Assembly (NCBI RefSeq): GCF_900258515.1
Contig: NZ_LT984884.1
Span: forward strand, 3,221,367-3,285,366
Origin: Lentibacillus sp. Marseille-P4043
GTDB taxonomy: Bacteria; Bacillota; Bacilli; Bacillales; Amphibacillaceae
Direction of reading: 5' to 3'
Length of the DNA: 64,000 bases
This document shows, piece by piece, positions 1-64,000 of the stretch. Position 1 is the stretch's first letter. The number at the start of each line of letters is the position of its first letter. Under the pieces are notes generated by a model. The model saw only the letters and a program-made list of their open reading frames with translations, was not told the origin of the DNA and made no database searches. Both the position numbers and the translations under genes were made by a program.

Positions 1-295
1 CTGTCACCGATGCAACCAATCCGGCGTACTTGAATTGCACATCATGATCATGATTCACAAAAACACATGCAAAATCAGCCGTGTTAGAAGGAATGACAAT
101 ACAACCATTCATACCACGGTGTCCCCGAGGTTCATTCAACAACAATTCTTTTTCATGTCTATATTTTTCTTCAACAAGAGCTTGGTTTAATTCCAAATTT
201 TTCTCGTGTAGTGTGATCGCTGAATGCACGATAATTCGAAATGCCTCACCTGCAACATGCGTATCAATTGTGGTAAACATTTTTTCAACATTCAT
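1..295 (-). CDS. Proline racemase family protein, partial (C-terminus outside window)
   Basis: The leftward frame starts at the ATG at 293-295, eight bases after a GGGAGGAGGTG ribosome site, and runs off the left edge, so only about 98 residues are visible. The N-terminus (FTTIDTHVAGEAFR, then LNEPRGHRGMNG) matches the start of the proline racemase family (PF05544) and of the neighbour at 311-1333. It lies 15 bases after that gene, so they are probably cotranscribed. Where active family members carry the first catalytic cysteine (MCGH in the neighbour), this protein reads FKYAGLVAS, with no Cys or His. It may therefore be a non-racemising paralogue. Its reaction is unknown. Family membership is fairly secure; function is not. 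Confidence 0.8.
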   Translation of the reverse strand, partial: MNVEKMFTTIDTHVAGEAFRIIVHSAITLHEKNLELNQALVEEKYRHEKELLLNEPRGHRGMNGCIVIPSNTADFACVFVNHDHDVQFKYAGLVASVT

Positions 296-310
296 TTGTG
301 CACCTCCTCC

Positions 311-1333
311 CTAATGGCCTTCCATCGGCGGAATAAGTAAATAGCCTTCTTTTAATGGATCTTTTTCGTTATAGAAGAAGCGATGCATCCCCATCACCCA
401 GGCGGAACCTGTCACTTCCGGGATAACTGCTTCATGATCCTTGATAGCTGTTAATACTAGAATTTTTGCTTTAAAAAGCGTACCAACGATGCTTTCATAG
501 ACGAATAGCTCATCTTTACCGATTTCATTTTTGCTGTACATGGTTGCCAATTTTGCAGAAGTTCCCGTACCACATGGAGAACGATCAATTCCACCAGGCG
601 GAACAACAACAGTATTTTTGAGATCTGCCTCTGGATGGACCGGATCCGTATAAAACTCAATATGTGTTAAACCGTTAATAAAGGGATGTTCCGGATGGAC
701 GATCTCTTCTTTTGCATTGATGGCATTCCGGATTGTAATTGCTTGATCAATAATCGTTGAAGCATTGTCTGTCGTTAAACCCAACCCTAATTTACGTGCA
801 TCGATAATTCCATAAAAATTACCGCCATATGCAACATCACATTCGACATGGCCAATACCTTCTACATCAATTTCAACCCGTTTTAACAAAAAGGAAGGCA
901 CATTTAGAAACGTTACTTCTTTCGCTATTCCATCTTCTACTTTGACTTTTACTTTTACCAAACCAGCCGGTGTATCCAAATTGATCATCGTATATGGTTC
1001 TTTCACCTCAATTAGCCCTGCTTCAACAAGCGCCGTACAGAAACCAATCGTATCGTGGCCACACATCGGTAAATAACCACCGGTCTCAATATAAATAACA
1101 CCAACATCTGCTTCTGGATGACATGGATTGACCATCAAGGCACCTGACATTACATCATGGCCGCGTGGTTCATTCATCAAAAATTTACGAATCCAATCAT
1201 AGTGCTCTTTCATATACAGCATCTTTTCCGACATCGTGTCACCCTTCAACTCTGGTAAACCGCTCAAAACCGTCCTTGTCGGATTTCCGCCAGTATGTGT
1301 GTCGATCGTGGTAAACAGTCGTTGAAACTTCAT
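311..1333 (-). CDS. Proline racemase / 4-hydroxyproline 2-epimerase family enzyme
   Basis: This 340-residue protein is a full-length PF05544 member. Both catalytic cysteines are present: Cys91 in MCGHDTIG and Cys254 in DRSPCGTGTSA. This is the two-base Cys/Cys pair of proline racemases and trans-4-hydroxy-L-proline epimerases; the 3-hydroxyproline dehydratases have Thr at the second site. The enzyme would invert the alpha carbon of proline or hydroxyproline in the cytoplasm. The gene directly follows the FAD dehydrogenase gene (stop at 1334, start at 1333) and precedes the partial paralogue. With a D-amino-acid type dehydrogenase and HcnA/HcnB-like subunits nearby, 4-hydroxyproline epimerase is the more likely activity, feeding cis-4-hydroxy-D-proline to the dehydrogenase. 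Substrate choice is inferred from context. Confidence 0.88.
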   Translation of the reverse strand: MKFQRLFTTIDTHTGGNPTRTVLSGLPELKGDTMSEKMLYMKEHYDWIRKFLMNEPRGHDVMSGALMVNPCHPEADVGVIYIETGGYLPMCGHDTIGFCTALVEAGLIEVKEPYTMINLDTPAGLVKVKVKVEDGIAKEVTFLNVPSFLLKRVEIDVEGIGHVECDVAYGGNFYGIIDARKLGLGLTTDNASTIIDQAITIRNAINAKEEIVHPEHPFINGLTHIEFYTDPVHPEADLKNTVVVPPGGIDRSPCGTGTSAKLATMYSKNEIGKDELFVYESIVGTLFKAKILVLTAIKDHEAVIPEVTGSAWVMGMHRFFYNEKDPLKEGYLLIPPMEGH

Positions 1334-2515
1334 TTAACTCCTCACCCTCTCTTTAAATCTGTCATGACGCAGTGCTTCTATTGGTATCGATGTTTCACTT
1401 CCAGAGATCAGTTCCTCAATCACTTTTCCAGTTACTGCCGCCAAACTAATACCATCCCCTTCATGTCCAGCCGCAATATAAAATCCTGGCACTTCATCCA
1501 CATGGGAAATGATAGGAAGATGATCCTCTGTCCATGGTCTTAAACCGGCATATGTCCGAATAACCGTCATGTCAGCCATTTTCGGATAGAATCGTACCGC
1601 CCGTTTCGCGATATACTTGGTTACTTCATGGTTTACATTTATGTCAAATCCGTTAAACTCCCGACTGCTTCCAATTAAAAAATTTTGACTTTCAGTAGGT
1701 TCGAACACCAATGCAACACCATATTTATCTGTTATGGGATCCACTATCCGTTCTCCGCCAAACTTAGAAATGAGATAGCCAAATTCCATTACCTTTCGAA
1801 GACCCACCGGCTGTTGTCTAGAAGCAACAATTAATTGTCCTTTTCTTGGTTTAATTGGAATATCGATATCAAGCATTTCACCAATGTACGGAGCCCACAC
1901 CCCACATGCATTGACAACTTTATTTGCTATGAAGGTTTCATTATTTGTTTCAATTACAAACCGGCCAGACGTATCTTTATTTATGTTTTTCACTTCTGTA
2001 TGTGTATGTATTTTTGCACCATTTTTCTGTGCACTGTAAAACATGGAGTACGTAAGCATATATGGATTGACGGTCGAATCTGTTTTACACTCTAACCCAC
2101 CATAAAGATCATCCGCAAAATAGTCGGATTCATTGCGCAAGTCTTCCCTGTCAAGCATCTTGAAATCAAGCCCTGCCTCCTGCTGTTGGTGTACCCACTT
2201 TTGGGCTGCTTCCAATTCAGCATCATTTTCACACACAAGAATGCTCCCAGGATTACGGTATTCAAAAGAAATCGCTAGTTCTTTATCCAATTCATGTACC
2301 AATTGTTGACTTTTTAATGACATTTGACTGTCAAACCCAGGATCCTTGTCGATCGCCAATATATTCCCATCGCATCTAGACGATGTTCCACTAGCCAATT
2401 CTTTTTTTTCCAGGACAGTTATATCTAACCCCGCCTTGGAACAATAGTAGGAAATCGCTGCTCCCATAATCCCTCCACCGATTACGACAACGTCCCGATG
2501 ATTGGTATTATTCAT
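1334..2515 (-). CDS. FAD-dependent D-amino acid / D-hydroxyproline dehydrogenase subunit (DAO family)
   Basis: The 393-residue protein belongs to the DAO superfamily (PF01266). An N-terminal Rossmann motif VVVIGGGIMGAA (Gly13-Gly18) is followed by the FAD ribose-binding acid in VLEK (Glu36), and a C-terminal GLRPWTEDHLPIIS...GHEGDGISLA segment closes the flavin site. It resembles the beta subunit of multisubunit D-hydroxyproline dehydrogenases (HcnC/LhpB-like), which oxidise the D-imino acid to a pyrroline carboxylate and pass electrons to partner subunits. Those partners are probably the Fe-S and HcnB-like proteins at 4549-6372. It is first in a leftward operon behind a sigma-54 promoter at 2563-2578. 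The start ATG has an AAGGGGG ribosome site. A glycine/sarcosine oxidase role cannot be excluded from sequence alone. Confidence 0.85.
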   Translation of the reverse strand: MNNTNHRDVVVIGGGIMGAAISYYCSKAGLDITVLEKKELASGTSSRCDGNILAIDKDPGFDSQMSLKSQQLVHELDKELAISFEYRNPGSILVCENDAELEAAQKWVHQQQEAGLDFKMLDREDLRNESDYFADDLYGGLECKTDSTVNPYMLTYSMFYSAQKNGAKIHTHTEVKNINKDTSGRFVIETNNETFIANKVVNACGVWAPYIGEMLDIDIPIKPRKGQLIVASRQQPVGLRKVMEFGYLISKFGGERIVDPITDKYGVALVFEPTESQNFLIGSSREFNGFDINVNHEVTKYIAKRAVRFYPKMADMTVIRTYAGLRPWTEDHLPIISHVDEVPGFYIAAGHEGDGISLAAVTGKVIEELISGSETSIPIEALRHDRFKERVRS

Positions 2516-2562
2516 AAAAAATCCCCCTTTTTAAAAAGGCCAACCTTTTCATAATCCATATT

Positions 2563-2578
2563 GCAACTTTTATTCCAA
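2563..2578 (-). promoter_or_regulatory. Sigma-54 (-24/-12) promoter of the leftward dehydrogenase-racemase operon
   Basis: The minus strand reads TTGGAATAAAAGTTGC: GG and GC separated by exactly ten bases, the diagnostic SigL spacing. The GC lies about 48 bases before the ATG at 2515, which gives a short leader. The divergent gene encodes a sigma-54 activator, and the 2579-2762 interval would hold its upstream binding sites. I did not find a clear palindrome there. Confidence 0.8.
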
Positions 2579-2762
2579 TTTAGGAGAATCCGTGAATTCG
2601 TCTTTTCTTAATGAAGTCTATGCTTAGTTCCCACCCTCAAATTTTGTATGTTTCCCGAAATAATTCATCCATTATTAGAAATAACATTGATTTCGTTAAT
2701 TTGATGTGTCAAAATATTTTTAAAATGTATATATTTTTATACAATTAAGGAGGCTTGAGGTA

Positions 2763-4484
2763 ATGATTTCAATTTTTCCTGGTATCGAAGAATTTTTAGA
2801 TACACAATTTATCGTGTTAAACAGTAGTGAAATGACTGAGAATGAGATAGATTCAATTGCTAAATCAAACTACCCTAAACCAGTATTTTTGGTTAAGGAC
2901 AATACGTTTTACCTGATCAAGTGTTCATACAAGACAAGTCAACACCTATATTTCCCATGCGGAATAATTTCAGCAAACGAAAATATTGATTACATTGTAG
3001 AAAAAGTAGCAGTATACGAGCACTTAATTGTGAAGGATCAGAAAGGAAATGTTCTAGGTTATGTGAACTCTGTAGGATTAAGTGAAAAATTGTTTAAAGC
3101 CTATCAACATTTACAGGCTTACATTTCCACCATTCTCGAAACAATCGATGAATCATGTACCGTAATCGATGATAATAAAAATGTAATAGCGTGGACAGAA
3201 GGTGCAGAACAAATTTTCTCAGTCAAACAAGAGGAGATCATAGGCAAACAAATTACAGATTTCTTCAGCCCCAAACGATTAGAAATATTAAACACACTAA
3301 AAAGCGGAACATCTGTTCATCACAGCCAGCATAAGGCCAGAGAAAACCAGGTTGTAATGATTAACTCAAATCCAGTATATTTTAAGGAAAAAATTATCGG
3401 GGCTGTTGTATCAGAAACTGACATTACCAGTCAAATCAAGCTAAACAGAGAATTATATTATGCCTCCGAAAAACTATTCCATTTAGAAAAGGAAGTAAAC
3501 AAATTAACATCTACAGAGGATCCATTTATCAAAATTAGAGGGAATAGCTCTGTTTTAAAAAAGACCATTAATAAAATTAAAAAAGTAGCCGCAACTGAAA
3601 CAAATATTTTAATATGTGGAGAAAGCGGTGTAGGAAAAGAACTTTTTGCCAAAGCAGTGCACACCATCCGCGAAGGCAACCAAGCACCATTCGTTGTTAT
3701 TAATTGTGGTGCAATCCCGTCCGCATTGTTCGAAAGCGAAATTTTCGGCTATGAAAAAGGTGCATTTTCTGGCGCTGATCAAAAAGGAAAAAAGGGGAAA
3801 GTTGAACTTGCCAAAGGTGGAACATTGTTTCTCGATGAAATTGGTGAAATGCCACTGGATATGCAAGTAAAAATGCTACGGTTACTTCAGGAAAAAAAGT
3901 TTTATCCAGTCGGTGGAACAAAGGAAATAAAAGTAGATTTCCGTGTAGTAGCAGCAACAAACCGTGACCTTGGGGAACTTGTAAAGGGAGGTAAATTCAG
4001 GCAGGATCTTTATTATCGGTTAAATGTCGTAAGCATTGAAGTCCCACCGCTGAGAGAGCGATTGGAAGATATTATTGAATTAACACATTATTTCCTTCAT
4101 GAAATATCCATTAAATACAACCGACCTATTCATGGAATATCACAGTCTGTCATGCAAGCCCTTCTCCAACACCAATGGCCAGGAAATATTAGAGAACTAA
4201 AAAATGTTGTCGAACGGCTTGTAGTCTTTTCGGAAGACGGTGAAATAAAACTAGATGATCTACCTTTCGATACAGACACATCACAAGCAACCAATGGTAA
4301 TCTTGTTGCATTGTCAGCATATGATAATCGATCATTACAAGAACGGCTACAGGAATTTGAAAAAGATATTATTCTTAAAGAATTAAAAAAGGCGGACGGT
4401 AATAAATTACTATGCGCTAAAAATCTTCAAGTGACCAGAGCAACCCTTTACAATCGATTAAATAAATTAGGAGTAAAGATTTAA
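2763..4484 (+). CDS. Sigma-54-dependent transcriptional activator (PAS-AAA+-Fis HTH)
   Basis: This 573-residue bacterial enhancer-binding protein has an unrecognised N-terminal region (1-115), a PAS sensor domain (about 120-225, ending in ETDITSQ), an AAA+ domain and a C-terminal Fis-type helix-turn-helix (about 530-573, LQVTRATLYNRLNKL). The AAA+ core shows Walker A GESGVGKE (286-293), the sigma-54 contact loop as GAFSGA (333-338, a conservative Ser for Thr variant) and Walker B GGTLFLDE (352-359). It probably senses an amino-acid-derived signal and activates the SigL promoters on both sides (2563-2578 and 4494-4509). The layout resembles RocR and PrdR type regulators of amino-acid use. The start ATG follows AAGGAGG. 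The ligand is unknown. Confidence 0.93.
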   Translation: MISIFPGIEEFLDTQFIVLNSSEMTENEIDSIAKSNYPKPVFLVKDNTFYLIKCSYKTSQHLYFPCGIISANENIDYIVEKVAVYEHLIVKDQKGNVLGYVNSVGLSEKLFKAYQHLQAYISTILETIDESCTVIDDNKNVIAWTEGAEQIFSVKQEEIIGKQITDFFSPKRLEILNTLKSGTSVHHSQHKARENQVVMINSNPVYFKEKIIGAVVSETDITSQIKLNRELYYASEKLFHLEKEVNKLTSTEDPFIKIRGNSSVLKKTINKIKKVAATETNILICGESGVGKELFAKAVHTIREGNQAPFVVINCGAIPSALFESEIFGYEKGAFSGADQKGKKGKVELAKGGTLFLDEIGEMPLDMQVKMLRLLQEKKFYPVGGTKEIKVDFRVVAATNRDLGELVKGGKFRQDLYYRLNVVSIEVPPLRERLEDIIELTHYFLHEISIKYNRPIHGISQSVMQALLQHQWPGNIRELKNVVERLVVFSEDGEIKLDDLPFDTDTSQATNGNLVALSAYDNRSLQERLQEFEKDIILKELKKADGNKLLCAKNLQVTRATLYNRLNKLGVKI

Positions 4485-4493
4485 CCCGGAAAT

Positions 4494-4509
4494 TTGGCAT
4501 TATTCTTGC
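4494..4509 (+). promoter_or_regulatory. Sigma-54 (-24/-12) promoter of the rightward Fe-S/flavoprotein operon
   Basis: The sequence TTGGCATTATTCTTGC has GG and GC separated by ten bases and is very close to the SigL consensus TTGGCAC-N5-TTGC. It starts ten bases after the activator's stop codon and about 40 bases before the next start codon, so the downstream operon has its own SigL promoter. Confidence 0.88.
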
Positions 4510-4548
4510 ATGTAAAATGATACAGACACTAATGTAGGAGTGATCCAA

Positions 4549-4818
4549 ATGACAGAAAAAGAGATGATAGTTTGTAGATGTGAGGAAGTAACATATAAAG
4601 AGCTCATTGAAACTGCTGAAACATACAATTGTTCAGCGAGAGAATTAAAACTTCGTACCAGGGCTGGCATGGGTTATTGCGGTGGCAGAACATGCCGGAA
4701 CATGGTCGATAAGGTTTCAGAAACATTAGATACTAACAATCGCACCCAAATAACATTGAAATATCAACCTCCCATACGCCCGGTCCGTTTTGGAGATTTA
4801 GGGGGGCAGGAACAATGA
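4549..4818 (+). CDS. BFD-like [2Fe-2S]-binding protein
   Basis: The 89-residue product has the four-cysteine pattern of bacterioferritin-associated-ferredoxin (Fer2_BFD) domains: CRC at 9-11 and CGGRTC at 44-49. In HcnB-type subunits of amino-acid dehydrogenases this domain is normally fused to the C-terminus of the flavoprotein. Here it is a separate gene and the flavoprotein at 5146-6372 lacks it. It probably carries electrons within the D-hydroxyproline dehydrogenase complex. I chose the ATG at 4549, eight bases after TAGGAG, over the GTG at 4540 that overlaps the ribosome site. The stop overlaps the next start by four bases, so translation is coupled. Confidence 0.85.
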   Translation: MTEKEMIVCRCEEVTYKELIETAETYNCSARELKLRTRAGMGYCGGRTCRNMVDKVSETLDTNNRTQITLKYQPPIRPVRFGDLGGQEQ

Positions 4819-5153
4819 GCCAACGAATCTTAGAACACCCAGTACTGGGAAAATTGGAGGCAAATAATTATGTTTCGTTTACATTTAATAATAAAGACTA
4901 TAAAGGGTTGGCAAATGAATCGATTGCTGCAGCACTATTAGCCAATGGGATTCGTACACTTCGCCATCATGAAGAAAGCGGCACACCTCGGGGCATCTAT
5001 TGCAATATCGGCCATTGCTTCGAGTGCAGGGTAACCGTGAATGGACAACAAGGAGTTCGTGCATGCTTAACACCATTACAAGAAGGTATGATAATCGAAA
5101 GTGGTGGAAAGCTCCCCACTCCTGTAAGGGATTGGAGGGCTGAAAATGAATGA
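4815..5153 (+). CDS. HcnA-like [2Fe-2S] ferredoxin subunit
   Basis: This 112-residue protein matches the small 2Fe-2S (Fer2_4) subunit of hydrogen-cyanide synthase / sarcosine oxidase-like dehydrogenases. The cluster ligands are visible in IYCNIGHCFECRV (Cys63, Cys68, Cys71) and VRACLTP (Cys84). It would relay electrons between the flavin subunits of the amino-acid dehydrogenase. It overlaps the gene before it by four bases and the gene after it by eight, which points to a tightly coupled operon with fixed stoichiometry. The family assignment is firm; the link to hydroxyproline comes from the racemase and dehydrogenase on the other side of the regulator. Confidence 0.87.
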   Translation: MSQRILEHPVLGKLEANNYVSFTFNNKDYKGLANESIAAALLANGIRTLRHHEESGTPRGIYCNIGHCFECRVTVNGQQGVRACLTPLQEGMIIESGGKLPTPVRDWRAENE

Positions 5154-6372
5154 CGTGATTATTATCGGTTCAGGGCCTGCTGGATTATCAGCTGCTATCA
5201 CATGTACTAAAAAAGGATTAGATGTAGTGTTAATTGATGAATACCTTAAAGCAGGCGGAAGACTTTTAGGCCAACTATATGAAGAACCAAATGGATCATG
5301 GTGGAATGGCATAAACGAGTCAAACCGTTTATACCAACAAGCACAAGATTTAGGGGTTCAAATTCAATTGAGCACACCTGTAAATAATCTGGAAAAAATA
5401 AATGATGAATGGGTTGTCTACACAGAAAAAGAAACCCTTTACACGAACCATTTATTACTAGCAACAGGAGCTGCTGAATCCCCTGTGCCTGTGCCAGGAT
5501 GGACAATACCAGGCGTTATGTCTGTTGGTGCTGCGCAAGTGATGACAAATGTTCATCGCGTAAAGCCTGGCGAACGAGGAGTAATCATCGGAGTGAATGT
5601 CCTTTCAGCTGCGATTGCCATGGAATTAAAAATGGCTGAGATAGATGTAGCTTGTCTCGCATTACCATCGTTAAATCAGATGACAGAAAATGCTGCACTA
5701 CCCAGGGATGTATTGGATTCGCTTCTCCATGTATCCCATATGGCCCCCTCCCCATTTATCCGATATGGCAGCAAAATAATGCAAAATGATTTCATGAAAC
5801 AATTAGGGATTACTTTCTATCCTAAAAAAGGTGTAAAAATGTGGGATATTCCGATTCAGCTCAGAAAGGCTGTCATTGAAATTTATGGTGATGAACAAGT
5901 TGAAGGCGTCACTTTAGCTACAATAAATAAAAATGGTGAAGTAGTAGCTGGAAGCGAGGAAAAAATAACATGTGATTTTGTCTGTATCGCAGGAGGACTA
6001 TATCCATTAGCTGAATTAGCTTCCGTTGCTGGCTGTCCCTTTTATCTAGTTGACGAATTAGGTGGCTATGTCCCGATACATAATGAACGAATGGAAACAA
6101 CACTTGACGGATTATATGTCGCCGGAAACATTACCGGCATTGAAGGTGCCAAAGTCGCCATAGCCCAAGGGGTAACAGCAGGATTGTCAATTGCTCGCAA
6201 CTCTGGAGTAAGCGGGTTAGATGAAGAAATCCGGAAATCCATTCGAGCGACTAAGCAAACGAGAGATAGTGCTTATATTCAGTTTCATCCGGAAGTAAAG
6301 AAAGGAAAACGAATAGTTCAGGAACAATGGGAAACGTACAAGGCATCTCGTGAAAAGCATGAAACGTACTAA
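5146..6372 (+). CDS. HcnB-like FAD/NAD(P)-binding oxidoreductase subunit
   Basis: The 408-residue protein is a pyridine-nucleotide-disulphide-type flavoprotein of the HcnB / sarcosine oxidase alpha-like group. It has an N-terminal FAD motif VIIIGSGPAGLSAAITC, an ATGAAESPVPVPGW segment, and a C-terminal LYVAGNITGIEGAKVAI flavin-binding segment. HcnB proteins usually end in a BFD Fe-S domain; this one does not, and a stand-alone BFD gene lies two genes upstream. It probably acts with the ferredoxin and DAO-type subunit in oxidising a D-imino acid. The start ATG lies behind GGAGGG inside the end of the preceding gene. The 24-base palindrome just after the stop may end the transcript. Confidence 0.87.
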   Translation: MNDVIIIGSGPAGLSAAITCTKKGLDVVLIDEYLKAGGRLLGQLYEEPNGSWWNGINESNRLYQQAQDLGVQIQLSTPVNNLEKINDEWVVYTEKETLYTNHLLLATGAAESPVPVPGWTIPGVMSVGAAQVMTNVHRVKPGERGVIIGVNVLSAAIAMELKMAEIDVACLALPSLNQMTENAALPRDVLDSLLHVSHMAPSPFIRYGSKIMQNDFMKQLGITFYPKKGVKMWDIPIQLRKAVIEIYGDEQVEGVTLATINKNGEVVAGSEEKITCDFVCIAGGLYPLAELASVAGCPFYLVDELGGYVPIHNERMETTLDGLYVAGNITGIEGAKVAIAQGVTAGLSIARNSGVSGLDEEIRKSIRATKQTRDSAYIQFHPEVKKGKRIVQEQWETYKASREKHETY

Positions 6373-6396
6373 CCAGTATCGAACGTTCGATACTGG
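6373..6396. terminator. Perfect 24-bp palindrome after the flavoprotein gene
   Basis: CCAGTATCGAAC is followed at once by its exact complement, starting right after the flavoprotein stop codon. The 3' flank is CTATATCATTTT, a poor U-tract. It could be a weak terminator, an RNA 3' stabilising hairpin or a protein-binding site. Confidence 0.5.
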
Positions 6397-6439
6397 CTAT
6401 ATCATTTTAAGAGATTTATAGATTGGAGATAGAATATGA

Positions 6440-7360
6440 ATGAGAATGCCAGTTGTCTACTTATCGATCGTATTCGTAATGGTGTTATGGGGATTTAATG
6501 TCATTGCGATTAAGGTTATCGTGGAACAGTTTTCACCTGTTACCATTACTGCCCTACGCATCTTTTTGGCTTCGATTGTTGTATAGATTATTTTATGGAA
6601 GCAAGGGAATATTCGACTACCAAAACAAAAGGAAATTTTATATGTATTGCTTGCGTCCCTAACAGGAGTTCTCGGACATCATTTCTTTTTATCGGTCGGA
6701 TTGACGAAAACAACTGCTTCCAGTACAGGGTTAATATTAGGAACAGTTCCACTTACAACTTCAATCCTTGCAGCAATGATGTTAAAAGAAAAATTATCCA
6801 CATTGAGGGTAACAGGACTTCTATTCGGTCTTACTGGTGTATCAATAGTCGTTCTTTACGGCAGTGCTGGCATATTAGGCATTAACATTGGCGATCTATA
6901 CATCTTCCTTGCCGTTCTATCACAAGCCCTAAGCTTTATTTATATCAAAAGGGCATCAGCTACAATGAAATCAAGTCTCATAACAGGTTCGATGTTGTTA
7001 ATTGGCTCCTTTTTACTTTTTGTCGTCAGTATCGTTATGGAGCCAGCCGGTCTATCCAGCCTAAAAAACGGCACCATTGTCGGTTGGACTGTCTTTCTTG
7101 CCTCGGGAATTTTAGCAACAGGGATAGGACATTTCTTATATAATGGTGCGATTCAGCATATAGGAGCTGGAAGAACTTCTATTTTCCTAAACATGTCACC
7201 ATTTTTTGCTTTGTTGGGGTCCGTTTTATTTTTGGGAGAGGTAATCTCTATCGTACAAATTCTTGCTTTTGTGCTTATTGTAGTTAGTGTGATCCTAGGT
7301 TCTGGTTTGGGTGATAGGTATGTTTATAGGAGGAGACGTGATTTAAAAGAGAATGCGTAA
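6440..7360 (+). pseudogene. EamA/DMT-family permease, interrupted by an in-frame TAG
   Basis: From the ATG at 6440 (MRMPVVYLSIVFVMVLWGFN, a typical EamA first helix) the frame runs to 7360 with a single break, a TAG codon at 6584-6586 after LASIVV. The frame continues as IILWKQGNIRLPKQKE and the rest of a ten-helix drug/metabolite transporter. Uninterrupted it would be about 306 residues, the usual family length. The remaining open part from the ATG at 6647 lacks the first two helices. No frameshift is needed, so a recent nonsense mutation (or a sequencing error) explains it. Its place after the SigL-driven operon suggests a former role in moving the operon's substrate or product. Confidence 0.8.
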
Positions 7361-7455
7361 TAAAATAATTTACTTTTAAAACCTACGTGAAGAATCCAAC
7401 AGTAAATCATATTATCTATATTTAATAGATTTTTCATTCTATCAATATTTCGAGA

Positions 7456-7485
7456 GCTAGTATTAATACAAAATTTAATACTGGC
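7456..7485 (+). terminator. AT-rich hairpin downstream of the permease pseudogene
   Basis: GCTAGTATTAA pairs with TTAATACTGGC (11 bp, one G-T pair) around an eight-base loop, followed by CTTTAAAA. It shares the CCAGTAT core with the palindrome at 6373-6396. The U-tract is weak, so the terminator call is tentative. Confidence 0.4.
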
Positions 7486-7626
7486 CTTTAAAATTCACGA
7501 TCTACCACCACTAAAAATTTATTACAAAACCTATAGTAACCTTTTATACCAAATTTAAATCTTACACACTCTCCCATGATACAAATCTTACATGTTAATA
7601 TAAAAGAACAATGGAGGTTTTATGTT

Positions 7627-8736
7627 ATGAATATTGACTTTAAAAGTAGGCTAAAAACATTGCAAAATAATTTAATTAAGAGCAACATTGATGTAGCAAT
7701 GATTACATCACCAGCAAATGTATTCTATTATACTGGGTTCAATTCCGACCCACATGAAAGATTCATGGCTCTAATTTTGGATTGTCGTAATCAAGAATTC
7801 ACCTTGTTTGTTCCTGCATTAGATAAGGAAATTGCCGATAGTGAATCTATTGTTAAGAACATCATTCCAATTTCTGACGAAGAAAATCCTTACGATAAAC
7901 TTAAGGATGAACTTGGAGATAAAATAAACCATTTCGGGCTGGAAATGAAATTTGTAAGCATGATTCAGCATCAACATTTGATAACTGCCTTTCCCGAAGC
8001 TACTTATAAAGACATCCAACCATTTATCAATGCACAACGTCTAAAAAAATCCAAAGACGAGCTGGTATATGTACAAAAAGCAGTTGATATCATTGAAAAT
8101 GTTCTGGCTGAAGGGATTAAAAAAGTAAAAATAGGTATGACCGAATTGGATTTAACAGCTGAATTGGAATATCTAATGAAAAAATTTGGTGCAGAAGGTC
8201 CATCATTTTCAACCATCGTATTATCTGGAGAAAAGGCCGCCTTGCCACATGGAACTCCTGGAAACCGCTCTTTCCAAAAAGGTGATTTTTTACTAATTGA
8301 TATGGGTGTACAAATAAGTGATGGTTACTGTTCAGATATAACAAGGACCTTTATTATCGGTGAAGCAACGGATAAGCAAAAAGAAATATATGAAATAGTA
8401 CTTAAGTCCAACCAAGCAGGCATCAATGCTGTCAAGGAAGGAGTACCACTTAAAACGTTTGACATTGAAGCAAGAAATGTCATCAAGGAAAGCGGTTATG
8501 GTGATTATTTTAATAACCGTGTAGGACATGGTCTCGGTATCGAAGTACACGAGGAGCCATCTGTTCACGAAAACAACAATCAAACTGCTGAAAAAGGATT
8601 ACTGTTTACAATTGAACCCGGGATTTACATACCCGACTTTGGCGGAGTTCGAATAGAGGATGAAATTTATATAAATGAAAATGGAGAAAGAGAAGTGCTG
8701 ACTTCCTTTCCAAAAGACTTGCAAATATTAAAATAA
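7627..8736 (+). CDS. M24 family Xaa-Pro dipeptidase/aminopeptidase
   Basis: The protein has about 369 residues from the ATG at 7627, nine bases after TGGAGG; the longer frame from 7576 has no ribosome site. It has a creatinase-like N-terminal domain (MITSPANVFYYTGFNSDPHE) and a C-terminal pita-bread metallopeptidase domain. The metal ligands appear in order: two Asp in LLIDMGV and GYCSDITRTF, His in GHGLGIEVHEEP, Glu in FTIEPGIY, and Glu in GVRIEDEIYI. It should cleave X-Pro bonds in the cytosol and so release proline or hydroxyproline from peptides, which fits the neighbouring racemase and dehydrogenase genes. It ends before a strong terminator. Dipeptidase versus aminopeptidase cannot be told from sequence. 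Confidence 0.9.
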   Translation: MNIDFKSRLKTLQNNLIKSNIDVAMITSPANVFYYTGFNSDPHERFMALILDCRNQEFTLFVPALDKEIADSESIVKNIIPISDEENPYDKLKDELGDKINHFGLEMKFVSMIQHQHLITAFPEATYKDIQPFINAQRLKKSKDELVYVQKAVDIIENVLAEGIKKVKIGMTELDLTAELEYLMKKFGAEGPSFSTIVLSGEKAALPHGTPGNRSFQKGDFLLIDMGVQISDGYCSDITRTFIIGEATDKQKEIYEIVLKSNQAGINAVKEGVPLKTFDIEARNVIKESGYGDYFNNRVGHGLGIEVHEEPSVHENNNQTAEKGLLFTIEPGIYIPDFGGVRIEDEIYINENGEREVLTSFPKDLQILK

Positions 8737-8847
8737 GATGTTCAATTAGCTATTTATCTCATTATCGGAAAACTTTTAATAAGTAAGCAGAATACAATAA
8801 TTATAGCTGTAGTCAGAAAGCATGGTTTTTGGACTTCCTTTAAATAC

Positions 8848-8880
8848 TAAAATCACCGCCCAAACAAGGCGGTGATTTTA
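8848..8880. terminator. Bidirectional rho-independent terminator
   Basis: TAAAATCACCGCC and GGCGGTGATTTTA form a perfect 13-bp stem with a seven-base loop, lying between the X-Pro peptidase gene and the convergent EAL fragment. The A- and T-rich flanks suit termination in both directions. Confidence 0.88.
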
Positions 8881-8895
8881 AACTGTCAATAATAT

Positions 8896-9254
8896 CTAAA
8901 CCATCTCCAACAATCCCGTCAACTCTCCCGGTGGTAATGGCTTACTAAAATAAAATCCTTGCATTTCATCACATTTTTCATTCTCTAAAAATGTAAGCTG
9001 ATCAACAGTTTCGACCCCTTCAGCTATTACTTTCATATTTAAAGAGTGGGACATGCGGATAATCGATTTGACAATAGCTTGATTTTGCTTCTGGTCTTCA
9101 TCCATAAACATTTTATCAATTTTCAGCTTTGTAATCGGGAAAATACTTAAATACTTAAGTGATGAATACCCTGTTCCAAAATCATCAATCGAAACCAGGA
9201 CTCCTAATTTTCGTAATCGGCTCATCATCTCTAAAATATATTCTTCGTTTGATG
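8896..9254 (-). pseudogene. 3' fragment of the PAS-GGDEF-EAL gene, cut off by the IS3-family insertion
   Basis: This fragment encodes the C-terminal part of an EAL phosphodiesterase domain: SIDDFGTGYSSL with the metal-binding Asp pair, the lysine in KLKIDK, the glutamate in IAEGVET, and QGFYFSKPLP. It begins at the insertion point and lacks its own start and ribosome site. Joining it to the 5' fragment (10776-12375) after removing 9255-10775 and one copy of the three-base duplication gives an unbroken reading A-M-S-S-N-E-E-Y. All catalytic residues would then be present. It is probably not translated alone. Confidence 0.88.
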
Positions 9255-9573
9255 TAATGTGCCCACTTGTCAAGACACAAAAATCGATTTTTTAAGATAA
9301 AGTCTCCTTCCTAAAAGTCTAATCTCCCCGACGCTTTAACGGCCACTTTTTTTCCAAGTCTTAAGGTTTGCTGAAGCCCACCACCCTTGACCTTGTTTAT
9401 GCCATGGTAGTTCTCTTGTGGCGGATGGGAAAAATTCAGCCTTTACGGCTCCTACCCGCACAGCCAGCGTACCATGGCCAATCACTTCCTAAGTTCCGCT
9501 GGCGGGGCCCCGACCCCTTCCAGCGATCACTAAGGGGTGGCACGGCGGTCAAGGGCAAGCAGCTTCGCTGTGG

Positions 9574-10452
9574 TTAATCGCTCCTTCCATAATGTATATT
9601 GGCCGGTGTTTTTTCTCCTAAAGCTTGATGTGGCCTACTCCAGTTGTAATGATGCATGTAGAGCTTCGTCATTTGTTTTAATTCCAACACCGTCTCCGGG
9701 TATAGTAAGTAAAGCCTTTCCCATTTGTAACTTCGGAAAAAACGCTCCGTTCTGGCATTGTCTTTTGCGCGTCCTCTACCATCCATGCTGATTTTTATGG
9801 ATTCATAGCTTTTGATGCAATTGATATAATCTTTGGATGTGAATTGACTTCCTTGATCACTGTTGATGATCTCGGGCATTCCATGTGCCTGAATAGCCTT
9901 CTCTACTGTACGAACAATAAAATCGGTCTGCATTGTGTTGCTTAAAGACCACCCCACGATAAATCTTGAATACCAGTCTATAATAATCACAAGGTACATA
10001 AAGCCTGCTGGAGTGCCACAATACGTAATATCAATACCCCAAACCTGATTTCGGTGGGTAATGCTTGTACCCCGAAGCAGGTAAGGGTACGTTCGTGCCT
10101 GCAAATCCCGCTTGCTCAGATTCGGTCCGGGATAGAACGCGGTTATACCCATTTCTCGCATATAACGACGTGTCCGCTTGATTCCTATATTGGTAAAGCC
10201 TAGTTTTCTTAACTCATTTCGGATTCTTCGGCAGCCATATGCAGGTTCATTAAGGTGTATTCGATCAATGGCATTTTTGATGTTGATTTCCTCTTGACTT
10301 GGCTGGTGCACCTTGATTTCATAGTAAGCACTTGCCCTAGACAAGTTTAATAGTTTACACTGGTGCTTAACTGTTAACTCCTTACTATCAAAGTCTATTA
10401 GTGCTCTTTTCTCCTCCAATCTGAGACCTGTTGTTGTTTTTTTTTCAGCCAA
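9574..10452 (-). CDS. IS3-family transposase OrfB (DDE integrase domain)
   Basis: This is the 292-residue second reading frame. It has an HTH_21-like segment (PAYGCRRIRNELRKLG) and an rve/DDE catalytic core: first Asp in VWGIDITY, second Asp in INSDQGSQFTS, and Glu in NARTERFFRSYK. It overlaps orfA by 55 bases. The overlap contains a run of nine A on the coding strand (10437-10445), the usual place for programmed -1 frameshifting that makes the OrfAB transposase in this family. The nominal TTG start lies just before that run and may not be used. The catalytic triad is complete, so the element could be active. Confidence 0.92.
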   Translation of the reverse strand: MAEKKTTTGLRLEEKRALIDFDSKELTVKHQCKLLNLSRASAYYEIKVHQPSQEEINIKNAIDRIHLNEPAYGCRRIRNELRKLGFTNIGIKRTRRYMREMGITAFYPGPNLSKRDLQARTYPYLLRGTSITHRNQVWGIDITYCGTPAGFMYLVIIIDWYSRFIVGWSLSNTMQTDFIVRTVEKAIQAHGMPEIINSDQGSQFTSKDYINCIKSYESIKISMDGRGRAKDNARTERFFRSYKWERLYLLYPETVLELKQMTKLYMHHYNWSRPHQALGEKTPANIHYGRSD

Positions 10453-10718
10453 TTCATGTCCACGGTCAACTGTCCAATTTGATTAATTAACTCCTCCTTT
10501 TCCGCCTCGTGCTCCTGCTTAAGTTTTTCTAATTCCGTGGATTTTTTGTCAAAGACAGCAGGCATGTTATTCAGAAACTCCGTCTTCCACCTGCTAATAA
10601 GTTGTGGGCTTACTTCATATTTTTGAGCGATTTCATTAAGAGTACTTTCTTCTCTCAATATTTCTAAAACAACCTTTGCTTTTTCCGCTGAACTATATCT
10701 TCTTCGTTTTTTACTCAT
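10398..10718 (-). CDS. IS3-family transposase OrfA (helix-turn-helix)
   Basis: The 106-residue protein starts MSKKRRRYSSAEKAKVVLEI and contains the HTH of the transposase_8 family (LNEIAQKYEVSPQLISRWK) followed by a leucine-zipper-like coiled coil (LEKLKQEHEAEKEELINQI). It binds the IS ends and is the upstream partner for frameshift fusion with OrfB. No strong ribosome site precedes the ATG at 10718, as is common for weakly expressed transposases. It ends inside orfB after the A-rich slippery run. Confidence 0.9.
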   Translation of the reverse strand: MSKKRRRYSSAEKAKVVLEILREESTLNEIAQKYEVSPQLISRWKTEFLNNMPAVFDKKSTELEKLKQEHEAEKEELINQIGQLTVDMNWLKKKQQQVSDWRRKEH

Positions 10719-10775
10719 AGCACTAGTATTATCTTATTTTTTCATTTTTAGTGTCTAAACCCACGGATACATTAT

Positions 10776-12375
10776 ATGACATTGCCATGCTCTCGGTTAT
10801 CTCTAGTTCTAAATAATTCGGATTTAACCCTGTTCTTTCTAGCGTTTCTTCTATTTTATCGAAAAGCATTTTTTGATTAAATTGTTTGGCAGATAAATTC
10901 ACACTGACGATTACAGGTTCATACCCCTCATCTTGCCATGCCCTATTCTGCCTGCATGCCTCTTCTAATACCCAATCACCAATTTCGATAATTAAACCCG
11001 TACTTTCTGCAAGCGTAATAAATTCATCTGGTGGAATATACCCTCTCTCCGGGTGTTTCCAGCGTAATAACGCCTCGAAACCAACTATCTTGTCATTGGA
11101 AAGGTTTTTCTGCGGCTGATAATGCAATTCAAATTGTTCCTCTTTTAATGCTTTCCGTAATTCATTTTCCATTGTAAGCATTGTTTTAAAATCTTCTGAA
11201 ATAGATGCATCGAATAACTTATAATTGTTTCGATGTCTCTCTTTGATGACATACATAGCTGAGTCTGCGTGTTTAATTAAGTCATTCGGTGTTGTACCGT
11301 TTTCAGGAAAAATACTAATACCGATACTTATCGAGGCAAATATTTCATAATCATCTATTTTTACAGGGTTTTCAAATTCCATAATTAAACTTTCGGCAAG
11401 TTTGGTAGCAGCATGTTTATCCTTCACATGTCGCTGTAAGATTAAAAATTCATCCCCACTCATTCTTGCAATAAATGTATCTGTTTGTAAAAAGGCTTTA
11501 AAGCGTTCACCACATGCCTTTAATAGCTTATCTCCAAAGGCATATCCTAGTGTATCATTGATTTCCTTAAAATAATTTAAATCAATAAAATAAACAGCAA
11601 TCAATTCGTTTTCTCGTTTTGCTTGCTCAATTGCTTCGTTTAACACCTTGTTAAAAAAATTACGATTTGGTAAATCAGTCAATTCATCGTAATAAGCCAT
11701 ATATTCGATCCGTTTTTCATTTTCAATTCGATCTGAAATATCCTTTACAATTGCGACACGAATAATATTTCCCTGATTATTGTATGGATGTCCCATCATT
11801 TCAATATAAAAGGGAGACCCATCTTTCCTAGTAGCTGTTAATTCATATGGCTTTTCAGGATTATGATGAATTATTTGGGTTAATTTATATGTACTCTTGC
11901 TGTCAAGCAACTGTGAAATATGTAATTTCTTTATTTCTTCTGGCGTATAGCCAAACATGTTGGCGAATGTTTCGTCACAGTCGATAATTTTTTCATCATC
12001 ATACATTAACATTCCTTCTGCACTCGCATAAATGAGGTTATTAATATATTTTTTTACTTCTTCCGTTTTGTCTTGTAAGGAGAGATGACTTAGTATTAGG
12101 CAATATATCGTCTTTTCGACCCGGATCGATTTAACTTCTATTAACTTGCCGCTGTTGTTTTTCTGCTCCATTAATAAATGCGATTCATCTTTTCCCTCTA
12201 ACAGTGCAAAATCTAAGTATTCCAGAATATGTGGGTGAGGACGTTTTTCAATGTTTAATAATGAATTGGCAGCCTCATTTCCATCCAAAATTTCACCATT
12301 CTCGTGTACCAGTAAAATTGCCTCTTTCAAATGTGATAACACTTGGTGATGTATAGGTTTTGCAAATTTAGCCAT
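10776..12375 (-). pseudogene. 5' part of a PAS-PAS-GGDEF-EAL cyclic-di-GMP protein, truncated by the IS
   Basis: Starting at the ATG at 12375 (six bases after GAAGGAGG), the product has an N-terminal PAS-like region, a second PAS (NMFGYTPEEI, then IVKDISDR), a GGDEF domain with signature RMSGDEF (about residue 302; Ser replaces the first Gly) and the start of an EAL domain (GFEALLRWKHPERGY, VNLSAKQF, LEITES). The IS then diverts the frame, which ends a few residues inside the element near 10729. The start lies 22 bases after the ktrB stop, so both were one operon. Intact, the protein would be about 650 residues. The truncated form keeps GGDEF but cannot hydrolyse c-di-GMP. Confidence 0.88.
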
Positions 12376-12397
12376 GGTTTCCTCCTTCAATGTTCCC

Positions 12398-13762
12398 TTA
12401 CCCAATAATAATCTTTTCTTTCGGGTAATGGTATTTTCCGGTGTTCTTACTTTTCTTGAACATTAATAAAAACGTTATGATCCCGACCCTTCCGATAAAC
12501 ATAAGGATCATTAAAATCACTTTACTAAATGCGGTTAAATCACCCGTTATACCAAGTGAAAGACCAACCGTTCCAAATGCTGAAGTTACTTCAAACAAAA
12601 GCTGCGATAAAGAATACGGCTCTACAATAGACATAACGACAACCGAGCTATAAACAAAGAAAATTGCCATTAACATTACAGTGACGGCCTTTAACAAATC
12701 TTCATCATGAATCTCGCGTTTAAACAAACGGATACTATTTCCACCCCTAGCAAATGTAATAATAAAAATAATTACTAATGCAAAGGTGGTTGTTCGTATT
12801 CCTCCACCAGCACTACTAGGTGACGCCCCAATAAACATTAGCAACGACATAAAAAGATGATTTTGTTCGGTTAACTGACTTACATCCATCGTAGCTAAGC
12901 CACCACTTCTGGTTGTTACAGATTGAAACAAGGAATAAAACAATATTTCATGCCATGACTTACCACTGAAAAAATGATTAGCATCTAATAGGAAAATGAA
13001 AGTCGTCCCAACAATAATTAATGCAAAAAAAGTCAATGTCGTAACTTTCGTAAATAATGAAAATCGGAACTGGATTTGGTGATCCGACTTGGAAAACAAA
13101 TATTCTTTCACTTCTACTAATACTGGATAGCCAATTGCTCCAAAAATAATTAGCAGAATATTAATGAATTGAACAAAATAATCATCTTTAAATGTAATTA
13201 ACGAATCTCCAGTTATATCAAACCCACCATTTGTCGTTGCACTAATCGAGCCGAAGAACCCGTTTAAATATGCTTCGCCAGCTGTTGGGAAGTATTGTAG
13301 AAAATAAGTTCCTAAAATGATAAACCCAATAAATTCGATGGTTAGAATAACAAGAAGAATTTGCTTTATTAGGCGGACCATTCCTTCAAATGTCGTTTGA
13401 TTTTGGTCAGTCATAATAAGCCGACGTTCTTTTAGGCCAATTTTCTTGCCTAGTAAAATCCAGATAAATGTACCAATCGCCATCACACCGACTCCGCCCA
13501 ATTGCAGAATTAAGGCTAGTACAATAATTCCAGTCGTATTGAATGTATCTGCAATACTAATCGTACTAAGACCTGTAACACTCATTGCACTAACTGCTGT
13601 AAAGAATAAATCTATTAACGGGACATCGACACCATGCCTATGGGTCACTGGTAGCGCTAATAAAGCAGTTGAAACGATTACTGCAATAAAATAAAATATT
13701 AAAATGAGTTGAACTGGTGATAATTTATTTATGATGCGGATCAATGGATGCTGTGAAAACAT
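12398..13762 (-). CDS. ktrB: TrkH/KtrB-type potassium (or sodium-coupled potassium) uptake channel subunit
   Basis: The 454-residue integral membrane protein has the four-fold MPM repeat of the SKT superfamily. Filter segments are visible as SVTGLST, ATTNGGFD, TTRSGGLATMD and FGTVGLSLG, each with the selectivity glycine. Length and pattern fit KtrB/KtrD rather than the longer TrkH. It would import K+ with a cytoplasmic KtrA/KtrC ring, whose gene is not in the window. The ATG at 13762 follows AGGGAG at about ten bases. It heads an operon with the interrupted GGDEF-EAL gene, an arrangement that could once have coupled K+ uptake to c-di-GMP. KtrB and KtrD cannot be separated with certainty. Confidence 0.88.
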   Translation of the reverse strand: MFSQHPLIRIINKLSPVQLILIFYFIAVIVSTALLALPVTHRHGVDVPLIDLFFTAVSAMSVTGLSTISIADTFNTTGIIVLALILQLGGVGVMAIGTFIWILLGKKIGLKERRLIMTDQNQTTFEGMVRLIKQILLVILTIEFIGFIILGTYFLQYFPTAGEAYLNGFFGSISATTNGGFDITGDSLITFKDDYFVQFINILLIIFGAIGYPVLVEVKEYLFSKSDHQIQFRFSLFTKVTTLTFFALIIVGTTFIFLLDANHFFSGKSWHEILFYSLFQSVTTRSGGLATMDVSQLTEQNHLFMSLLMFIGASPSSAGGGIRTTTFALVIIFIITFARGGNSIRLFKREIHDEDLLKAVTVMLMAIFFVYSSVVVMSIVEPYSLSQLLFEVTSAFGTVGLSLGITGDLTAFSKVILMILMFIGRVGIITFLLMFKKSKNTGKYHYPKEKIIIG

Positions 13763-13928
13763 TATGCAGTTACTCCCTAATACATATCTATTATTATATC
13801 GGTATTTTTTCCAAAAACTTAACCTTATTATAGCAGGCGAAATTGTTAAATGCTTGTGTTTTCGACAATTTTTCTCTTACTTTTGTTAAAAATATCATTA
13901 TATGAGGTAGAAAACAATCGTCCAATAC

Positions 13929-13966
13929 AAAAAAAGGGCAGCATATATAATACCGTACCCTTTTTC
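13929..13966 (-). terminator. Rho-independent terminator of the ywpF-like gene
   Basis: AAAAAGGG and CCCTTTTT close a hairpin directly after the stop of the leftward gene at 13965, with a run of seven T on the minus strand. Confidence 0.65.
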
Positions 13967-14375
13967 AAATTAATTCTTTAAACTTTTTAATTAATGACTC
14001 TCCTTGATAACCTTCTTCGACCAATTTTTGTAGCATATCTTTGATAATTCCTTTTTGTCGATCAACAATAATCCCTTTAAATAGTACATTTGCGTGGGTA
14101 CCAATCTCATTAATACTAAAGATCGATGTAATAAATGTTGCCGGGCTATTGCTCTCTTTTGTTATTTTAACCTGTACCATTATCTGGTCTTTCTTATCCT
14201 TTAATTCTTTGAAAAATGATAGGTAATCATGATTTAAATATGCTTCTAACACCCATTGATTCTCATCATCTTCCCGATTAATAATTAATCCATCTCTTAA
14301 AGGAATATCATGCTGGATAATATCGTCATCAACAGATTCAAGAATTTCCAACTTTTTTAATTTGAAGGTTTTCAT
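13965..14375 (-). CDS. YwpF-like protein (small cytoplasmic protein of unknown function)
   Basis: The 136-residue protein (MKTFKLKKLEILES..., then GLIINREDDENQWVLEAYL) resembles B. subtilis YwpF in length and opening pattern; that match is from memory of the family. It has no signal peptide, membrane segment or recognisable catalytic motif, and its even charge distribution suggests a soluble alpha/beta protein. The start ATG follows AAGGTGG. It is the last gene leftward of moaA with a 29-base gap, so it may be read from the moeA-moaA transcript, but it has its own terminator. No function can be assigned. Confidence 0.7.
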   Translation of the reverse strand: MKTFKLKKLEILESVDDDIIQHDIPLRDGLIINREDDENQWVLEAYLNHDYLSFFKELKDKKDQIMVQVKITKESNSPATFITSIFSINEIGTHANVLFKGIIVDRQKGIIKDMLQKLVEEGYQGESLIKKFKELI

Positions 14376-14404
14376 TCGCTCACCACCTTAATGATCCAGC
14401 CTCA

Positions 14405-15427
14405 TTAACCACCAATATATGACATTTCAATTTTTTTCCGGTTTGCATGCTTATTTTCGGCGCGTTCATCTGAATAACGATCTTTTCTCCGCTGCCATAA
14501 TGAGGTTAAATTTTGTTCGAGTTGTTCTTCTGTTAGCCCTTCCCGCAGCTTTCCACGGATATCATAACCACCCGATGCAAATAGGCATGTATATAGTTTA
14601 CCATCAGCGGAAAGGCGAATTCTTGTACAGCTACTGCAGAATGAATCGGTTACAGATGCAATTACACCTATTTCTCCACCGCCATCTTTATAACGAAATC
14701 TAGAGGCAACTTCACCATAGTAATTTTCTTCTGCAGGTTCAATTGGCATTTCCTCATTAATTTGTTCAATGATCTGCTTCTTTGAGATCACATTATTTAA
14801 ATCCCAGCCATTATGATTTCCGACATCCATAAATTCAATATAGCGCAGTATAATATCCTTTCCTTTAAAATAACGGGCCATCGGTAAAATTTGATTATCA
14901 TTCATACCTTTTTTTACGACCATATTAATTTTAACTTGTAATCCAGCTTTTTGAGCCGCTTCAATACCTCTTATAACAGGAAGCGTCTTTACACCCTTCC
15001 CATTAATTTTCGTAAATACATCATCATCAATTGCATCCAAGCTGATATTTACTCGTTTTAATCCGGCTTCTTTTAATTTAACCGCTCGTTTCGGCAAAAG
15101 AATCCCATTTGTTGTTAGCGCAATATCCTTAATACCTGGTATCGTTGCCAATCTCGCAATTAATTGATCAAGATTTTTACGGAGTAAAGGTTCTCCCCCG
15201 GTAATCCGGATTTTTTCCACTCCTAGTTTAGCAAAAGCTTCTGCCAAACGAATGATTTCATCAAAACTTAATAATTCACTTTCAGGCAAAAAAGCGTAAT
15301 CATCGCCAAAAATCTCTTTAGGCATACAATACGTACACCGGAAATTACATTTATCTATAACAGAAATTCGCAAATCTTTAAGTAATCTGCCAAAGTGGTC
15401 TGTAATTGGAGCACTATTTTCCGTCAT
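14405..15427 (-). CDS. moaA: GTP 3',8-cyclase MoaA (molybdenum cofactor biosynthesis)
   Basis: This radical SAM enzyme rearranges GTP to (8S)-3',8-cyclo-7,8-dihydroguanosine 5'-triphosphate, the first step of molybdopterin synthesis. The N-terminal SAM cluster motif [10 protein letters not shown] and the C-terminal second [4Fe-4S] cluster ([10 protein letters not shown]...YTCLF) are present, and the protein ends in the characteristic GG. Length (340) is normal. I chose the ATG at 15427, eight bases after AAGGAG, over the overlapping GTG at 15436. It follows moeA by 15 bases, so the two form an operon; other Moco genes must be elsewhere. Confidence 0.95.
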
Positions 15428-15442
15428 TTCATTCACTCCTTA

Positions 15443-16708
15443 TTAAAATTCGGATTGACCATCTGTGTCATTCAATAATAAAACTTCAACATTTGTTCCT
15501 GCTTTATATCCCCTTGTTCCACCTGGTAAAACCATTAATGCATTCGTATTTGCTAGTGAGGTAACAACATTTGATTTATCCATACCCGCCAGCCGAACTC
15601 CAACCTGGCCATTTTCAAAGGTTATATAACTCCGAACAAACCTAGTAAATGGATTTGGTTTCGGAAAATCTTCGCACAATGTTGCCTGGATTCGTTTTAA
15701 AAATGGCTGTTCGCTAAACAAATAACGTTGGATAATCGGGCGTGTAAATAGTTCAAATCCAACATAACATGCTGATGGATTCCCGGATAAACCAAACAAC
15801 AACTGGTTCCCCCTTACCGCAACCGTCGTTACGCTTCCGGGGCGCATTGCTACTTTATTAAACAGTACCTGAGCACCTAATTTCTCATAAATTGCTGGCA
15901 TTAAATCAAAATCACCAACCGAAACGCCACCAGTCGTAATCAGCATATCTACTTTCTCTAATGCATGTGAGATGGTATTGTAGCTTTCGTCAAATTCATC
16001 GGCAAGTTTTCCAAAGTAAACCACTTCACCACCTGCTCGCTTTATTTGCGATGTTATCATATGCGCATTGGAATTACGTATTTTTCCCGGACGCAATTCC
16101 TCATCAACGTCTAATAATTCCGTGCCCGTTGCAATCACTCCTACAGTGGGTTTTTTTGCAACCTGTACCTGATTATATCCAAATGTTGCAAGTATCGCTT
16201 TAACACCAGGATTAATAACAGTTCCCTTTTCAATCAATATGTCATTATCCGCAACTTCTGAACCTTCCTCAATGATGTTTTGTCCCTGCTTCATCTTACG
16301 TTTTATGGACATGCGGTTCTTTCCATCTTTTTCAAATGTTTTACAAACTTCAAACATGGCAACACAATCAGCACCATCAGGTATTTTTGCTCCTGTCATA
16401 ATTCTAGTTGCTTGTCCTTGATGTAATGTCTTCGTTGGTACTTGTCCAGCTCCAATATGTTCAATTACTTCAAATTCTACTGGGTTATCTAATGAACCTT
16501 TTTCCGTATCAACGGAGCGAAGTGCAAACCCATCATATGGCGATTTATCAAATGGAGGTACCGGGTGTTTCGCAATAACTGACTCCGCCAATCTTCTATT
16601 ATCACAATCCTTTATTGAAACGCTTTCCACTTCTCCGCGTTGACTATATTTCATCACGTTCGCAACTGCATCGATAACTGGAATTGGCTTTCGCATTTCG
16701 ACCATCAC
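15443..16708 (-). CDS. moeA: Molybdopterin molybdotransferase MoeA
   Basis: The 421-residue protein inserts molybdate into adenylylated molybdopterin. It shows the MoeA domain order: N-terminal domains I/II with PPFDKSPYDGFALRS and IMTGAKIPDGADCVAMFE, the MPT-binding domain (GVIATGTELL, ITTGGVSVGDFD, PGSVTTVAVR, FGLSGNPSACYVGFE), and a C-terminal beta-barrel. The likely start is the GTG at 16708, eight bases after AGAAGGG; the ATG at 16705 is the alternative. It is the first gene of the moeA-moaA operon. A nested inverted repeat lies 65-115 bases upstream and may bind a regulator. Confidence 0.94.
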   Translation of the reverse strand: MMVEMRKPIPVIDAVANVMKYSQRGEVESVSIKDCDNRRLAESVIAKHPVPPFDKSPYDGFALRSVDTEKGSLDNPVEFEVIEHIGAGQVPTKTLHQGQATRIMTGAKIPDGADCVAMFEVCKTFEKDGKNRMSIKRKMKQGQNIIEEGSEVADNDILIEKGTVINPGVKAILATFGYNQVQVAKKPTVGVIATGTELLDVDEELRPGKIRNSNAHMITSQIKRAGGEVVYFGKLADEFDESYNTISHALEKVDMLITTGGVSVGDFDLMPAIYEKLGAQVLFNKVAMRPGSVTTVAVRGNQLLFGLSGNPSACYVGFELFTRPIIQRYLFSEQPFLKRIQATLCEDFPKPNPFTRFVRSYITFENGQVGVRLAGMDKSNVVTSLANTNALMVLPGGTRGYKAGTNVEVLLLNDTDGQSEF

Positions 16709-16773
16709 ATACCATACCCTTCTGCCAAAATTATCTATATGTTTAGTGTATCAAAAATAACCTCAAATTGATA

Positions 16774-16825
16774 TTTATCATACTACTTTATTATAGCGAT
16801 ATTTCTTATATCGAAGTATGATAAA
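16774..16825. promoter_or_regulatory. Nested inverted repeats between moeA and the divergent lipoprotein gene
   Basis: TTTATCATACT (16774-16784) is repeated perfectly inverted as AGTATGATAAA (16815-16825). Inside, CGATAT (16797-16802) pairs with ATATCG (16808-16813). The position between divergent genes suggests an operator or a looped RNA; no known regulator site was recognised. Confidence 0.45.
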
Positions 16826-16923
16826 CATCACACATTTAAGCTATTCTGACCAACCATTTATGACATTTAAGAGAAATAACCAATTAGTTTATTCACCAGT
16901 TCAAAAATCGCGCATCAACTTTT

Positions 16924-16951
16924 TTTACATAACACGGAATTATTGTATAAT
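16924..16951 (+). promoter_or_regulatory. SigA-type promoter of the lipoprotein gene at 16988
   Basis: TTTACA and TATAAT are separated by 16 bases, 36 bases before the start codon. The -10 is perfect and the -35 matches four of six positions. Confidence 0.65.
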
Positions 16952-16987
16952 TAATTCTAGTAAATCAATTATTCGGGAGCGTAAAAT

Positions 16988-17710
16988 ATGACAAAAAAAT
17001 GGATCTTAGTGTTTATTTGTTTTACCCTTCTTTCTGCATGTTCAAAAAATGGATCAGCTATCATTAAAAAAGATTCACCTCCCACTGATCCAAACGAAAA
17101 TCCAGAACTTATTGAGGAGGAAAATGAGGATGAAGTAAGTGAGTTTATTGAATTTGCATTACCAAATGAAGAAGTTATGATTAATTTAGAAATGGTCCCT
17201 ATTTTAAATTCTTACCTAGAAGCGACGGCGGACCGTGAAAAAGCAATTAAAAATATGAATATGCTTCAAATCCAGGCAGAAAATAGTGAAATGTATTTAC
17301 TTGAATTTTCTTGTCACAATGATTTTTGCTCGTATTTATTACTTGATCAAAGTAAAGATAATCAGGCGATTCTCGTTGCGGACTTAGCAAAATCTATACA
17401 AAGCAAGCTTTCACCTGATAAGTCAAAACTGTTTTTACAATTTAATCGCGCAACAAAATTGCCACTTCCTTTAACCGACATCGTTGTGATTGATTTAGAA
17501 CAATGGAAGCCGCTACAATTAACAAATAAAACAGATGATAGGCAAGTTTTAGATTATAATTGGCCAATTATTACAGCTGAATGGATGGATAATCAAAAAA
17601 TCCGCGCATCCCTTCCAGACATTGCAGAACCAGTCAGTGACATCATCCAGGAGTGGCAACAGTCAGGTAAAAAGACAACAACAATTGAGCTGGATATTTC
17701 CTCTAATTAG
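16988..17710 (+). CDS. Predicted lipoprotein of unknown function
   Basis: The 240-residue protein begins with a lipoprotein signal peptide MTKKWILVFICFTLLSACSK; the lipobox LSAC places the acylated cysteine at residue 18. An acidic Pro/Glu-rich linker follows (about 30-55), then a globular part with four-aromatic-rich strands ending around PDIAEPVSDIIQEW. A CHNDFC segment near residue 103 could form a disulphide outside the membrane. It has its own SigA-type promoter and a downstream terminator, so it is a single-gene unit. I do not recognise the family. Confidence 0.8.
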   Translation: MTKKWILVFICFTLLSACSKNGSAIIKKDSPPTDPNENPELIEEENEDEVSEFIEFALPNEEVMINLEMVPILNSYLEATADREKAIKNMNMLQIQAENSEMYLLEFSCHNDFCSYLLLDQSKDNQAILVADLAKSIQSKLSPDKSKLFLQFNRATKLPLPLTDIVVIDLEQWKPLQLTNKTDDRQVLDYNWPIITAEWMDNQKIRASLPDIAEPVSDIIQEWQQSGKKTTTIELDISSN

Positions 17711-17763
17711 ATACACGTTAGTCAATTTTTAAAGAGGAAAAACGAAATAGAAGGTAAACGAAA

Positions 17764-17795
17764 AAACAGCACCAGTTTTACATGTGGTGCTGTTT
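17764..17795. terminator. Bidirectional terminator between convergent genes
   Basis: AAACAGCACCA pairs with TGGTGCTGTTT across a ten-base loop, with A-runs and T-runs on the flanks. It directly precedes the stop of the leftward gene at 17796. Confidence 0.8.
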
Positions 17796-18239
17796 CTACT
17801 TGAACTCAAGTTTTTCTGTATGATCAATGACCACATCTTTCCCATTGGCTGTAAACTTTGCCTGACAATGCAAATTGTATTTTCCTTTTTTAGGAGGTTT
17901 AAAAGTGAATGTATCTTGTGGGTGATAACTGTCTCCCTCTCCTAGTACCTTTTTTACAGGACTCCCAGTGTAATCATGATTTTTATTGGCTAATGACACA
18001 GAAATCAATGGTGTATTATGCTTCACTTCAACCGGTTCTTTACCCATATACTGAATCGAACGATAAACTTGTACCCCATCCTCAACCCGTTCCACGCGAA
18101 TATGTAAGATAAAATCCCCAGCCTGTTTGGAACCATTTTTATCCGCGGCCAATTTTGCATGGTCTCTTGCAAACACCCAATAACTGACACCAGCTAAAAA
18201 AATCACAATAATCACAGAAAACAATGCTTTCCTTCTCAA
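17796..18239 (-). CDS. Small exported or membrane-anchored protein, unknown
   Basis: This 147-residue protein has one N-terminal hydrophobic segment (ALFSVIIVIFLAGVSYWVFA, residues 5-24) without a lipobox, so it is membrane-anchored or secreted. The rest looks like an all-beta, immunoglobulin-like domain (FILHIRVERVEDGVQVYRSI...DTFTFKPPKKGKYNLHC) as seen in BsuPI/YtkA-like exported proteins, but I cannot place it in a named family. It stands alone between a shared terminator and the divergent spoVA2mob-like operon. Function unknown. Confidence 0.7.
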   Translation of the reverse strand: MRRKALFSVIIVIFLAGVSYWVFARDHAKLAADKNGSKQAGDFILHIRVERVEDGVQVYRSIQYMGKEPVEVKHNTPLISVSLANKNHDYTGSPVKKVLGEGDSYHPQDTFTFKPPKKGKYNLHCQAKFTANGKDVVIDHTEKLEFK

Positions 18240-18417
18240 TTCGACATCCCCCTCATTTTATATGACGAAAAAAGCCAGTAAAAGGTTTCATTTTTTCTAT
18301 CTAGGTTGTATGTCTTAAAGTAAGATTACCATATCCCGGCAAAAAATAGAACGTATATTTAGTGCAAAAAAAACAATCATAACTAGTGATGGTATTCATC
18401 AAAAGGAGGAATTAACT

Positions 18418-18621
18418 GTGACCGTTTCGACACAGGTAAGACAAACAATAGCCGGATTAAAAAGTGCTCAAGCAAGCTTTGAACAATTTGCGTTGCAAAC
18501 TGAAAATAAGCAGGCAAAACAACTTTATCAAGATGCAGCTCAACAAACACAGACAATTTTACAAAGTGTTGAGCCACGTGTAGGGCAAATCGAACAAGAA
18601 GAACCACAATATAAACAATAA
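18418..18621 (+). CDS. DUF1657 protein, first gene of the spoVA2mob-like operon
   Basis: The 67-residue, helix-rich, glutamine-rich protein starts at a GTG seven bases after AAGGAGG. Its core FALQTENKQAKQLYQ is repeated in the C-terminal domain of the DUF421 protein at 21281 and is related to the second DUF1657 protein at 21049. DUF1657 proteins open the spoVA2mob operons of heat-resistant Bacillus spores. The role of this small protein is not known; it is probably made in the forespore with the rest. I could not identify a confident SigG promoter, and only a poorly spaced candidate lies upstream. Confidence 0.85.
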   Translation: MTVSTQVRQTIAGLKSAQASFEQFALQTENKQAKQLYQDAAQQTQTILQSVEPRVGQIEQEEPQYKQ

Positions 18622-18687
18622 GGTTACAAAACTGCATACGAGGTTGGTTCTTATACCAGCCTCCTTCCTACATAAGAGGTGATTATA

Positions 18688-19149
18688 ATGAGCAACAAAA
18701 AAATTATGCTATTTGTTGGACTTATACTCTTTTTAGTCGGTTGTGCGACAAATTCAGATTCCGACACAGCAGAAAACAGCCAGGATGTTAAATATACAAA
18801 AATTTCCTCAACAAGCTTTATGGACCAGGAAGAAGCTAACAAGGCAAAAAGATTTCTAACCAAATTTGAAGAGATTAAAGCAATAAAAGCAGTTAATACT
18901 TCTAAAACATTAGTTGTAGCAATTAAAATCCACCATAACAAGCGTTTCCAACTTGCAGAATTACAGAAGAAATTTACAAAGAAATTAAAAAAGGCGTTCC
19001 CTAAATTTAAGACTGAGTTGTCAACTGACCAAAAAATCTTCATTGAACTCAATCGTTTGGAAGAAAAGATTGAATCCGACAATATGTCAAATAAAAAACT
19101 GGAAAGAGGAGTACGTCATCTTATCAAATTATCAAAGGAACAAACTTGA
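18688..19149 (+). CDS. YhcN/YlaJ-type sporulation lipoprotein of the spoVA2mob-like operon
   Basis: From the ATG at 18688 (seven bases after GAGGTG) the product is about 153 residues. It has a lipoprotein signal (FVGLILFLVGCATN, lipobox VGC), a short Ser/Asp linker and an alpha/beta domain with strand VNTSKTLVVAIKI, typical of YhcN/YlaJ proteins that sit on spore membranes. It is second in the operon, the same place as in spoVA2mob, where a YhcN/YlaJ-like gene contributes to spore properties. Family assignment rests on pattern, size and position. Confidence 0.8.
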   Translation: MSNKKIMLFVGLILFLVGCATNSDSDTAENSQDVKYTKISSTSFMDQEEANKAKRFLTKFEEIKAIKAVNTSKTLVVAIKIHHNKRFQLAELQKKFTKKLKKAFPKFKTELSTDQKIFIELNRLEEKIESDNMSNKKLERGVRHLIKLSKEQT

Positions 19150-19168
19150 CAGAAAGAGTGATCTTAAA

Positions 19169-19648
19169 ATGGCAGATAAGAAGAAAAAAAATTTACCTCC
19201 GCAAGCCCAAAAATACCAGGCATTTCAGCAGCAACGAGAAGTAAAAAGACCCTTACTAAAAAATTGTATCAAAGCCTTCCTGGTAGGTGGATTTATTTGT
19301 TTTATCGGCCAACTTATTACAACCTTTTATATTTATTTCTTTGATTTTACCGAACAAACTGCTGGAAATCCTACTACAGCAACACTGATATTTATCACAA
19401 TGCTATTAACGGGATTTGGTATTTATGATCGGATTGGTCAATTTGCTGGTGCAGGATCTGCCGTCCCAGTTACTGGATTTGGTAATTCCGTTATTTCGGC
19501 AGCAATCGAACACCGAACAGAAGGTTTTGTTTTAGGGGTTGGAGGTAATATGTTCAAGCTGGCTGGATCTGTCATCTTATTCGGTGTATTTTCCGCTTTT
19601 ATTATTGCACTAATAAAAACGATTTTAATTCAATGGGGTGGATTGTAA
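19169..19648 (+). CDS. spoVAC: Stage V sporulation protein AC (SpoVAC, spoVA2mob type)
   Basis: The 159-residue membrane protein matches SpoVAC: a basic N-terminal tail (QAQKYQAFQQQREVKRP), then four hydrophobic segments with the signature FAGAGSAVPVTGFGNSV. SpoVAC is an inner-spore-membrane channel component for dipicolinic acid movement. I chose the ATG at 19169 because the longer frame from 19043 overlaps the lipoprotein gene and adds no family sequence. The stop TAATG overlaps the spoVAD start by one base, showing translational coupling. Confidence 0.93.
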   Translation: MADKKKKNLPPQAQKYQAFQQQREVKRPLLKNCIKAFLVGGFICFIGQLITTFYIYFFDFTEQTAGNPTTATLIFITMLLTGFGIYDRIGQFAGAGSAVPVTGFGNSVISAAIEHRTEGFVLGVGGNMFKLAGSVILFGVFSAFIIALIKTILIQWGGL

Positions 19649-20664
19649 TGTTAGCTGGTCATCGAACATGGATATTTGAAAATAAACCTGTCATTTTGTC
19701 GACCGGTACTGTTGGTGGTCCATTTGAAGCAAATGGAAAAATTCCAAATGATTTCGACTTACTTCATGATGATATGTGGCTAAAACAGGCATCATTTGAA
19801 AAAGCACAACAAATGATGTTGGAAGAAGCATGTCAATTTGCGGTTAAGAATAGTCCGATTGAAAAAGAACAAGTCGAGTTTTTTTTAAGTGGGGATTTAA
19901 TTAACCAAATCACCCCAACAAGTTTTGCAGCCAAGACGATGGGGATCCCCTATTTTGGCTTATTTAATGCTTGTGCTACGTCCATGGAAAGTTTGGCTTT
20001 GGCCTCATTTCTTATCAATGGTAATGGTGCAAATTATATTTTAAGTGGCAGTGCCAGTCATAATGCTGCAACTGAAAAGCAATTCCGTTATCCGACAGAA
20101 TATGGAGGACAAAAACCTCCAACCGCACAATGGACAGTAACAGGAGCAGGAGTCGCGCTGCTTGCTAAAAATGGAAACGGACCCCAAATCACAAGTGCAA
20201 CCATTGGGAAAGTGGTTGATATGGGAATGACTGATCCATTCAACATGGGTGGAGCAATGGCCCCAGCAGCAGCCGATACAATTGCTGCACATTTTAAAGA
20301 ACGTAATGTAGATCCTTCCTATTACGACTTAATCATAACTGGTGATTTAGGACATGTTGGTCGGGAGGTATCATTTGATCTGATAACAAAAGAAGGTCTG
20401 CCAATTGAAGAAGACAAATATGTGGATTGCGGACTGACGATATATCGCGAAGACCAACCAGTTCTTTCTGGAGCTAGTGGTGCAGCCTGTTCATCCGTTG
20501 TTACGTATGGACATTTTCTAAACCGAATGAAAAAAGGAGAATTAAATCGTATACTTGTTGTCGCAACTGGTGCCTTGCATTCTCCATTAAGTGTACAGCA
20601 AAAAGATCCAATCCCATGTATAGCCCACGCAGTTTCAATTGAATCAAGGAGTGATAGATCATGA
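19648..20664 (+). CDS. spoVAD: Stage V sporulation protein AD (SpoVAD, spoVA2mob type)
   Basis: The 338-residue protein has the thiolase-like fold of SpoVAD, the dipicolinate-binding component on the inner spore membrane. Family segments include [44 protein letters not shown] and [14 protein letters not shown]. The ATG at 19648 lies after GGGGTGG. It overlaps spoVAC by one base and spoVAE by four. Length is normal. Confidence 0.95.
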
Positions 20665-21011
20665 TATTTTTCTGGGCATTTGTCATTGGGGGGATAATTT
20701 GCGTTATTGGACAAATAATGTTCGATGTCTTCAAATTATCACCAGGTCACACATTAAGTATTCTTGTAGTAGCCGGGGCTCTTTTAGATGGACTTGGCCT
20801 ATATGAACCATTAATTGATTTTGCAGGTGCCGGGGCAACAGTACCAATTACAAGTTTCGGTAACTCACTCGTTCATGGAGCAATGGCTGAAGCCGAAAAG
20901 CATGGACTTATCGGTGTCGTTACTGGAATGTTTGAAGTAACCAGCTCCGGTATTTCAGCTGCGATTATCTTCGGTATGATCGGTGCACTCATTTTCAAAC
21001 CAAAAGGATAA
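20661..21011 (+). CDS. spoVAE: Stage V sporulation protein AE (SpoVAEb type)
   Basis: The 116-residue protein has three or four transmembrane segments and the SpoVAE/SpoVAC signature [18 protein letters not shown]. It is the small membrane subunit of the dipicolinic acid channel. Its ATG overlaps the TGA of spoVAD. This is the SpoVAEb form, the one carried by spoVA2mob operons; the soluble SpoVAEa partner is absent here, as expected for that type. Confidence 0.93.
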
Positions 21012-21048
21012 AAAACTAGGGATTTTCCATGGAAGGTGGTTAACATAG

Positions 21049-21252
21049 ATGACGGTAGGATCTCAAGTTAAAAGTTGCTTTTCATCCATAAAAAGTGCAG
21101 AAGCTACACTCGGTTTGTTAGCAAACAAAGCACAGGATCAACAAGCAAAGCAAACATATGAAGAAGTACAAACCATTATTTCAGAAGTAAAAGACGATTT
21201 ACAAAAACAGGTGATCCGTTTAGGGCAGGAAGAGCCCCAATATAAATCTTAA
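21049..21252 (+). CDS. DUF1657 protein, second copy in the operon
   Basis: The 67-residue helical protein (MTVGSQVKSCFSSIKSAEAT...EEPQYKS) is a paralogue of the first gene of the operon: both end in QEEPQYK plus one residue and share the spacing of Ala/Gln heptads. It follows AAGGTGG. The order DUF1657, YhcN/YlaJ, spoVAC, spoVAD, spoVAEb, DUF1657, DUF421-DUF1657 is that of spoVA2mob. Molecular role unknown. Confidence 0.85.
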   Translation: MTVGSQVKSCFSSIKSAEATLGLLANKAQDQQAKQTYEEVQTIISEVKDDLQKQVIRLGQEEPQYKS

Positions 21253-21280
21253 CGTATCGGCTTGGAAAGGATAGGTAATT

Positions 21281-22141
21281 ATGCCAGGATGGGTTGAAAT
21301 AGTAATAAGATCATTTAGCCTATTAGTTGTTATGTTTGTTTTAACAAAATTACACGGTAAAAAACAAATAGCACAACTGAATGTTTTTGAATATATAACT
21401 GGTTTTGTCTTAGGTGGAATCATCGCAATCTATTCTATTGATTTACAGTCTAACTTGGTACATGGTTTATTAGCAATAGCTGTATGGTTCCTCATTCCAT
21501 ATGCTGTTAATTATATCTCATTAAAAAGTAAAACATTCCGCGACCTCGTTCAGGGAAAAAGTACGATTTTAATTCAGGATGGAAAAGTAATGGAAGATAA
21601 TTTGAAAAAAGAAGGTTATTCTACGGATGAATTACTTGAAAAGTTACGTGACAATAATTACTTTCAGGTGGCTGACGTTGAATTTGCCCTTTTAGAACCA
21701 TCTGGTACTTTAAATGTTTTGCCTAAAAGAGAAAACCAACCATTGACCGCAAAAGATTTAGGTGTCAAGCTTGTACCAACAAAAGAGCCGCAAACGGTTA
21801 TAATGGATGGGAAAGTTTTGCTGGAACCTTTAGCAAACCTTTCCTTAAACACAAATTGGCTTGAAACGGAATTAGACAAAATGAATGTCAGCATTGAGAA
21901 TGTTTTCCTTGGTCAAGCGGATAATGACGGGCAATTAACAGTCGATTTATACGATGATAAGATCGCAGTACCAAATCCAACCGAAAAACCGTTGTTGCTT
22001 GCTACACTAAAAAAATGCCAAGCAGATTTAGAACTTTTTGCATTGGCCACTGAAAACAAGCAAGCAAAACAATTATATCAAGAAAACAGTAAAAAACTAC
22101 AGCACGCAATAGCCTTGATTACACCCCACTTAAGAGAGTAA
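21281..22141 (+). CDS. DUF421-DUF1657 fusion membrane protein ('2Duf' type)
   Basis: The 286-residue protein has three N-terminal membrane helices (about 5-90, FEYITGFVLGGIIAIYSID), a YetF/DUF421 cytoplasmic domain with LVQGKSTILIQDGKVMEDNL and FALLEPSGTLNVLPK, and a C-terminal DUF1657-like domain containing FALATENKQAKQLYQ. This fusion is the last gene of spoVA2mob operons and is reported to be a main determinant of the extra wet-heat resistance they give, probably by changing the inner spore membrane. That function is transferred by homology. A hairpin at 22174-22198 follows. Confidence 0.88.
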   Translation: MPGWVEIVIRSFSLLVVMFVLTKLHGKKQIAQLNVFEYITGFVLGGIIAIYSIDLQSNLVHGLLAIAVWFLIPYAVNYISLKSKTFRDLVQGKSTILIQDGKVMEDNLKKEGYSTDELLEKLRDNNYFQVADVEFALLEPSGTLNVLPKRENQPLTAKDLGVKLVPTKEPQTVIMDGKVLLEPLANLSLNTNWLETELDKMNVSIENVFLGQADNDGQLTVDLYDDKIAVPNPTEKPLLLATLKKCQADLELFALATENKQAKQLYQENSKKLQHAIALITPHLRE

Positions 22142-22173
22142 CGTTTTTTATCTTGTTCATACTCCTATTTTTC

Positions 22174-22198
22174 ATGTAAGATAATAACTATCTTACAT
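22174..22198 (+). terminator. AT-rich hairpin after the spoVA2mob-like operon
   Basis: ATGTAAGATA and TATCTTACAT form a perfect 10-bp stem with a five-base loop, followed by TTTTA. It is an AT-rich terminator candidate, but it could also be an operator just ahead of the symporter gene at 22228. Confidence 0.5.
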
Positions 22199-22227
22199 TT
22201 TTAAACACCCTCAAAGGAGTACGTACA

Positions 22228-23457
22228 ATGAAAGAAAAATTAAAAGCCTATCGTTTCCCATTAATTTTGCTTGTGTCGATTATCATTGGATCAATAATTG
22301 GACTTATATATGGGGATAAGGCTGAAATCATAAAGCCGTTAGGAGATATTTTTCTTAACCTTTTATTTATGGTTGTAATGCCATTGGTCTTTTTTTCGAT
22401 TGCTTCAGCGATTGCGAACATGAACAGCATGAAGCGGCTTGGCAAGATTATGGGGTCGATGATCACGATCTTTGTTGTAACCGGAATTATTGCAGCAATT
22501 GTTATGTTGGTTGCAACTGTTCTATTTCCACCTGGATCAGGGGCCGACATTCCAATGGAAACACCAAATGATGTCGAACAAGTTCCATTATCAGAGCAAT
22601 TGGTCAACACATTTACTGTTCCTGATTTTGTTGATTTATTTTCCCGAGATAATATGCTCGTCTTAATTATTTTCTCCGTCTTAGTTGGAGTTGCAACAGG
22701 ACTAACAGGTGAAAAAGGCAGACCATTTGCAAAATTTCTATCAAGTGGATCGGAAATATTCATGAAACTCGTTCAGCTGATTATGTATTATGCACCTATT
22801 GGATTAGGGGCTTACTTTGCTTCATTAATTGGTCAGTTTGGAACTGATTTAATCGGTGATTATGCAAAAGCAGTGTTGATTTATTATCCTGTTGCCATCC
22901 TTTATTTTGTAATTGGATTTACGTTATATGCCTTCATATCCGGTGGTAAAAAAGGTGTCGTTCGCTTTTGGAAGAACATTCTCAATCCAGCTGTTACATC
23001 ACTAGGAACAGGTAGCAGTATCGCTTCTTTACCGGTTAACCTGGAAGCAACAAAAAGAATCGGTGTGCCAAAAGATATTCGTGAAACTGTACTACCACTA
23101 GGCGCAACCATTCATATGGATGGTTCCTGTTTGTCGGCCATGTTAAAAATCGCTTTTGTATTCGGCGTATTTAATATGGATTTCACTGGAATAGATACCT
23201 TTCTAACCGCTATCGGCATTTGCTTGCTATCAGGAATTGTTATGAGTGGGATCCCTGGCGGTGGTTTTATGGGTGAGCTAATGATTGTAACATTATATGG
23301 GTTACCAATTGAAGCTTTGCCAATCATATCCGCTATTGGTGTTGTTGTTGACCCTCCGGCAACGATGATCAATGTTACAGGTGATTCAGTATCAAGCATG
23401 CTTGTGACAAGGCAATTAGAGGGTAAGGATTGGATGGAAAAAGCAGAAGTAAACTAA
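22228..23457 (+). CDS. Dicarboxylate/amino acid:cation symporter (DAACS family)
   Basis: The 409-residue protein belongs to PF00375 (GltP/GltT/DctA). Family marks include NLLFMVVMPLVFFSI, the serine-rich hairpin loop LGTGSSIASLPVN, the re-entrant region GATIHMDGSCL and the sodium-site motif IPGGGFMGEL...VDPPATMINVTGDS. It imports glutamate, aspartate or C4-dicarboxylates with Na+ or H+. Having IHMDG in place of NMDG leaves the substrate open. The ATG follows AAAGGAG. It appears monocistronic. Confidence 0.92.
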   Translation: MKEKLKAYRFPLILLVSIIIGSIIGLIYGDKAEIIKPLGDIFLNLLFMVVMPLVFFSIASAIANMNSMKRLGKIMGSMITIFVVTGIIAAIVMLVATVLFPPGSGADIPMETPNDVEQVPLSEQLVNTFTVPDFVDLFSRDNMLVLIIFSVLVGVATGLTGEKGRPFAKFLSSGSEIFMKLVQLIMYYAPIGLGAYFASLIGQFGTDLIGDYAKAVLIYYPVAILYFVIGFTLYAFISGGKKGVVRFWKNILNPAVTSLGTGSSIASLPVNLEATKRIGVPKDIRETVLPLGATIHMDGSCLSAMLKIAFVFGVFNMDFTGIDTFLTAIGICLLSGIVMSGIPGGGFMGELMIVTLYGLPIEALPIISAIGVVVDPPATMINVTGDSVSSMLVTRQLEGKDWMEKAEVN

Positions 23458-23572
23458 TGATAATATAAATGGGGTGTAAAATCACATACAGTATCGCACC
23501 CTTATTTTTGTAGTTATATCAATGCATTTGGCTATTTGTTGGTTAAAATAGCATGATAAATAGCAATAACTT

Positions 23573-23610
23573 TAGCAGAGTGGGAATAGATATTCTCACT
23601 CTGCTATTTT
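23573..23610 (+). terminator. Strong hairpin downstream of the symporter gene
   Basis: A 16-bp stem with one G-U pair is formed by TAGCAGAGTGGGAATA and its complement with a two-base loop, then TTTTATTT. It lies 115 bases after the stop. Confidence 0.7.
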
Positions 23611-23730
23611 ATTTGATAAACTACCAGTTATTTTACAAGTGGAAATCAAAAAAGGGTCGGTTCCGATTGTGGATGACATAAATTTTATATTGTTGACTCT
23701 CACATCCTCGCTTAATTTAGTGCTGGAAAA

Positions 23731-24093
23731 CCGCTCCGGCAGAATACTTCGCTTTCCGCGGGCACGGCCTCAGCCTCCTCGAGAAAACCACTCTGCGGGG
23801 TCTTCGGACACGTGCTGTTCCCGCAGGAGTCTACGTATTCTGCCTACGCTAGTTAAGATTATCTAACTTAAAATTGTTGTCCCTGATTGCTATCCAGCGG
23901 AAGAAAAACACGGAGACTCCTGTGGGAGAAGAGGCCTAGGTGAGACCCCGCAGTGCGACAAGCATTACTCCCAACGAATAAGCTTCGAGTTGCGAGGAGC
24001 GATACTTCACCGAGTTACTTGCAACGCGACGAGCACCCAGCACGAGGAGGCTCATCAGCCGCCCACGGAAAGCGCAGTGTTTTTCTGGAGCGG
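23731..24093. repeat. GC-rich non-coding repeat pair in inverted orientation
   Basis: This block sits in an 898-base interval without a gene (23458-24355). The left arm begins CCGCTCCGGCAGAATACTTC and continues through GCTTTCCGCGGGCACGG and CAGCCTCCTCG. The right arm ends with the inverted version (CGAGGAGGCTCATCAG, CCCACGGAAAGCGCAG, TTTTTCTGGAGCGG). Between them GTTCCCGCAGGAGTCTACG and GGAGACTCCTGTGGGAG are another inverted pair. It is much GC-richer than its surroundings and has a related single copy at about 34920-35175 on the other strand. The ORF at 23639-23866 is incidental. The rest of the interval shows nothing further. Confidence 0.7.
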
Positions 24094-24355
24094 CCATTTG
24101 TAGCAGAACCAGAAATCCAATAAATTTTCTATCACCAACAAATATTAGAAGTTAATACTACTGTGAATTGCCCTGATGTTTTTGTTGTAAATTTTTCTGT
24201 GATTTGAGATGTTTTTCTCTTGTTTGCACCTCTAAAGAGAACCCATTATGTTTTTACATGGTGAGCTCATTTCTTTGTTGTCCTTCGATAACGAAATTGT
24301 ATAAAAATGTTTCGTAAGTTAAATGCTATTAAAAAACAATCAAGGAGTAGTCAAA

Positions 24356-25348
24356 TTGGAACATGAAAACATACGATTAACGTCAACGGAGATTTCCGCT
24401 TTGTGGACGATTTATAACGAGAGTACAGCTACAAATTGTTTTTATAAGCATTTTCTAAGGCATCTGAAAGACAAAGAAATTATACCAATCATCGAAAATG
24501 CTATATCGTTGAATGATTCGATAATTAATGACATAGAAAGAATATTAACTGAAGAAAGATTTCCCATTCCAAAAGGATTTTCTGATGAAGATGTTAACTA
24601 TTCTGCACCTGCACTCTTTACCGATTTGTACGCATTAAGTTTTGTCTATCGTGAGGAACGTGTCGTGCATGTACTTTATGCATCGATGTTAGGGAAAGTG
24701 GTTCGAACAGATATTTTTGCCTTTATCGAGGAATGTTTATACACTTCTGTTGCATTGTATAAAAAAGCCCTTCATCTCATGGTATCCAAAGGAATTTATG
24801 ATCGACCACCGAAAATTGCTTATCCAGAGAATGTGGAGTTTGTTCAGGATCGACCTTCCTTTCTAAATACATGGATTGGCGAAGGAAGGCCACTTAATAC
24901 ATTGGAGATTGGTGAAATCTTTTGCACAATTGAACGAAATTGTATTGGATTGATATTACTAATCGGATTTATCCAAGTAGCAACCGATAACAAAGTCAAA
25001 GAATACTTCAAAAAAGGGAAAAAATTAAGCGAAAAACAGATCGATACGTTTAACAAAGTTTTAAAAGACAGCAAACAAGTTCCCATTTTCCCCGTAACAT
25101 TGGAGGTTACAGATTCTACGATATCGCCATTTTCGGAGCGATTAATGATGTTTTTTATTACCTCAACAAATCAGGTCGGCTTTACGACACTAAGTACTTC
25201 ATTATCCGTCTCCATGAGAAAAGATTTAGGGTTGCACTATTCTCATTTTATAGGAGAAATCTTGAAATTCGGTAATGAAGGGCTAAACATTATGATTGAA
25301 AAAGGATGGATGGAGCAGCCACCTTTATCAACAAACAGGAAGGGGTGA
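24356..25348 (+). CDS. DUF3231 family protein
   Basis: The product is about 330 residues from the TTG at 24356, eight bases after AAGGAG; the ATG at 24323 has no ribosome site. It consists of two similar helical halves (LTSTEISALWTIYNESTA..., and RPLNTLEIGEIFCTIERN...), the duplicated four-helix, ferritin-like layout of DUF3231 proteins common in spore-formers. No conserved metal-ligand set could be confirmed by eye. It is flanked by the GC-rich repeat upstream and a bidirectional terminator downstream, so it is a single-gene unit. Function unknown. Confidence 0.8.
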   Translation: MEHENIRLTSTEISALWTIYNESTATNCFYKHFLRHLKDKEIIPIIENAISLNDSIINDIERILTEERFPIPKGFSDEDVNYSAPALFTDLYALSFVYREERVVHVLYASMLGKVVRTDIFAFIEECLYTSVALYKKALHLMVSKGIYDRPPKIAYPENVEFVQDRPSFLNTWIGEGRPLNTLEIGEIFCTIERNCIGLILLIGFIQVATDNKVKEYFKKGKKLSEKQIDTFNKVLKDSKQVPIFPVTLEVTDSTISPFSERLMMFFITSTNQVGFTTLSTSLSVSMRKDLGLHYSHFIGEILKFGNEGLNIMIEKGWMEQPPLSTNRKG

Positions 25349-25354
25349 CTAAAT

Positions 25355-25389
25355 AGGGCTCTCTTTTCCCTTAAAATATAGAGAGCCCT
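25355..25389. terminator. Bidirectional terminator
   Basis: AGGGCTCTCT and AGAGAGCCCT form a perfect 10-bp stem between the convergent DUF3231 and alcohol-dehydrogenase-like genes. Confidence 0.8.
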
Positions 25390-25397
25390 TATAAAGT

Positions 25398-26381
25398 TTA
25401 ATCTCTAACGCGAATCGCAATTTTTCCAAACTGCTTTCCTTGCTCTAAGTAATCCATCGCTTCGTTTGCCTGATCAAGCGTAAAGGACTTGTCCACTACT
25501 GGATGAATGTTATGATCCTCGATGAACTTCAGCATATCACGAAGTTCTTCTCTACATCCCATCGTTGAACCAATTAATTGATACTGCCCATAGAAGAAGT
25601 CACGCAGATTCAGTTCAACTGTATCTTCCGTTGAAGACCCAAAAATAACGATTCTGCCACCCTTTTTCAGCACTTCCAAAGATCGATTAAATGTTGCACG
25701 GCCTACACTATCAATTACAAGATCTATTGTTTCGTCTTTTAATTCTTCCGGCCAATCGCTTGCCGTATCAAGCGCAATATCAGCGCCTATTTTTTTGGCA
25801 TGGTCTCGTTTTTGTTCACTGCGGGAAGTAACAATTACACGCGCACCCTTCTGTTTTGCAAACGCAATCAGATAGGTTGCTACACCACTTCCTGCTCCTG
25901 GTATGAATACAGTTTCCCCAACTTTTAATTCGCCTTTCGTAAACAGAGCCCTGTAACCAGTTAATGCTGAGAGGGCTAGTACTCCGGCTTCATCCCATGA
26001 TAAATGGGATGGCTTATGCTCTACCTGTTCAGCCGATAAAACAATTCTTTCAGCAAACGTTCCATCGTCTGGCATACCCAAAATGTCGAATTCCTTTGGT
26101 GGCGCAACACTGTTTTCGTACCACCGTAGTCCAGGATTAATGATCACCTCATCACCTACAGAAAATTGTTCAACACCAGCACCAACAGATTCAATTACTC
26201 CCGCTCCATCAGACCCAATGACAAGTGCTTGTGCATCATTCCCCCTGCGATTTGGAATAAACAGATCCCGATGATTAAGACCGGCCGCATGAATTGCAAC
26301 AACTACTTCTCCATCCCCTGCTACTGGATCGTTCATATCTTTTATTAAGAGATTTCCGTGATCATGAACAAATGCTTTCAT
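25398..26381 (-). CDS. Zinc-binding-dehydrogenase-like MDR oxidoreductase (YogA/quinone reductase type)
   Basis: This 327-residue medium-chain reductase has an N-terminal GroES-like domain (AAGLNHRDLFIPNRRG, VIGSDGAGVIESVG) and a Rossmann domain with VFIPGAGSGVATYLIAFAKQKG and an NADPH-type loop VTSRSEQKRDHA. The Asn-His-Arg in place of the zinc ligands and the lack of a structural-zinc Cys cluster point to a zinc-free NADPH-dependent reductase. I chose the ATG at 26381 behind GAAAGGAT; the ATG at 26390 overlaps that site. It lies 13 bases after the ArsA-like gene and is probably in its operon. Substrate unknown. Confidence 0.85.
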   Translation of the reverse strand: MKAFVHDHGNLLIKDMNDPVAGDGEVVVAIHAAGLNHRDLFIPNRRGNDAQALVIGSDGAGVIESVGAGVEQFSVGDEVIINPGLRWYENSVAPPKEFDILGMPDDGTFAERIVLSAEQVEHKPSHLSWDEAGVLALSALTGYRALFTKGELKVGETVFIPGAGSGVATYLIAFAKQKGARVIVTSRSEQKRDHAKKIGADIALDTASDWPEELKDETIDLVIDSVGRATFNRSLEVLKKGGRIVIFGSSTEDTVELNLRDFFYGQYQLIGSTMGCREELRDMLKFIEDHNIHPVVDKSFTLDQANEAMDYLEQGKQFGKIAIRVRD

Positions 26382-26394
26382 TACAATCATCCTT

Positions 26395-27318
26395 TCAAAA
26401 ATGAGTACTAAATTTTTCTAAATCCTGTTTGCTGGTTATATCTGTTGAGAATAGTGGCACACGGATTAATTGCTGTTTCGCAAATGTTTCTTCAATCATT
26501 TGGAGATGTTGCTTTTCGTATTCTTTTCGTTTTTGTAAAAATTCCCCATCCGCGTTTTCTGGTAAAACTTTATTCACAATTAATGTTTTCACATGCAGAT
26601 GATAGTTATCAAGTAATTTGATCGCCTTCTCCGTCTCTAAAATAGGAAGTCGCTCCGGATTTAAGACAAATATAAAACTTGTAACCGCTGGATTTAATAG
26701 CATTTCTCTCGCCTTGGAAAATCGCTTCTGACGTTTTTTGAGAACATCATAGATTGGATCCTCAATTGGTTCCCCATCATTTAGAAGCTGTGAGTAATTT
26801 TCATTCGTTTTCTTACGTTTTTCCAACATTCCTTCAATCCATACTCCCATTAGTTCGGGTAATGATAATAATCGGATCGTGTGCCCTGTCGGCGCCGTAT
26901 CAAAAATAATCGTATCATAATTCTCGCTCTCTTCCAGAATAATCGAGATTAGTTTATCAAATAAAGCAGCTTCATCAGCACCTGGAGACGCCTTTGCAGT
27001 ATCTAATTGACGATGAACCTCTTCCATCATACCGGAATGAACAACACCTTTAATATTTTCCTTTACCCCTTTGATATAGTTGTTTGTTTCTACTTCCGGG
27101 TCAATTTCCAGTGCGGAAAGTTGCTGTGAAATTCGGCTTATTTTCCCGCCAATTTTTTGATTAAATATATCACCAAGGTTATGTGCTGGATCTGTCGAGA
27201 CAAGTAGCGTTTTTTGTGCTTCATTTGCTGATTTCCAAGCTACTGCTGCGGCTGTGGTAGATTTCCCGACACCACCTTTCCCCCCAATGAAAACTATTTT
27301 TTTCGTTAATTCCTGCAT
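26395..27318 (-). CDS. ArsA/GET3-type ATPase
   Basis: The 307-residue protein is a SIMIBI-class ATPase of the ArsA/GET3 family. It has a deviant P-loop GGKGGVGKSTT at residues 12-22, STDPAHNLGDIF (switch I region), and DTAPTGHTIRLL (switch II). It is a single-domain form, like Get3, and is not the duplicated ArsA pump. The start ATG lies after AAAGGGG; the longer frame adds unrelated residues. No arsB or arsenite operon is near. It follows a CC-terminal small protein by 47 bases and precedes an MDR oxidoreductase. Possible roles are metalloid handling, membrane-protein targeting or a redox-sensing ATPase; sequence does not decide. Confidence 0.9.
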   Translation of the reverse strand: MQELTKKIVFIGGKGGVGKSTTAAAVAWKSANEAQKTLLVSTDPAHNLGDIFNQKIGGKISRISQQLSALEIDPEVETNNYIKGVKENIKGVVHSGMMEEVHRQLDTAKASPGADEAALFDKLISIILEESENYDTIIFDTAPTGHTIRLLSLPELMGVWIEGMLEKRKKTNENYSQLLNDGEPIEDPIYDVLKKRQKRFSKAREMLLNPAVTSFIFVLNPERLPILETEKAIKLLDNYHLHVKTLIVNKVLPENADGEFLQKRKEYEKQHLQMIEETFAKQQLIRVPLFSTDITSKQDLEKFSTHF

Positions 27319-27365
27319 GGTAAAAGCCCCTTTGTTTGAATGATTGATAGCTGCTTTCTGCCTTT

Positions 27366-27623
27366 CTAGCAACAACGGATTCCAGACATTGGTGATTTGT
27401 CCATGCCCATTCGCAAATGCCAGTCGTGAAATTTTTCGATCATATACGGATACAATTCAAGTGTATAATAATAAACCGGATTTGGAATTCCAATCATCTC
27501 GGAATATAGTAATAATAAAAATAAGTCATCCTCATTCCTTAACTCCCTGGCAATTTCCTGGCGATGTGGCATGCTTAGTACTTCTTCGTAAAAATCTACT
27601 AGTTTTTTTAATTTATCGAACAT
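27366..27623 (-). CDS. Cory-CC-star family small protein (C-terminal Cys-Cys)
   Basis: The 85-residue protein (MFDKLKKLVDFYEEVLSMPHRQ..., then IPNPVYYYTLELYPY) is mainly helical and ends in GIRCC, two cysteines directly before the stop. Length, the terminal CC and the partner gene fit the cory-CC-star family, known to occur beside ArsA-type ATPases, with no described function. The terminal dithiol could bind a metal(loid) or be a redox handle presented to the ATPase. Its ATG has GAGGTG five bases upstream, inside the end of the small ORF at 27628-27789, so the two may be coupled. Confidence 0.82.
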   Translation of the reverse strand: MFDKLKKLVDFYEEVLSMPHRQEIARELRNEDDLFLLLLYSEMIGIPNPVYYYTLELYPYMIEKFHDWHLRMGMDKSPMSGIRCC

Positions 27624-27627
27624 GGTT

Positions 27628-27789
27628 TCACCTCATTTTTTTGGAAAGGTTGTTTTCACATTGTTTGTTGATTTCTGTCCCGCAGCCCGTACATATTTCG
27701 TTTTCCGGGCCGACTGGCAAGCAAATATTCTTCTCTTTAGGGAATGGAAGGTTTTCCTTCAGTTCAAATAAGCAGAAAAGGGACCACAT
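27628..27789 (-). CDS. Possible 53-residue cysteine-rich small protein
   Basis: A leftward frame begins at the ATG at 27789, eight bases after GGGGGATC, and stops at 27628, four bases before the cory-CC-star start whose ribosome site it contains. The product starts MWSLFCLFELKENLPFPK and has a CxxC motif in ENEICTGCGTEINKQCEN, suggesting a small metal or redox site. Against it: the 3' half (27648-27720) is homologous to the MITE-like repeat at 45786 and 46782, which is non-coding there. Either the repeat supplied part of a real small gene or the frame is accidental. The neat spacing favours translation but does not prove it. Confidence 0.45.
   Translation of the reverse strand: MWSLFCLFELKENLPFPKEKNICLPVGPENEICTGCGTEINKQCENNLSKKMR
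27648..27720 (+). repeat. Diverged relative of the ~130-bp MITE-like repeat
   Basis: The plus strand contains TGTTTTCACATTGTTTGT, identical to the corresponding part of the copy at 46782-46908 (minus strand). It is followed by a GTCCCGCAGCCCG...TTTCG...CCGGG segment that parallels the copies at 45786 and 46782. Only about half the element can be aligned by eye. Confidence 0.5.
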
Positions 27790-27830
27790 TTAAAATGATC
27801 CCCCAAATCCTCGATTATTGAAACAAATCT

Positions 27831-29579
27831 TTACTTTGCATTTATATTATCATTCGGTATATCATTATCTGATTTCCCTAACAAGACGGATCCTGCAGTA
27901 AGCACAATCCATACTGCGAAGACAAAGATAATCGCACCAAACACAAATAACAACATATTTGAACTAGTACCAATCCATGACCATTCAAAGATTACTTGTT
28001 TAAACATGGCCCATAACGTCATAAACATTACGAAAATCATTGGAATTAACACAATCGCGTAATTTCGGCCTAATCGTTTGAGCCAAATGGCAATCAGTAA
28101 TAGACTAATTCCGGCAAGCAGCTGATTGGACGTTCCAAACAATGGCCATAGGAGATAACCACCTGAACCAAAGCCTTTTGGTCCTTCAGGTATTAATACC
28201 AATGCAGCACTGGAGACGACAGCAACAGTTGTAGCTACATGCGTTTTTGATAATACTGGCATTTTATATTCAATACCTAACTCTGCAATAATATAACGCA
28301 TAAGCCGTACAGAAGTATCCAACGATGTAGCGGCAAAGCTAACAACAATTACAGAAACAATTGTTGCTGCCACATCAGCTGGGATCATTAAGCCCGTTGC
28401 TAATTTACTCGCACCTTCAACAAATACATTTAATCCTGCTCCATTAGCTGCTGTAAAACTACTATAGGTTGCTAAAAATTCATCCGTATTGGCAAAGAAT
28501 GTAACAACGGCAATAATGGCGATTAACGCTAATGCTCCTTCACCAACTGCACCTAAATAACCAACCATCCGTGCATCCGTTTCTTTGTTTAATTGCTTTG
28601 ACGATGTACCGGATGATACAAGTCCATGGAATCCAGAAATAGCTCCACATGCAATCGTAATAAACAATAATGGGAACCAAGAAACATCGGTATCCACGTT
28701 GGTTGCTGGTGCCGTTATATCTGGATTCATGAAAATTAATCCTAAATAAAGAATGGCTAGACCAACAATTAGCTGATGTGAATTAATAAAGTCACGTGGC
28801 TGTAGCAATTTCCAAACTGGCATTGTCGAAGCAATATATACATATACCATTAAAATAATAATCCAAATAAAAAATGCTGATGAAACGGCACCCAAACCAA
28901 ATAGCCCTGCGCCATTTTCTCCACCCATGTATTGAACTAAATCAATCTGCAGAAAATCTACCTTACTAGCTATTACCGCAGTGAGGTACATAATAGCTAA
29001 AGCGATTAAAGATGGTACAAGCATTTTTTGTTTTCGTTTGTATACATTATAGCCAATCCAGATTGCTAGCGGAATTTGAATAAATACCGGTAAAACACTA
29101 GCCGGAAATGAAACAAACAAATTCGCAATAACCCAGGCAAACACAGCGTTTACCATTAAAACGAGGATAAGAATTATAAATAAAAACAAGATTTTCGCTC
29201 GCTGTCCAATCAATTTGTTTGCAAGTGTACCGATTGATTGACCTTTGTTACGGACTGATAACACAAGCGTCCCAAAATCATGAACACCTGCAGCAAACAC
29301 CGTTCCCAAAATAACCCATAAAAACGCTGGGACCCAACCCCAATAAACTGCTATAGCTGGTCCAACAATTGGTGCTGCACCTGCAACAGATGTAAAATGG
29401 TGCCCCCAAAGCACAAATTTATTGGTAGGAACAAAATCAACACCATCTTCATAGGTGTGTGCCGGTGTTTCATAATTCGGGTCCAAACGAAAAATTTTCT
29501 CAGCAACAAATTTGGAATAATACCGATAGCCTAATGCAAACACAATAATACCAATAATCGCAACCAAAATACCGCTCAT
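27831..29579 (-). CDS. cstA: CstA-type carbon starvation protein / peptide or pyruvate permease
   Basis: The 582-residue polytopic protein belongs to the CstA family (PF02554). Typical segments are YYSKFVAEKIFRLDPNYETPAHTY (in part), GHHFTSVAGAAPIVGPAIAVYWG, GVHDFGTLVLSVR and SGFHGLVSSGTSSKQL. CstA/YjiY proteins take up peptides or pyruvate during carbon limitation. The start at 29579 lies behind GGGAGG; the upstream in-frame ATG at 29597 precedes this site. The upstream region carries the 20-bp tandem array. The gene ends 41 bases before the small cysteine-rich ORF, with no clear terminator between them. Confidence 0.92.
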   Translation of the reverse strand: MSGILVAIIGIIVFALGYRYYSKFVAEKIFRLDPNYETPAHTYEDGVDFVPTNKFVLWGHHFTSVAGAAPIVGPAIAVYWGWVPAFLWVILGTVFAAGVHDFGTLVLSVRNKGQSIGTLANKLIGQRAKILFLFIILILVLMVNAVFAWVIANLFVSFPASVLPVFIQIPLAIWIGYNVYKRKQKMLVPSLIALAIMYLTAVIASKVDFLQIDLVQYMGGENGAGLFGLGAVSSAFFIWIIILMVYVYIASTMPVWKLLQPRDFINSHQLIVGLAILYLGLIFMNPDITAPATNVDTDVSWFPLLFITIACGAISGFHGLVSSGTSSKQLNKETDARMVGYLGAVGEGALALIAIIAVVTFFANTDEFLATYSSFTAANGAGLNVFVEGASKLATGLMIPADVAATIVSVIVVSFAATSLDTSVRLMRYIIAELGIEYKMPVLSKTHVATTVAVVSSAALVLIPEGPKGFGSGGYLLWPLFGTSNQLLAGISLLLIAIWLKRLGRNYAIVLIPMIFVMFMTLWAMFKQVIFEWSWIGTSSNMLLFVFGAIIFVFAVWIVLTAGSVLLGKSDNDIPNDNINAK

Positions 29580-29763
29580 TAATTCAACCTCCCTCATTTT
29601 ATTTAGATAAGTCCTGTGTCCTACTAAAAAATATGTGAAAACTCTTTATATTAGTACAAATATAACTGATAATTTTGAATATGTAAATATTTCAGTGAGG
29701 ATTGTTTAATTATTATTGGAAGAGGTTCACTGGATCGGAATGATAGTTTGTTATCGCACGATT

Positions 29764-30083
29764 TTTCTGCTCTCGGGCCGATGTTCTCGCTCTCGGGCTG
29801 ATGTTCTCGCTCTCGGGCTGATGTTTCTGCTCTCGGGTTGATGTTTCTGCTTTCGGGCTGATGTTCTCGCTCTCGGGCCGATGTTTCTGTTCTCGGGTTG
29901 ATGTTTCTGCTCTCGGGTTGATGTTTCTGTTCTCGGGCTGATGTTCTCGCTCTCGGGCTGATGTTTCTGTTCTCGGGCTGATATTCCTGCTTTCGGGCTG
30001 ATGTTTCTGTTCACGGGTCGATGTTTCTGCTTTCGGGCTGATGTTTCTGCTTTCGGGTTGATGTTTCTGCTTTTGCGCCAATA
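29764..30083. repeat. 20-bp tandem repeat array 1 (about 16 units)
   Basis: The unit TCTCGGGCTGATGTTTCTGC recurs with small variants (GTTCTCGC, TTTCGGG, GGTTG). Because 20 is not a multiple of three and the unit lacks leftward stops, all three leftward frames stay open and read as a 20-residue repeat; I treat those ORFs as spurious. It lies between the cstA promoter region and the terminator of the gene at 30153. Two more arrays of the same unit occur at 40511 and 63784. Confidence 0.9.
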
Positions 30084-30105
30084 TTCCCCCAGCGTCCGCA
30101 CTACA

Positions 30106-30138
30106 AAAAGTGCCTACGGACAAATCGTAGGCACTTTT
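30106..30138 (-). terminator. Terminator of the unassigned permease gene
   Basis: AAAAGTGCCTACG and CGTAGGCACTTTT form a perfect 13-bp stem with a seven-base loop, 15 bases after the stop of the leftward gene at 30153. Confidence 0.85.
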
Positions 30139-30152
30139 CGCGTCAGGATTAT

Positions 30153-31574
30153 TTACAAGATAAACACAGCAAGCAATGTGGAGATAACGAGTCCGAGCAT
30201 GACTGGAACAAAGTTTTTTCGAACCAAATCCATAACGGAAACACCGCAAAAACCAGCAATTGCAATTAAAGAGGACCAAGCTACAATTGTTCCTCCACCA
30301 GTCCAGATGGAACCCATTTGCCCGATTGCTGCAAGCGTGCTAGAATCAATCGCACTACTATCCAATGATGCTGCAAGTGCACCTGTCAAAGGTAATCCGG
30401 AAAAACCGGAGCCATCTAATCCGGTAATAATACCAATAATTAATACACTAAGCGCAGCAAGCAGGGCACTTTGTGGTAGAAATTCCTGTGTTGATTGAAC
30501 AAGATCAAACAAAAATGCTGGCGGATTTTCGTCTATCCCTAAAATACTACCGGAAAAGTCAGAACTTCCTAAAAAGAAGAAACCTGCAATTGGGATAACT
30601 GGCCCCATTGCTTTAAAGGCGAAAACAAATCCATCCGTGATATGGTTGCTAATATAATCAAGTGCATGTTGTTTGCCAAATGCTACGGTTGATAAAAGCA
30701 GGAGAATTACAGCAACTCCTCCGACAAATGCTGCCCCATCTCCACCCTCAAAACCCGTCATTCTTCCTGACATCAATTTTGCGGACATCATATATACGAC
30801 TACAGCCAGCAAAGCAATTGGAACAATGATCGAAAATAGTTTACTCCAAATTGTGAGATGAGCGGATTTTGCTTCGTTTTTTGATTCTGATACAGTTTCC
30901 AATGCTTCTAAATCTTGTTGTATTAATTCACTATCTTTAGAACGAATTGATTTTCGATACAACAAATAAGCGGCAGCAATTGCGATTCCACCAGTAATAA
31001 GTGAAAGCAATAATGCCTGGTCAGCAACAACCCCAACTTCAATCCCCGCAGACTTGGCTGATAAGCTGGGAGCGACCTGCACAATGTAGTCAGAAGAAAG
31101 TGCCATCCCTTGCCCAGCAATTGCTACCGCTACCGCCGCTGTAATAGCTGGTAATCCTGCACGCACTGCCGCAGGAACAAGAAGCGCACAAATTAATGGA
31201 ACAGCTGGTGTTGGCCAGAAAAATAAGGAAATAACATACGTTACAGCGATAAGGACAAAAAATGAAACATGTCCATTAACCATCATCTTCTGAATCGGTT
31301 GTATCATCCTCCGATCTGCTCCAAGATCACGTAACGAATGCAATAGCGCCAACATAAATGTGATGATTAGAAAAATACTAAAGAGCTCTTTTGCAGCAAC
31401 CAAGTTCGCATTAAAAATGGAAGTGAAACCGTCAATAAGACTACCATTGTACACCCAAGCAATGACAAACGTTCCAAGTAATGTAGGAAGTACAACGCCA
31501 CGTTTAAAAATCATTGTCAAAATAATAATCAGTGTAAATAATCCATATAACCAATGCGATATCGTAAGTTCCAC
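30153..31574 (-). CDS. Polytopic permease, probable ion-transporter-superfamily member, substrate unknown
   Basis: The 473-residue protein has about twelve hydrophobic segments in two halves, with a charged central loop (SKDSELIQQDLEALETVSES). The re-entrant-like stretches FFWPTPAVPLICALLVPAA and GLDGSGFSGLPLTGALAASL resemble the hairpins of the IT/DctM/GntP-like superfamily, so it may carry an organic anion. I do not recognise a specific family. Translation starts at the GTG at 31574, five to eight bases after AAGGAAGG, which lies in the arm of a perfect 14-bp inverted repeat. It is transcribed alone. Confidence 0.75.
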   Translation of the reverse strand: MELTISHWLYGLFTLIIILTMIFKRGVVLPTLLGTFVIAWVYNGSLIDGFTSIFNANLVAAKELFSIFLIITFMLALLHSLRDLGADRRMIQPIQKMMVNGHVSFFVLIAVTYVISLFFWPTPAVPLICALLVPAAVRAGLPAITAAVAVAIAGQGMALSSDYIVQVAPSLSAKSAGIEVGVVADQALLLSLITGGIAIAAAYLLYRKSIRSKDSELIQQDLEALETVSESKNEAKSAHLTIWSKLFSIIVPIALLAVVVYMMSAKLMSGRMTGFEGGDGAAFVGGVAVILLLLSTVAFGKQHALDYISNHITDGFVFAFKAMGPVIPIAGFFFLGSSDFSGSILGIDENPPAFLFDLVQSTQEFLPQSALLAALSVLIIGIITGLDGSGFSGLPLTGALAASLDSSAIDSSTLAAIGQMGSIWTGGGTIVAWSSLIAIAGFCGVSVMDLVRKNFVPVMLGLVISTLLAVFIL

Positions 31575-31652
31575 ATGAACCTTCCTTTCTCCTTACGTGT
31601 GCTATAGCCTATGCAAATCGGTAATAGGGAGTGAGAAAAAAGGAAGGTTCAT
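31575..31652 (-). promoter_or_regulatory. Leader hairpin that would bury the ribosome site of the permease gene
   Basis: ATGAACCTTCCTTT (minus strand, at 31652 going down) is repeated perfectly inverted as AAAGGAAGGTTCAT (31588-31575), which contains the Shine-Dalgarno and touches the GTG start. The arms are 50 bases apart. In RNA the pairing would block ribosome access, suggesting translational control. The loop matches no riboswitch I know. Confidence 0.6.
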
Positions 31653-31717
31653 AAAAAACAATTTGCTTTTGACACTGGTATAAAATAGTGAATTAAATTA
31701 AAAACGAACAAACGAGC

Positions 31718-31864
31718 TTACGCCTGTTTGTCCGTTTCAGAATCCACCTTTTCAGCACAGCGATTACATAATAAATTACCATCTATTTGTTCACCATCAA
31801 AAAAGCCATTTTCACAATAAACAGCTTTTCCGCATGATTGACATTCACCAATTAATTCCCGCAA
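31718..31864 (-). CDS. Small zinc-ribbon protein
   Basis: The 48-residue product starts at a TTG seven bases after GGGGTG, which I prefer to the longer frame from 31966 whose first 34 codons look non-coding. It has four or five cysteines in a zinc-ribbon pattern, CQSCGKAVYC and LLCNRCAEK, then an acidic tail. Such proteins in Bacillaceae include small anti-sigma or adaptor proteins, but the spacing does not match CsfB/Gin closely and I do not name it. It is a single gene. Confidence 0.65.
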   Translation of the reverse strand: MRELIGECQSCGKAVYCENGFFDGEQIDGNLLCNRCAEKVDSETDKQA

Positions 31865-32014
31865 GATTATCACCCCTATTTTCAGTATACTCAAAAAATA
31901 TGCACTTCGCAAAAATAGAGGTATGCATAAATTATTCATTTTTTCCGAAAACAAAAGCCGTACCAACTAAAGACAGTGGTACGACCTAACATATCGTGAG
32001 CGGAAAGCTAATGT

Positions 32015-32590
32015 TTATGCAGTTGCACTTAATAGTGTTCTTGGCTGTTTATGAAACAAGAAAAACACAGCGATTGTACAGATAATGAACGACGGAACAA
32101 TGTATGAGATATTATATAGCAATGAATAAATCCAGACATTCATGCCGTCAACTGCTGATTCAAAAAATACGACTCCCGCAGCAAAATGGGCAATAAAACG
32201 CAACATGGAACCAAGAAGGACACCAGTTAAAATATATGTTATAGATGTCGCTGTATTACCTTCCTTAACTGCACGCTGAATTGGCTTCGCAAAAATACCA
32301 GCAAAACCGATTACGGTAAAAGCAACCGCATAATCAAGCAGACCTTGCCAAAAGTACAATATATACCCTGTTCCTAATGCTACCTGTAAAACACCCCATA
32401 GAAATCCAGATAATAATCCACCTTTTAGCCCCCAACGAAAGGCGACAATGAATACCGGTATCATCGCCAATGAAATCGATCCGCCTTGAGCCCAGATTTT
32501 AAAAGATAAAAATGGAGCAAGATCTAACGCTAATGCTAACGCTGTAAAAATCGCAACCTCAATTAAAAACAATGTACGTTTTTCCTTCAA
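32015..32590 (-). CDS. thiT: Energy-coupled thiamine transporter ThiT
   Basis: The 191-residue, six-helix membrane protein is the thiamine-binding S component of an ECF transporter (YuaJ/ThiT). Family marks are LDLAPFLSFKIWAQGGSISLAMIPVF, here split into LSFKIWAQGGSISL and IPVFIVAFRWGLKGGL, and HFAAGVVFFESAVDGMNVW. It docks on the shared ECF module, encoded elsewhere. The start is the TTG at 32590, nine bases after GGGGAGG. It is controlled by the TPP riboswitch and terminator immediately upstream, so it is repressed when thiamine pyrophosphate is abundant. Confidence 0.93.
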   Translation of the reverse strand: MKEKRTLFLIEVAIFTALALALDLAPFLSFKIWAQGGSISLAMIPVFIVAFRWGLKGGLLSGFLWGVLQVALGTGYILYFWQGLLDYAVAFTVIGFAGIFAKPIQRAVKEGNTATSITYILTGVLLGSMLRFIAHFAAGVVFFESAVDGMNVWIYSLLYNISYIVPSFIICTIAVFFLFHKQPRTLLSATA

Positions 32591-32647
32591 TCAAATGACC
32601 TCCCCTTCTAGTAGACTTAGGAATCTACCAGCGAAAATTTTGAACAC

Positions 32648-32705
32648 AAAAAAAGCAATGTCAAAGGGGAAGCTTCCTGATGGGGAATCCGCTCACATTG
32701 CTTTT
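32648..32705 (-). terminator. Riboswitch-controlled terminator ahead of thiT
   Basis: On the minus strand AAGCAATGT pairs with ACATTGCTT, followed by seven T. It lies between the TPP aptamer and the thiT start, as expected of the expression platform of a transcriptional OFF switch. Confidence 0.8.
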
Positions 32706-32723
32706 ATACCATCAAAAAAGCTA

Positions 32724-32810
32724 CCATCCCTACGCTAGTATTAACTAACAGGTTCAAAGGGTAAGAACAGCACAGTGTTCACTCTCAGCCAAATGGGCTC
32801 CCCCTGTAGA
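32724..32810 (-). promoter_or_regulatory. TPP (THI-box) riboswitch aptamer
   Basis: The minus strand contains the conserved THI elements: GGGGAGCCCATTTGGCTGAGA near the 5' end (in two parts GGGGAGCCC and GGCTGAGAGTG) and ACCCTTTGAACCTG...TAATACTAGCGTAGGGA at the 3' end. With the downstream terminator and thiT this is a standard thiamine pyrophosphate switch. Confidence 0.95.
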
Positions 32811-32879
32811 CTTTTATTTTTATGCTTTTTTCGTTACCTGTATTATAACGTATTCACCAACTAGTAGCAACGCTGAAAT

Positions 32880-34664
32880 CTAAAGTGCCAGAAACTCCTC
32901 AACATCCTTCACACATAAATTGATGGCGTTTTCCCAGAAATCTGGTTTTGTTAAATCAACTCCCAAATGTTTTTCCGCTAAGTCTTCAACGGTCATTTTT
33001 CCGGTGTCGCGAAGCAGTGCAATATAATCCTCTTCAAAACTACTACCTTTTTCAAGTGCATGTGCATAGATTCCGAGACTAAACAAATAGCCGAACGTAT
33101 ATGGAAAATTATAAAATGGTGTTCCCGTGATGTGAAAATGCAGTTTAGACGCCCAGAAATTCGGATCGTACGTATCTAACGCATCGCAATACGCCTCTTT
33201 TTGTGCCTCCACCATTAATTCATTCAGTCTTGGTACTGGAACCATTCCTTGTTTTCTTTCTTCATAAAATCGCTGTTCAAAAAGGAATCGGGCATGAATA
33301 TTCATGAAAAAGGCAACACTTCGTTGAATTTTATCTTCCAGCACGGATTGCTTTTCTACTTTGCTTTTCGCGTTCTTCACCGATGCATCAGCAATAATCA
33401 TTTCCGCAAACGTTGATGCCGTTTCTGCTACATTCATTGCATACCCCTGATTCAACCCATTCACATCATTCATGACATGTTGATGGTAAGCATGGCCTAA
33501 TTCATGGGCAAGGGTAGCAATATTAGATGATGTCCCGGAATAAGTCATAAAAATACGTGTCTGTTCACTATCCGGAAAACTTGTGCAGAATCCTCCTGGA
33601 CGTTTTCCGGCACGATCTTCCGCTTCGATCCAACGATTATCAAAAGCCATACGGGCAAAATCAGCCATTTTTGGACTAAAGTTTTGGAAATTCTCGACGA
33701 TAAAATTGGCCCCTTCCGTATAGCTAGAAGTTTCCACTTTTTCGGTTAGGGGTGCCCCGATGTCATACATACTTAGTTTTTCTAATCCTAACAATTCTGC
33801 TTTCCTTTGCAAATAAGCAACAAATGTCTGTTTATGGTTCGTAATTGCACCCCACATGGCATCTAATGTTTCCTTTTTCATCCGATTAATCGCTAATGGT
33901 TCTTTTAAAACGTCCTGCCAATCACGATGTTTATAGGTTTGCAAACGAAATCCTGCCAAATGATTTAATGTTTGACCAAATAAGTTGGCATTTTCCGACC
34001 ATGCGTCCCCCAGTTTATCGAATACATGCTGACGTACAGTTCGATCTGGATTACCCAATTTATTTGCTGCTTGTCCTACAGAATATGCTGTAACTTCTCC
34101 ATCCTCTTCAATCGCTACATTCATATTTCCAACAACTGTTTCATACATTTGTCCCCAGCCATGATACCCATCTACCGCGAGATCATTAATTAGCACTTCT
34201 TGATCTGCTGATAACAGGTCTTTCGCCTTCTCCCTGTTTTCATCCAGGACAAAAGCAACTTCCTCTATATTTGGTTGTTTAAGCAACTCACTCCATGTTT
34301 GATCATCAATTGAGACTAATTTTTGTTCAAAATTTGTTTTAATCGCATCCATTTTCGCTTTTAACTCACTGCGTTTTCCAACTAAAACACTAGCCTTTTC
34401 ATCTTTTACATCTTGTGCACTTAAACAACTAACAAAAGCAAAGGCTTCCCGTAGTTTTTTCATTGTGTGTTCAAGTCCATCAACAATGCTTTCTAACAAA
34501 GCCATATTGACATTTTTCTTAGCAGGTATGAAATCGTTAACTTTACCAGCTAAGTACTCCATCTCACGCTCTAACGTTGTAACATATGTATGAAAAGCTT
34601 CTGACTCACTCCCACCTGGAAAAATCACATCAAGGTCCCAAGTAGGTTTATATGTAGTTTGCAT
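32880..34664 (-). CDS. pepF: Oligoendopeptidase F-type M3 metallopeptidase
   Basis: The 594-residue protein is an M3B zinc peptidase. The HExxH motif appears in LAHELGHAYHQH near residue 388, with the third ligand Glu in NVAETASTFAEM. Its N-terminal helical domain (WDLDVIFPGGSES) and length fit PepF proteins, which degrade 7-17-residue peptides in the cytoplasm. I chose the ATG at 34664, seven bases after GGGAGAG. It is monocistronic, with about 70 bases to the thiT leader downstream. Confidence 0.92.
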   Translation of the reverse strand: MQTTYKPTWDLDVIFPGGSESEAFHTYVTTLEREMEYLAGKVNDFIPAKKNVNMALLESIVDGLEHTMKKLREAFAFVSCLSAQDVKDEKASVLVGKRSELKAKMDAIKTNFEQKLVSIDDQTWSELLKQPNIEEVAFVLDENREKAKDLLSADQEVLINDLAVDGYHGWGQMYETVVGNMNVAIEEDGEVTAYSVGQAANKLGNPDRTVRQHVFDKLGDAWSENANLFGQTLNHLAGFRLQTYKHRDWQDVLKEPLAINRMKKETLDAMWGAITNHKQTFVAYLQRKAELLGLEKLSMYDIGAPLTEKVETSSYTEGANFIVENFQNFSPKMADFARMAFDNRWIEAEDRAGKRPGGFCTSFPDSEQTRIFMTYSGTSSNIATLAHELGHAYHQHVMNDVNGLNQGYAMNVAETASTFAEMIIADASVKNAKSKVEKQSVLEDKIQRSVAFFMNIHARFLFEQRFYEERKQGMVPVPRLNELMVEAQKEAYCDALDTYDPNFWASKLHFHITGTPFYNFPYTFGYLFSLGIYAHALEKGSSFEEDYIALLRDTGKMTVEDLAEKHLGVDLTKPDFWENAINLCVKDVEEFLAL

Positions 34665-34919
34665 CAAATCTCTCCCTTTATAATAATTCTTACTTATTTC
34701 ATTATAACGAAAAGTAAGTAAATGGTCAGCATATTAGACTGAAAAAAGAAATATTTTAAAATTCCTTCCTGCCGCAATTGACAGGAAGGCTCAAGGTTCC
34801 CTAACTATTCATTTCCTGTGATCTCAACTTTCGCACTGATAAAATAAGATCAAACAGTTAGCTGAGGGTTCTACCAAGCCACATTCTACCACTTCACTAG
34901 TCCGGGTGAGTGGAGGGTG

Positions 34920-35175
34920 GTGACTCCTCGAAAAAGAAAAGCACTTTTTCTCACGAAGATGTATCGCTGACGTAGCCTTCCTTGTCCTGCGGGAACAATG
35001 GTTTTCGGTGGGGCGAGTTAGCGCAGCCCCAGCACGTGTCCAAAGACCTCGCAGAGTGGTTTGAAAAGGAGGGTCGACTAAAACCGTCCTTTGCGGACAA
35101 CGTCGACATACCCCTCGCCGGGGCAAGGAGGCTGAGGCCGTGCCCGCGGAAAGCATCCACCCGGAACGATCCCGG
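34920..35175. repeat. GC-rich non-coding repeat, single copy related to 23731-24093
   Basis: On the minus strand it reads GCTTTCCGCGGGCACGGCC, TCAGCCTCCTTGCC, a CCACTCTGCGAGGTCTT segment and GACACGTGCTG, in the same order as the left arm at 23731, with extra sequence inserted, and ends near TTCCCGCAGGACAAGG. The interval 34665-35344 has no convincing gene; the ORFs at 34824, 34951 and 34982 are by-products of its high GC. Nothing else was seen in the remaining ~400 bases. Confidence 0.65.
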
Positions 35176-35344
35176 ACGGTGGGAAATGCGTGTACTTATA
35201 GAAAAGAGTCTAGTAGTCACAGCTTGATTAAATGTGGTTAATCCAAGTCAACTTGAGCAGTTAATCTCCATCCTTCCTCATTCTATCAAGGCTTATTTGT
35301 CTATTTCCGCTGCGAAAGTTGAGCTGTGATTAAATAACAGGGAT

Positions 35345-35599
35345 TTATTTTCCGTCACTTTTTTCTGCTTTTGCCAAACCATTCTCACATAACACCTTTT
35401 TCTGCTGTTTACCCTTACTTGTGACATAATTATTTTTAAACCAGGCGACTATTGATGTAATAATGGTAAATAGTAATGCAACTGCTTGCTCAACTATCTC
35501 GGAATCTAATGGTAAAGGGGATTTTTTGAACAATACTAGAACCTGATTCACAAGTGCCAAAACTAAAGCAACTGTACGGACAATCGTACCTTTGTCCAA
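35345..35599 (-). CDS. SPP1-type phage holin
   Basis: From the TTG at 35599 the protein is 84 residues (MDKGTIVRT-, then VALVLALVNQVLVLF and LLFTIITSIVAWFKNNYVT): two membrane helices with a short turn and a basic tail, the layout of SPP1 holins (PF04688). AAGGAGGTG lies at the right distance for this start and overlaps the longer frame's codons. Holins make the membrane hole that releases endolysin. No endolysin or other phage gene is nearby, so it is an orphan, perhaps a prophage relic or recruited for protein export or lysis. Confidence 0.82.
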   Translation of the reverse strand: MDKGTIVRTVALVLALVNQVLVLFKKSPLPLDSEIVEQAVALLFTIITSIVAWFKNNYVTSKGKQQKKVLCENGLAKAEKSDGK

Positions 35600-35753
35600 T
35601 TCCTTCACCTCCTTCAATCTAACCTCCTATACTATTATTTTCAGTTGACTTGAATTTTGGAACGGCTCGAGGAATAAATTAGAAGAATAGATGTGGTCAA
35701 TTTTTTGGTAGTTATCGATTAATATTCAAAACGCAGTATCAATTTACAAAAAA

Positions 35754-35781
35754 ACAACCCTGCAACTTAATGCAGAGTTGT
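35754..35781 (-). terminator. Terminator of the gene at 35785
   Basis: ACAACCCTGCA pairs with TGCAGAGTTGT (one mismatch) around a six-base loop, and the minus strand continues into seven T. Confidence 0.75.
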
Positions 35782-35784
35782 CGA

Positions 35785-36108
35785 TTATTTTGATGGTCGT
35801 TTAATCGGCAGTATTCCATTGGTTATTCGCGACACATAGATATTGAAAATAATGACGCCAAAAATAACAATAAATAAAGCGCTAAGAAACTGCATGGCGA
35901 TACTAACAATATCATTTTGAATGATGTCCATTAGAAAACGCGAGAAGTAATACAAGACCATACTGCCAATCCCCATAATGATAATAAATGTTAGTAGTAC
36001 ACCCATTATTTGTTTTGCTGATAGCTTCTTCCATACTTCCCTATGTTTAAATGCTGCATAGATTACGTAGATGATTAGAATAATGATCATCATTATTGCA
36101 CGGTTCAT
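35785..36108 (-). CDS. Small membrane protein, unknown
   Basis: The 107-residue protein has three predicted membrane helices (MMIIILIIYVIYAAF near the start, IMGVLLTFIIIMGIGSMVLYY, and FLSALFIVIFGVIIFNIYV) and a basic C-terminal tail. The ATG follows AAGGAG. It may be cotranscribed with the gene at 36124, 15 bases upstream. I do not recognise the family. Confidence 0.7.
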   Translation of the reverse strand: MNRAIMMIIILIIYVIYAAFKHREVWKKLSAKQIMGVLLTFIIIMGIGSMVLYYFSRFLMDIIQNDIVSIAMQFLSALFIVIFGVIIFNIYVSRITNGILPIKRPSK

Positions 36109-36123
36109 GTTATAGCTCCTTCA

Positions 36124-36582
36124 TTACGAATGAATCGGTTTTCCTTCTTCAACAGCTTTTTTTAACAATTGCTGCATGTAGCCAATTCCTTTGCATTGCA
36201 AAAGTGGAAATGACGCAGGAACAGAATTACCAAAACTTTCATAAACTACTTTTTTATATTTTTTACCTGTTAGAACGATTAATTTATCATATTGGTCTAA
36301 CTGTTGCTCCTTTACTTGTTCACGTAAGTGCTCCATAGAAATGATCTCATCACTTTTCTGGTTAAATGTCACATCATACGGGCCATCAACAATATCATCT
36401 GCAAATAAAAAACCATGCTTTGCTGACAGAATCACCCAATTATCCGTAAAAACCTCCGCATATTGACGACAAAGATTATGAAAAGTTCCAATGTAAGCCT
36501 CACTTGCTGTAACGGCACCTAATTCGGGATGTTTATCCCAAACCTTCTTAATACCGCATGGAATAATACTTAGCTGTTTCAT
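36124..36582 (-). CDS. DUF6884-like protein
   Basis: The 152-residue protein opens with LSIIPCGIKKVW, has a central WVILSAKHGFLFADDIVDGPYDVTF segment (here in part VILSAKHGFL) and LDQYDKLIVLTGKKY. This pattern (an early PCG..K and SAKHG) matches a family of small enzymes-like domains annotated as DUF6884, thought to be related to nucleobase or nucleotide binding, with no proven function. It has no signal peptide or membrane helix. It is upstream of the small membrane protein and 24 bases downstream of the DUF2628 gene, so the three may be one operon. Confidence 0.65.
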   Translation of the reverse strand: MKQLSIIPCGIKKVWDKHPELGAVTASEAYIGTFHNLCRQYAEVFTDNWVILSAKHGFLFADDIVDGPYDVTFNQKSDEIISMEHLREQVKEQQLDQYDKLIVLTGKKYKKVVYESFGNSVPASFPLLQCKGIGYMQQLLKKAVEEGKPIHS

Positions 36583-36606
36583 TTTTACACCCCTCTACTT
36601 TTTATG

Positions 36607-37590
36607 TTACCATACATAGCCATCGGGGTTATTTCCTCCATTAAAAGAGTTATTCTTCTGAAGATGTCCTCCGTTAAAAATATAATCGAGAAAATCCAAT
36701 GTTTCACTTGAAGTTAATTGCTCACCATCGACTGTAATACTTTGGATATCAAATGAATTCGAATCCTCTTCCGTATAAAATTCAATCTGAATATCATATT
36801 GATAATCATTAATTTGCTTTTCCCCATTATATGCTACGATAATAAAATTCGAATCATTTGTTGCTTCCTGCCATTCTCCATGTTCAAAAAACTCATCGAA
36901 CATTTCTCCTACTGTTCTATCCGGATACTGTTCAAATGATCCATGTTTTATCTGATCTACTACATCAAAATTCATCGGGATAAACCACATAGGGATAACA
37001 TACACAACCACCATAATAACAATTGATAACAAAACGCCGAGAAAACTTGCTTCTCCTTTATGTTTTAGTGACACATGTTTTACATCTTCAGCAGGCTGTG
37101 CAAGACGAATCGCATGCACTTTTTTCATAGTATGTTTTTTATACAAATAATTTCCAAACAGCCCTAATAACATGGAAATTCCAATCGAAATAAAACGATC
37201 GATTGGGTCGATAACTGCATCTGCACTATATTGATAGTTAAATAGATAAAGTGCGAAATCAATTGCTAGAAATAGGATCGCAATAAAAAAAACTTCGCGG
37301 TACATTTTCCGATAACCTAACCATAATGTACTAAAAAAGAATGCCGGGAAATTCCATGATGATGGACTTCCCTTCTCCTCCATTCGATCCCACTTAGACC
37401 GATAAAAGGGATATTTCTCCCCAACAAAATCACGTACATCATCATTAATGGAAGTCGTTTCATAGGATTCATGAAAAGATGGATCAGAGTTCGTTACTGC
37501 TGTTGAAGCAGGCTGTTTTACTTTATGACCACATTCGGTACAAAAGCTCGCATCTGCATCCAGTTCTGTCCCACAATTCGCACAATACAT
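36607..37590 (-). CDS. Zinc-ribbon plus DUF2628 membrane protein
   Basis: The 327-residue protein starts at the ATG at 37590 behind GGGGAGG and has an N-terminal zinc ribbon (CANCGTELDADASFCTECG, CxxC pairs), a linker, a DUF2628-type segment (SSWNFPAFFFSTLWLGYRK) with three or four membrane helices, a further helix (LLSIVIMVVVYVIPMWF), and an extracytoplasmic domain of about 110 residues. Zinc-ribbon/DUF2628 proteins are poorly characterised. The long exported tail could be a sensing or binding domain. Function not assigned. Confidence 0.78.
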   Translation of the reverse strand: MYCANCGTELDADASFCTECGHKVKQPASTAVTNSDPSFHESYETTSINDDVRDFVGEKYPFYRSKWDRMEEKGSPSSWNFPAFFFSTLWLGYRKMYREVFFIAILFLAIDFALYLFNYQYSADAVIDPIDRFISIGISMLLGLFGNYLYKKHTMKKVHAIRLAQPAEDVKHVSLKHKGEASFLGVLLSIVIMVVVYVIPMWFIPMNFDVVDQIKHGSFEQYPDRTVGEMFDEFFEHGEWQEATNDSNFIIVAYNGEKQINDYQYDIQIEFYTEEDSNSFDIQSITVDGEQLTSSETLDFLDYIFNGGHLQKNNSFNGGNNPDGYVW

Positions 37591-37717
37591 AGAAGTCCTC
37601 CCCATTCCATACTTAATTTTATTATAGCATTACTACACCTCATTTTGCGATAACTTATTTGGTGTTTATCCAATAATCTATGTGGGAAGTTTACATTGTA
37701 CAAGCCACTTAAATTAC

Positions 37718-37746
37718 TTGACAATATTTATTTATAGTTATATACT
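37718..37746 (+). promoter_or_regulatory. SigA promoter of the YceI-like gene
   Basis: TTGACA and TATACT are separated by exactly 17 bases, about 50 bases before the start codon at 37799. This is the best SigA promoter in the window. Confidence 0.9.
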
Positions 37747-37798
37747 AAATAACGAAAAGTAACCTACTAATTAAACATATTTATCGGAGGGATTTCGA

Positions 37799-38335
37799 AT
37801 GGCAAAAACAAAATGGACAGTTGATCCGGTGCATAGTTCACTAGAATTTGTTGTAAAACATATGATGATTTCAAAAGCAAAAGGTGAATTTACTGAATTT
37901 GATGCTACCATAGAGGCAGATCCAGAAGATTTAACCGATTCATCGATCGAATTTAATGTTGACGTAAACAGTATTGACACACGTAAAGAAGACCGTGATA
38001 ACCATTTACGTTCAGCAGACTTCTTTGATGTTGAAAATCATCCTAAGCTTACTTTCAACGTAACGGATATTAAAAAGAAAACTGAAAATAATTACGATGT
38101 AACAGGTGATTTAACTATCCGCGGGACAACAAAACCTGTAACATTTAATGTAGATTTTGAAGGCCAGCATAAAGACCCAATGAGTGGTAACACAGTTGCG
38201 GGCTTTAGTGGTAGCGCAGAAATTAATCGAAAAGATTTTGGCCTAACATGGAATGCCGCATTAGAAACTGGTGGTGTGCTAGTAGGTGAAAAAGTTAAAC
38301 TAAACGTGGAAATTGAAGCACATAAAGAAGCATAA
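37799..38335 (+). CDS. YceI family protein (lipocalin-like isoprenoid binder)
   Basis: The 178-residue protein (WTVDPVHSSLEFVVKHMMIS..., LTFNVTDI, DLTIRGTTKPVTF, RKDFGLTWN) is a typical YceI protein, a beta-barrel that binds a polyisoprenoid or amide ligand. It has no signal peptide and would be cytoplasmic, as is common for Bacillaceae members. It has a consensus SigA promoter, a GGAGGG ribosome site and its own terminator, so strong monocistronic expression is likely. The physiological role in Firmicutes is unclear. Confidence 0.93.
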   Translation: MAKTKWTVDPVHSSLEFVVKHMMISKAKGEFTEFDATIEADPEDLTDSSIEFNVDVNSIDTRKEDRDNHLRSADFFDVENHPKLTFNVTDIKKKTENNYDVTGDLTIRGTTKPVTFNVDFEGQHKDPMSGNTVAGFSGSAEINRKDFGLTWNAALETGGVLVGEKVKLNVEIEAHKEA

Positions 38336-38345
38336 ACGAGATGGT

Positions 38346-38376
38346 AAAGGGGCTTTCCTATTTGGAAAGCCCCTTT
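38346..38376 (+). terminator. Terminator of the YceI-like gene
   Basis: AAAGGGGCTTTCC and GGAAAGCCCCTTT form a perfect 13-bp stem with a five-base loop. Confidence 0.88.
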
Positions 38377-38529
38377 CTTATTGCTAAACTTTCCTTTTCG
38401 ATTACCTTTGCTTTAGTGGGAGCTTCTTGTTCCGCATCCCATGAATTTCTATAAGAGTATGAATCTTGTTTAACTGCATCACCTTTGAGGAAAAGCATAA
38501 TAAAGGTAATTAGAAGGAGGAATTTGGTA

Positions 38530-40476
38530 ATGGGATTAAATGTTGCGCAAAAATTGATAAAAGATCACCTAATATCAGGGTCCCTTCAAAAAGGAGAAGA
38601 AATTGGACTAAAAATTGACCAAACATTGACACAAGATGCTACAGGAACAATGGTCATGCTTGAGCTAGAAGCAATGGGATTAGACTATGCAAAGACAGAG
38701 GCATCAGCCCAATATGTTGATCATAATCTAATCCAAGTGGACAACAAGAACCCGGATGATCATTTATTTCTTGAAAGTGCCACACAACGATTCGGTCTGC
38801 ATTATAGCCGTCCTGGTAACGGTGTAAGCCACCCTGTTCACATGCAGCGATTGGCAAAACCTGGAAAAACATTGCTTGGGTCTGATAGTCATACATGTGC
38901 GAATGGCTGTATGGGGATGCTCGCTATAGGTGCTGGCGGTATTGACGTCGCCATGGCAATTGCTGGTGAACCAATTTACATTAAAATGCCGGAAGTGTTA
39001 GGAGTGAAACTAGTAGGAAATCTTCCCGACTGGGTAAGTGCCAAAGATGTGATTTTGGAAATGTTAAGACGTCATGATGTCAAAGGCGGCATCGGAAAAA
39101 TCATTGAATATTATGGTCCAGGATTAGAACACCTAACCGCAATGGATCGCCATGTAATTGCTAATATGGGTGCAGAACTTGGTGCAACCGCCACTGTCTT
39201 TCCATCAGACAAGGAAGTAAAACGATTCTTAAAAAAGCAAAATCGAGAGGTAGATTGGCATGAATTAATAGCTGATGATGATGCCAATTATGATTTACAC
39301 GATACGATAAATCTCACTGAATTGGAGCCATTGGTGGCAAAACCATCAAGCCCTGGAAATGTTGTAAAAGTCAACGAGTTAGAAGAAACACCAATTTATC
39401 AATCTTATATTGGTTCATCAGCAAACCCTGGCTTCCGAGATTTTGCTATTGCTGCAGAAATTGTAAAAAATAAACAAATCGCGACAGGTCTATCATTCGA
39501 TATCAATCCAACATCAAGGCAAATGCTTACAAATCTTGTTGGGGAACTTCATATTGCCAGTCTTTTACAATCCGGTGCACGTCTACACCAAGCCGGTTGT
39601 AATGGATGTATTGGAATGGGACAAGCTCCAGCATCGGGAAGAAATAGCTTACGAACAACACCGCGAAATTTTCCTGGCCGTTCTGGCACTCGAGAGGACA
39701 GTGTTTATTTAGCTAGTCCAGAAACTGTTGCAGCATCTGCGTTAACAGGAAAAATCACAGATCCAAGAACATTAAATTTTGCTTACCCAAAAGTAAATGA
39801 ACCTACTAAATCAATGGTAGATGATCACTTATTAGATGAACCACTTTCTTATCAAGAGGCTCAACATGTCGATCTTGTTAAGGGACCGAACATTGTATCA
39901 ATTCCGGAAATGGATACATTACCAAATGAAATAGAAATACCTATTTTATTGCATGTTGGCGATAATATATCAACGGATGAAATACTTGCTGGTGGCGCTC
40001 GTGTCTTACCGTATCGCAGTAATTTACCCGAAATTAGTAAATTTACGTTTGAAGCAATCGATCCATCTTATTATGAACGGGGAATGAATAGCAAGGAAAC
40101 TGGCGGTCATGCCATTATCAGTGGATACAATTATGGACAAGGATCAAGTCGCGAACATGCTGCACTTGCACCAAGCTATCTAGGACTACGTGTAGTAATC
40201 GCAAAAGATTATGCACGTATCCACTGGCAAAACCTAGTAAACTTTGGTGTTTTACCATTAACATTTTCTAATGAAAAAGATTTCAACAAATTAACGCAAG
40301 GTGACGTTCTCGAATTCTCCAACTTACGGGAAGTCATTACTAAGCAACAGGAATTTTCAGTATCAATAAAAGATAGAGATGATAAAGTAAATGTGAAACA
40401 TACTTTATCAGAGCGACAGGTTCATATTGTATTAGCAGGTGGATTGATTAATTGGATTCGAGCTAAACAGGTATGA
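38530..40476 (+). CDS. Aconitate hydratase, short (Aquifex-type) form
   Basis: The 648-residue protein contains aconitase domains 1-3 and a C-terminal swivel domain. The [4Fe-4S] ligands are in SDSHTCANG and GCNGCIGMG, and the substrate-binding YNYGQGSSREHAALAP loop is present. At about 650 residues it is much shorter than AcnA/CitB (about 900) and matches the group annotated as putative Aquifex-type aconitase, intermediate between aconitase and isopropylmalate isomerase. The start at 38530 follows AGAAGGAGG. Whether it is the main TCA aconitase or a paralogue acting on a related hydroxy acid cannot be told here. A 20-bp repeat array begins 35 bases after the stop. Confidence 0.88.
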   Translation: MGLNVAQKLIKDHLISGSLQKGEEIGLKIDQTLTQDATGTMVMLELEAMGLDYAKTEASAQYVDHNLIQVDNKNPDDHLFLESATQRFGLHYSRPGNGVSHPVHMQRLAKPGKTLLGSDSHTCANGCMGMLAIGAGGIDVAMAIAGEPIYIKMPEVLGVKLVGNLPDWVSAKDVILEMLRRHDVKGGIGKIIEYYGPGLEHLTAMDRHVIANMGAELGATATVFPSDKEVKRFLKKQNREVDWHELIADDDANYDLHDTINLTELEPLVAKPSSPGNVVKVNELEETPIYQSYIGSSANPGFRDFAIAAEIVKNKQIATGLSFDINPTSRQMLTNLVGELHIASLLQSGARLHQAGCNGCIGMGQAPASGRNSLRTTPRNFPGRSGTREDSVYLASPETVAASALTGKITDPRTLNFAYPKVNEPTKSMVDDHLLDEPLSYQEAQHVDLVKGPNIVSIPEMDTLPNEIEIPILLHVGDNISTDEILAGGARVLPYRSNLPEISKFTFEAIDPSYYERGMNSKETGGHAIISGYNYGQGSSREHAALAPSYLGLRVVIAKDYARIHWQNLVNFGVLPLTFSNEKDFNKLTQGDVLEFSNLREVITKQQEFSVSIKDRDDKVNVKHTLSERQVHIVLAGGLINWIRAKQV

Positions 40477-40510
40477 TGGATTTTTCGGGAGATTAGTAAT
40501 GCCTTTTTGG

Positions 40511-41462
40511 GCGATGTTTTGGCTCTCGGGATGATGTTTCTACTCTCGGGATGATGTTTTGACTCTCGCGCCGATGTTTTGGCTCTCGCGCCGATGTTTT
40601 GGCTCTCGCGCCGATGTTTCCGCTCTCGGGATGATGTTTCCGCTCTCGGGATGATGTTTCTGCTCTCGCGCCGATGTTTTGGCTCTCGCGCCGATGTTTC
40701 TGCTTTCGGGACGATGTTTTGACTCTCGCGCCGATGTTTCTGCTTTCGGGATGATGTTTTGACTCTCGCGCCGATGTTTCTGCTCTCGGGCTGATGTTTC
40801 TGCTTTCGGGACGATGTTTTGGCTCTCGCGCCGATGTTTTGGCTCTCGCGCCGATGTTTCTGCTTTCGGGACGATGTTTTGGCTCTCGGGCTGATGTTTT
40901 GGCTCTCGCGCCGATGTTTCTGCTTTCGGGATGATGTTTTGACTCTCGCGCCGATGTTTCTGCTTTCGGGATGATGTTTTGGCTCTCGCGCCGATGTTTC
41001 TGCTTTCGGGATGATGTTTTGACTCTCGGGACGATGTTTTGGCTCTCGGGACGATGTTTCCGCTCTCGGGCTGATGTTTCTGCTTTCGGGACGATGTTTC
41101 TGCTCTCGGGGCGATGTTTTGGCTCTCGGGATGATGTTTCCGCTCTCGGGACGATGTTTTGACTCTCGCGCCGATGTTTCTGCTTTCGGGGCGATGTTTT
41201 GGCTCTCGGGATGATGTTTTGACTCTCGGGATGATGTTTCTGCTTTCGGGCTGATGTTTTGGCTCTCGCGCCGATGTTTCTGCTCTCGGGCTGATGTTTT
41301 GGCTCTCGCGCCGATGTTTCTGCTTTCGGGACGATGTTTTGGCTCTCGCGCCGATGTTTTGGCTCTCGCGCCGATGTTTCTGCTTTCGGGATGATGTTTT
41401 GACTCTCGCGCCGATGTTTCCGCTCTCGGGACGATGTTTCCGCTCTCGGGCTGATGTTTTCC
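40511..41462. repeat. 20-bp tandem repeat array 2 (about 47 units)
   Basis: The largest array, built from units such as TCTCGCGCCGATGTTTTGGC and TTTCGGGATGATGTTTCTGC, in strict 20-base register for about 950 bases. Two variable parts are seen: CGCGCC, CGGGAT, CGGGAC or CGGGCT before GATG, and TTGGC, TTGAC, TCTGC or TCCGC after it. All leftward frames stay open (ORFs of 340 and 314 codons) only because of the repeat. It lies between the convergent aconitase and TPR genes. Confidence 0.92.
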
Positions 41463-41523
41463 CGTTTCCGTGTGATACTCTCACAAATCAAGTTGATGAC
41501 GGGGACAACCTTCATCCAATCTT

Positions 41524-41561
41524 AAAAAGCTGAACCCAATTCCTTTTGGGTTCAGCTTTTT
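41524..41561. terminator. Strong bidirectional terminator
   Basis: AAAAAGCTGAACCCAA and TTGGGTTCAGCTTTTT form a perfect 16-bp stem with a six-base loop between array 2 and the stop of the leftward TPR gene. Confidence 0.9.
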
Positions 41562-41598
41562 AAATTACCTCATCTTCTATAAAAAGATGGAATGCCCA

Positions 41599-42720
41599 TT
41601 AAGCATTTACCATCTTTACAAATTTATTTTCATAAATACGTTTCTTTTTCGTGTTATTTGTCGCATCAAAAAAGGCAATTACATCGGCAAATGCATTTTC
41701 TAACAGTTCACGATCCTTTATTTTCTCCAATTGTTCAATCGCACGTTCATAGTTAACCCCCGCAAGGTGCTTGTCTTCTTTATCCTTATGTTCCAAACAA
41801 TACGCATATTGCATGTAAACCATACCAAGTTTACGGTCCGATTTTCCAGGTTGTTTTTTATACATATCAATCGCACGTTGATAGTATGGTACTGCTTCAT
41901 CTAATTTTGATTGGTCAAAATAATAAAAAGCCATTTCAATTAATGCTTCAGCATGAACAAGGGTTTCAGATAAAGCTGAATCATCAATAAGTCCAAGCGT
42001 TTCTTTCAAGTAAGAATAAGCCATTTCATTATCATTACGACTGCCATAAATTTTTGCCAAACTTACTAGGCTATTAATTTTCATTTCTTTATTCTCATCC
42101 GCAAGTTCGACAGCCTTCTGCAAATATTCAATAGCTTCCTTTTGCTCATTTTTCGTTGAATAAAGCATACCAATTTTAAAATGCAAATAAAGAATCATAT
42201 ATTTATCCCGGATATCATCTGCCTGAAAATAGGTCAGGCCTTGTTTAAAGTATTTAATCGCACGTGTGAATTTTTCCAATTGCTCCTCTGCCTCACCTAA
42301 AACCAAATAACCACGTGCAAGCTTGATGCGATCAGGTTCTGCTTCCGTCTCCATTCGTTTCACTGCATCTGATAAAATTCTGCGGGCAAGTTTGTAGTCA
42401 CTCATAAAGGCAAGTTCGCCTAGCGTAATAAGCTCATTGCCACTCATGCTATCCGCATCATTGTACAGTTGTTGAATAATTTCAGAAGACCGCCTAAATT
42501 CCTCGATTTGTGCATGGCTCACAGCTTCTAGCAACATTAAAAGTTCAACCAGTTGCTTATTATCCTGATATTTATCCCGAAGTTGTGCGGACTTTGAAAG
42601 TACATTCGGAAAGTGGTTACGCTTAAATTCTTCTAATAATTCCTGTAAGTCGTCTTTGTTTGCTTCATTCATTGTTTGTTCGAATTGTTCTTCCAAGTTT
42701 AAAATATCTTTATTCGCCAT
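41599..42720 (-). CDS. Tetratricopeptide-repeat protein
   Basis: The 373-residue cytoplasmic protein is almost entirely helical with several TPR units, for example ARGYLVLGEAEEQLEKFTRA, HFKIGMLYSTKNEQKEAIEY, and EMAFYYFDQSKLDEAVPYYQ. It has no catalytic domain. The layout is somewhat like Rap/aspartate phosphatase TPR regions but no Phr-type peptide gene is adjacent and the N-terminal three-helix bundle differs, so I keep a general call. It probably mediates protein interactions. It is monocistronic. Confidence 0.85.
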   Translation of the reverse strand: MANKDILNLEEQFEQTMNEANKDDLQELLEEFKRNHFPNVLSKSAQLRDKYQDNKQLVELLMLLEAVSHAQIEEFRRSSEIIQQLYNDADSMSGNELITLGELAFMSDYKLARRILSDAVKRMETEAEPDRIKLARGYLVLGEAEEQLEKFTRAIKYFKQGLTYFQADDIRDKYMILYLHFKIGMLYSTKNEQKEAIEYLQKAVELADENKEMKINSLVSLAKIYGSRNDNEMAYSYLKETLGLIDDSALSETLVHAEALIEMAFYYFDQSKLDEAVPYYQRAIDMYKKQPGKSDRKLGMVYMQYAYCLEHKDKEDKHLAGVNYERAIEQLEKIKDRELLENAFADVIAFFDATNNTKKKRIYENKFVKMVNA

Positions 42721-42839
42721 TGCTTCAATCCCCTATCAAGTAGCTTATTGTTCAGTCTAACCAAAAACATGAATTAAAAAACTTTTCTACTATATTGTAG
42801 CGAAAAAGTCGATTCTTTGCTGCTTTTTTCCTTAACTTT

Positions 42840-42861
42840 CATGAAATGATCATATTTCATG
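42840..42861 (+). promoter_or_regulatory. Inverted repeat overlapping the promoter of the DCC-family gene
   Basis: CATGAAAT and ATTTCATG flank six bases, directly before a TATAAT box at 42863-42868 and about 34 bases ahead of the start codon at 42895. It may be an operator; no matching regulator is adjacent. Confidence 0.4.
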
Positions 42862-42894
42862 TTATAATCGAACTATCAAGGGAGCGTGATTTTC

Positions 42895-43254
42895 ATGATC
42901 GTTTTTTATGATAGCTTTTGTTCCATGTGCCGAAACAGCTCAATCATTTGGAAGAAATTCGACTGGAATAATCATTTAACCTTTGAGTCGTTCCGTGACT
43001 TAGATAGTTATCCAAAAGCAATGGAAGAAAACCTTCATGTAAAAGAAAATGGACAATGGTACGTTGGATTCACTGCCTTAATCCAAATTGCGAAACACCT
43101 TCCATTACTATGGGTAGTTATTCCGTTTCTATATCTTTTTAAAATGATTGGTTTAGGGGATTATATCTATAAAAAAGTTGCAGCTAACAGAAAATTAATT
43201 CCGGTAAATCAATGTAATGATGAAGGATGCCAACTTCCTGCTAATAGAGATTGA
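42895..43254 (+). CDS. DCC family (DUF393) thiol-disulphide oxidoreductase-like protein
   Basis: The 119-residue protein begins VFYDSFCSMCRNS, the Asp-x-x-Cys-x-x-Cys signature of the DUF393/DCC family, related to the thioredoxin fold. Other family marks are FESFRDLDSYP and GFTALIQIAKHLPLLW. It is thought to be a redox protein, but no substrate is established. I chose the ATG at 42895 behind GGGAGCG. It converges on the VanW gene with two bases between stops and no terminator, so transcripts must overlap. Confidence 0.85.
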   Translation: MIVFYDSFCSMCRNSSIIWKKFDWNNHLTFESFRDLDSYPKAMEENLHVKENGQWYVGFTALIQIAKHLPLLWVVIPFLYLFKMIGLGDYIYKKVAANRKLIPVNQCNDEGCQLPANRD

Positions 43255-43256
43255 CA

Positions 43257-44117
43257 TTACTTTGATTTATGTTCCACTGAATCGGAGGAGTAAATAGTAA
43301 TGCTCATTTTTCCATTTTTGGCATCTGCTCTAATTAATATAGGATGATTGTATTCATTTTTAAAAGCAAAATCTGGTCCATACCAGCTTACCGTTGCATC
43401 ACGGCCTGGCGGAACATATGGTACACTCCTGCTGTGTGAATAACGCTCAACAATTTCAATGCCAATAAGATTGACTGCATTATACAACGTAGAAGAAACC
43501 TGACAGATCCCCCCACCAATATCCTCTGCTAGCTCTCCTTTCACAATAACTGGGGCTCGCTTGTACCCTTTTTCCTTCGTTCGCTTTCCAACTACTTTAT
43601 TAAATGAAAATGTCTCTCCAGGAAAAAGCACATGGTTATTTATCGCCGCGGCTGACAATTCAATATTACGGGTTCGCTCTTTATTACTTGATTTAAAATA
43701 AGTCTCATAACTCCCAATTTCATTCTCTTTTATTTCTGCCAACAATTCACTATCCACCTTGGGAAATACCTTTTTTTTCGGCACTTCTACCTTAACAGGT
43801 TTTCCATCATAAAAGAATTTACGGAATAACACATTAAACTTTTGTCGATCAAGCGTTATTCCTGGTTTCTCTTTGACAATTTCATCATTATCATTAAGGG
43901 AAGCATTTACTGGCTCTTTACGTATTTTCTGTTCTAGGTTATCAAGCAACAGATCCATTTTTTCATCTTCAATAAAGGGACCATCTAAAAAAGGAAGGGA
44001 ATAATGATCACGTGTAACCGTTGTTAATATGTTACCTTGATCAGTCACCGCTAATTCATTAGGGATTATTGTTAATGGCGTAAACGTTAACAATAAAGAA
44101 AAAATGACAGATTTCAT
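43257..44117 (-). CDS. VanW family exported protein
   Basis: The 286-residue protein has a signal-peptide-like N-terminus (SVIFSLLLTFTPLTIIPNELA), a variable middle with a peptidoglycan-binding-4-like part (IVKEKPGITLDRQKF), and a C-terminal VanW domain (AAAINNHVLFPGETFSFN, DIGGGICQVSSTLYNAV, GRDATVSWYGPDFAFKNE). VanW proteins are found in vancomycin clusters and widely in spore-formers; their activity is uncertain but a cell-wall role is likely. The start follows AAAGGAGG. Confidence 0.9.
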   Translation of the reverse strand: MKSVIFSLLLTFTPLTIIPNELAVTDQGNILTTVTRDHYSLPFLDGPFIEDEKMDLLLDNLEQKIRKEPVNASLNDNDEIVKEKPGITLDRQKFNVLFRKFFYDGKPVKVEVPKKKVFPKVDSELLAEIKENEIGSYETYFKSSNKERTRNIELSAAAINNHVLFPGETFSFNKVVGKRTKEKGYKRAPVIVKGELAEDIGGGICQVSSTLYNAVNLIGIEIVERYSHSRSVPYVPPGRDATVSWYGPDFAFKNEYNHPILIRADAKNGKMSITIYSSDSVEHKSK

Positions 44118-44181
44118 TCATCTCAACCTCCTTTACCTAGTATTCGAAATTGGAGCGGATTCATGTAATAATGTGTAATAA

Positions 44182-44210
44182 AAAAACTCCCTAAAGTTTA
44201 GGGAGTTTTT
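44182..44210 (-). terminator. Terminator after the 33-residue ORF
   Basis: AAAAACTCCCTAAA and TTTAGGGAGTTTTT form a hairpin between the small ORF at 44218 and the VanW gene, with T-runs on both strands. Confidence 0.75.
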
Positions 44211-44217
44211 GCATTCA

Positions 44218-44319
44218 TTAACGGAAATCTCTTGTATTTTCCATGCTTCGACTAGCACATGCATAACCTACGATCGATGCAAGTGTAGCTAAAATAAAAT
44301 ATAGTATTCCTTTTTTCAT
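44218..44319 (-). CDS. 33-residue small membrane peptide
   Basis: A leftward frame starts at the ATG at 44319, about ten bases after GAGGAGG, and encodes MKKGILYFILATLASIVGYA plus CASRSMENTRDFR. It is one hydrophobic segment with an AC pair near its end, so it is a single-span peptide or a tiny lipoprotein-like product. It has its own strong ribosome site and a terminator directly after, which supports a real gene. Function unknown. Confidence 0.6.
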   Translation of the reverse strand: MKKGILYFILATLASIVGYACASRSMENTRDFR

Positions 44320-44396
44320 TCCATATATCCTCCTCATTCTTCCCTACACGCTTTCGAGTAGGTCAACGTTTAGCGGGACAGTCACTCCGCTTACGA

Positions 44397-45605
44397 TTAA
44401 AATGGACGTACTTTTCCTTTTTTAAGAAGTAATTTGGGTCCGCCTTGCAAGAACAATGAACGGTTGTCAATTACTTTTTTCATCGTTGCAGCTGACTTAC
44501 CATATAATTTTGTGCCTGAAAATACAGTTCCCATCGCGTCTGTTACACCAAGGGAAGCAACAGTTCCTTTATCATCAAACACAAAATTTGTTAAAGCTTG
44601 ATGATGAAGAAGTGCGTAAATGTTATTTGCACATGTTGTTGCGTGTTGCATTGCTGCCTGTGCTGTTGGTGGGAATGGGCGTCCTTCTTTTTCGTTCATT
44701 ACCCATGCACAGTCACCAAGAATGAAAATATTTTCTTCGCCTGGTGCACGCATGTCACCATTTACCGTAACTTTTCCTTTTGTCAATTCAAAACCAGATT
44801 TAGTTAAAACTGGGCTACCTGTAACACCGCCAGTCCAAACAATTGTACCGGCTTTTATTTCCTCATTGTCATCACCAACAACGAAGCTATCCGCTTTACA
44901 TTCCTTGATTGCAGCACCTTCACGGAATTCTACACCGCGTTCTTGTAATGATTGTTTAGCGTAAGCAACCAGTTCTTTATCAAACCCAGGCATAATGGAT
45001 GGAGCAGCCTCCACATTAATGATACGGACTTTACTGCGGTCAATATCGTATTTCTTACATAGTTGTGGAACTTTTTCAGCTAATTCACCAACAAATTCAA
45101 TTCCCGTGAAACCACCACCGCCGACTAAGATATTTAGACTATCTTCATCTTTTTCTTCGCTATTTTTATATTGAATAAATTGATATTCAATATGTTCACG
45201 GATTAATTGACTTGAATCGATATCTTGAATAAAGAATGCATTTTCTTCCATTCCTTTTATACCAAATGTGTTTGTTACAAATCCAAGTGAAATGACTAAA
45301 TAATCATACGAAATTTCACTGTTTTCCAACACAACAAGATTTTCATCTCGTTTTACTTCTACAACAGAATCATAAATTAAGCGAACGCGATTTGGATTAA
45401 TGACATCGCTAATCATAAAACGCGCCTGGTTATGATTGATTGTTCCTGCTGCTACCTCATGTAACCAAGTTGTTTCATAATGATAGTTGTGTTTGTTGAC
45501 GAGTACAATCTCCGCCTCTTCAGCACCTAACTTTTGTGTCAATTTTTTTGTTGTCATCATTCCTGCATAACCAGCACCAAGGACAACAATTTTTGGTTTG
45601 TTCAT
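44397..45605 (-). CDS. ndh: Type II NADH dehydrogenase
   Basis: The 402-residue flavoprotein has FAD motif VVLGAGYAGMMTTKKL, NADH motif ILVGGGGFTGIEFVGELAE, the quinone-side segment RPFPPTAQAAMQ and the C-terminal FAD loop IFILGDCAWV. It oxidises NADH and reduces menaquinone at the membrane without proton pumping. It is closer to YumB/YutJ-type NDH-2 of Bacillus than to YjlD by memory, so the exact orthologue is open. The start at 45605 follows GGAAGGTGG; the earlier ATG at 45629 overlaps that site. Confidence 0.93.
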   Translation of the reverse strand: MNKPKIVVLGAGYAGMMTTKKLTQKLGAEEAEIVLVNKHNYHYETTWLHEVAAGTINHNQARFMISDVINPNRVRLIYDSVVEVKRDENLVVLENSEISYDYLVISLGFVTNTFGIKGMEENAFFIQDIDSSQLIREHIEYQFIQYKNSEEKDEDSLNILVGGGGFTGIEFVGELAEKVPQLCKKYDIDRSKVRIINVEAAPSIMPGFDKELVAYAKQSLQERGVEFREGAAIKECKADSFVVGDDNEEIKAGTIVWTGGVTGSPVLTKSGFELTKGKVTVNGDMRAPGEENIFILGDCAWVMNEKEGRPFPPTAQAAMQHATTCANNIYALLHHQALTNFVFDDKGTVASLGVTDAMGTVFSGTKLYGKSAATMKKVIDNRSLFLQGGPKLLLKKGKVRPF

Positions 45606-45785
45606 TGTCTTGTCCACCTTCCCTTTCATTTCATTTGCAAGTCAGTAAAGCTTACAGATAAAATAAATTACATTAAATAAAATTCCTTATGTAACAACAT
45701 ATCCATAATATCAAAGTTTTTATAAATAGGCTAACAATTAAATATTGTCATAGAAAAGTCAGAATTTCTGTGATAATTGTCATAC

Positions 45786-45914
45786 AGGCTGTATTCGCTT
45801 TGTTTGTAGCTATTTGCCCCGTAGCTCGTTTACACTTCGCTTTCCGGGGGACGCTTATGAGGAAATATATACTTAGATATTTTTTCAAAAACAACAATCA
45901 TTTAAAAATAGGCT
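45786..45914 (+). repeat. MITE-like ~130-bp repeat, copy B
   Basis: It begins AGGCTGTATTCGCTTTGTTT, continues through GCCCCGTAGCTCG and CGCTTTCCGGGGGACG, and ends with an inverted AATCATTTAAAAATAGGCT. The whole length aligns with the inverted copy at 46782-46908. It lies in the 365-base gap between ndh and the glycosylase gene; nothing else was found there apart from likely promoters. Confidence 0.65.
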
Positions 45915-45970
45915 TTCAAGAAAAGCGAAAAAAATACGTAAATCATTTTACATGATGGAAGAGGTGGATT

Positions 45971-46633
45971 ATGGAACAGCTAACCATTCGTCAAACTGAT
46001 CAAACTGTTGTTGAACTCTGTCAAAAAGATCCCTTTATGCATCAATTAGTAACGATTGTTGGGGACATCGAAGTAATGTTAAGACCGGATTATTTTCAGT
46101 CCTTAGTAAGATCCATGATTGGTCAACAAATTTCGGTAGCGGCTGCGAGTGCCATTTATAATCGATTGCAAACATTAATGGGAAACAAGATTACTGCTAA
46201 AGCTATTAAGGAATTGGATGATGATTCATTACGCTCTGTTGGTTTATCGGCAAGAAAAGTTGTTTATTTACGGGACCTTGCTGAAAAAACGTCTAGTTTA
46301 GAAGTTAATCTGAATTTGTTACCTGAATTGGATAACACACAAGTTATTAAACAGTTGACTAGTATTAAGGGTATTGGTAAATGGACTGCCGAAATGTTTT
46401 TAATTTTTTCTTTGACAAGGATGAATGTCCTAGCATTAGACGATATTGGTATTCAGCGCGGTGCAAAGTGGCTTTACCAAGTGGATAAATCCGAACGACG
46501 AAAAATTCTACAGAAAAAAGCTAATCTATGGGATCCGCATTTCACCATTGCTTCATTCTACTTATGGGAAGTGGTACATTTGGAATTTGATAAGTATTAT
46601 GGGTCAATCAACGAAATAAAAACGGAATGCTAA
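45971..46633 (+). CDS. DNA-3-methyladenine glycosylase II (AlkA/HhH-GPD type)
   Basis: The 220-residue protein is an HhH-GPD base-excision enzyme: SMIGQQISVAAASAIYNRL, the helix-hairpin-helix LTSIKGIGKWTAEMFLIF, and the catalytic aspartate in LALDDIGIQRG. It lacks the C-terminal iron-sulphur cluster of MutY/Nth. It would remove alkylated purines from DNA. The ATG follows GAAGAGGTGG. Its terminator overlaps the last codons. It has no ada-type partner here. Confidence 0.9.
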   Translation: MEQLTIRQTDQTVVELCQKDPFMHQLVTIVGDIEVMLRPDYFQSLVRSMIGQQISVAAASAIYNRLQTLMGNKITAKAIKELDDDSLRSVGLSARKVVYLRDLAEKTSSLEVNLNLLPELDNTQVIKQLTSIKGIGKWTAEMFLIFSLTRMNVLALDDIGIQRGAKWLYQVDKSERRKILQKKANLWDPHFTIASFYLWEVVHLEFDKYYGSINEIKTEC

Positions 46634-46653
46634 TTCTTCCGTTTTTATTTCGT
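46611..46653 (+). terminator. Terminator overlapping the end of the glycosylase gene
   Basis: ACGAAATAAAAACGGAA and its exact complement (17 bp) flank nine bases; the stem starts inside the coding region and includes the stop codon in its loop. Confidence 0.85.
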
Positions 46654-46715
46654 TAAAGAAAAGTAGTATAAAACAAATAAGTGTGAATGTTATGATGTTT
46701 TTCAGATGAATTATA

Positions 46716-46744
46716 TTGACAATAAGGCGTTCCATTCATACAAT
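46716..46744 (+). promoter_or_regulatory. SigA promoter of the zinc-sensor/CDF operon
   Basis: TTGACA and TACAAT are separated by 17 bases. The predicted start of transcription is close to 46751, inside the inverted repeat at 46750-46771. Confidence 0.85.
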
Positions 46745-46749
46745 ATTGG

Positions 46750-46771
46750 TATATGAAGATATACGCATATA
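46750..46771 (+). promoter_or_regulatory. Probable CzrA/SmtB-type operator
   Basis: TATATG-N10-CATATA with an AT-rich core, at the predicted transcription start. It matches the AT-rich dyad layout bound by zinc-sensing ArsR proteins, and the first gene of the operon encodes such a sensor. Confidence 0.65.
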
Positions 46772-46781
46772 TTGAAAAACT

Positions 46782-46908
46782 AGGCTGTTTTCTAAAAGTT
46801 TGTTGTTTTAGAGGAAATAATTACGCAAAATTTTTACACCATCCTCCCCCGATAAGCGAATGTATTCGGGCTGCTGGGCAGATAGCGACAAACAATGTGA
46901 AAACAGTC
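46782..46908 (-). repeat. MITE-like ~130-bp repeat, copy C, in the czrA-like leader
   Basis: Plus strand begins AGGCTGTTTTCTAAAAGTTT and ends with the inverted ACAAACAATGTGAAAACAGT, so the ends are imperfect inverted repeats. It is a full-length inverted relative of 45786-45914. It lies between the operator and the ribosome site of the sensor gene, so it forms most of a ~185-base leader. Confidence 0.65.
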
Positions 46909-46936
46909 AAACGTTAACATGAAAGGAGTATTGACA

Positions 46937-47251
46937 TTGGAAAAAGAAATAAAAAGTCATGAAGATCTTGACGAGGAAACACTTTTTGTTGTATCACAAA
47001 CCTTTAAAGCGCTAAATGACCCCACTAGAATCCGAATCTTATATTTGCTATTTGATAAAGAGTATTCCGTAAATGACATTGCCGAAAATCTACACCTTAG
47101 ACAATCAACTGTTTCCCATCAGTTACGCTTTTTAAAAAATTTGCGATTGGTAAAATACCGAAGAGAAGGAACATCATTGTATTATTCTCACGATGATGAA
47201 CATGTTATGGATATACTAAAACAAACGATTGAGCATGCTTGTCATCAGTAA
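46937..47251 (+). CDS. czrA: Zinc-responsive ArsR/SmtB-family repressor (CzrA type)
   Basis: The 104-residue winged-helix protein starts at the TTG at 46937, eight bases after AAAGGAG. It has the recognition helix [17 protein letters not shown] and, in its last helix, the alpha-5 zinc site pattern Asp-x-His-x10-His-x2-His (DEH ... EHACH). That is the metal set of CzrA/SmtB, and there is no alpha-3N Cys motif as in CadC/ArsR. It should repress itself and the CDF exporter gene nine bases downstream until zinc or cobalt binds. Confidence 0.9.
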
Positions 47252-47275
47252 TACTTTAGATTGGAGGAAAATCTA

Positions 47276-48208
47276 TTGGGACACGATCATACACACGGTG
47301 CAAATAAAAAAGCGTTAACGATTAGTTTTATCATCACGTTTGCTTACATGATTATTGAGGCAACAGGTGGATTCCTTACCAACAGTCTGGCATTACTATC
47401 AGATGCTGGGCATATGTTAAGTGACGCGATATCGTTAGGGGTTGGTGTACTCGCCTTTGTTATGGGAGAAAAGGTAGCAAATTACAGCAAAACATATGGA
47501 TATAAGCGGTTTGAAATTCTTGCTGCACTATTTAACGGAGTTACCCTTATCCTCATTTCGTTATATATCATTTATGAAGCGTACCATAGATTTACGGATC
47601 CACCTGAAGTTGCGTCAACAGGTATGCTGATCATCGCCTGTATTGGCCTTGTAGTCAATATTGTTATTGCTTGGATATTAATGCGTGGTGATACCAAGGA
47701 AAATTTAAATTTAAGAGCAGCATTCCTTCACGTATTAGGTGATTTACTTGGGTCAATTGGGGCCATCGTAGCAGCACTACTAATTATGTTCTTTAACTGG
47801 GGCTGGGCAGATCCGCTTGCGAGCGTCATTGTATCAATCCTCATTTTAATTAGCGGTTTCCGCGTTGCTAAAGATGCCGTTCATGTTTTAATGGAGGGTA
47901 CACCGAAGAATATTGAATTAGATGATATTATTCGTACCATTGAAAAAGTCTCTGGCATTGATAGTATCCATGACCTTCATGTATGGAGCATTACGAGCGG
48001 TCAAAATGCACTATCTTGTCATGCTGTAGTTGACGGTAAGCTAACAATTCAAGAAAGCCAAAATTTACTTCGATCAGTGGAAAGTAAATTAGAACATAAA
48101 GGAATTGGGCATGTAACGATTCAACTTGAAAACAAAGAGCACCCACACGAAGATTCCCTTATGTGTCAACAAGAGCAAGAACCACAAGAACACGATCATA
48201 ATCATTGA
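47276..48208 (+). CDS. czcD: Cation diffusion facilitator zinc/cobalt exporter (CzcD type)
   Basis: The 310-residue protein has six membrane helices and a C-terminal cytoplasmic domain. The transport-site aspartates and histidines lie in LLSDAGHMLSDAISLG and HVLGDLLGSIG. Histidine-rich ends (GHDHTHG near the start; EHDHNH at the end) suit zinc binding. It exchanges Zn2+/Co2+/Cd2+ for protons. The start is a TTG eight bases after GGAGG, and the frame from 47261 includes the ribosome site itself. It forms an operon with the czrA-like sensor. Confidence 0.93.
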   Translation: MGHDHTHGANKKALTISFIITFAYMIIEATGGFLTNSLALLSDAGHMLSDAISLGVGVLAFVMGEKVANYSKTYGYKRFEILAALFNGVTLILISLYIIYEAYHRFTDPPEVASTGMLIIACIGLVVNIVIAWILMRGDTKENLNLRAAFLHVLGDLLGSIGAIVAALLIMFFNWGWADPLASVIVSILILISGFRVAKDAVHVLMEGTPKNIELDDIIRTIEKVSGIDSIHDLHVWSITSGQNALSCHAVVDGKLTIQESQNLLRSVESKLEHKGIGHVTIQLENKEHPHEDSLMCQQEQEPQEHDHNH

Positions 48209-48215
48209 AAAATGA

Positions 48216-48246
48216 AATGGCACTAGCATATTTAGCTAGTGCCATT
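48216..48246 (+). terminator. Terminator of the zinc efflux operon
   Basis: AATGGCACTAGC and GCTAGTGCCATT form a perfect 12-bp stem with a seven-base loop, followed by ATTT. Confidence 0.85.
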
Positions 48247-48299
48247 ATTTATCGGTGACAAGCGGGTAGAAAACAACGATCCACACGATAAAAACCTAC

Positions 48300-48692
48300 T
48301 CATTTAACAGTGATCGATTTCTTTGGCATGGTATGCAAATCTCTAGCCGTTGTATGTGCATACATTTCAAATTCACCCTCATGATCAAATGTCACTTCCG
48401 CTGTGTATGTCCCGTCATCGTTATTTTTTGCTTCAACCATTGTACTATCATCTTCATTACCCTTTTCCCAGTATTCAAATTTGACTTCATCCGCATCCTT
48501 TACTTTTTCATCACCATATGTAACGATCGCCTTCAGTTCAACTGGCTCCTCAACACTTGTCGTATCAGGAACCGGGAATTCTACATGAAGTGCTTTTGGT
48601 TCCATATCTTGACTTTCTTTTTCATCTTCTCCACATGCTGCCAATACCGTAACTAGCAAAACAACGATAAATATCCCTATTATTTTTCGCAT
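48300..48692 (-). CDS. YtkA-like (FixH-type) lipoprotein
   Basis: The 130-residue protein starts at the ATG at 48692 behind GGGATGGGG. It has a lipoprotein signal (FIVVLLVTVLAACGED, lipobox LAAC) and a single immunoglobulin-like YtkA domain (VELKAIVTYGDEKVKDADEV, NDDGTYTAEVTFDHEGEFEM). YtkA-like proteins are exported beta-domains sometimes linked to copper or cytochrome oxidase assembly; here no such gene is adjacent. The C-terminal HTTARDLHTMP segment could bind metal but this is speculation. Confidence 0.8.
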   Translation of the reverse strand: MRKIIGIFIVVLLVTVLAACGEDEKESQDMEPKALHVEFPVPDTTSVEEPVELKAIVTYGDEKVKDADEVKFEYWEKGNEDDSTMVEAKNNDDGTYTAEVTFDHEGEFEMYAHTTARDLHTMPKKSITVK

Positions 48693-48822
48693 TTTTAATC
48701 CCCATCCCTTAACAAAAATTATCAATTTCTAACACAAATGTACCAATTGATTAAGATTTTATCAATGAACATTATGTGAATAATTTCCTTCATACAAACA
48801 ATCTTTTAGAAAGCATCAAAAA

Positions 48823-48846
48823 AGCCATGATTTCCGAGAATCATGG
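48823..48846 (-). terminator. Terminator of the YhgE-like gene
   Basis: GCCATGATT and AATCATGGC form a 9-bp stem with a six-base loop; the minus strand then runs into six T. Confidence 0.75.
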
Positions 48847-48859
48847 CCTTGTTGTACGC

Positions 48860-51238
48860 TTATTCTTGCAAGGAAGCTTTTTCTTCACTCAAAGTACGAT
48901 GACTTCTGTGTTTTACAATAAAATACACCATTGTTAACATCATGAATCCGATAATATAAGCAAATAGGATTCCAATATTTTGCCACATAAAGGTGAAGTT
49001 TCCGCTTGAGATAACTGCCTTAAATGCTTGCACTGTATATGTCATAGGCAGCGCTGCATTAATCGGCTGCAATGCATCAGGAATCAATTCGAGCGGGAAT
49101 GTACCAGCGCTTGTCGTCAATTGAAAAATAAGAATAACAATTGCAAGGAAGCGTCCGGGATCACCCATTGATGTCACAAGAAATTGGATTAATGTCATAA
49201 ATGCCAGACTAGTTACAATTGATGTTAAGACAAAAAGTGGAATACTTTTCACATCAATTCCTAAACCAAATAAAAGAATAACGTCAGCAATTAGCGCTTG
49301 TACAACACCAACCAACGCGATAACACCAAATTTGCCAATAAACCATGTGAGACCATTTTTAGGTTTAATAACAGGTTTTTTCAACTGATAAACGATCGTA
49401 ATTAATAATGCTCCAACAAATAAGCCTAATGATAGGAAATACGGAGCAAATCCAGTACCATAGTTTGGAACTTTATTAATTTCTTGCTTATCAACGTTTA
49501 CTGGGTTACCCATCATATCATACGTATCATCATCTGCATGTACGGAGTTTGCTTCACCAGCAGCAGCTCCGAGTTTGTTATGCAATTCATCTGTTCCATC
49601 TACTAATTCGACTGTTCCATTTGCCAACTCTTTTGAACCATCTGCCAATTCTTCTGTTCCATCACTAATTTGTGCAGTAGCGCCCGCTAACTCACTCATC
49701 CCGCTATCCAACTGACCAACACCTGTCGCTAATGTATCGGCTCCATTTGTTGCACCTGATAGCTTGGTGTTAAACAAAGCTAAACTATCAACATATTGTT
49801 TTTGACCATCACTTAGTGCAAGTGATCCTTCTTTCAATTGTTTTGAACCATCTGCTAATGCGTGAACACCACTTTGTAACGTTTCCTGTTTTTGATTAAT
49901 CGTTACAATTCCATCGTAGAGTTTATTAAATGTTGGGTTAACTGCATCCTGAATTTGTCCTTCCAACCCACCTATTGCATTTGTAAATTGTTCGTTTACC
50001 TCATTTTTGTATTTGGTAAAGCCTTGGTTAAGACCAGAGCCAATACGTTGTTGTAATTGCTTTGGCAACTCATCTTTTGAAGGCGAACTTTCCTGAACTT
50101 GTTGCTGAAGCGATTCTAATACTTTCGGATCAACATTATTTTCTTTGAGCGTAACAATGATCTGCTTCATTTGTGCTGTTTGTTGCTTTGAAATCTGTTC
50201 AGCCAAAGCCCCTGATAACTGGCTATTTAATTGCGATTGCAACTCATCCAATCCAGCATTCATTTCGCCTACACTCGTTTGTAATTGCTTGCCAATTGTC
50301 TCAGCCATCTCAGTTGGAAGTTTCGTTTGGAATTCTTTTAGTCCATCCTTTACTTGGTCCGTTCCAGCAATTAGCTCTGGTACCTTTTTATCCATTTCTT
50401 GAAGCCCTTTATTAGCTTTGGCGGTTCCATTAACCAGACTTTGTGATCCATCTTGAACGTCTTTGGCAGCATTTAGTAATTTACCACTGCCATCTGACAA
50501 TTGACTAATTCCATTGGCAAGATTTTTCGAACCATCAGCTACATCATCCATACCTGCTTTCGCCTGATTTACACCATTTTGAAATTCGATTGATTTGTCA
50601 GCTAATACAATTAAGTTATCTTTTAATTTTTCGGATCCATCTTCCAGTGCTTGTGCCCCATCATGCAGCTCTCCTGCGCCATCACTTGCATTTCCAAGAC
50701 CATCTGCCATTTCTGTTACTTTATCAAACATCGTCTCCGCATAGGTTGCCGAAATCTCACTAGAAATAGCGGTTTTAATTTCTTTTACCGCTGTTTCACC
50801 AATTTGCGAAGAAAGAAAATTGTAACTTTCATTCGGGACATATTTCATTTGTAATTTTTTAGGTTTTTCATCTAGCAATGTTGTAGCATGTTGCGAAAAA
50901 TTCTCTGGAATCTCAACCAACATATAATATTTTTGATTTTCTAATTCTTGATACCCATCTTCTTTTGAAACAAAATGGAACTGAAATTCTTCGTTGCCTT
51001 TTAATTTATCAACGAGCTCATCACCTAATTCCAATTCTTCCCCTTCGTAATTGGCACCTGTATCTTCATTGACAACAGCTACTGGTAAATCTTGAAGATG
51101 ACCATATGGATCCCAAAATGACCATAAAAACATACCTGCATAAAGAATCGGTACAAAGATAACCGCAATGATCGGAATTAATATTTTTTTATTGCTAAAA
51201 ATATTTTTTAACTCCGAAAAGAATAATGATTGTTTCAT
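48860..51238 (-). CDS. yhgE: YhgE/Pip domain membrane protein
   Basis: This 792-residue protein has one N-terminal helix (PIIAVIFVPILYAGMFLW), a long extracellular part with coiled coil and many repeats of the form LADGSxxLxxG (for example around residues 180-290 and 460-570), and five or six C-terminal membrane helices. This is the YhgE/phage-infection-protein (Pip) layout, distantly related to ABC-2 permeases and to the ESX/type VII component EsaA. It is transcribed away from the adjacent TetR gene's end, behind two operator-like dyads, so the TetR protein probably represses it. Confidence 0.88.
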   Translation of the reverse strand: MKQSLFFSELKNIFSNKKILIPIIAVIFVPILYAGMFLWSFWDPYGHLQDLPVAVVNEDTGANYEGEELELGDELVDKLKGNEEFQFHFVSKEDGYQELENQKYYMLVEIPENFSQHATTLLDEKPKKLQMKYVPNESYNFLSSQIGETAVKEIKTAISSEISATYAETMFDKVTEMADGLGNASDGAGELHDGAQALEDGSEKLKDNLIVLADKSIEFQNGVNQAKAGMDDVADGSKNLANGISQLSDGSGKLLNAAKDVQDGSQSLVNGTAKANKGLQEMDKKVPELIAGTDQVKDGLKEFQTKLPTEMAETIGKQLQTSVGEMNAGLDELQSQLNSQLSGALAEQISKQQTAQMKQIIVTLKENNVDPKVLESLQQQVQESSPSKDELPKQLQQRIGSGLNQGFTKYKNEVNEQFTNAIGGLEGQIQDAVNPTFNKLYDGIVTINQKQETLQSGVHALADGSKQLKEGSLALSDGQKQYVDSLALFNTKLSGATNGADTLATGVGQLDSGMSELAGATAQISDGTEELADGSKELANGTVELVDGTDELHNKLGAAAGEANSVHADDDTYDMMGNPVNVDKQEINKVPNYGTGFAPYFLSLGLFVGALLITIVYQLKKPVIKPKNGLTWFIGKFGVIALVGVVQALIADVILLFGLGIDVKSIPLFVLTSIVTSLAFMTLIQFLVTSMGDPGRFLAIVILIFQLTTSAGTFPLELIPDALQPINAALPMTYTVQAFKAVISSGNFTFMWQNIGILFAYIIGFMMLTMVYFIVKHRSHRTLSEEKASLQE

Positions 51239-51264
51239 TTACTTATATCCTCCCATGATAATTG

Positions 51265-51289
51265 TTGACTATTTTATTCATCAAGTCAA
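51265..51289. promoter_or_regulatory. Operator-like dyad 1 upstream of yhgE
   Basis: TTGACT and AGTCAA are arms of a 25-base dyad; the centre contains TTTATTCAT, the same as in the next dyad. Confidence 0.55.
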
Positions 51290-51303
51290 TTTAATGTAAA
51301 AAT

Positions 51304-51328
51304 ATGACCAATTTATTCATTTAGTCAT
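51304..51328. promoter_or_regulatory. Operator-like dyad 2 upstream of yhgE
   Basis: ATGACCAA-N9-TTAGTCAT, 25 bases, centred 39 bases from dyad 1. It has the same arms and spacing as the dyad at 51949-51973 ahead of the TetR gene. Confidence 0.7.
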
Positions 51329-51351
51329 TTTTATTCAAAAACTAAGGATCA

Positions 51352-51927
51352 TCATTTCGTTGATAATCCCTCAAAAATGTATAAATTGAATAGTCGCGAT
51401 ATCTCATCTCTTCCCAACGGTTCATGGAATTGCTCCCAGTCAAAGATAAGCGATTTATACAATTTCAACATTACAAAAGCAGTTATTTCAGGATTACATG
51501 GTTTAATTTCACCTTTATTAACCGCCTTTTCTACGATATCTTTAATATAATTGATAATCGTGTTCTCTAACTTCTGAACAACCTCTAATACTTCAGGTGT
51601 TCCAATTTCACGTTCTTCCTGCAAAAGCTTGATCGTTAACTGATGATCTTTTCGAAATTCCAATAATTTAAGCAGTGCACAGGTAGCATTCTCATAAAAC
51701 GGTAGACTTTCATCCATTGTATCTTCTGCAGCTGCCTTCATTTCCTTAATAAGTGAAGAAATTATTTCATCAAATAACTCTTCCTTATTTTTAAAAAAAG
51801 TATAAATCGTCCCCTTTCCGACATTTGCCAGTTTTGCAACTTGATCCATTGTTGTTGCCTTATATCCAAATAAAGAAAAAGATTTTGTGGCTGCATCAAC
51901 AATTGATTGTTTACGGTCAATTGCCAT
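51352..51927 (-). CDS. TetR family repressor (YhgD-like)
   Basis: The 191-residue protein has a TetR N-terminal HTH (IVDAATKSFSLFGYKATTMD, VAKLANVGKGTIYTFFKNKE) and a C-terminal ligand domain resembling YhgD-type regulators (LLQEEREIGTPEVLEVVQ). It lies directly upstream of yhgE in the same direction. A perfect 25-base dyad in front of its own gene and two similar dyads in front of yhgE suggest that it represses both. The inducing ligand is unknown. Confidence 0.9.
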   Translation of the reverse strand: MAIDRKQSIVDAATKSFSLFGYKATTMDQVAKLANVGKGTIYTFFKNKEELFDEIISSLIKEMKAAAEDTMDESLPFYENATCALLKLLEFRKDHQLTIKLLQEEREIGTPEVLEVVQKLENTIINYIKDIVEKAVNKGEIKPCNPEITAFVMLKLYKSLIFDWEQFHEPLGRDEISRLFNLYIFEGLSTK

Positions 51928-51948
51928 TCATTCCACCCACCCTCCATT

Positions 51949-51973
51949 ATGACCAAATGATTATATTGGTCAT
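51949..51973. promoter_or_regulatory. Operator-like dyad upstream of the TetR gene
   Basis: ATGACCAA-N9-TTGGTCAT: perfect 8-base arms with a nine-base centre, 22 bases before the TetR start. This is the strongest of the three related dyads. Confidence 0.75.
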
Positions 51974-52073
51974 TTTGTACAAATTGAATCATACCATTAT
52001 TTTTAATTCCTTTCAATCGCTAGAGTGTCCTCACAAGAAAATTAACAGCTTCTCTCGGAATACCAAAAAAACA

Positions 52074-52102
52074 GTTGACACTTTTAAAAAAAGCTGTAAT
52101 AA
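52074..52102 (+). promoter_or_regulatory. SigA promoter of the uraA leader
   Basis: TTGACA and TAATAA are separated by 17 bases. The transcript would begin near 52109 and include the PyrR site and attenuator. Confidence 0.8.
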
Positions 52103-52137
52103 TACTTAAGATAAGTTTATACGGTTACCTTTAATTC

Positions 52138-52151
52138 AGTCCTGTGAGGCT
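52138..52151 (+). promoter_or_regulatory. PyrR binding loop in the uraA leader
   Basis: AGTCCTGTGAGGCT fits the PyrR anti-antiterminator consensus ARUCCNGNGAGGYU. With the downstream terminator at 52229-52261 it indicates UMP-dependent attenuation. Confidence 0.88.
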
Positions 52152-52228
52152 GGCAAGGTGGAGCAGATGATGGTTTGTTATTGATTAAAACGGTAGAAGT
52201 AAATCTTACTGTTCTATTCGCTCACATA

Positions 52229-52261
52229 CACCTTGCCTATATATAGGCAAGGTGTTTTTTG
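52229..52261 (+). terminator. PyrR-controlled attenuator ahead of uraA
   Basis: CACCTTGCCTATA and TATAGGCAAGGTG form a hairpin followed by seven T, 64 bases before the uraA start. Confidence 0.9.
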
Positions 52262-52324
52262 TATTTTTATCCGCATTATTATAATGGTAGCCGGTAAACC
52301 TAATTTTTAAAAGGAGAGAGAAAA

Positions 52325-53605
52325 ATGGCACATAAGGAAATACAAGTTCACGACCGTTTACCTTTTTTACAAAGTTTACCATTAGGTATCCAACATTTAT
52401 TTGCCATGTTTGGCTCAAACGTACTGGTACCTGTACTATTCGGAGTCGATCCGGCAACCATCCTATTAATGAATGGGATTGGAACATTGTTATATATTTT
52501 TATTACAAAAGGGAAAATCCCTGCATTTTTGGGAGCCAGTTTTGCCTTTATATCCCCTACTTTTGTTGTATTAGGTCAGTATGCGGGTGGAGCAGGCTAT
52601 AGTTATGTACTAGGTGGCTTCTTCATGGTCGGGATTGTCTTATGTATTGTGGCACTTATTGTCAAATTTGTAGGTACAGCATGGATAGACGTCATATTCC
52701 CACCAGCGGCAATGGGGGCGATTGTTGCCGTTATCGGATTAGAGCTTGTTCCAACTGCAGCAGAAATGGCAGGGTGGATTGCCCCGGCAGATGCTGACGG
52801 AACCTGGACAATTGATCCTAATGTTGCAATTGTTTCACTTCTAACTCTAGCAATAACCATTATTTGTTGGGTCACACTTCGCGGCTTTTTGAAAATCATT
52901 CCTATCTTAATCGGCATTATTACTGGATACATCATTGCCTACGCATTCGGTATAGTAGACCTATCAAAAGTTCAAGAGGCCGCCTGGATTTCTGCACCAA
53001 CTTATTACCAGATGAAAATTGACTGGTCGGCAATTCTCGTGATTTTGCCTGCAGCACTTGTTATTATTCCAGAGCATATTGGACACTTATTTGTGACAGG
53101 AAACATCGTTAAAAGTGATTTAACAAAAGATCCCGGACTTGATCGTTCATTAGCAGGGAACGGAATCTCTACGATTATTTCCAGCTTCTTCGGTTCTACT
53201 CCAAACACAACCTATGGGGAAAACATTGGAGTTCTAGCTATAACAAGAGTTTACTCAACTTGGATAATAGGATTAGCAGCGGTGATGGCTATCATCTTGT
53301 CTTTCTGCGGAAAACTGGCAGCATTAATTTCGTCGATTCCAGCACCTGTTATGGGCGGTGTATCCTTGTTATTATTTGGTATCATTGCAGCAAGCGGACT
53401 CAGAATGCTTGTCGAGTCAAAAGTGGATTACAATCGTTCACAAAATTTAATCTTAACGTGTGTTGTTCTTGTTATTGGCATCAGTGGTGCAACCGTTCAA
53501 ATTGGTTCTGTTGCCCTAACAGGGATGGGCTTAGCAACAATTGTAGCCATCATCCTTGGATTATTCTTTAAATTACTTGATGTGTTGAAGTTGTCAAATG
53601 AGTAA
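52325..53605 (+). CDS. uraA: Uracil:cation symporter (NCS2 family)
   Basis: The 426-residue, 14-helix protein is a UraA/PyrP-type permease. Family marks are LPLGIQHLFAMFGSNVLVP, GASFAFISP, ALVIIPEHIGHLFVTG (the substrate-binding glutamate) and STPNTTYGENIGVLAITRVYS (binding helix, in part). The PyrR site and attenuator in its leader tie it to pyrimidine supply, so uracil is the likely substrate. The ATG follows AAAAGGAGAG. It stands alone, away from a pyr operon. Confidence 0.94.
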   Translation: MAHKEIQVHDRLPFLQSLPLGIQHLFAMFGSNVLVPVLFGVDPATILLMNGIGTLLYIFITKGKIPAFLGASFAFISPTFVVLGQYAGGAGYSYVLGGFFMVGIVLCIVALIVKFVGTAWIDVIFPPAAMGAIVAVIGLELVPTAAEMAGWIAPADADGTWTIDPNVAIVSLLTLAITIICWVTLRGFLKIIPILIGIITGYIIAYAFGIVDLSKVQEAAWISAPTYYQMKIDWSAILVILPAALVIIPEHIGHLFVTGNIVKSDLTKDPGLDRSLAGNGISTIISSFFGSTPNTTYGENIGVLAITRVYSTWIIGLAAVMAIILSFCGKLAALISSIPAPVMGGVSLLLFGIIAASGLRMLVESKVDYNRSQNLILTCVVLVIGISGATVQIGSVALTGMGLATIVAIILGLFFKLLDVLKLSNE

Positions 53606-53618
53606 TATTAAACATAAG

Positions 53619-53640
53619 GCCGTATCTCAATCGATACGGC
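53619..53640. terminator. Terminator between uraA and topB
   Basis: GCCGTATC and GATACGGC form an 8-bp stem with a six-base loop between the convergent genes. Confidence 0.75.
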
Positions 53641-53658
53641 TTTACTAGTTTTAGAGAT

Positions 53659-55809
53659 TTATTTCCCAAAATCCATCTTCCAGCTAAAATAATCATTATC
53701 TGGATTTTTTTCATAGCTTAAATAGGCATTAAATTTGCTTCCTTTTTTACTTGTCAGTCCTTTTACATAGGTTCTTTTGTTTTTTAACAGCTGCTTCACC
53801 ATCGTTTTTGTAGGTTTCTTTTTCATTGTCGCTAAATACTTGTCATTTTTCCATATCACAAATTTACAGCCGCTCTTCCAATTACTGCAACCAAACCCCT
53901 TTTTTCCTTCGATTACACTGCTTCCACATTGCGGACAAGACCCTAATCTTTCATTTGTTTTTCGAGGTGACTGAGAAATTTCATTAATGATAATATCCTG
54001 CCCAGCTTTGATTGTCGCCACTGACTCATTGGTAAAATGAAAGACGACACGTAAAAATTCCTTTTTGTCGATCTCCCCTTTTTGAATATCTGATAATGTC
54101 TTCTCCAAGCGACCAGTAAATTCTAAATCAAACAGATCCTTTACCGGGAATGTTTCCACAAGCCTTTTGCCTAAATCGGAACAGAATAGATGTTTACCTT
54201 GTCCCGCGATATAGCCGACATCTTTCAATTTCTTAATTGTTTCGGCCCTAGTCGCCGGTGTTCCAATGCTGAATCCAGTCAAAATACTCCCCATTTGTTC
54301 TTCATTTTCATCTTCCTTAAAATTTTTTCCACACGTCTCCATGACTCGCAATAGCGTTTTCTCTGTGTGATGCTTTGGCGGTTTTGTTACATGGGAGGTA
54401 ACTTTTGAATCCAGCAAACTTACATTGTCATTTACCTGAACTATTGGTAATAGATTGTCCTTCGATTGAATGTTTTCTACCTTTTTCCATCCTTCAACAA
54501 GCTGTACTTTTCCCTTCGAAGCAAAGTGTCCTTTCACTTCATCTATTTTTGTGATGAGCTTTGTTTCCTCATATTCGGCAACAGGCATAAATTGCATGAT
54601 AAAACGATTTTTAATTGCGATATACACGATTTGTTCATCACTCGTTAGACGTTTTGGTTTCACATAAGTTGGAATGATCGCGCTGTGACTTTCCACCTTG
54701 GCATTGTTAAAGACCCGCTTCGTTTTCTTGAATTTAATCTCATCTTTATACGGCAGATCTTCTGCTAATGTTTTCAATACGTTGGCTGTCTTCCCAACTA
54801 AGCTCTCGTCTAAAGCAACACTAGAAGTACGCGGATATGTGATAAATTTTTTCTCATAAAGTGATTGGGCAACTTTCAATACTTTATCAGATGTCCAGCC
54901 TTTATATTTATTCGTTATGTATCCTTGCAAGTTAGATAAATTGAACAATAATGGGGCAAACTCCTTCTTCTTCTCCACTTGTTTGTCGGTAATTATTGCT
55001 TGCTTTCCTTGAATAGTCTTTTGAATGTTGTCCAACGTATCTTTTTGTTTAAATTTTTCTTGTTTTGCCTCAACATATGTACCTTCATACGCTTGCTTAT
55101 CATCTGTCTGAAAGGTTGCTGTTAATTTAAAATAATCCTCTGGTACAAAATTTTCAATTTCCTTATCGCGATCATAAATTATTTTCAACGTAGGCAACAG
55201 AACCCTTCCAATGTTCAGCGCTTTTCCCTTACCTTTTTGATATTTTAATGTCGCAACAGAGGTTAAATTAATCCCAATCACCCAATCAGCCCATTGCCTG
55301 CTAACTCCGGCATCTCTCAATGGCTGCATTGTCTCATTTGGTCTCATCTTTTCGATTCCTTGAAGCACTTCCTCTGTGGTCCATTCATTAAGTAACAAGC
55401 GATACACTGGTTTATTTGGATTTGCCCGATAAATAATGCTATCCCCAATTAATTGCCCTTCCCGATCATAATCACATGCAGAGATGATTGTATCAACGTC
55501 AGTTCGTCTCATTAAATAATGAATCGTTTTTAATTGCTTTGTTGCACCCTGATCTGATCGTTGCCTATTTCGTGGATCAGTTTTTATTTTATACTTAAAA
55601 TTAGCAGGGATAAACGGAAAGTTGTCTAGTTTCCATCGTGCCATTTTGCTATCATAGTCTTTTGCGTCGTATAGCTGAACCAAATGACCAAAAGCCCACG
55701 TAATGATATAGTTGTTTCCTTCAAAATAGCCATCTTTTTTACCTTTAATTTTTAGCGCATCTGCAATGTTTTTCGCAACTGAAGGTTTTTCCGCTAAAAT
55801 TAATCGCAT
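53659..55809 (-). CDS. topB: DNA topoisomerase III
   Basis: The 716-residue type IA topoisomerase has an N-terminal Toprim domain (LILAEKPSVAKNIADAL, SACDYDREGQLIGD), the catalytic tyrosine in FITYPRTSS near residue 325, and a C-terminal zinc-ribbon-like motif (CPQCGSSVIEGKKGFGC ... GC). It relaxes and decatenates DNA through single-strand passage. I chose the ATG at 55809 because AAAGGGGTG is too close to the one at 55815. It is transcribed alone. Confidence 0.95.
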   Translation of the reverse strand: MRLILAEKPSVAKNIADALKIKGKKDGYFEGNNYIITWAFGHLVQLYDAKDYDSKMARWKLDNFPFIPANFKYKIKTDPRNRQRSDQGATKQLKTIHYLMRRTDVDTIISACDYDREGQLIGDSIIYRANPNKPVYRLLLNEWTTEEVLQGIEKMRPNETMQPLRDAGVSRQWADWVIGINLTSVATLKYQKGKGKALNIGRVLLPTLKIIYDRDKEIENFVPEDYFKLTATFQTDDKQAYEGTYVEAKQEKFKQKDTLDNIQKTIQGKQAIITDKQVEKKKEFAPLLFNLSNLQGYITNKYKGWTSDKVLKVAQSLYEKKFITYPRTSSVALDESLVGKTANVLKTLAEDLPYKDEIKFKKTKRVFNNAKVESHSAIIPTYVKPKRLTSDEQIVYIAIKNRFIMQFMPVAEYEETKLITKIDEVKGHFASKGKVQLVEGWKKVENIQSKDNLLPIVQVNDNVSLLDSKVTSHVTKPPKHHTEKTLLRVMETCGKNFKEDENEEQMGSILTGFSIGTPATRAETIKKLKDVGYIAGQGKHLFCSDLGKRLVETFPVKDLFDLEFTGRLEKTLSDIQKGEIDKKEFLRVVFHFTNESVATIKAGQDIIINEISQSPRKTNERLGSCPQCGSSVIEGKKGFGCSNWKSGCKFVIWKNDKYLATMKKKPTKTMVKQLLKNKRTYVKGLTSKKGSKFNAYLSYEKNPDNDYFSWKMDFGK

Positions 55810-55900
55810 TGGCATTCACCCCTTTGTTATTTTATAACATATAACCTTATATATTTTCTCACGCTTTAGGCAAACTAATAACGATTGGAGGAGGGACTAT

Positions 55901-56062
55901 ATGAATAAAAAGAAGATGCGAAAAAATAATAATGTGCAAGCACCAGGTATTGATCCTGATGATTCTTACGGGGAGGATGCAACCCAATCCGAAATTGAAA
56001 ACGAAGAATCGACAACTGTTACAAGGCTCACCTATGATGAATATGATCCAAGTGAGGAATAA
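55901..56062 (+). CDS. 53-residue charged small protein, unknown
   Basis: A frame from the ATG at 55901 (GGAGGAGG eight bases upstream) to 56062 encodes a soluble peptide with a basic start (MNKKKMRKNNN) and an acidic, Asp/Glu-rich remainder ending TYDEYDPSEE. The excellent ribosome site and a terminator directly after the stop support a real gene. It has no cysteine or membrane segment. The composition is like small spore-associated or stress peptides, but no family was recognised. Confidence 0.72.
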   Translation: MNKKKMRKNNNVQAPGIDPDDSYGEDATQSEIENEESTTVTRLTYDEYDPSEE

Positions 56063-56087
56063 TTGCTTCTCCTCAAAAAATGCCTAG

Positions 56088-56115
56088 CCCACTTGAAAAA
56101 TAAGTGGGTTTTTTT
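56088..56115 (+). terminator. Terminator of the 53-residue ORF
   Basis: CCCACTT and AAGTGGG form a stem followed by seven T. Confidence 0.85.
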
Positions 56116-56257
56116 AGGTTTGCAATCCTTAATACATGCCATTATCATAGCATATTTTTCTCAAAATGACGAACATTCGTTTTGCTAACGTGTGTTTTTA
56201 TATAAATTTTATGGTTTACAAAAAATCGTAAAAAGCGTAACATAAAAAAAGTGATTT

Positions 56258-56275
56258 TATTTACCTGGGTAAATA
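56258..56275. promoter_or_regulatory. MarR-type operator overlapping the operon leader
   Basis: TATTTACCTGGGTAAATA has perfect 8-base arms around TG and ends three bases before the GAGGTG ribosome site of the MarR gene. The position suits autorepression. Confidence 0.7.
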
Positions 56276-56288
56276 ATGAGGTGAAAAA

Positions 56289-56720
56289 ATGGACCATATG
56301 GACAATCGAAACTTGTTTCACTTACTTAATCAGCGCTATCGGTTTATCGAAAAAGAAATGAACAGACGGCTTTATGACCATGGATTGTATACATCTCAGT
56401 GGTCCATTATTTTTTGTCTGGAGCGTTTTGGCCCAATGACACAAACTGCGATTTGGAAATACCTTAACGTAGAAGCGCCAACCGTTACCCGTACACTATC
56501 TCGGATGGAGAAAAGCGGATGGATTGTTCGGAAAAGAGGTACAGACAAACGTGAACGTGTTATTGAATTGACAGAGGGAGCAAAGCGAGAGTTTACAAAA
56601 GTTCATCAAACAATGGATGAATTTGAGCAAGACATGCTGGCTAATTTGTCGTCAGCTGAAAAACAGCAATTGAAACAATTACTACAAAAAATTGGTACAA
56701 CAGGAGAGGAAAATCATTGA
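56289..56720 (+). CDS. MarR family transcriptional regulator
   Basis: The 143-residue winged-helix protein shows the MarR pattern: LYTSQWSIIFCLERFGPMTQ, recognition helix NVEAPTVTRTLSRMEKSG, and wing VRKRGTDKRERVIELTEG. It is the first gene of a two-gene operon with an MFS efflux protein that overlaps it by four bases. The palindrome in front of its start suggests that it represses the operon and is released by a ligand, probably a transported compound. The ligand is unknown. Confidence 0.9.
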   Translation: MDHMDNRNLFHLLNQRYRFIEKEMNRRLYDHGLYTSQWSIIFCLERFGPMTQTAIWKYLNVEAPTVTRTLSRMEKSGWIVRKRGTDKRERVIELTEGAKREFTKVHQTMDEFEQDMLANLSSAEKQQLKQLLQKIGTTGEENH

Positions 56721-57919
56721 GTAACAATCAACAACCAATCTGGACGAGAAGTTTTATTAGTATTTCCGTGACACAGTTCATGGTTTTTTTAGTTTTTTAT
56801 GCATTACTAACGACACTCCCAATTTATGTAATTGACAACATGGGAGGGTCAGAAGCTGAAGGTGGATTAGTCGTTACGGTTATGTTAATAGCCGCAATAA
56901 TTGTACGCCCATTTTCAGCAAAATTATTAGATAAACTTGGTAAGAAAAAAGGACTCATCATAAGTGTTGCTATTTTTACAGCAACCTCATTCCTCTATAT
57001 TTGGACAGATCAATTCATCTCATTATTATTACTTCGTTTCTTTCACGGACTTTCATTTGGTGTGATTTCTACAGCAACTGGAGCAATTGCTGCGGATGTT
57101 ATACCTCCATCAAGGCGTGGTGAAGGGCTTGGATATTTTGCAATGGCAATGAATCTTGCAGTTGTGGCTGGGCCTTTTATCGGATTATCATTGTTGCAAT
57201 TTATCACCTTTCAAATGCTCTTTGTTATTCTAAGTGTCCTTATGATAAGTGGTGTCATTTGCTCTATTTTAGTTCATGTCCCTGCAACTGATGCGGTTAA
57301 TAATTCTGAAACAGTAAAACACAAATTTACACTGCATGATTTAATTGAGTTAAAGGCAATACCAATTGCACTTATCAGTAGCTTGGCTTCGCTAGCCTAT
57401 GCAAGTGTTTTATCGTTTATTTCGGTTTATGCCGATTCAATTGGACTATCCGCAGCTGCCAGCTATTTCTTTCTAGTGTTCGCAATTGTTATGATCGCAT
57501 CACGACCATATTTCGGTAAAGCATTCGATTTACGAGGACCATCATTCGTTATTTTACCTTGTTTATTCATCTTTGCCATTGGTCTTGTTATGTTAAGTTT
57601 CACCGATAATGCTTGGATGCTGTTAATTTCAGCAGGGCTTACTGGTCTTGGTTATGGAACAATTTTGCCAAGTTTCCAAACAATGGCAATCCAGGCTGCA
57701 CCTAACCACCGAAGCAGCCATGCTACAGCAACATTTTTTATGTTTTATGATTCCGGTATCGCAGTGGGGTCGTTTGTATGGGGTTTTGTCGTAGCAGCTT
57801 TCGGTTTTGAAAAGTTATATATTCTATGTGCTGTCGTGGTTTTAGTAGCTGTCGGCCTGTTCAGCCTTCATCAAGGAAAACAGAAACCAAAATTTTCAAA
57901 GCAAGAAATTTATCGATAA
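56717..57919 (+). CDS. MFS transporter (drug efflux type)
   Basis: The 400-residue, 12-helix protein shows MFS loop motifs (RPFSAKLLDKLGKKKGLIIS after helix 2, and PPSRRGEGLGYFAMAMN) of the DHA1 group, which in Bacillus includes drug and metabolite exporters. It starts at a TTG that overlaps the stop of the MarR gene (TTGA), after AGGAGAGG. Coupling to MarR suggests efflux of a toxic compound; the substrate cannot be predicted. A terminator follows. Confidence 0.88.
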   Translation: MSNNQQPIWTRSFISISVTQFMVFLVFYALLTTLPIYVIDNMGGSEAEGGLVVTVMLIAAIIVRPFSAKLLDKLGKKKGLIISVAIFTATSFLYIWTDQFISLLLLRFFHGLSFGVISTATGAIAADVIPPSRRGEGLGYFAMAMNLAVVAGPFIGLSLLQFITFQMLFVILSVLMISGVICSILVHVPATDAVNNSETVKHKFTLHDLIELKAIPIALISSLASLAYASVLSFISVYADSIGLSAAASYFFLVFAIVMIASRPYFGKAFDLRGPSFVILPCLFIFAIGLVMLSFTDNAWMLLISAGLTGLGYGTILPSFQTMAIQAAPNHRSSHATATFFMFYDSGIAVGSFVWGFVVAAFGFEKLYILCAVVVLVAVGLFSLHQGKQKPKFSKQEIYR

Positions 57920-57929
57920 GATTTAAGCC

Positions 57930-57972
57930 AACCTGTATTCATTTCGCTGCTTGAAATGGTACAGGTTTTTTT
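57930..57972 (+). terminator. Terminator of the MarR-MFS operon
   Basis: AACCTGTA and TACAGGTT enclose a second stem (CATTTC/GAAATG) and are followed by a T-run. Confidence 0.85.
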
Positions 57973-58093
57973 CTTTTCCAATTCGAGTGTTAATAAATCA
58001 TCTAGAAAAAATATTAAAGATAATACATAACTAACGTGTAAAACGGAACCATAATATTAGCAAGTCCCTAAAAAATCGATGGAGGTTATTTCA

Positions 58094-58396
58094 ATGGCTC
58101 AACAAAATTCACAGCAGCAATTACAACAAGCATTGCAGCAGGCTCAGCAAGCGCAACAAGCAGTGCAACAGGCTCAATCTAGTGCTAATCCACAACAACT
58201 GCAACAAGCTCAGCAGCAGTTGCAGCAAGCAGAACAGGGGTTGCAAAATGCGCAAACGCAAGCTGGTTCTAATGCACAACAAAACTCACAGCTACAACAA
58301 GCACAGCAACAATTACAACAAGCACGTCAGCAAGTGCAACAAGCTCAGCAAACACAACAGACACAAGCATCACAGCAAAATAATAACTTTCAATAA
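58094..58396 (+). CDS. Glutamine/alanine-rich low-complexity protein
   Basis: The 100-residue product from the ATG at 58094 (GGAGG upstream) consists almost only of Gln, Ala, Asn and Ser in heptad-like patterns such as QQLQQAQQQLQQAEQG. It should form a long alpha-helical coiled coil and has no charged catalytic residues. The clean ribosome site and terminator argue that it is expressed. It might be a spore-associated or structural peptide, but this is not shown, and gamma-type SASP features are absent. Confidence 0.75.
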   Translation: MAQQNSQQQLQQALQQAQQAQQAVQQAQSSANPQQLQQAQQQLQQAEQGLQNAQTQAGSNAQQNSQLQQAQQQLQQARQQVQQAQQTQQTQASQQNNNFQ

Positions 58397-58410
58397 GCCT
58401 AATAACGCGT

Positions 58411-58442
58411 AAAAAGGGAACCTCAACATTGGTTCCCTTTTT
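58411..58442. terminator. Bidirectional terminator
   Basis: AAAAAGGGAACC and GGTTCCCTTTTT form a perfect 12-bp stem with an eight-base loop between convergent genes. Confidence 0.88.
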
Positions 58443-59971
58443 TACTTGGATTTCTCAATTTGAGCTATAATATTTACAATTTTATCCTCTATCTCAGGCC
58501 CAACCTCTTCATCAAGTAAATTATTCAACATAATGGAGAAGATTACTTTTTCCCCACTATTTGTTTTTATGTATCCTGATAAGGTGCTAACTCCATAAAT
58601 AGTTCCTGTTTTAGCCTGTACCTTCCCCTTAATATCCCCCAAACGGTTTCGCAATGTCCCACCAACCATACGGTCATCACTTCCAGCAACAGGAAGTGCA
58701 TTTAGATAGGTGGAAAACCAACTTTGATTTTGAACATTGTATAATAATTTGGAGATTTCGTTAGGTGGAATCAAATCAATATGTGATATACCTGATCCAT
58801 CCCGAATTAGCAATGTATCCGTATTCACCCCAAGTTTCGTCAGCTCTTTCTTCATCACTTCCAATCCTTTTTCCCAACTTCCTTCCCCATAGACAACCTT
58901 TCCCATCTCTTTAAGCAAAACTTCTGCATGGGTATTATTACTTAACTTCATAAAAGGAGTTAGCAACTCTGCCAACCTCATTGATTGATGGGCAACCAAA
59001 ACTTCTGCATCATCTGAAGCCTGTCCCGTTCTCAACTCGCCAGTCCATGCAATCCCCTTCTTTTTCAATGATTGTTTAAACAGATCCAATGCATATCCGG
59101 TTGGTTCCCATACTGCCATCCACTCCCGAATATTTGGTGATGCAATAGGAATCGTTCCTTCAATGATTATTTCATTCGTACCATGTTGCCGTGTGATCGT
59201 AATATCCTCTTCTACATCAGCGGTAACTGTTTTTGCCTGATTAATTACCTCTATGTAATCAGTTGCTGGTGTAACTGTAAAATCTGGCTTTTCCCCAATT
59301 TTACTGCCTGGACTTACTTCCACAATTACAGTACCAGCATCATAATCTTGATTTGGTGAAGCGGTTAATGCAGAAATTTGTGCCCCATAATAGTAATGTT
59401 CGTCACTCCAAATTAAATCAGGTGATAATCGAACATCATCATACCACGTGTCGTCACCAATAATGTCGCCTTCTATCGTTTCAATTCCCTTTTCCCGCAA
59501 TTTTGCAGCAAACGTATCAAAGTCACTAAGTAGTAATGTTGGATCTCCCTTTCCTTTCAGATAAAGATTCCCAGCTAATTTGCTTCCTTTTACAGTTCCA
59601 TCCGTCAACACCTCGGTCGAAAACGTATGATCTTCACCTAATATAGAAAGTGCGGATGCAGCAGTTAACAGTTTCATATTGGAAGCTGGCCTGAGTCGAG
59701 TGTCCCCCATACGTTCGTATAGTATCTTCCCATCTGAGGCGGAACGAACGCTAACACCAATTAATGCCCCATGTAAAAGTGGCTCATTCTGAATAAATTG
59801 ATCCAATTTGGGCTTCATCTTACCCTTTTTCTCCAGATCTATTTGTTGTTTCATATTACTTGCCTCCTCCACCTCAGGCACTATTTCTTCATCGTTAGAA
59901 GGTACAGATGCTGCAACAAAGACAATCAATACCAGAATTAATCCAAACGTACCTATTTTTAAATATCTCAT
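58442..59971 (-). CDS. dacB: D-alanyl-D-alanine carboxypeptidase/endopeptidase (S13, PBP4/DacB type)
   Basis: The 509-residue protein starts at the ATG at 59971 behind GAGGTG. It has an N-terminal membrane segment ([19 protein letters not shown]) and penicillin-binding motifs SxxK in PASNMK (about residue 94), SxN in KLSNNTHAE, and KTG in QAKTGTIYG (about residue 453). The long insertion between SxxK and SxN is typical of class C low-molecular-mass PBPs. It trims peptidoglycan peptides outside the cell. The name follows the PBP4a/DacC-DacB group; the exact orthologue is uncertain. Confidence 0.9.
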
Positions 59972-60068
59972 TCCTTCACCTCTTTTTTGCAGCTTTCCCT
60001 TCATAAAAGTATTTCCACATCTGCTTGTCAGAATCCTTTATTCATGACAAATTTTTATTAGACACAAT

Positions 60069-60101
60069 AAAACGTCTAACCTAGCGTGAGTTAAACGTTT
60101 T
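60069..60101 (-). terminator. Terminator of the Tat-oxidoreductase operon
   Basis: AAAACGTCTAAC and GTTAAACGTTTT pair with one mismatch and lie after the tatA stop; on the minus strand the stem is followed by TTTTATT. Confidence 0.7.
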
Positions 60102-60147
60102 GGTAGCATTAATTATCATGAATTAACTAGAAATACAGGATAAAAAG

Positions 60148-60345
60148 TCACCCCTTAGGATGACTTTTCTCCGATTTAGTCGATTCTTCCTCTTCATCGC
60201 TTATCAGTGAACTCGTTGTTCGCTTGAATTCAGACAATGTTTTACCAAATGCAGATCCTATTTCAGGAAGCTTTTTTGGTCCAAAAATGATTAGGGCTAT
60301 AATCAAAATAAGGATCAACCCAGGTATGCCAATATTTGTAAGCAT
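60148..60345 (-). CDS. tatA: Twin-arginine translocase subunit TatA
   Basis: The 65-residue protein has one N-terminal membrane helix ([20 protein letters not shown]), the FGPKKLPE hinge, an amphipathic helix ([15 protein letters not shown]) and an acidic tail, the TatA/TatE layout. It lies 53 bases after the GMC oxidoreductase gene. With a Tat-signal protein two genes upstream, it is probably a dedicated pore subunit for exporting that complex. No tatC is in the window. Confidence 0.92.
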
Positions 60346-60398
60346 TTTTATAGCACCTTCTTCCCTTTTATTACTTAAAGACTAAGTGATCTCTACCT

Positions 60399-62114
60399 TT
60401 AAGCAAGCATGCCCCCATTTTTATGATACTTCATTATCCCTTCAGCAGCCCGATATGCTAGGGCACCAACAGTTCCAGTTGGATTATAACCGCCATTATG
60501 AGAAAAAGCTGATGCACCAACAACAAATAAGTTTTCCATGTCCCACATTTGTAAGTAATTATTAACTGCGGATGTATCCGGATCTGCACCCATAATTACA
60601 CCACCAGTATTGTGAGTGGATTGATAGGTAGTAATATTGTACGGACCTAGTTCATCCATGGCATCGACCTTATCAGCACCCATTTCTTTAAGGATTCCAC
60701 TAGCTTTTTGTGCGGTAAAATTGGCAAGGTTACGATCCTGTTCCTCAAAATCAAATGTCATCCGAATAAGTGGATCGCCAAACGTATCCTTGTACATCGG
60801 ATCAAGGTCTAGATAATGATGCTGATACGGCATACTGGCTCCCATCGCACCAACGGATAATGTTTGGTTAATATAATTGAGCGAGTTTTTCTTGAATTCC
60901 TTGCCCCATGTTGGAGAGCCTTTTGGAATCGGATTATTTGCAATTGGTCTTGCCCCAGTCTGTGTTAAAGCAAGATAACCACCATGGATAAAATCAACAT
61001 CCGAATGGTCAAAGTTATCGCCATTATAATCATCGATAACCATTCCGAGTGCCCCAGCTCCAGCAAAATTATTGAATTGTTTATCTTTGAAATATCCAGT
61101 TGCTGCACCTTTGACAACCTGATAAGCATAGTTTTTTCCAATAACACCTTTACCTGTTGAAGGATCATAAGGACGACTGACTTTGGAGTTTAGCAATAGT
61201 TTTACATTGTTAAAAACATAAGTTGTCAATACAACCACATCTGCTGGTTGTTCTATCTCTTCTCCAGTAGTGACATCGGTGTAAAGTACTCCAGTAGCTT
61301 TACCATCCTTATGTAAAACCCGTCTGACCCAGGAGTGTGTACGTAAATCAAACTTCCCAGTCTTATTGGCAACTGGAATAACAGTAACAACCGGATCCGC
61401 TTTTGCCCCATATTCACAACCAAACCGTTCACAAAAAGCACAATACTGACATGCCGCTCTTGAAATACCATCAGGATTTGTGTAGTTTTCCGATAAATTG
61501 GCGGACGGTATCGTATATGGATGATACTTCAAATTTTCTGTTGCCTTTTTAAACATTGTCATTTGTGGGGAATGCTTCATTGGACCTGTCGGGTATTTAT
61601 CAGAACGCTTTCCGCCAAGCGGATTTTCTTCACCCGAAATGCCAGCCATTTTCTCAAATTGATCATAGTATGGCTCCAATTCATCATACGTAATCCCCCA
61701 ATCCTGAATGGTCATGTCAGCGGGAATTTTGTTTTTACCATACTTATCAATCGTTTTACTACGAATTTCAAAATCATAAGGTAAGAAACGGAATGTCTGC
61801 CCATTCCAATGAACTCCAGCACCACCTAGACCTTCTCCTAAAAGAAAAGACCCATATTGCCGCATTGGTAATGCCCGCATTTTTTCATTACTTCGAAACG
61901 TAAGTGTATCCTTTGATAGATCTTGCATCAACTCATGGCGAATCGCATACCTTAATTCGTCGTGTACCATATAGTAATCCTCTGTATGTCTTTCTTCGCC
62001 CTTTTCCAAACCAACGACGTTAAGCCCTTGCTTTGTTAGTTCTGAGGCAATAATACCTCCACCCCAGCCAACTCCAGCTATCACAACGTCAACTTTTGGC
62101 ATCTTTTTTGCCAT
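60399..62114 (-). CDS. GMC family FAD oxidoreductase with a Cys cluster (gluconate 2-dehydrogenase large-subunit-like)
   Basis: The 571-residue protein has the GMC fold: FAD motif VIAGVGWGGGIIASEL, the SFLLGEGLGGAGVHWNGQT loop and the C-terminal STHNTGGVIMGADPD and SAFSHNGGYNPTGTVGALAY (both given in part) with catalytic His/Asn. A CQYCAFCERFGC segment holds cysteines 222, 225, 228 and 233, a spacing that could hold an Fe-S cluster, as in FAD-dependent glucose dehydrogenases. It has no signal peptide and may be carried out through Tat by the partner at 62139, which has one. The sugar or polyol substrate is unknown. Confidence 0.88.
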   Translation of the reverse strand: MAKKMPKVDVVIAGVGWGGGIIASELTKQGLNVVGLEKGEERHTEDYYMVHDELRYAIRHELMQDLSKDTLTFRSNEKMRALPMRQYGSFLLGEGLGGAGVHWNGQTFRFLPYDFEIRSKTIDKYGKNKIPADMTIQDWGITYDELEPYYDQFEKMAGISGEENPLGGKRSDKYPTGPMKHSPQMTMFKKATENLKYHPYTIPSANLSENYTNPDGISRAACQYCAFCERFGCEYGAKADPVVTVIPVANKTGKFDLRTHSWVRRVLHKDGKATGVLYTDVTTGEEIEQPADVVVLTTYVFNNVKLLLNSKVSRPYDPSTGKGVIGKNYAYQVVKGAATGYFKDKQFNNFAGAGALGMVIDDYNGDNFDHSDVDFIHGGYLALTQTGARPIANNPIPKGSPTWGKEFKKNSLNYINQTLSVGAMGASMPYQHHYLDLDPMYKDTFGDPLIRMTFDFEEQDRNLANFTAQKASGILKEMGADKVDAMDELGPYNITTYQSTHNTGGVIMGADPDTSAVNNYLQMWDMENLFVVGASAFSHNGGYNPTGTVGALAYRAAEGIMKYHKNGGMLA

Positions 62115-62138
62115 TTTTCATTCACCTCTTTCATTACT

Positions 62139-62885
62139 TTACATATGATCCCGTAGGCTACTAGGCTCAATTTCTTTAAAATCGCCTTCTATAATATCCG
62201 TGTAGCCCATTTGATCTCCTGGATAATTTCTCATTTTCCATGCGTCCATATCCATATTACCGCCATAAAGCGGATCACTATACAGCCCTTCTAGTGTTGC
62301 GCCTCGTAGCAAATCAAAAAAACCACTTGCTGAAATTGTGCTCAATTTAACATTATCTTCTTGAAAATCTTTTAAAATGGTATCTTGTTGCTCTTCCGTA
62401 ATTTCTGTGAACCCTTTTTTAAATTTCTGATGGCTATAATTTTGCATTTCACGTAAGCCAATCCTGAAAATTTCCCGACGTTTTAATCGACCTTGGTACC
62501 CTTGAACTTTTTCACCGTGGAAGAAAGGAGGCTCCATGTAGTCCCTTGCATTAAATCCATAAGACCCAGCAAGCTGATGATCAATGTAATATGCTACACC
62601 TAAATCTTGTGCTCCAGGACCATGATCATCCTTAGGAAAAATACGTTCTGTCGCAGCTTCCGTCGTTTTAAATTCTGCTTGACTGAGATACATAAGTGCA
62701 TGATTATAACTTTTCGTTTTTTTGGTAGTCTTTTGTTCTTCTTGATCACCAACATCCCACGGGATCATGCTGCCAAGTACTCCACCAACTGCAAGACCAC
62801 CAACTGCTATCCCAGAACTTTTTAAAAATTTTCTGCGTGACGCGTCTTCGGTTTCTTCTTGACCTCGCTTATTTTCGTCCGTCAA
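62139..62885 (-). CDS. Gluconate 2-dehydrogenase subunit 3-like protein with Tat signal
   Basis: The 248-residue protein starts at the TTG at 62885, eight bases after GGGAGG. It begins with a twin-arginine signal (SRRKFLKSSGIAVGGLAVGG) and continues as a gluconate 2-dehydrogenase subunit 3 family protein (TEAATERIFPKDDHGPGAQD, DYMEPPFFHGEKVQGYQG). In characterised systems this small subunit chaperones and co-exports the GMC catalytic subunit. It precedes the GMC gene by 24 bases. A cytochrome c subunit, common in Gram-negative versions, is absent. Confidence 0.9.
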   Translation of the reverse strand: MTDENKRGQEETEDASRRKFLKSSGIAVGGLAVGGVLGSMIPWDVGDQEEQKTTKKTKSYNHALMYLSQAEFKTTEAATERIFPKDDHGPGAQDLGVAYYIDHQLAGSYGFNARDYMEPPFFHGEKVQGYQGRLKRREIFRIGLREMQNYSHQKFKKGFTEITEEQQDTILKDFQEDNVKLSTISASGFFDLLRGATLEGLYSDPLYGGNMDMDAWKMRNYPGDQMGYTDIIEGDFKEIEPSSLRDHM

Positions 62886-63037
62886 TCCATATACCTCCCT
62901 ACTAAAAAATATTTTAGTCATTTTATTATGTCACCAGAATTAACTATTCATGCATAAAAAACATAATTAACCACTCATGCTAAAAAATAAATTGGGCAAA
63001 ATAAACAAGATCATAAAATACAGAGGAGGTAAAAAAA

Positions 63038-63724
63038 ATGATATCAATCAGGAAAGGCATAACAATTATGTTGTTTCTCAGTATGGCATTATTCGCTTCT
63101 GCCTGTGCCAATCAAGATCAAGGAGCAGCAGATGCAGATCAGTTAAATGGTGAAGACACAACAAATGTTTCCAATCATTCAGCTGATAACGAGGGTTTAG
63201 ATAATCCGGATATCATTCCAAGTGAACTCAGTAATAAAAAGAGCACCACGAATAAAGACGGAACTACATACTCTGGTATGGGAAATAGTATTTACGGCAC
63301 GATCGGTAGTTCCGGTGTCCATGAAGGAGGAATTTCTTCATATTTCGAGTCCATATTGAAAGGTCAAGGAATTACGGGCGTTAAAGTATTTGTTATTGAT
63401 GATTCTGTCGTGTTAGCAAGGAACAAAGCGGGAACAACTAGTCACAAATACGATAATATGCAAAATGATTTATTAAGTGGAAATGAAGGAATGTCAGGAA
63501 AAGGAGAACCTGAAGGAGTAGAAGATGGTAAAAATGAAAGCCATGATAATTTGGACCAAGCAAAAGAAGAAGTTAACGACATGTTTAATGGGAATGTCAA
63601 AATATTAACGGTTACGAACCCAGAAGCGCTTGACCTTATTGAACAGATTAAAGAAGATATTAAATCATCCTCGTTTCAAACGGCTTCGAACGATTTACTA
63701 AAACTTTTGCAAATGACAGAGTAA
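63038..63724 (+). CDS. YhcN/YlaJ-like sporulation lipoprotein
   Basis: The 228-residue protein has a lipoprotein signal (IMLFLSMALFASACANQ, lipobox SAC), a polar linker, and a YhcN/YlaJ-type core (GVKVFVIDDSVVLARNK ... VKILTVTNPEALDLIEQI). Such lipoproteins are on the inner spore membrane and include germination and cortex proteins. A Gly-rich insertion (SGNEGMSGKGEPEGVEDGK) is unusual. The ATG follows AGAGGAGG. The family call is moderate, since it rests on a short pattern. Confidence 0.7.
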   Translation: MISIRKGITIMLFLSMALFASACANQDQGAADADQLNGEDTTNVSNHSADNEGLDNPDIIPSELSNKKSTTNKDGTTYSGMGNSIYGTIGSSGVHEGGISSYFESILKGQGITGVKVFVIDDSVVLARNKAGTTSHKYDNMQNDLLSGNEGMSGKGEPEGVEDGKNESHDNLDQAKEEVNDMFNGNVKILTVTNPEALDLIEQIKEDIKSSSFQTASNDLLKLLQMTE

Positions 63725-63731
63725 TGAAACG

Positions 63732-63765
63732 AAACATCCCCTGTTAAAGATAGCAGGGGATGTTT
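63732..63765 (+). terminator. Terminator after the YhcN-like gene
   Basis: AAACATCCCCTG and CAGGGGATGTTT form a perfect 12-bp stem, followed by TT. Confidence 0.88.
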
Positions 63766-63783
63766 TTGGATTGGAGTACTCGG

Positions 63784-64000
63784 GTTTCGGGCTGATGTTT
63801 TGCTTTTCGGGCTGATGTTTTGCTTTCGGGCTGATGTTTTGCTTTTCGGGCTGATGTTTTGCTTTTCGGGCTGATGTTTTGCTTTTCGGGCTGATGTTTT
63901 GCTTTTCGGGTTGATGTTTTGCTTTTCGGGTTGATGTTTTGCTTTTCGGGTTGATGTTTTGCTTTTCGGGTTGATGTTTTGCTTTTCGGGTTGATGTTTT
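63784..64000. repeat. 20-bp tandem repeat array 3 (runs off the window)
   Basis: About eleven units of TTTTCGGGCTGATGTTTTGC, later with GGTTG in place of GGCTG, one unit short by a base. The core CGGGCTGATGTTT is shared with arrays 1 and 2. This array is more uniform than the others. Confidence 0.9.

Follow-up and report, generated by a model that had tools for sequence, protein, structure and literature searches.

Known CstA-linked systems

The described systems closest to this locus are the CstA-CstX-ArsA operons of Castillo & Saier (2010), with Oceanobacillus iheyensis among the organisms listed; in the sections of that paper covered here, the tree shapes of CstA, CstX and ArsA are reported to match, with two potential exceptions, and CstX is termed a single-TMS protein in archaeal cluster 14 (PMC2963123). 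In E. coli, the small protein YbdD is needed for pyruvate uptake; according to the sections of the report used here, 5% of the uptake was left in a cstA btsT double mutant, and a triple mutant also lacking ybdD did not grow (PMC5847655).

The earlier note on this DNA had presented a candidate undescribed module, a label that does not hold given that CstA-CstX-ArsA operons are already in print (PMC2963123, sections covered). Its statement that no function is described for the CC-terminal protein agrees with the literature searched by title and start of abstract, a coverage with subscription papers mostly outside it, where we found no test of the function of the CC protein and the ATPase, no experimental work on the pair and no paper using the name ‘cory-CC-star’.

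Organization of the locus

In the window (the whole 64,000-nucleotide stretch of DNA that was analysed), the genes of interest lie on the reverse strand, starting with that for a 588-aa CstA-family transporter (27831..29597; an in-frame ATG 6 codons further in is also a possible start). The product matches PF02554 with 497.6 bits against a cut-off of 27 (E 6.7e-149), and its AF2 model (pLDDT 86.5) matches LeuT/APC-fold carriers over most of the protein. The cory-CC-star protein, CC_star (27366..27623, 85 aa), matches NF041419 over profile positions 2-80 of 80 (128.8 bits, cut-off 80) and ends in RCC, the codons of the Cys-Cys being located at 27369..27374. After gaps of 47 and 13 bases come a single-domain Get3/ArsA-type ATPase of 307 aa counted from its ATG (26395..27318) and a zinc-free MDR/quinone-reductase-type oxidoreductase (25398..26381, with an earlier ATG at 26390) that matches PF00107/PF08240. 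The CC_star, ATPase and MDR genes are real and placed as originally described; the boundary drawn around them as a four-gene module was wrong, omitting cstA, which is directly upstream of the group and is its best conserved upstream neighbour, and including a CxxC micro-ORF.

The micro-ORF (27628..27789, reverse strand, 53 aa) had been taken for a gene and is judged here not to be one. It found no match in any of the 80 related loci (tblastn, E 1e-2, no masking), among 30 loci of the order sample it matched solely in the window's own, and it has no Pfam match. Its candidacy as a zinc-ribbon gene was rejected, the NCBIfam zinc-ribbon match having an E-value of 0.034 and a score of 13.6 bits where the cut-off is 275, with conservation absent. 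The ATG of the micro-ORF (27789-27787) falls within a terminator-like hairpin between cstA and CC_star (27778..27804, reverse strand, 10 pairs and a T-run), with two bases in the loop and one in the stem. The fold has a z-score of -1.51, with 13 of 200 shuffles equally stable; a hairpin with a T-run occurs in 43 of the 70 CstA-CC gaps of up to 260 nt, compared with 4-13 in ten shuffles, and the one in the window is a possible attenuator. Neither the terminator scan (6 sites in the region vs 4.4 expected) nor the promoter scan (14 sites vs 15.3 expected) is evidence by itself.

Conservation of the gene neighbourhood

The gene order and the pairing with one CstA clade are direct observations. 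Among 80 named loci, cstA lies upstream of CC_star in 79 and the ATPase gene downstream in all 80, which makes the CC protein and the ATPase of the earlier note, with no ars genes nearby, a conserved pair. The other two of the four genes grouped there do not share this conservation: the MDR gene is not constant, lying within 350 nt of the ATPase gene in 50 of the 80 loci, and the micro-ORF drops out. Zinc-type signatures (GHE or C..C..C) are present in none of 52 MDR homologues.

Across 101 genomes of the order, each of the 38 CC_star sites has a same-strand CstA gene upstream, the matched part of CstA being no more than 1,245 bases away, and the ATPase is also present in each of the 30 of these loci that were examined. 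The match to one of the 38 CstA genes, that of G292, contains an in-frame stop, and an extra ORF separates cstA from CC_star in locus L178 and in a Cytobacillus plasmid. The CstA-CC_star-ATPase trio recurs on two alphaproteobacterial plasmids; on each of them the CC_star gene overlaps that of the ATPase, and on one there is also an overlap between cstA and CC_star. Fifteen genomes of the phylum gave no more than a weak match; nine of these keep CstA together with a CC_star-like gene and either one or two genes for the ATPase.

The CstA clades track the partner gene, the 14 CC_star-linked CstA forming one split in the tree (support 0.86). A CC partner is not universal among CstA, 12 of the 74 strong CstA sites having none; six of these 12, taken into the tree, also form one split. 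In this partner-less clade, ORFs of ~250 and ~590 aa adjoin CstA in three of the six loci (L174, L176, L180), and L173 has the ~250-aa but not the ~590-aa ORF; these are LytTR/LytS-like by size and end letters alone, thin grounds for a ‘LytST’ label. Cys317, the sole invariant cysteine of CstA, located in a broken helix, was rejected as a mark of the CC-partnered clades, being invariant in all 41 CstA, partner-less ones included.

The CC_star-ATPase pair is also kept in Salinicoccus albus, where the genome (completeness not stated) has no CstA match, and in five genomes a pair ending in DWCC is located away from CstA. Placement of the DWCC pairs in a TAXI/DUF1850 locus was ruled out at two tested loci of the five: the neighbours are PdaA and a Cas4-like protein in one (L148) and, in the other (L150), a WYL protein and an ORF of 130 aa that matched nothing.

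Features of CC_star and the ATPase

The C-terminal RCC is invariant in the close relatives, that is, in all 80 CC_star homologues, both Cys alignment columns being filled throughout. The predicted model, of low confidence (pLDDT 66), consists of three helices and a floppy tail, and by simple hydropathy none of the 80 Bacillota homologues has a TM-like stretch (maximal Kyte-Doolittle KD19 of 0.72-1.36, mean 1.05). CC is absent from six remote CC_star-like proteins that were aligned, all encoded beside CstA, and so the dithiol is not general.

The ATPase matches TIGR00345 (GET3/ArsA/TRC40) with 302.5 bits (cut-off 135), and its motifs are intact, GKGGVGK[ST] and DTAPTGHT being present in 80 of 80 homologues. 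The best PDB sequence matches are 5zme, ArsA1, and 3zq6, which is labelled in the PDB as a putative arsenical pump-driving ATPase and which we take to be an archaeal Get3. The ArsA/Get3 cysteines are absent: the window ATPase contains no Cys, 62 of the 80 ATPases lack it entirely, CxxC occurs in none, and Cys stays below 30% in every alignment column. A metal(loid) or redox function, as suggested in the earlier note, is thus unsupported in the ATPase.

Functional interpretation

On balance, these genes probably constitute a CstA transport module, with CC_star as an accessory subunit of CstA and the ATPase assembling or switching the CstA-CC_star complex. CstA would be a secondary carrier of the LeuT fold, with pyruvate or peptides as substrate, and, by analogy with YbdD, the small helical CC_star/CstX would be needed by CstA in transport, docking on it via the flexible tail that ends in Arg-Cys-Cys. 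The Get3-type ATPase may bind CC_star, and perhaps CstA too, and would spend ATP to assemble, install or switch the complex, as a dedicated chaperone or regulator rather than an arsenite or redox ATPase. Counted in favour are the near-constant cstA and constant ATPase neighbours (79/80 and 80/80), the 38 of 38 sites, the ATPase in all 30 of these loci examined, the plasmid trios, the nine weak-match genomes, the clade tracking, the parallel with YbdD (below) and the reported tree match; counted against are Salinicoccus albus, the five DWCC genomes, the six CC-less relatives, the frequent hairpin, the extra ORFs, the G292 stop and a GTPase that is optional beside YbdD.

The same gene order data fit the 2010 proposal of Castillo & Saier that the ATPase energises CstA directly, in the way that ArsA energises ArsB, yielding an ATP-driven pump in which CC_star is the linker that couples them; the co-evolution reported in the sections of PMC2963123 covered here points the same way, and ATPase genes standing in tandem in remote loci are reminiscent of the two halves of ArsA. 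Such a pump is nevertheless unlikely: the predicted LeuT/APC carrier fold of CstA and the annotation of E. coli BtsT as a pyruvate:H+ symporter imply that transport itself should not require ATP, no NTPase gene adjoins E. coli cstA-ybdD, and at the six loci inspected from the partner-less clade CstA has no ATPase gene of this type beside it. It is quite unlikely that CC_star and the ATPase serve more generally, in the manner of Get3, to target membrane proteins that are small or tail-anchored, with CstA merely co-regulated or one client among others. Persistence of the pair without a CstA match in Salinicoccus albus, its location apart from CstA in the five DWCC genomes and the closeness of the ATPase to 3zq6 would fit a general factor, but every one of the 38 order-sample sites adjoins CstA, and tracking of a single transporter clade would be unexpected. 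Finally, the metal(loid)- or thiol-redox ATPase system of the earlier note, with the CC protein as dithiol carrier, to which the invariant terminal Cys-Cys, the oxidoreductase gene that often follows and the hint of thiol/selenol chemistry from the Cys-TGA end of one YbdD in a genome with tRNA-Sec would be congenial, is highly improbable in view of the cysteine-poor ATPases, the absence of ars genes, a near-constant neighbour that is CstA and not a metal pump, the inconstant MDR gene and the lack of CC in the six remote CstA-linked relatives.

Under the preferred reading, that of a CstA transport module, cory-CC-star, a family without a stated function, and the Get3-like ATPase would gain CstA as a concrete client, a transporter already known to need a small RCC-ending partner in E. 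coli, and the 2010 gene-context proposal becomes directly testable by uptake.

Comparison with known systems

With the ArsA arsenite ATPase, the window ATPase shares the fold family but is a one-domain protein where ArsA has two domains, lacks the three metal-binding cysteines and has no ars neighbours; at 307 aa, it scores 162.9 bits against the cut-off of 650 for TIGR04291. It resembles Get3/TRC40 in its single domain, the GKGGVGK[ST] and DTAPTGHT motifs and the presence of 3zq6 among its two best PDB matches, but lacks the CxxC (0/80), which forms a zinc site important at the dimer interface in Get3/TRC40, although some prokaryotic members may lack it. We know of no tail-anchored client for an ATPase of this type.

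The likeness to the CstA-CstX-ArsA operons is closer: as far as the covered sections of PMC2963123 go, the same three genes recur without ars genes, ATPases are in tandem in some members, and the ArsA homologue has one domain of ~300 aa (Oceanobacillus iheyensis Oih1, 307 aa, cluster 17). CstA, a ~90-aa CstX and a one-domain ArsA homologue indeed lie in one cluster here, if CstX corresponds to NF041419; judging by size, position and organisms rather than accessions, CC_star is very likely the CstX of Castillo & Saier. Unlike the single-TMS archaeal CstX described in those sections, the 80 Bacillota CC_star show no such segment by simple hydropathy, a feature that is probably not defining for bacterial members; the same sections mention no RCC end and draw no parallel with YbdD (ybdD: 0 occurrences).

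Other CstA clades have small partners of their own. Members of the CC/Se motif family (NF041239) are small proteins encoded beside another CstA clade, with Cys-Cys in five of the six examined, but they are encoded upstream, their CC is internal, they occur with an unnamed protein of 169-182 aa, and 8 of 15 sites lie away from CstA. In E. coli CstA-YbdD and BtsT-YjiX-YjiA, as in the window, a CstA-family transporter is followed by a small RCC-ending protein (65 and 67 aa, compared with 85 for CC_star), and in btsT-yjiX-yjiA a P-loop NTPase also follows, repeating the order transporter, RCC protein, NTPase. YjiA, however, is a P-loop GTPase carrying CICC, presumably of the COG0523/G3E family and distinct from the Get3-type ATPase, and the GTPase beside YbdD is optional (in one of six plasmid regions inspected). 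One YbdD gene ends in Cys-TGA, in a genome with tRNA-Sec. Homology of CC_star and YbdD/YjiX (PF04328) was detected neither by Pfam search nor by hhalign (probability 3.9 and 10.2%) nor by our own local profile test, where 36 (A1) and 120 (A3) of 200 shuffles were as good with the tail, and 7 (A1) and 76 (wider A3) without it.

The operon has been known since 2010, and what is new here is this parallel, in which another CstA clade has a partner with the same RCC end but no detectable homology to CC_star. A tentative and rather doubtful generalization is that CstA clades might each have recruited, independently, a small protein unrelated to the others (YbdD/YjiX, CC_star and possibly the CC/Se family) that presents a C-terminal or internal Cys-Cys (or Cys-Sec) to the carrier, that in some clades a P-loop NTPase servicing the partner was gained as well (YjiA or the Get3-like ATPase), and that the RCC tail could act, by convergence, as a plug, a gate or a redox/metal switch on a carrier with Cys317. 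The comparison raises the question of why the same C-terminal tripeptide is shared by unrelated partners within a single carrier family.

Gene neighborhood and its conservation

In the window, four genes are read leftward on the minus strand. The CstA transporter gene (27831-29597; Pfam PF02554) comes first, followed by the gene for the 85-residue CC_star protein (27366-27623; NCBIfam NF041419, 128.8 bits against a cut-off of 80), a single-domain Get3/ArsA-type ATPase (26395-27318; NCBIfam TIGR00345, 302.5 bits) and, last, a zinc-free MDR oxidoreductase (25398-26381), the gene of which converges with that of a DUF3231 protein on the plus strand (24323-25348; PF11553, 280.8 bits). The gaps of 47 and 13 bases reported earlier agree with these coordinates.

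The earlier note had proposed a four-gene module that starts with a CxxC micro-ORF (53 residues; 27628-27789, minus strand). Only the center of this module is constant in the related loci, the best 80 of 269 confirmed stretches, which come from close relatives (78-92% identical): the ATPase follows CC_star in 80/80, the MDR enzyme (at least 250 bits) is found in 52, no more than 350 nt away from the ATPase in 50 of them, and the micro-ORF is present in none. CstA is upstream of CC_star in 79 loci, the exception being Salinicoccus albus. Among 30 loci from the order sample, the micro-ORF occurs only in the window itself. It has no Pfam match and only an NCBIfam match far under the cut-off, and its ATG sits within a terminator-like hairpin; we therefore dismiss it as a gene. 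The window hairpin between cstA and CC_star is only moderately stable (fold z -1.51). A hairpin with a T-run occurs in 43 of the 70 cstA-CC_star gaps of at most 260 nt, compared with 4-13 in ten shuffles, and may lead to unequal amounts of the products.

Among 101 genomes of the order, searched independently of the 80 loci, PF02554 is found in 91, CC_star in 38, YbdD (PF04328) in 17 and the CC/Se family (NF041239) in 14, at 15 sites; none of the 101 carries both CC_star and YbdD. Strong CstA matches (at least 400 bits) comprise 74 sites in 66 genomes, one with an in-frame stop (genome G292); the excluded weaker PF02554 matches have, among the matches listed, open frames of about 480-550 residues. 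All 38 CC_star and all 17 YbdD sites lie on the same strand downstream of a strong CstA, at most 1,245 and 344 bases, respectively, from the matched stretch. Of the 15 CC/Se sites, 7 precede a strong CstA. In all, 62 strong sites have a partner and 12 have none. The loci of 30 of the 38 CC_star sites all contain CstA and the ATPase, with the MDR enzyme within about 1.5 kb in 7. CC_star also occurs on six plasmid records; cstA, CC_star and ArsA are consecutive in the three inspected, CC_star overlapping the ATPase gene on both alphaproteobacterial plasmids and cstA overlapping CC_star on the Paracoccus plasmid only, with an extra ORF between cstA and CC_star on the Cytobacillus plasmid.

The S. 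albus genome (2.6 Mb, of unstated completeness) has the CC_star-ATPase pair and no CstA match. The pair (locus L104, 6584-9235) is located behind an ORF that, judged by eye, resembles glutamine synthetase; four other Salinicoccus loci show no match to this ORF around the module.

Elsewhere in the window, a 20-bp tandem repeat (29760-30071; 15.6 copies, 85% matches) separates cstA from a 473-residue ORF, permease-like as judged by eye. A TPP riboswitch (32709-32814, minus strand; 65.7 bits) precedes a membrane-protein ORF (32015-32590) that resembles ThiT, and a PyrR binding site lies at 52124-52262 (plus strand; 71.2 bits).

CstA clades and small proteins encoded beside CstA

In a tree of 41 CstA sequences, the CC_star-linked (14 members, support 0.86), YbdD-linked (8, 0.99), CC/Se-linked (6, 1.0) and partner-less (6, 1.0; labelled LytST) sets each form one split; seven remote CstA do not fall in a single split. 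Cys317, in the motif ACGAISGF, is invariant in all 41, and the motif is found in 79/79 CC_star-linked CstA. The AlphaFold2 model (41 sequences; pLDDT 86.5, pTM 0.88) matches carriers of the LeuT/APC fold, so that CstA is, by predicted fold, a secondary carrier; Cys317 is among short helices (308-330) that would represent a broken helix.

CC_star ends with RCC in 80/80 homologues, has no detected transmembrane-like stretch, and, in a low-confidence model, forms three helices followed by a disordered tail. Both E. coli YbdD (65 residues) and YjiX (67 residues) end with RCC, as do 12 of the 13 different YbdD genes from Bacillota that were read out of 17 sites; comparison of CC_star with YbdD revealed no homology. 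The thirteenth YbdD gene, behind CstA (locus L165, 6903-7110, minus strand), ends with Arg-Cys followed by TGA TAA. It may encode a Cys-Sec end because the same genome, one of three among eight searched, has a tRNA-Sec above the gathering score, confirmed by ARAGORN.

Just upstream of CstA in eight loci (L167-L172, L200, L202) is a family of 169-185 residue proteins sharing the motif EHM(S/C)T; NCBIfam gave no match for its L167 and L171 members, and Pfam none above the cut-off for L167. The adjacent CstA has about 540 residues (a 611-residue ORF in L202), and in L167-L172 a CC/Se gene, with CS in place of CC in L169, precedes the EHM(S/C)T gene.

Remote relatives of CC_star

Across the phylum sample, 17 of 249 genomes have CC_star matches, only two above the cut-off; among 14 control genomes, Haloferax volcanii has one below-cut-off match. 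In 9 of the 15 weak-match genomes (G008, G049, G055, G068, G094, G141, G180, G183, G190), a CstA-like gene lies on one side of the match and one or two Get3-like ATPase genes on the other. Six of these proteins, taken from five of the nine genomes, were aligned; they have no C-terminal CC and mainly share an LGxP..LLP core with CC_star. In five others (G021, G045, G065, G168, G243; loci L148-L152), the relative ends with DWCC and is paired with a Get3-like ATPase, with no CstA nearby; PF02554 matches lie elsewhere, at 300 bits or more in four and weak in G168. The G248 match (L021/L160) was set aside for in-frame stops. Four of the nine have a second CC_star-like match (L013, L016, L017, L019) whose short locus contains no ATPase; in the three read (L013, L016, L019), the core ends with HAPHIH rather than CC and lies several kb from the CstA/CC_star-like/two-ATPase locus.

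The ATPase

All 80 ATPases carry the Walker A and DTAPTGHT motifs. By sequence, the best matches in the PDB are ArsA1 (5zme) and 3zq6, a one-domain archaeal Get3 whose PDB label is putative arsenical pump-driving ATPase. None of the 80 has a CxxC, 18 have any cysteine and no alignment column reaches 30% Cys. According to PMC2963123, single-domain homologues do not conserve the cysteines of ArsA.

Proposed roles and comparison with known systems

In E. coli, pyruvate uptake drops to 13% when cstA is missing and to 20% when ybdD is missing (PMC5847655); CstA is the carrier, yet YbdD is required for this uptake. Judged from where it is encoded, its size and its terminal residues, CC_star most likely takes YbdD's role for its own CstA clade. 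The ATPase would act in assembly or switching, which we favor because a carrier of CstA's fold needs no ATP and no ATPase gene adjoins E. coli cstA-ybdD; both points weigh against the proposal of Castillo and Saier that the ATPase energises CstA, although the present data do not distinguish these roles. Three observations speak against a strict module: the S. albus pair without a CstA match, the DWCC pair kept away from CstA in five genomes and the hairpin with T-run that often separates cstA from CC_star.

The window locus is a further member of the CstA-CstX-ArsA operon type, which PMC2963123 introduced in 2010 on the basis of 26 cases, suggesting that CstX might be a linker, and the CC protein already has a curated family name (NCBIfam cory-CC-star). 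The parallel of unrelated RCC partners of CstA was not found stated in the accessible portions of the literature searched on these genes; NCBI gives YbdD relatives product names such as 'CstA-like transporter-associated (seleno)protein', so the parallel is partly known to annotators. Among 69 records with YjiX relatives, a GTPase was seen in one of six plasmid regions inspected (Rahnella), the plasmid gene tables being incomplete. In E. coli, no NTPase gene follows cstA-ybdD, whereas btsT-yjiX-yjiA encodes a transporter, an RCC protein and a P-loop NTPase in the same order as CstA, CC_star and the ATPase.
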